Source: Burkholderiales bacterium UBA6064
Lineage (GTDB): Bacteria > Pseudomonadota > Gammaproteobacteria > Burkholderiales > Burkholderiaceae_B
Reading direction: 5' to 3'
Assembly (NCBI GenBank): GCA_002428895.1
Contig: DIYC01000120.1
Location: 1 to 8,450 of the forward strand
Length of the DNA stretch: 8,450 bases
Shown: positions 1 to 8,450 of the stretch, piece by piece
Position numbering within the stretch: the stretch's first letter is position 1
Layout: every line of letters begins with the position of its first letter
The notes under the pieces: generated by a model
Database searches by the model: none
The model's input: only the letters and a program-made list of their open reading frames with translations
What the model was told of the DNA's origin: nothing
Made by a program: the position numbers and the translations under genes

Positions 1-602
<602 letters not shown>

Positions 603-615
603 CATGTTTTCAGTG

Positions 616-650
616 AAACCCACAAATAGTTGTGGGTTTGGGTTGTTTAA
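616..650 (+). terminator. Hairpin terminator after the DAHP synthase gene
   Basis: A perfect 10-bp stem, AAACCCACAA (616-625) and TTGTGGGTTT (630-639), with a 4-base ATAG loop, begins 13 bases after the stop codon. It is followed by a G/T-rich run (GGGTTGTTT) rather than a clean T tract. It sits between two convergent genes, so it may end transcription in both directions: on the minus strand it lies just after the stop of the lipoprotein gene. Confidence 0.75.
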
Positions 651-1217
651 TTAGAACGATTTCAGGGTGTTGGGGTTAATCACCAAGGTTTCATTTAAAT
701 CAATAAACTGAGCGGGCAAGCCACTGATGCGGTCAGTTAACGCAAATTGTACAGAAAAACCGATATCTGTTGTGCAGTATACGTTTTCACCAAAAGTAGC
801 TTGTACCACTTCAATCTCAAAAACAGTTTCTTTCACCAGAATTGAACGAATCCATGGATAATCGCAACCACTGTTGCTTGAACGTAATACCCCCACAATT
901 TGTTGGGTATTAAAATCTACATTTTGAAAGAGAAAAGTATTGGCATCATTTGGCCAAAAAAGTTGCTGGGTTTCCGCAAGTTTAGATGCATCTTGAATAA
1001 TAAAATTTTCTTGAACTGACGAAGACATATTCTGAGACTGCTGACTTTCTAAAGATTCAGGTAACTGATTAAAACGAAAGGTTACTCGATCATGAACTGT
1101 GACTGTTGATTGAAGGCTACTGTCAGAGCCATTCGTGACTTGAACTTCAACTCCGCCACAGGCAGTTAGGAGCAATAAAAAAGGGAAACAAAGTCGTTTT
1201 AATAAAGCACTCAACAT
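651..1217 (-). CDS. Small secreted lipoprotein of unknown function
   Basis: I do not recognise the family. The 188-residue protein begins with a textbook lipoprotein signal: a short basic stretch (K7, R8), a hydrophobic run and the lipobox LTAC with Cys20 followed by GG. It should be lipidated and held in the membrane facing the periplasm. Residues 51-70 are rich in Gln and Ser and look like a linker. The rest alternates polar and hydrophobic residues as in a beta-rich domain, with two cysteines (C118 in SGCDYP and C148 in VYCTTD) that could form a disulfide. The ATG at 1217 is chosen over an in-frame TTG 12 bases upstream because it gives a compact signal peptide and has GAGAA just ahead of it. 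It lies on the same strand as the hfa-like genes but is separated by about 315 bp and a strong hairpin, so it is probably its own transcription unit. Confidence 0.75.
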   Translation of the reverse strand: MLSALLKRLCFPFLLLLTACGGVEVQVTNGSDSSLQSTVTVHDRVTFRFNQLPESLESQQSQNMSSSVQENFIIQDASKLAETQQLFWPNDANTFLFQNVDFNTQQIVGVLRSSNSGCDYPWIRSILVKETVFEIEVVQATFGENVYCTTDIGFSVQFALTDRISGLPAQFIDLNETLVINPNTLKSF

Positions 1218-1327
1218 GATTGTTCTCAAGTTATTGGGTTAAAACCTTCGGTGGTCATTTGTCGCCAATTAGTTCCTACAATGAGAGACTCTAATCAGAT
1301 TAATTTTTAAAAATCAATCACTGAGCG

Positions 1328-1357
1328 ATTGTATGTATTGCGTTGTTCAATTTTCAA
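1328..1357 (-). promoter_or_regulatory. Candidate sigma70-type promoter for the lipoprotein gene
   Basis: Read on the minus strand, TTGAAA (1352-1357) is followed after 18 bases by TACAAT (1328-1333), a reasonable -35/-10 pair. Transcription would start near 1321, leaving a leader of about 100 bases before the ATG at 1217. This rests on consensus matching in AT-rich DNA only. Confidence 0.4.
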
Positions 1358-1448
1358 TCGGAGTTGTTTATAAAGAGGGTTGAAAGGATAGAAAATTGCT
1401 TATTGAACAAATCTTTTGATTTTTTAGAGTTTTTGATCTAATCGTTTA

Positions 1449-1485
1449 CCCCCCTTTGGCAGGGCATTATTTTTGCCAAGGGGGG
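1449..1485 (-). terminator. Strong hairpin downstream of the hfaB-like gene
   Basis: CCCCCCTTTGGCA (1449-1461) pairs with TGCCAAGGGGGG (1474-1485), giving a 12-bp stem with one bulged T and a 12-base loop. It starts 46 bases past the hfaB-like stop codon. No T tract follows on the minus strand, so it may be an imperfect terminator or a 3'-end stabilising structure. Its position fits the end of the three-gene hfa-like operon. Confidence 0.6.
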
Positions 1486-1531
1486 AAACAAAGATCACAA
1501 AAAATAATACAAAGAATTCAACCAAATTTTA

Positions 1532-2860
1532 TTAACGGATAATTGGTTTAGTTCCCCATAATAGTTTTTCCTTCATTTCTTCTTTGCGCGATTGATTGTT
1601 TGAATTATTTTCACCAGTTAGTCTTTCATCCATAAAACCGGTTAACTCGGTACGTTCCAAAGAAGCGTTAAGGTTAGCAGGCTGTGATTGTTGCATTAAA
1701 TCTTCAGTGGTGCTGCGTGCATTGATTGATGAATTAGATTGATCTAATGTTACGGTTGAATTGCTTGATGGAATGTTGCCACCGCTCAGTGTTTTGCCTG
1801 AGTTAGCATCGCCACCAATTAAGCCTAAAACCTGAGCTGCTTGTGCCTCATCAAATTGCGGTTGAATTAACGCAAGATCTTCGTTGCTGGTTACAGTTTG
1901 ATTGCTTTTAACTGTGGTTGCAGCAGGTTTTGCTTGGCGTGGCTCAGGAGCGTATCGTGAGGGGAGTACTGGTGAATTAGGGCTGTTGTTGGGCGCAGCA
2001 TTCGGCGCTTGTTGATTAACGTGATGTTTAATCTGGTTGCGACCTGCGTCTTGGCAGTTGTTTACACTTAAACCATAAAATTCGTTGAGCATGTTAAATA
2101 CTGCTTGTTCAATGACCATGCGAATACCACGTTGAATAGGTTCTTGCGTTCTTTCGCTTGCAGCAATATCAACTACGCCATCAGAGAATACTCGGAAAAA
2201 ACCACCAGAAAGTTCAGTGCCAATAATTTGCTTTTGCAAAGATTGTACATTCACTACTTCTAAGGTTTTCGTGTTCACTAATCGTAGGTCAACTGCAACA
2301 TTCATCACAAAATAGCGTGCACCTAATCCGAGAAATTGAATGGAAGAATCAACACTGCCACTGCGAATGTTGTAGTTGACTTCGGTAACACCGCCCACGA
2401 CATGGTAGTCTGAACCGGCTAAAGTGCCGGACATAATTTTTCGATAGTCATGAGTTTCAAGATCATCTGTAATTAATTTATTGTCAGCATATTTCAGTTC
2501 AATGTCTGCAATCGATGTATCGAAGCGTTCAACAAGTGGAACTCCTGCACGGTTTAGCGCTGAAATTACCATGAGCGAAGCACCCTGGGTAATGCGTTTA
2601 CCGTTTGTTAAATCTTCTTTACCGGTAAAATCACTGACACGACCGACAGAAAAACGTTGATCACGATACTTACTTTGTACTAAAGATTGCCTTAAGCATT
2701 CTAATGATTGGCTGTATCGTGTGTGATTGTCGGTTACATTTGCGCCATCTAGTGCATCAACGTATTGGTCTTCAGAAAGAGAGGGCAGTGTGGTACAACC
2801 CACGGATAATAAGGCTGCAAGTATGGGTAAAAGTACGCGCATTGGGTTTAGGTAAGTCAT
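1532..2860 (-). CDS. hfaB: CsgG/HfaB-family outer-membrane secretion lipoprotein with a long low-complexity C-terminal tail
   Basis: CsgG-family proteins form a ring-shaped outer-membrane pore that exports unfolded amyloid-type subunits. HfaB is the Caulobacter member that secretes and stabilises the holdfast anchors HfaA and HfaD. The signal peptide ends in LSVGC with Cys22 as the lipidation site; Ser at -3 is a weaker lipobox. Residues about 55-264 form the CsgG domain: FSVGRVSDFTGK (70-81), ITQGASLMVISAL (90-102), PLVERFD (108-114), GLGARYF (178-184), VAVDLRLVNTKTLEVV (188-203), GGFFRVF (219-225) and ERTQEPIQRGIRMVIEQAV (236-254). The wording of these blocks is closer to HfaB than to E. 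coli CsgG. C55 and C269 flank the domain and could pair. Residues 270-442 form a Pro/Gln/Asn/Ser-rich tail absent from E. coli CsgG (277 residues). GAGGA (2868-2872) lies 7 bases ahead of the ATG. It is the third gene of the operon, 36 bp after the hfaA-like gene. Confidence 0.85.
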   Translation of the reverse strand: MTYLNPMRVLLPILAALLSVGCTTLPSLSEDQYVDALDGANVTDNHTRYSQSLECLRQSLVQSKYRDQRFSVGRVSDFTGKEDLTNGKRITQGASLMVISALNRAGVPLVERFDTSIADIELKYADNKLITDDLETHDYRKIMSGTLAGSDYHVVGGVTEVNYNIRSGSVDSSIQFLGLGARYFVMNVAVDLRLVNTKTLEVVNVQSLQKQIIGTELSGGFFRVFSDGVVDIAASERTQEPIQRGIRMVIEQAVFNMLNEFYGLSVNNCQDAGRNQIKHHVNQQAPNAAPNNSPNSPVLPSRYAPEPRQAKPAATTVKSNQTVTSNEDLALIQPQFDEAQAAQVLGLIGGDANSGKTLSGGNIPSSNSTVTLDQSNSSINARSTTEDLMQQSQPANLNASLERTELTGFMDERLTGENNSNNQSRKEEMKEKLLWGTKPIIR

Positions 2861-2896
2861 GCTGATGTCCTCGGATGCAAAGCTTGGTATCGGTTC

Positions 2897-3226
2897 TTAA
2901 TTTAAGGTGATTCGTTGTGATCCACTGTTTTGTTGATCAGCGTGTATGATCGTCGTGTTGTTGTTTCCTTCGGTAACCACATTAATTAAGTTACCAATTG
3001 CTGATGCTGAAACATTAAATCGGTCAGGAGTATTAATCATTGTTCGGTTAAACTGCTCATCACGAACTCGGTCTGTTGGTGAGTCAATCTCTTGGACACT
3101 GTTCATTCCTATTGGGGTTTCAAATCGGTTGGCGCCACTTTCAAATGTTTGCGCAGACACGCCAAAGGAAGATAAACACAATACTGTATAAATGCTCGAA
3201 AGAGTAATAAATTTAAAAGCTTTCAT
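2897..3226 (-). CDS. hfaA: HfaA-like secreted curlin-type protein
   Basis: This 109-residue protein is probably exported to the cell surface by the adjacent CsgG-type pore and may assemble as an amyloid-like anchor or fibre. A Sec signal peptide covers residues 1-25 (likely cut at VSA|QT). The mature protein has a polar N-terminal half (26-70) and a C-terminal curlin-like part: SASAIGNLINVV (73-84), then GNNNTTIIHADQQNSG (87-102), a pattern of Asn, Gly and Gln between alternating hydrophobic residues, as in CsgA/CsgB repeats and in Caulobacter HfaA. There are at most two such strands-plus-turn units, so it is more like a nucleator or cap than a long fibre subunit. The only ribosome-binding candidate, AGGA, ends 2 bases before the ATG, which is unusually close and may lower translation. 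The HfaA label rests on motif resemblance plus position next to an HfaB-like gene. Confidence 0.7.
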   Translation of the reverse strand: MKAFKFITLSSIYTVLCLSSFGVSAQTFESGANRFETPIGMNSVQEIDSPTDRVRDEQFNRTMINTPDRFNVSASAIGNLINVVTEGNNNTTIIHADQQNSGSQRITLN

Positions 3227-3338
3227 AATCCTAACACGCTCAACTTGTTATTCATTTAGGGTTTACTTGAGATGCCCTACAAGCCAACCATATAAAATAG
3301 GCTTGTAAGGCTTTAATTTTGATTAAATTAAATCAAAA
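3227..3338 (-). repeat. Paired hairpins between the hfaD-like and hfaA-like genes
   Basis: Two inverted repeats lie in and at the edge of this spacer. One, TAATTTTGATT (3314-3324) with AATCAAAATTA (3331-3341), is an 11-bp AT stem with a 6-base loop that includes the hfaD-like stop codon. The other, TACAAGCC (3278-3285) with GGCTTGTA (3300-3307), is an 8-bp stem with a 14-base loop. Neither is followed by a T tract on the minus strand. They could slow transcription or protect the upstream message end, changing the ratio of the subunits. No convincing promoter for the hfaA-like gene was seen. Confidence 0.5.
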
Positions 3339-4040
3339 TTATTCACTTGTTTTTTTTCCAATTGAGATGTTGTTACCAATTGCGCTGGTGTTTACAGTAA
3401 GGCTAAGTGGATCATGATAGAACTTGGTTGATGCAGTTACATCGCCTGTGTTACATTGCGCAATACCTAAATTAGACATTTTGTCGCTTAAACCTGCGAT
3501 AGAAATGGTATTAGCCACTGCGGTTGTTGTCAGTTCAACATTGCCAGTTTTTGAAAAAATTGACTGTTGAATTTCAGTGCTAGCAGTTACATCGCCAGAG
3601 TTATTTTGATACAAGTAGTTGACGTTAGAAACATCGCCTAGATCAAGTTCAACGCTAATATTGTTAGCAACGGCCATGGTCTCAACTTTAACATCGCCAT
3701 CGTTACGCATGAGTAGGTTATGAATTTTGGTTTGACCATGAATGTTACCGCTGTTCAATTGAACAAATTTACCGTGTGCTTCTGGATCGATGTTGACATT
3801 GACATTGACATCGGTATTGGCTGAACAACCTGGGCCGCTGCCACCATTTTCACAGCCACCTGGGGCTAGATTTTTGCCAAGCAATAAACCAGTGATTAAG
3901 CCAGCTGCAGCACCTACTACACCGCCTGCTGCCAATAGACCGGCACCAGCAGCAAGAAGAGCACTTGCATGTGACTGTGTAGGAACAGCAACCGAAGCAG
4001 TAATACCAGCTGCGATTAGAATTTGAGTAAGTTTTTTCAT
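3339..4040 (-). CDS. hfaD: HfaD-like secreted repeat protein, probable surface anchor or fibre subunit
   Basis: The 233-residue protein has a Sec signal peptide (residues 1-25, likely cut after SHA), then a Gly/Ala/Leu-rich hydrophobic segment (27-55) resembling a glycine zipper or membrane hairpin. A Gly/Pro-rich linker follows with two cysteines (C63, C72), then an alternating VNVNVNI stretch (78-84). The remainder is three imperfect repeats, at 94-131, 145-181 and 195-227. Each has the pattern NxGDVxAxTxI followed after a short gap by TxAVANxISI. This repeat style and the linkage to HfaA- and HfaB-like genes suggest HfaD, which in Caulobacter is an outer-membrane-associated holdfast anchor. 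The family call is a resemblance, not an alignment. It is the first gene of the operon on the minus strand, with AAAGGAG (4051-4057) 10 bases before the ATG. An alternative is a beta-solenoid adhesin unrelated to HfaD. Confidence 0.6.
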   Translation of the reverse strand: MKKLTQILIAAGITASVAVPTQSHASALLAAGAGLLAAGGVVGAAAGLITGLLLGKNLAPGGCENGGSGPGCSANTDVNVNVNIDPEAHGKFVQLNSGNIHGQTKIHNLLMRNDGDVKVETMAVANNISVELDLGDVSNVNYLYQNNSGDVTASTEIQQSIFSKTGNVELTTTAVANTISIAGLSDKMSNLGIAQCNTGDVTASTKFYHDPLSLTVNTSAIGNNISIGKKTSE

Positions 4041-4043
4041 ATT

Positions 4044-4057
4044 AAGGAGACTCCTTT
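4044..4057 (-). promoter_or_regulatory. Ribosome binding site inside a perfect inverted repeat ahead of the hfaD-like gene
   Basis: On the minus strand the strong site AAAGGAG is followed at once by TCTCCTT, so AAGGAG and CTCCTT form a perfect 6+1+6 palindrome (4044-4056). In RNA the site could fold on itself as AAGGA, loop GTC, TCCTT, which would hide it from ribosomes. In DNA it could equally be a protein-binding site. Confidence 0.5.
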
Positions 4058-4322
4058 GGGGTTAAACAAAATGCGTTAGCATTAAATCACATTTTCCTAC
4101 GTAAAAAAATGTTAAGTTTGCAAAAGAATTGCTTCATCTTGGTTACTTAAAATGGGTGTTTAGTTCCATCTTTTTGGTGAGTAATTCCGTTGTGAGGGAC
4201 AATTCATTCGTAATGGGCTTCTAAGTGGATAAATATTCTGAATTGGTTCCAAAGTAATTGATATTTGAATCGGGTGAGTCGAGGTAGAATAAAACCAGTT
4301 TTATTCTTGGATTTTAGGTATT
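4058..4322. other. Divergent spacer between the hfa-like operon and nadA
   Basis: No coding region was seen. The spacer must carry the promoters of both the hfa-like operon (minus) and nadAC (plus). I found no strong -35/-10 pair for the operon. Near nadA, TAGAAT (4285-4290) is a good -10 hexamer, but the nearest -35-like hexamers (TTGATA at 4258, TTGAAT at 4265) are 21 and 14 bases away, so the promoter may be activator-dependent. The 4286-4307 palindrome overlaps this hexamer. Confidence 0.5.
4286..4307. promoter_or_regulatory. Perfect 22-bp palindrome upstream of nadA, candidate operator
   Basis: AGAATAAAAC (4286-4295), a CA spacer and GTTTTATTCT (4298-4307) form a perfect 10+2+10 inverted repeat ending 15 bases before the nadA start. 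It overlaps a candidate -10 hexamer, TAGAAT (4285-4290), the placement expected of a repressor site. NAD synthesis genes are commonly repressed by NadR, NrtR, NiaR or NadQ in various bacteria. I do not recognise this sequence as the known site of any of them. Confidence 0.55.
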
Positions 4323-5480
4323 GTGAAAATTTTGTCTCGCAAATTGGTTGAATTTGTTAAACCCGAAACACCTAAAAAGGGTGATGCTGTATGTAAAATT
4401 GAGTCAGCTTGGGCCACAGCCCCAGAATCATACTCTGAATCAGAAAAGATTGCACTTAAATCTGAAATTTCTCAGCTTCTCTTACAACGAAAAGCAACGT
4501 TGGTGGCTCATTATTATGTCGATCCTGATCTACAAGATATTGCAGAAGAAACTGGGGGCTGCGTTTCTGATTCTTTAGAAATGGCACGTTTTGGTCGAGA
4601 CGTTCGCATTAAAAATTTGGTGGTTGCAGGTGTTCGTTTTATGGGTGAAACCAGCAAAATTTTAAGCCCTGAAAAGCGTGTTTTTATGCCGAATCTTGAT
4701 GCGACTTGTAGCCTCGATTTGGGTTGTCCTGCTGACGAGTTTTCTGCGTTTTGTGATCAACATCCTGATCGTACTGTGGTTGTTTATGCCAATACAAGTG
4801 CTGCTGTGAAAGCAAGAGCTGATTGGATGGTTACTTCCAGTATTGCACTCGATATTGTCAGTGAATTGGCTCGCCGTGGTGAAAAGGTGTTGTGGGCTCC
4901 AGATCGTCATTTGGGTGATTATATTCAACGGCAAACGGGTGCAGATATGATCATGTGGCAGGGTTCTTGCATCGTTCACGATGAATTTAAAGCGGTTGAA
5001 CTTAAAGCGTTGCATCAGCAGTATCCCGATGCTTTGGTTTTGGTTCACCCTGAGTCGCCTGCTGAAGTCATTGCGCAAGCCGATGTGGTCGGTTCAACGT
5101 CGAAGCTGATTCAGGCTGTGGCAACGCCAGGAGTGGCTCAGTTTATCGTGGCGACCGACAATGGCATTTTTCATAAAATGAAGAAATTGCATCCTAACAA
5201 GCAATTGATCGAAGCACCAACTGCTGGTAATTCAGCAACTTGTAAAAGTTGTGCCCATTGTCCGTGGATGGCTATGAATAGTTTGCGCAATCTACGGGAT
5301 TTATTACGTGATGGTTTTGACACGGGGCAGGGTGAAATTCATGTGGATGCGAGCATCGCCCAAAAAGCGTTGCGTTGCATCAATCGTATGCTCGATTTTT
5401 CCGCACTTCAAAAAATGAATCAAAGGCAGCGTGGGTTAGCGTCTTTCGAGTCAACTCATCAAGGGATTGGGCCAGCTTAA
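4323..5480 (+). CDS. nadA: Quinolinate synthase NadA
   Basis: NadA condenses iminoaspartate with dihydroxyacetone phosphate to quinolinate, using a 4Fe-4S cluster in the cytoplasm. Motifs seen are AHYY (62-65), [14 protein letters not shown] (78-91), [11 protein letters not shown] (104-114), [10 protein letters not shown] (127-136), [19 protein letters not shown] (155-173), [11 protein letters not shown] (191-201), [11 protein letters not shown] (212-222) and [16 protein letters not shown] (300-315). The three cluster cysteines expected from the family are present: C129, C216, and C313 in the CxxCxxC stretch 307-313. At 385 residues it is longer than E. coli NadA (347), with an extra N-terminal segment typical of beta- and some gammaproteobacterial forms. 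The start is GTG at 4323, with only a short TAGG 4 bases upstream; no ATG fits before the conserved region. nadC follows with no gap. Confidence 0.96.
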
Positions 5481-6350
5481 ATGATGTTCTCGACTATTTT
5501 TGAAGAATTTGGTTTGCCACTGAAGCTTGCCTTGCACCGTAATGTTCAAGCTGCTATTGAAGAAGATTTGGGGCATTGTGATTACACGGGCTTACTGTTG
5601 ACACCTGGTCAGGTGTGTCGTGCTCGGTTGTTATGTCGTGAGCAAGCCATTGTGTGTGGCCAACCTTGGTTTAATTTGGTATTTCAGTGGTTGTGCCCAG
5701 ATGTGCAAATCAATTGGTTTTATCATGAAGGGGAGGTTGTCTATGAAAATTCGGTGCTGTGTGAGGTAATCGGTACGGCTCAGCAGGTATTAACGGCAGA
5801 GCGATCGGCCATGAATTTTTTACAATGTCTAAGTGCTGTAGCAACGCAGACGCATCGATGTGTGCAAGTGGTTCAGGGCACATCGGCGAAAATTTTAGAC
5901 ACACGTAAAACCATTCCTGGTTTGCGCTTGGCTCAGAAATATGCAGTGCGGGTAGGCGGTGGTTATAACCAACGATTGGCTTTATACGATGGCATCTTAA
6001 TTAAGGAAAACCATATTATTGCGGCTGGAGGTATTCAACAAGCCTTTGAACGCGCCCAGAGAGTGATCATTCCGAGTGTTAGTCTGCAAATCGAAGTTGA
6101 GTCTTTGGCGGAGTTAGAGCAAGCTTTAGCCGTCGGTTTTAAGTCAATTTTACTCGATAATTTTACGCATGATGCGCTTGCTCAAGCCGTAAAATTGAAT
6201 CGTGGGCGTGCCATTCTCGAGGCTTCTGGCGGAGTTAATTTAAACACCCTACGCAAAATTGCTGAAACAGGCGTGGATCGTATTTCAATTGGCAGCCTGA
6301 CAAAAAACATTTCAGCAATCGACTTTTCGTTGCGATTGCTTGAAGACTAA
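5481..6350 (+). CDS. nadC: Nicotinate-nucleotide pyrophosphorylase (quinolinate phosphoribosyltransferase) NadC
   Basis: NadC converts quinolinate and PRPP to nicotinate mononucleotide, CO2 and pyrophosphate, the entry to the shared NAD pathway. At 289 residues it has the usual family length. Seen are EEDLGHCDYTG (27-37), AERSAMNFLQ (106-115), LDTRKTIPGLR (139-149) with substrate-binding Arg and Lys, KYAVRVGGGYNQRL (153-166), LIKENHI (173-179), the acidic EVE (205-207), LLDNF (224-228) and EASGGV (247-252). All expected active-site motifs are intact. The ATG immediately follows the nadA TAA, so the two are surely co-transcribed and probably translationally coupled; AAGGGA at 5461-5466 is the only upstream ribosome-binding candidate and is rather distant. 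A second ATG directly follows the first. The end converges on nadB. Confidence 0.96.
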   Translation: MMFSTIFEEFGLPLKLALHRNVQAAIEEDLGHCDYTGLLLTPGQVCRARLLCREQAIVCGQPWFNLVFQWLCPDVQINWFYHEGEVVYENSVLCEVIGTAQQVLTAERSAMNFLQCLSAVATQTHRCVQVVQGTSAKILDTRKTIPGLRLAQKYAVRVGGGYNQRLALYDGILIKENHIIAAGGIQQAFERAQRVIIPSVSLQIEVESLAELEQALAVGFKSILLDNFTHDALAQAVKLNRGRAILEASGGVNLNTLRKIAETGVDRISIGSLTKNISAIDFSLRLLED

Positions 6351-6368
6351 TCGCTTAGAGATTTTTTT
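6332..6368 (+). terminator. Possible terminator of nadAC, overlapping the gene end
   Basis: GCGATT (6332-6337) pairs with AATCGC (6349-6354) around an 11-base loop that includes the nadC stop region. A run of seven T (6362-6368) follows 7 bases later, inside the 3' end of nadB. With only 4 bp between the two genes, any terminator must lie within coding sequence. The stem is short, so this is tentative. Confidence 0.35.
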
Positions 6369-7962
6369 GTTCTTTTTGTAAAATGGTAGGAAATGCTTTA
6401 GGCAGCGTGTTTTTGTAATCTAAACTGTAATGCAGGCCGCGGCTTTCTTTGCGAATGAGCGCGCTACGTACAATTAAATCAGCCACTTCAACTAAATTTC
6501 GTAGTTCAAGCAAATTTCGGCTGACTCGAAAGTGTGTGTAGTATTCAGAAATCTCTTCTCGAAGTAAGTCGATACGATGTTTAGCCCTAGCTAGCCGTTT
6601 GTTGGTTCGAACAATCCCGACATAATTCCACATGGTCAGCCGAAGTTCATCCCAGTTGTGCGACACAACCACTTCTTCGTCGGCATCGGTGACGCGGCTT
6701 TCATCCCATTCAGGTAGGCTATTGAATGGTTGTCGACGAGGTTGTTGAAGAATTGATCTAGCAGCGTTTTGCCCCATCACAATACATTCTAGCAAGCTGT
6801 TACTGGCAAGCCGATTGGCACCATGCAGGCCGGTGTAAGCGGTTTCGCCAACAGCATATAGCCCAGTGAGGTCGGTTCTGGCTTGTAAGTCAGTGACCAC
6901 GCCGCCACAAGAGTAATGCGCGGCGGGTACAACTGGAATTGGTTCGCGGGTAAGGTCGATGCCCAGCTCAAGGCAGCGTTTGTGAATGGTTGGGAATTGC
7001 GCGATTAGCTTATCTTTGGATTGGTGGCTAATGTCCAGATACACACAGTCAAGCCCGCGTTTTTTGATTTCGAAGTCGATTGCACGAGCTACAATGTCTC
7101 GTGGTGCTAACTCTTGGCGTGAATCATGCTGCGGCATAAAGCGTTCGCCGTTAGGTAGTTTTAAAAGACCGCCTTCGCCACGAATCGCTTCGGAAATTAA
7201 AAAACTTTTGGCATAAGGGTGATATAAACAGGTAGGGTGAAATTGAATAAATTCCATGTTGGCAACGCGTGCACCGGCTCGCCAGGCCATGGCGATGCCA
7301 TCACCTGTTGCCGTATCGGGGTTGGTGGTGTAGTTGTACACTTTGCCAGCACCACCGCAGGCCAGCACGATATTAGAGCAGCTCAGGGTGTGAACAGTTT
7401 GCTGATGCTCGTTCAGTACATAGGCGCCATACACGGCATTGCCTGAATGGCCAATGTGGCGGCTGGTAATTAGGTCAATTACAAAATGGTGTTCATAAAG
7501 ATGAATGTTGGGGTGTGCCTTGACTTTGTTTTCAAGTTTATTTTGTATGGCATCTCCGGTTGCATCAGCCACATGCAAAATGCGTCGTTTACTGTGTCCA
7601 CCTTCTTGCGTTAAATGATAGTTACTTTCAGCGTGCTGGGGTGTTGGTTGGTTTGCCTCTCGAGAAAATGGAATGCCTTGTTGAATTAGCCAATCAATCG
7701 CTGAAGAAGCGTGTTGTAAAATAAATTCAACGGACTCTTTGTCGCAGAGATTAGCGCCTGCCACTAGGGTATCTTGAACGTGTTCATCCACAGTGTCAAA
7801 CGGGTCTGAAACAGCGGCTATGCCCCCTTGCGCCCAACGGCTTGCATTGTCAAAAATATGACGTTTACAAATAAGGGCTACTTTTAGTTTTTCCGCAAGT
7901 TCAAGTGCGGTAGTTAATCCGGCTAAACCAGACCCAATAATTGCAACATCGTAATGTTTCAT
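6355..7962 (-). CDS. nadB: L-aspartate oxidase NadB
   Basis: NadB is an FAD enzyme that oxidises L-aspartate to iminoaspartate, which NadA then uses. The 535-residue length is normal. Seen are the N-terminal Rossmann motif DVAIIGSGLAGL (5-16), SRWAQGGIAAV (41-51), EGGHSKRRILHVADATG (120-136), a second flavin-fold strand IVLACGGAG (198-206), QFHPT (240-244), EAIRGEGG (258-265), ELAPRDIVARAI (284-295), AAHYSCGGV (347-355), GLYAVGETAYTGLHGANRL (367-385) and the helical C-terminal domain typical of this flavoprotein family. The arginines and histidines expected for catalysis in the 240-295 and 349-384 regions are present. It is on the opposite strand to nadAC, ending 4 bp from the nadC stop. The ATG start fixes the Rossmann motif at the usual place; upstream ribosome-binding sequence is weak (AAAGTTGG). 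Confidence 0.96.
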   Translation of the reverse strand: MKHYDVAIIGSGLAGLTTALELAEKLKVALICKRHIFDNASRWAQGGIAAVSDPFDTVDEHVQDTLVAGANLCDKESVEFILQHASSAIDWLIQQGIPFSREANQPTPQHAESNYHLTQEGGHSKRRILHVADATGDAIQNKLENKVKAHPNIHLYEHHFVIDLITSRHIGHSGNAVYGAYVLNEHQQTVHTLSCSNIVLACGGAGKVYNYTTNPDTATGDGIAMAWRAGARVANMEFIQFHPTCLYHPYAKSFLISEAIRGEGGLLKLPNGERFMPQHDSRQELAPRDIVARAIDFEIKKRGLDCVYLDISHQSKDKLIAQFPTIHKRCLELGIDLTREPIPVVPAAHYSCGGVVTDLQARTDLTGLYAVGETAYTGLHGANRLASNSLLECIVMGQNAARSILQQPRRQPFNSLPEWDESRVTDADEEVVVSHNWDELRLTMWNYVGIVRTNKRLARAKHRIDLLREEISEYYTHFRVSRNLLELRNLVEVADLIVRSALIRKESRGLHYSLDYKNTLPKAFPTILQKEQKNL

Positions 7963-8074
7963 ATGCCAACTTTAAACAAAAAAAATGATGACTATAGAAC
8001 ACATCATAACGAACAGTCAGAGTATTATGATCAGCTACAACTTAAATGCGGTTTTTTTAGAGGACTATTTGATA
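7963..8074. promoter_or_regulatory. Divergent promoter region of nadB and uppP
   Basis: This short spacer must drive nadB (minus) and probably uppP (plus). For nadB, CTGACT (8015-8020) and TATAGT (7991-7996) on the minus strand are 18 bases apart. For uppP, TTTAAA (7971-7976) and TATAGA (7993-7998) on the plus strand are 16 apart; both are weak matches. ATGATG (7985-7990) and CATCAT (8002-8007) form an inverted repeat around the shared -10 area. AGAGGA (8059-8064), 10 bases before the uppP ATG, is its ribosome binding site. Confidence 0.4.
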
Positions 8075-8450
8075 ATGTGGGATTTACTTCTGTTAAGTCA
8101 GGCTGTTGTAATGGGTGTTGTAGAAGGGTTAACCGAATTTTTACCCATTTCATCAACTGGGCATTTAATTATTGCGGGGCAAGCGATTGGTTTTAATCCT
8201 GGCAGCTCGGTTGCATTTGAGATGGTGATTCAATTGGCGGCTATTTTTGCGGTGATTATCGAATATAAAAATCGTGTGGTTTCTACGGTTGTGGGCTTGG
8301 GGCGTGATCCGATTGCTAATCGCTTTGCCCTAAATGTAATTTTAGCTTTTTTGCCCTCAGCTTTTCTGGGTTTAATTTTTGCAGCAACCATTAAATCGGT
8401 TTTGTTTTCCCCTGTGCCTGTGGCATTGGCTTTTATTGTGGGTGGTTTTT
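8075..8450 (+). CDS. uppP: Undecaprenyl-diphosphatase UppP (BacA), N-terminal part
   Basis: UppP is a polytopic inner-membrane phosphatase that recycles undecaprenyl diphosphate to the monophosphate carrier used for peptidoglycan and other surface polymers; its overexpression gives bacitracin resistance. The gene runs off the right edge with about 125 of roughly 270 codons visible. The start MWDLLLLSQAVVMG leads into VEGLTEFLPISSTGH (16-30), the family signature with the catalytic ExxxE pair (E17, E21) and the SSTGH element. FEMVIQLAAIFAVI and several hydrophobic segments (about 33-60, 85-105, 110 onward) follow as in the E. coli protein. The second signature, PGxSRSxxT, would lie beyond the window. 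The ATG at 8075 is supported by AGAGGA 10 bases upstream and by alignment of the N-terminus with the family. Confidence 0.95.
   Translation, partial: MWDLLLLSQAVVMGVVEGLTEFLPISSTGHLIIAGQAIGFNPGSSVAFEMVIQLAAIFAVIIEYKNRVVSTVVGLGRDPIANRFALNVILAFLPSAFLGLIFAATIKSVLFSPVPVALAFIVGGF

Follow-up and report, generated by a model that had tools for sequence, protein, structure and literature searches.

The window analysed here, an 8,450-nt stretch of a Limnobacter assembly, carries a three-gene operon of the Hfa type, in which the HfaB homology of the third gene is strong, the HfaA homology of the second is good and the link of the first to Caulobacterales HfaD is modest. The reading that we favour, at a probability of roughly 0.55, is that an HfaB pore exports HfaD and HfaA, which build an amyloid-like surface anchor, probably for an exopolysaccharide that is not of the Hfs kind. 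The minus strand holds three intact ORFs (4040-3339, 233 aa; 3226-2897, 109 aa; 2860-1532, 442 aa), and the transcription order is therefore hfaD-hfaA-hfaB (D-A-B), as the sequence-only reading of this DNA had proposed: the NCBIfam models for HfaD, HfaA and HfaB all match the window's ORFs in that order, each under its own curated cut-off. The only Pfam match over cut-off on the three operon proteins is CsgG, on the third; the first two have none. The features of the locus are the following.

3339..4040, minus strand: hfaD-like gene, 233 aa, from its ORF, a match to NF037936 and profile-profile alignment; three imperfect ~50-residue repeats follow a predicted signal peptide
3351..3767, minus strand: the three HfaD repeats (residues 92-140, 141-191 and 192-230), from repeat motifs; beta-rich layers in the predicted model
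2897..3226, minus strand: hfaA-like gene, 109 aa, from a match to NF037934; one curlin-like unit near the C-terminus
1532..2860, minus strand: hfaB-like gene, 442 aa, from Pfam CsgG, NF037935 and the tree; a CsgG-family outer-membrane secretion lipoprotein with conserved Cys22
2078..2659, minus strand: CsgG domain of HfaB (residues 68-261), from Pfam CsgG
1535..2053, minus strand: C-terminal tail of low complexity, residues 270-442 of HfaB, with a tag of the Limnobacter type (around EKLLWGxxPxIR) at its end
4041..4322, no strand assigned: intergenic region from hfaD to the divergent nadA, from geometry and from conserved blocks 5' of hfaD in relatives
1434..1497, no strand assigned: strong hairpin 3' of hfaB (z -4.46), with a single match in the window's genome, G000

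On the hfaD side the operon is bordered by nadA-nadC, which are divergent from it, with nadB convergent beyond; the downstream neighbour is a small lipoprotein-like ORF (1229-651) that has no family match in Pfam or NCBIfam and is unrelated. The same nadA-nadC-nadB genes adjoin hfa in the nine Limnobacter loci whose flanks were read, of 16 genomes with hfa. The operon promoter is likely to lie within 4041..4322: the region upstream of hfaD has conserved blocks in relatives, and the window's own copy is divergent. The hairpin at 1434..1497, equalled in stability by none of 200 shuffles, is a possible transcript end. Promoter- and terminator-like patterns in the window show no excess over shuffles, and an Rfam search of it gave no match. 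The assembly (2.3 Mb, 85% complete, with a single CsgG-family gene) shares one genus, Limnobacter, with 15 further genomes (n = 16), and this placement in the Betaproteobacteria, Burkholderiales, bears out the beta- or gammaproteobacterial look that had been ascribed to the flanking genes. The low GC content remarked on at the same time is real, 42.6% for the window versus 51.6-56.8% in nine Limnobacter loci.

The third gene product matches the NCBIfam HfaB model (NF037935) at 3.3e-88 and 295.3 bits against a cut-off of 300 (296.9 bits in a six-frame search); none of the 16 Limnobacter genomes reaches the 300-bit NCBI equivalog cut-off (range 279.6-297.5), a limit set for naming proteins and not a biological trait. 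The protein is 46-47% identical to HfaB of Asticcacaulis and Caulobacter, and 24-28% identical, over the best segments, to three CsgG-type proteins. A 76-row tree separates 54 HfaB rows from 22 CsgG rows with support of 100/100 and places the window protein, as the sequence-only reading had done, among HfaB and apart from CsgG. (The input was 26 of the 44 collected loci together with loci from the genus, order and phylum surveys; from 86 matched rows, four that scored under 34 bits and six that were identical were removed.) The 16 Limnobacter rows and L064, a locus from another Burkholderiales lineage, form one clade (99/97) beside an alphaproteobacterial clade, and because that sister grouping is supported at only 90/67, the exact relation between the two is unsure. 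Recent transfer from Caulobacterales was considered and rejected, Limnobacter and L064 forming a clade of their own beside the alphaproteobacterial rows. Cys22 is nearly invariant in an alignment of 22 sequences from the best 120 of 1,514 matches, and the tail tag, looked for with a strict pattern, is present in 64 of the 80 best HfaB matches.

The second gene had been called a short, curlin-like, HfaA-like protein, and that description stands. Its match to the NCBIfam HfaA model (NF037934) is below the cut-off of 50 (2.5e-9, 37.6 bits), and all 12 of the 12 Limnobacter/L064 rows match the same model. The window protein contains the HfaA signature RD..N ... AIGNL..V...G..NT....A.Q.N.G; R55, G78, N79, Q98 and N100 are invariant across 52 HfaA rows that include Caulobacterales and reach as far as Phenylobacterium, rows that were hand-picked from 121 matches plus loci and hence selected for likeness. 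A visual comparison with the CsgA motif given in the covered passages of PMC12822426 shows curlin-like spacing in the unit AIGNLINV...G.NNT....A.Q.N.G. A newer Pfam family, PF27294, spans the window HfaA and one Phenylobacterium HfaA in the precomputed annotation of the protein database. The AlphaFold model of HfaA is of low confidence, and a PDB sequence search with the HfaA profile returned nothing meaningful.

The first gene had been read as an Asn/Gly repeat protein resembling HfaD; the repeats are there, and the likeness is weaker than for the other two proteins. The window protein matches the NCBIfam HfaD model (NF037936) at 1.7e-7 and 30.9 bits (cut-off 100), two of 11 rows match at E <= 0.01, and hhalign assigns a probability of 78% to the profile-profile alignment with alphaproteobacterial HfaD. 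In the window protein every repeat carries both QxNx[GS] and the motif A[VI][AG]Nx[I]S. The three-repeat build recurs in 11 of 11 relatives, and the length is 233 aa in the window and 191-207 aa in ten relatives. The core of the predicted model consists of three beta-rich layers, and the best solved match in a fold search with it is the functional amyloid FapC, a moderate match that is no more than suggestive of the three-layer Greek-key cross-beta fold of Fap. No PDB sequence, FapC chains included, matches the HfaD profile at E <= 10; the alphaproteobacterial HfaD profile finds nothing meaningful in the PDB (two nucleoporins, with E values of 0.55 and 1), and a search of a viral fold library yielded a single match, which is unnamed, and gave no clear lead. 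Grouping with curli CsgG and a lack of likeness to HfaA and HfaD had been named as the outcome that would speak against an Hfa operon; what was found is a protein in the HfaB clade, a matched HfaA and a weakly matched HfaD.

The D-A-B order, which had been said to differ from the hfaA-hfaB-hfaD arrangement, is the rule in the genus. All 16 Limnobacter genomes have it, as do the 14 loci L050-L063 of a collection of named genomes (some of them the same genomes) and L064, where HfaD is weak (22 bits). The remaining 29 loci are A-B-D in 22; L085 has A-B followed by an HfaD that matches the Limnobacter-type profile, L066 has A-B on a short contig, four (L065, L067, L091, L093) show B alone by these profiles, and L090 (Brevundimonas) is D-A-B-B; in these counts, loci from which the profiles were built (seven A-B-D loci, for example) match by construction. 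D-A-B is thus not exclusive to Limnobacter, being present in L064 and in one Brevundimonas genome. The HfaB family is rare in Burkholderiales and not unique to Limnobacter: the order survey (399 genomes) found HfaB-grade proteins only in G000 and G003, both Limnobacter, the class survey (369 genomes) in G000 only, and HfaB is also present in L064 (Burkholderiales), in a Herminiimonas MAG protein (P0100) and in the Pseudoxanthomonas locus L091. Across the phylum survey (398 genomes), HfaB scores are at least 171 bits in 18 genomes (the window's own and 17 from other classes) and otherwise at most 49.4 bits. In six Limnobacter genomes purifying selection acts on all three genes, with dN/dS for unsaturated pairs of 0.04-0.27 for hfaD, 0.04-0.16 for hfaA and 0.04-0.10 for hfaB (six loci, the window left out, 15 pairs per gene; dS is saturated in one HfaA pair and three HfaB pairs). 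Chance ORFs are rejected on the conserved order in 16 of 16 genomes, the recurring nad flanks and this selection.

The absence of csgE and csgF from view extends to whole genomes: profiles for both, which match an E. coli control, find neither in any of the 16 Limnobacter genomes. The statement that holdfast polysaccharide genes are missing likewise holds genome-wide for HfsB and for HfsC, the holdfast polymerase, the two that the search covered: each is found in 0 of 16 genomes, and in 0 of the 13 nearly complete ones. The two profiles were built from two Asticcacaulis sequences each, and independent controls match at 413/193 bits (HfsC/HfsB) in Caulobacter and 203/233 bits in Brevundimonas. 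The HfsC profile also scores 74 bits in a Sphingomonas genome (G046). Every one of the 16 Limnobacter genomes encodes at least one polysaccharide export protein, so that this genus passes on the anchor with no polymerase of the Caulobacter type, yet does not lack polysaccharides. These export genes are of several kinds. EpsE-like export frames of 279-298 aa occur in five of 16 genomes; one of these that was tested, the HfsD-like protein of L097, is an EpsE equivalog above cut-off (292.6 bits) with an EpsG-like kinase adjoining, which points to a betaproteobacterial Eps locus; and the G000 gene encodes a 780-aa export-SLBB protein next to Wzz and YjbH genes (Gfc/YjbH-type). With the export loci varying by species and hfa present in 16 of 16 genomes, the anchor is not co-inherited with one polysaccharide locus. 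In ten loci around export genes the best scores are 81 bits for HfsD, 32 for HfsA, 17 for HfsB and 96 for HfsE, and the HfsC profile has no match.

Since there is no detectable relative of two Caulobacter glue genes, the anchor proteins likely form an amyloid-like surface structure that would hold a different glue, or none. Most likely it holds whichever exopolysaccharide each species makes. The main rival is a protein-only adhesin, in which HfaD and HfaA would form a short amyloid-like fibre or pad that is itself sticky and has no polysaccharide partner. HfsB and HfsC profiles that stay silent while both controls match, export loci that change with the species while hfa does not, and a compact HfaD with three repeats, as in the commonest FapC form in the passages covered, all suit such an adhesin; set against them are the polysaccharide export protein in every genome, the homologous Caulobacter system, which anchors a polysaccharide (PMC6707917, in the passages covered), and the fact that those passages describe no HfaA/HfaD fibre. 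We consider it possible, if rather unlikely.

A true holdfast, polar and Caulobacter-like, in which Hfa does the same job beside a diverged Hfs set that the profiles missed, is improbable. Wzy-type polymerases evolve fast, the window genome is only 85% complete and generic Hfs relatives do occur in the export loci, all of which would suit it; yet HfsC and HfsB are not found in the nearly complete genomes either, the best HfsD-like protein tested proves to be an EpsE equivalog beside an EpsG-like kinase, the G000 export gene sits with Wzz and YjbH genes, and HfsC is without any match in the ten export loci. Ordinary curli, or a CsgG-domain protein that has no role in secretion and whose neighbours are unrelated, could claim the Pfam name of the third gene and the curlin-like unit seen by eye in HfaA, but is rejected as extremely improbable by the 100/100 split between HfaB and CsgG, the phylum-wide gap between 171 and 49.4 bits, the lack of CsgE and CsgF in 16 genomes and the absence of any curlin repeat match in Pfam.

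In the favoured reading, that of an exported anchor for an exopolysaccharide of non-Hfs origin, HfaB, a CsgG-type lipoprotein pore to judge by its family, would export HfaD and HfaA across the outer membrane. The three Asn/Gln-rich repeats of HfaD would stack as three cross-beta layers and serve as base or nucleator, and HfaA, with its one curlin-like unit and a motif common to HfaD, would add onto HfaD as extender. This division of labour is in keeping with Caulobacter, where HfaA multimers depend on HfaD and both depend on HfaB, according to the passages of PMC6707917 covered. The least certain step is the last, that the anchor may tether an exopolysaccharide from an Eps- or Gfc/YjbH-type locus instead of the Hfs machine.

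Like the Hfa system of Caulobacter and Asticcacaulis, that of Limnobacter has three protein types encoded in a one-strand operon, a single CsgG-family pore and a common HfaA signature. It differs in its D-A-B order, in the tail tag of its HfaB, in having no HfsB or HfsC found in 16 genomes, and in its shorter HfaD (191-233 aa, whereas the alphaproteobacterial ORFs used are of 417-444 aa in six of seven, with 256 aa in the seventh, L089). Judged on these genes, it may be a surface-fibre or attachment system distinct from that of Caulobacter, for which the same passages of PMC6707917 report polar localisation, SDS-resistant HfaA multimers and holdfast shedding in mutants. With curli (csgBAC/csgDEFG) it shares a CsgG-family pore and secreted Asn/Gln-rich partners with a curlin-like unit; unlike curli, it has a pore of the HfaB clade, no CsgE or CsgF, and HfaD repeats of ~50 residues rather than the roughly 20 given for CsgA in the covered passages of PMC12822426. 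The Fap system of Pseudomonas resembles it in three imperfect repeats with conserved Asn/Gln and one predicted layer per repeat (three repeats occur in 94.2% of FapC genes, in the passages covered), as well as in the moderate fold match; it differs in that HfaD has no sequence match to PDB FapC chains and no long linkers between repeats, and in that the FapC pore is FapF, again in the passages covered. A doubtful but wider proposal is that HfaB-HfaA-HfaD is a free-standing functional-amyloid system, in which a CsgG-class pore secretes a FapC-like three-layer base and a curlin-like extender, independent of the holdfast; it would have been recruited to polysaccharide in Caulobacterales, and Limnobacter would have kept, or evolved, a protein-only or any-polysaccharide device.

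The names 'holdfast attachment protein HfaB [Limnobacter thiooxidans]' and 'holdfast attachment protein HfaA' are already in the databases, and the genes themselves are therefore not unknown. Among the papers listed by searches of the openly licensed literature, on Limnobacter together with holdfasts, rosettes or CsgG and on HfaB in Betaproteobacteria, none describes the Limnobacter system. Which of HfaA, HfaB and HfaD contacts the polysaccharide is still open in the covered passages of PMC6707917, because in Caulobacter HfaABD and the Hfs polysaccharide always occur together. In Limnobacter, with a whole anchor and no relative of HfsB or HfsC found, the anchor and Hfs polysaccharide halves are separated in nature, and one can therefore ask directly whether Hfa proteins alone make an adhesive structure. 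The compact, three-repeat HfaD would be an easy target for a fibril structure, and could link curli and Fap, two functional-amyloid families that use different pores.

The hfa genes of a Burkholderiales lineage other than Limnobacter (locus L064, positions 63-6335) stand in the order hfaD-hfaA-hfaB near a NadA-like gene, as they do in Limnobacter, with a further ORF of 335 aa lying between the hfa genes and the NadA-like gene. This shared placement points to vertical inheritance of the hfa locus. Three features of the operon and its 3' flank in the window bear separate description:

1535-2053, (-) strand: long, low-complexity C-terminal tail of HfaB, its final peptide conserved in Limnobacter
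3851-3962, (-) strand: Ala/Gly-rich hydrophobic stretch of HfaD, about residues 27-63, after the signal peptide and ahead of the repeats
1434-1497: strong hairpin 3' of hfaB (z -4.46)

The last peptide of Limnobacter HfaB, of the type EKLLWGxxPxIR, fits a strict pattern in 64 of the 80 best matches and, judged loosely and by eye, is present in 13 more; it is absent from 3. Caulobacterales HfaB tails, in contrast, end in a TRxDPxRW...RY pattern. The conserved Limnobacter peptide is possibly a docking tag. The Ala/Gly-rich segment of HfaD is glycine-zipper-like, and is missing from relatives of 191-207 aa.

The hairpin occurs once in the genome and, read along the hfa strand, is not followed by a T-run. 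In most of 11 relatives (including L021-L028 and L059), the blocks TGAACTTT, GTYACTYA and GCATTT are kept some 100 bases upstream of hfaD, the copy in the window being divergent; they are a possible regulator site.

Brevundimonas subvibrioides isolate 32-68-21 (L090:7016-9871) has the order D-A-B-B; its two tandem HfaB genes differ from each other, and their products might form a mixed pore. A separate clade of HfaB-like genes is found in Pseudoxanthomonas sp. Root630 (L091:4205-10333) and Sphingomonas yabuuchiae (L093:8001-9184). Those of L091 directly follow conjugation-gene-like ORFs, which we take, by eye, to resemble TrbF/TrbG/TrbI, and are preceded by a small secreted ORF and followed by an Asn-rich one of 454 aa. 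Searching plasmids with tblastn gave 42 records with relatives, from Variovorax (58%) down to Loktanella and Vibrio alginolyticus (33-35%), the matches also including ordinary CsgG. Finally, protein P0170 (eukprot source), 240 aa long and listed among eukaryotic proteins, combines the HfaD-like family PF27277 with CsgG; it is probably bacterial contamination.
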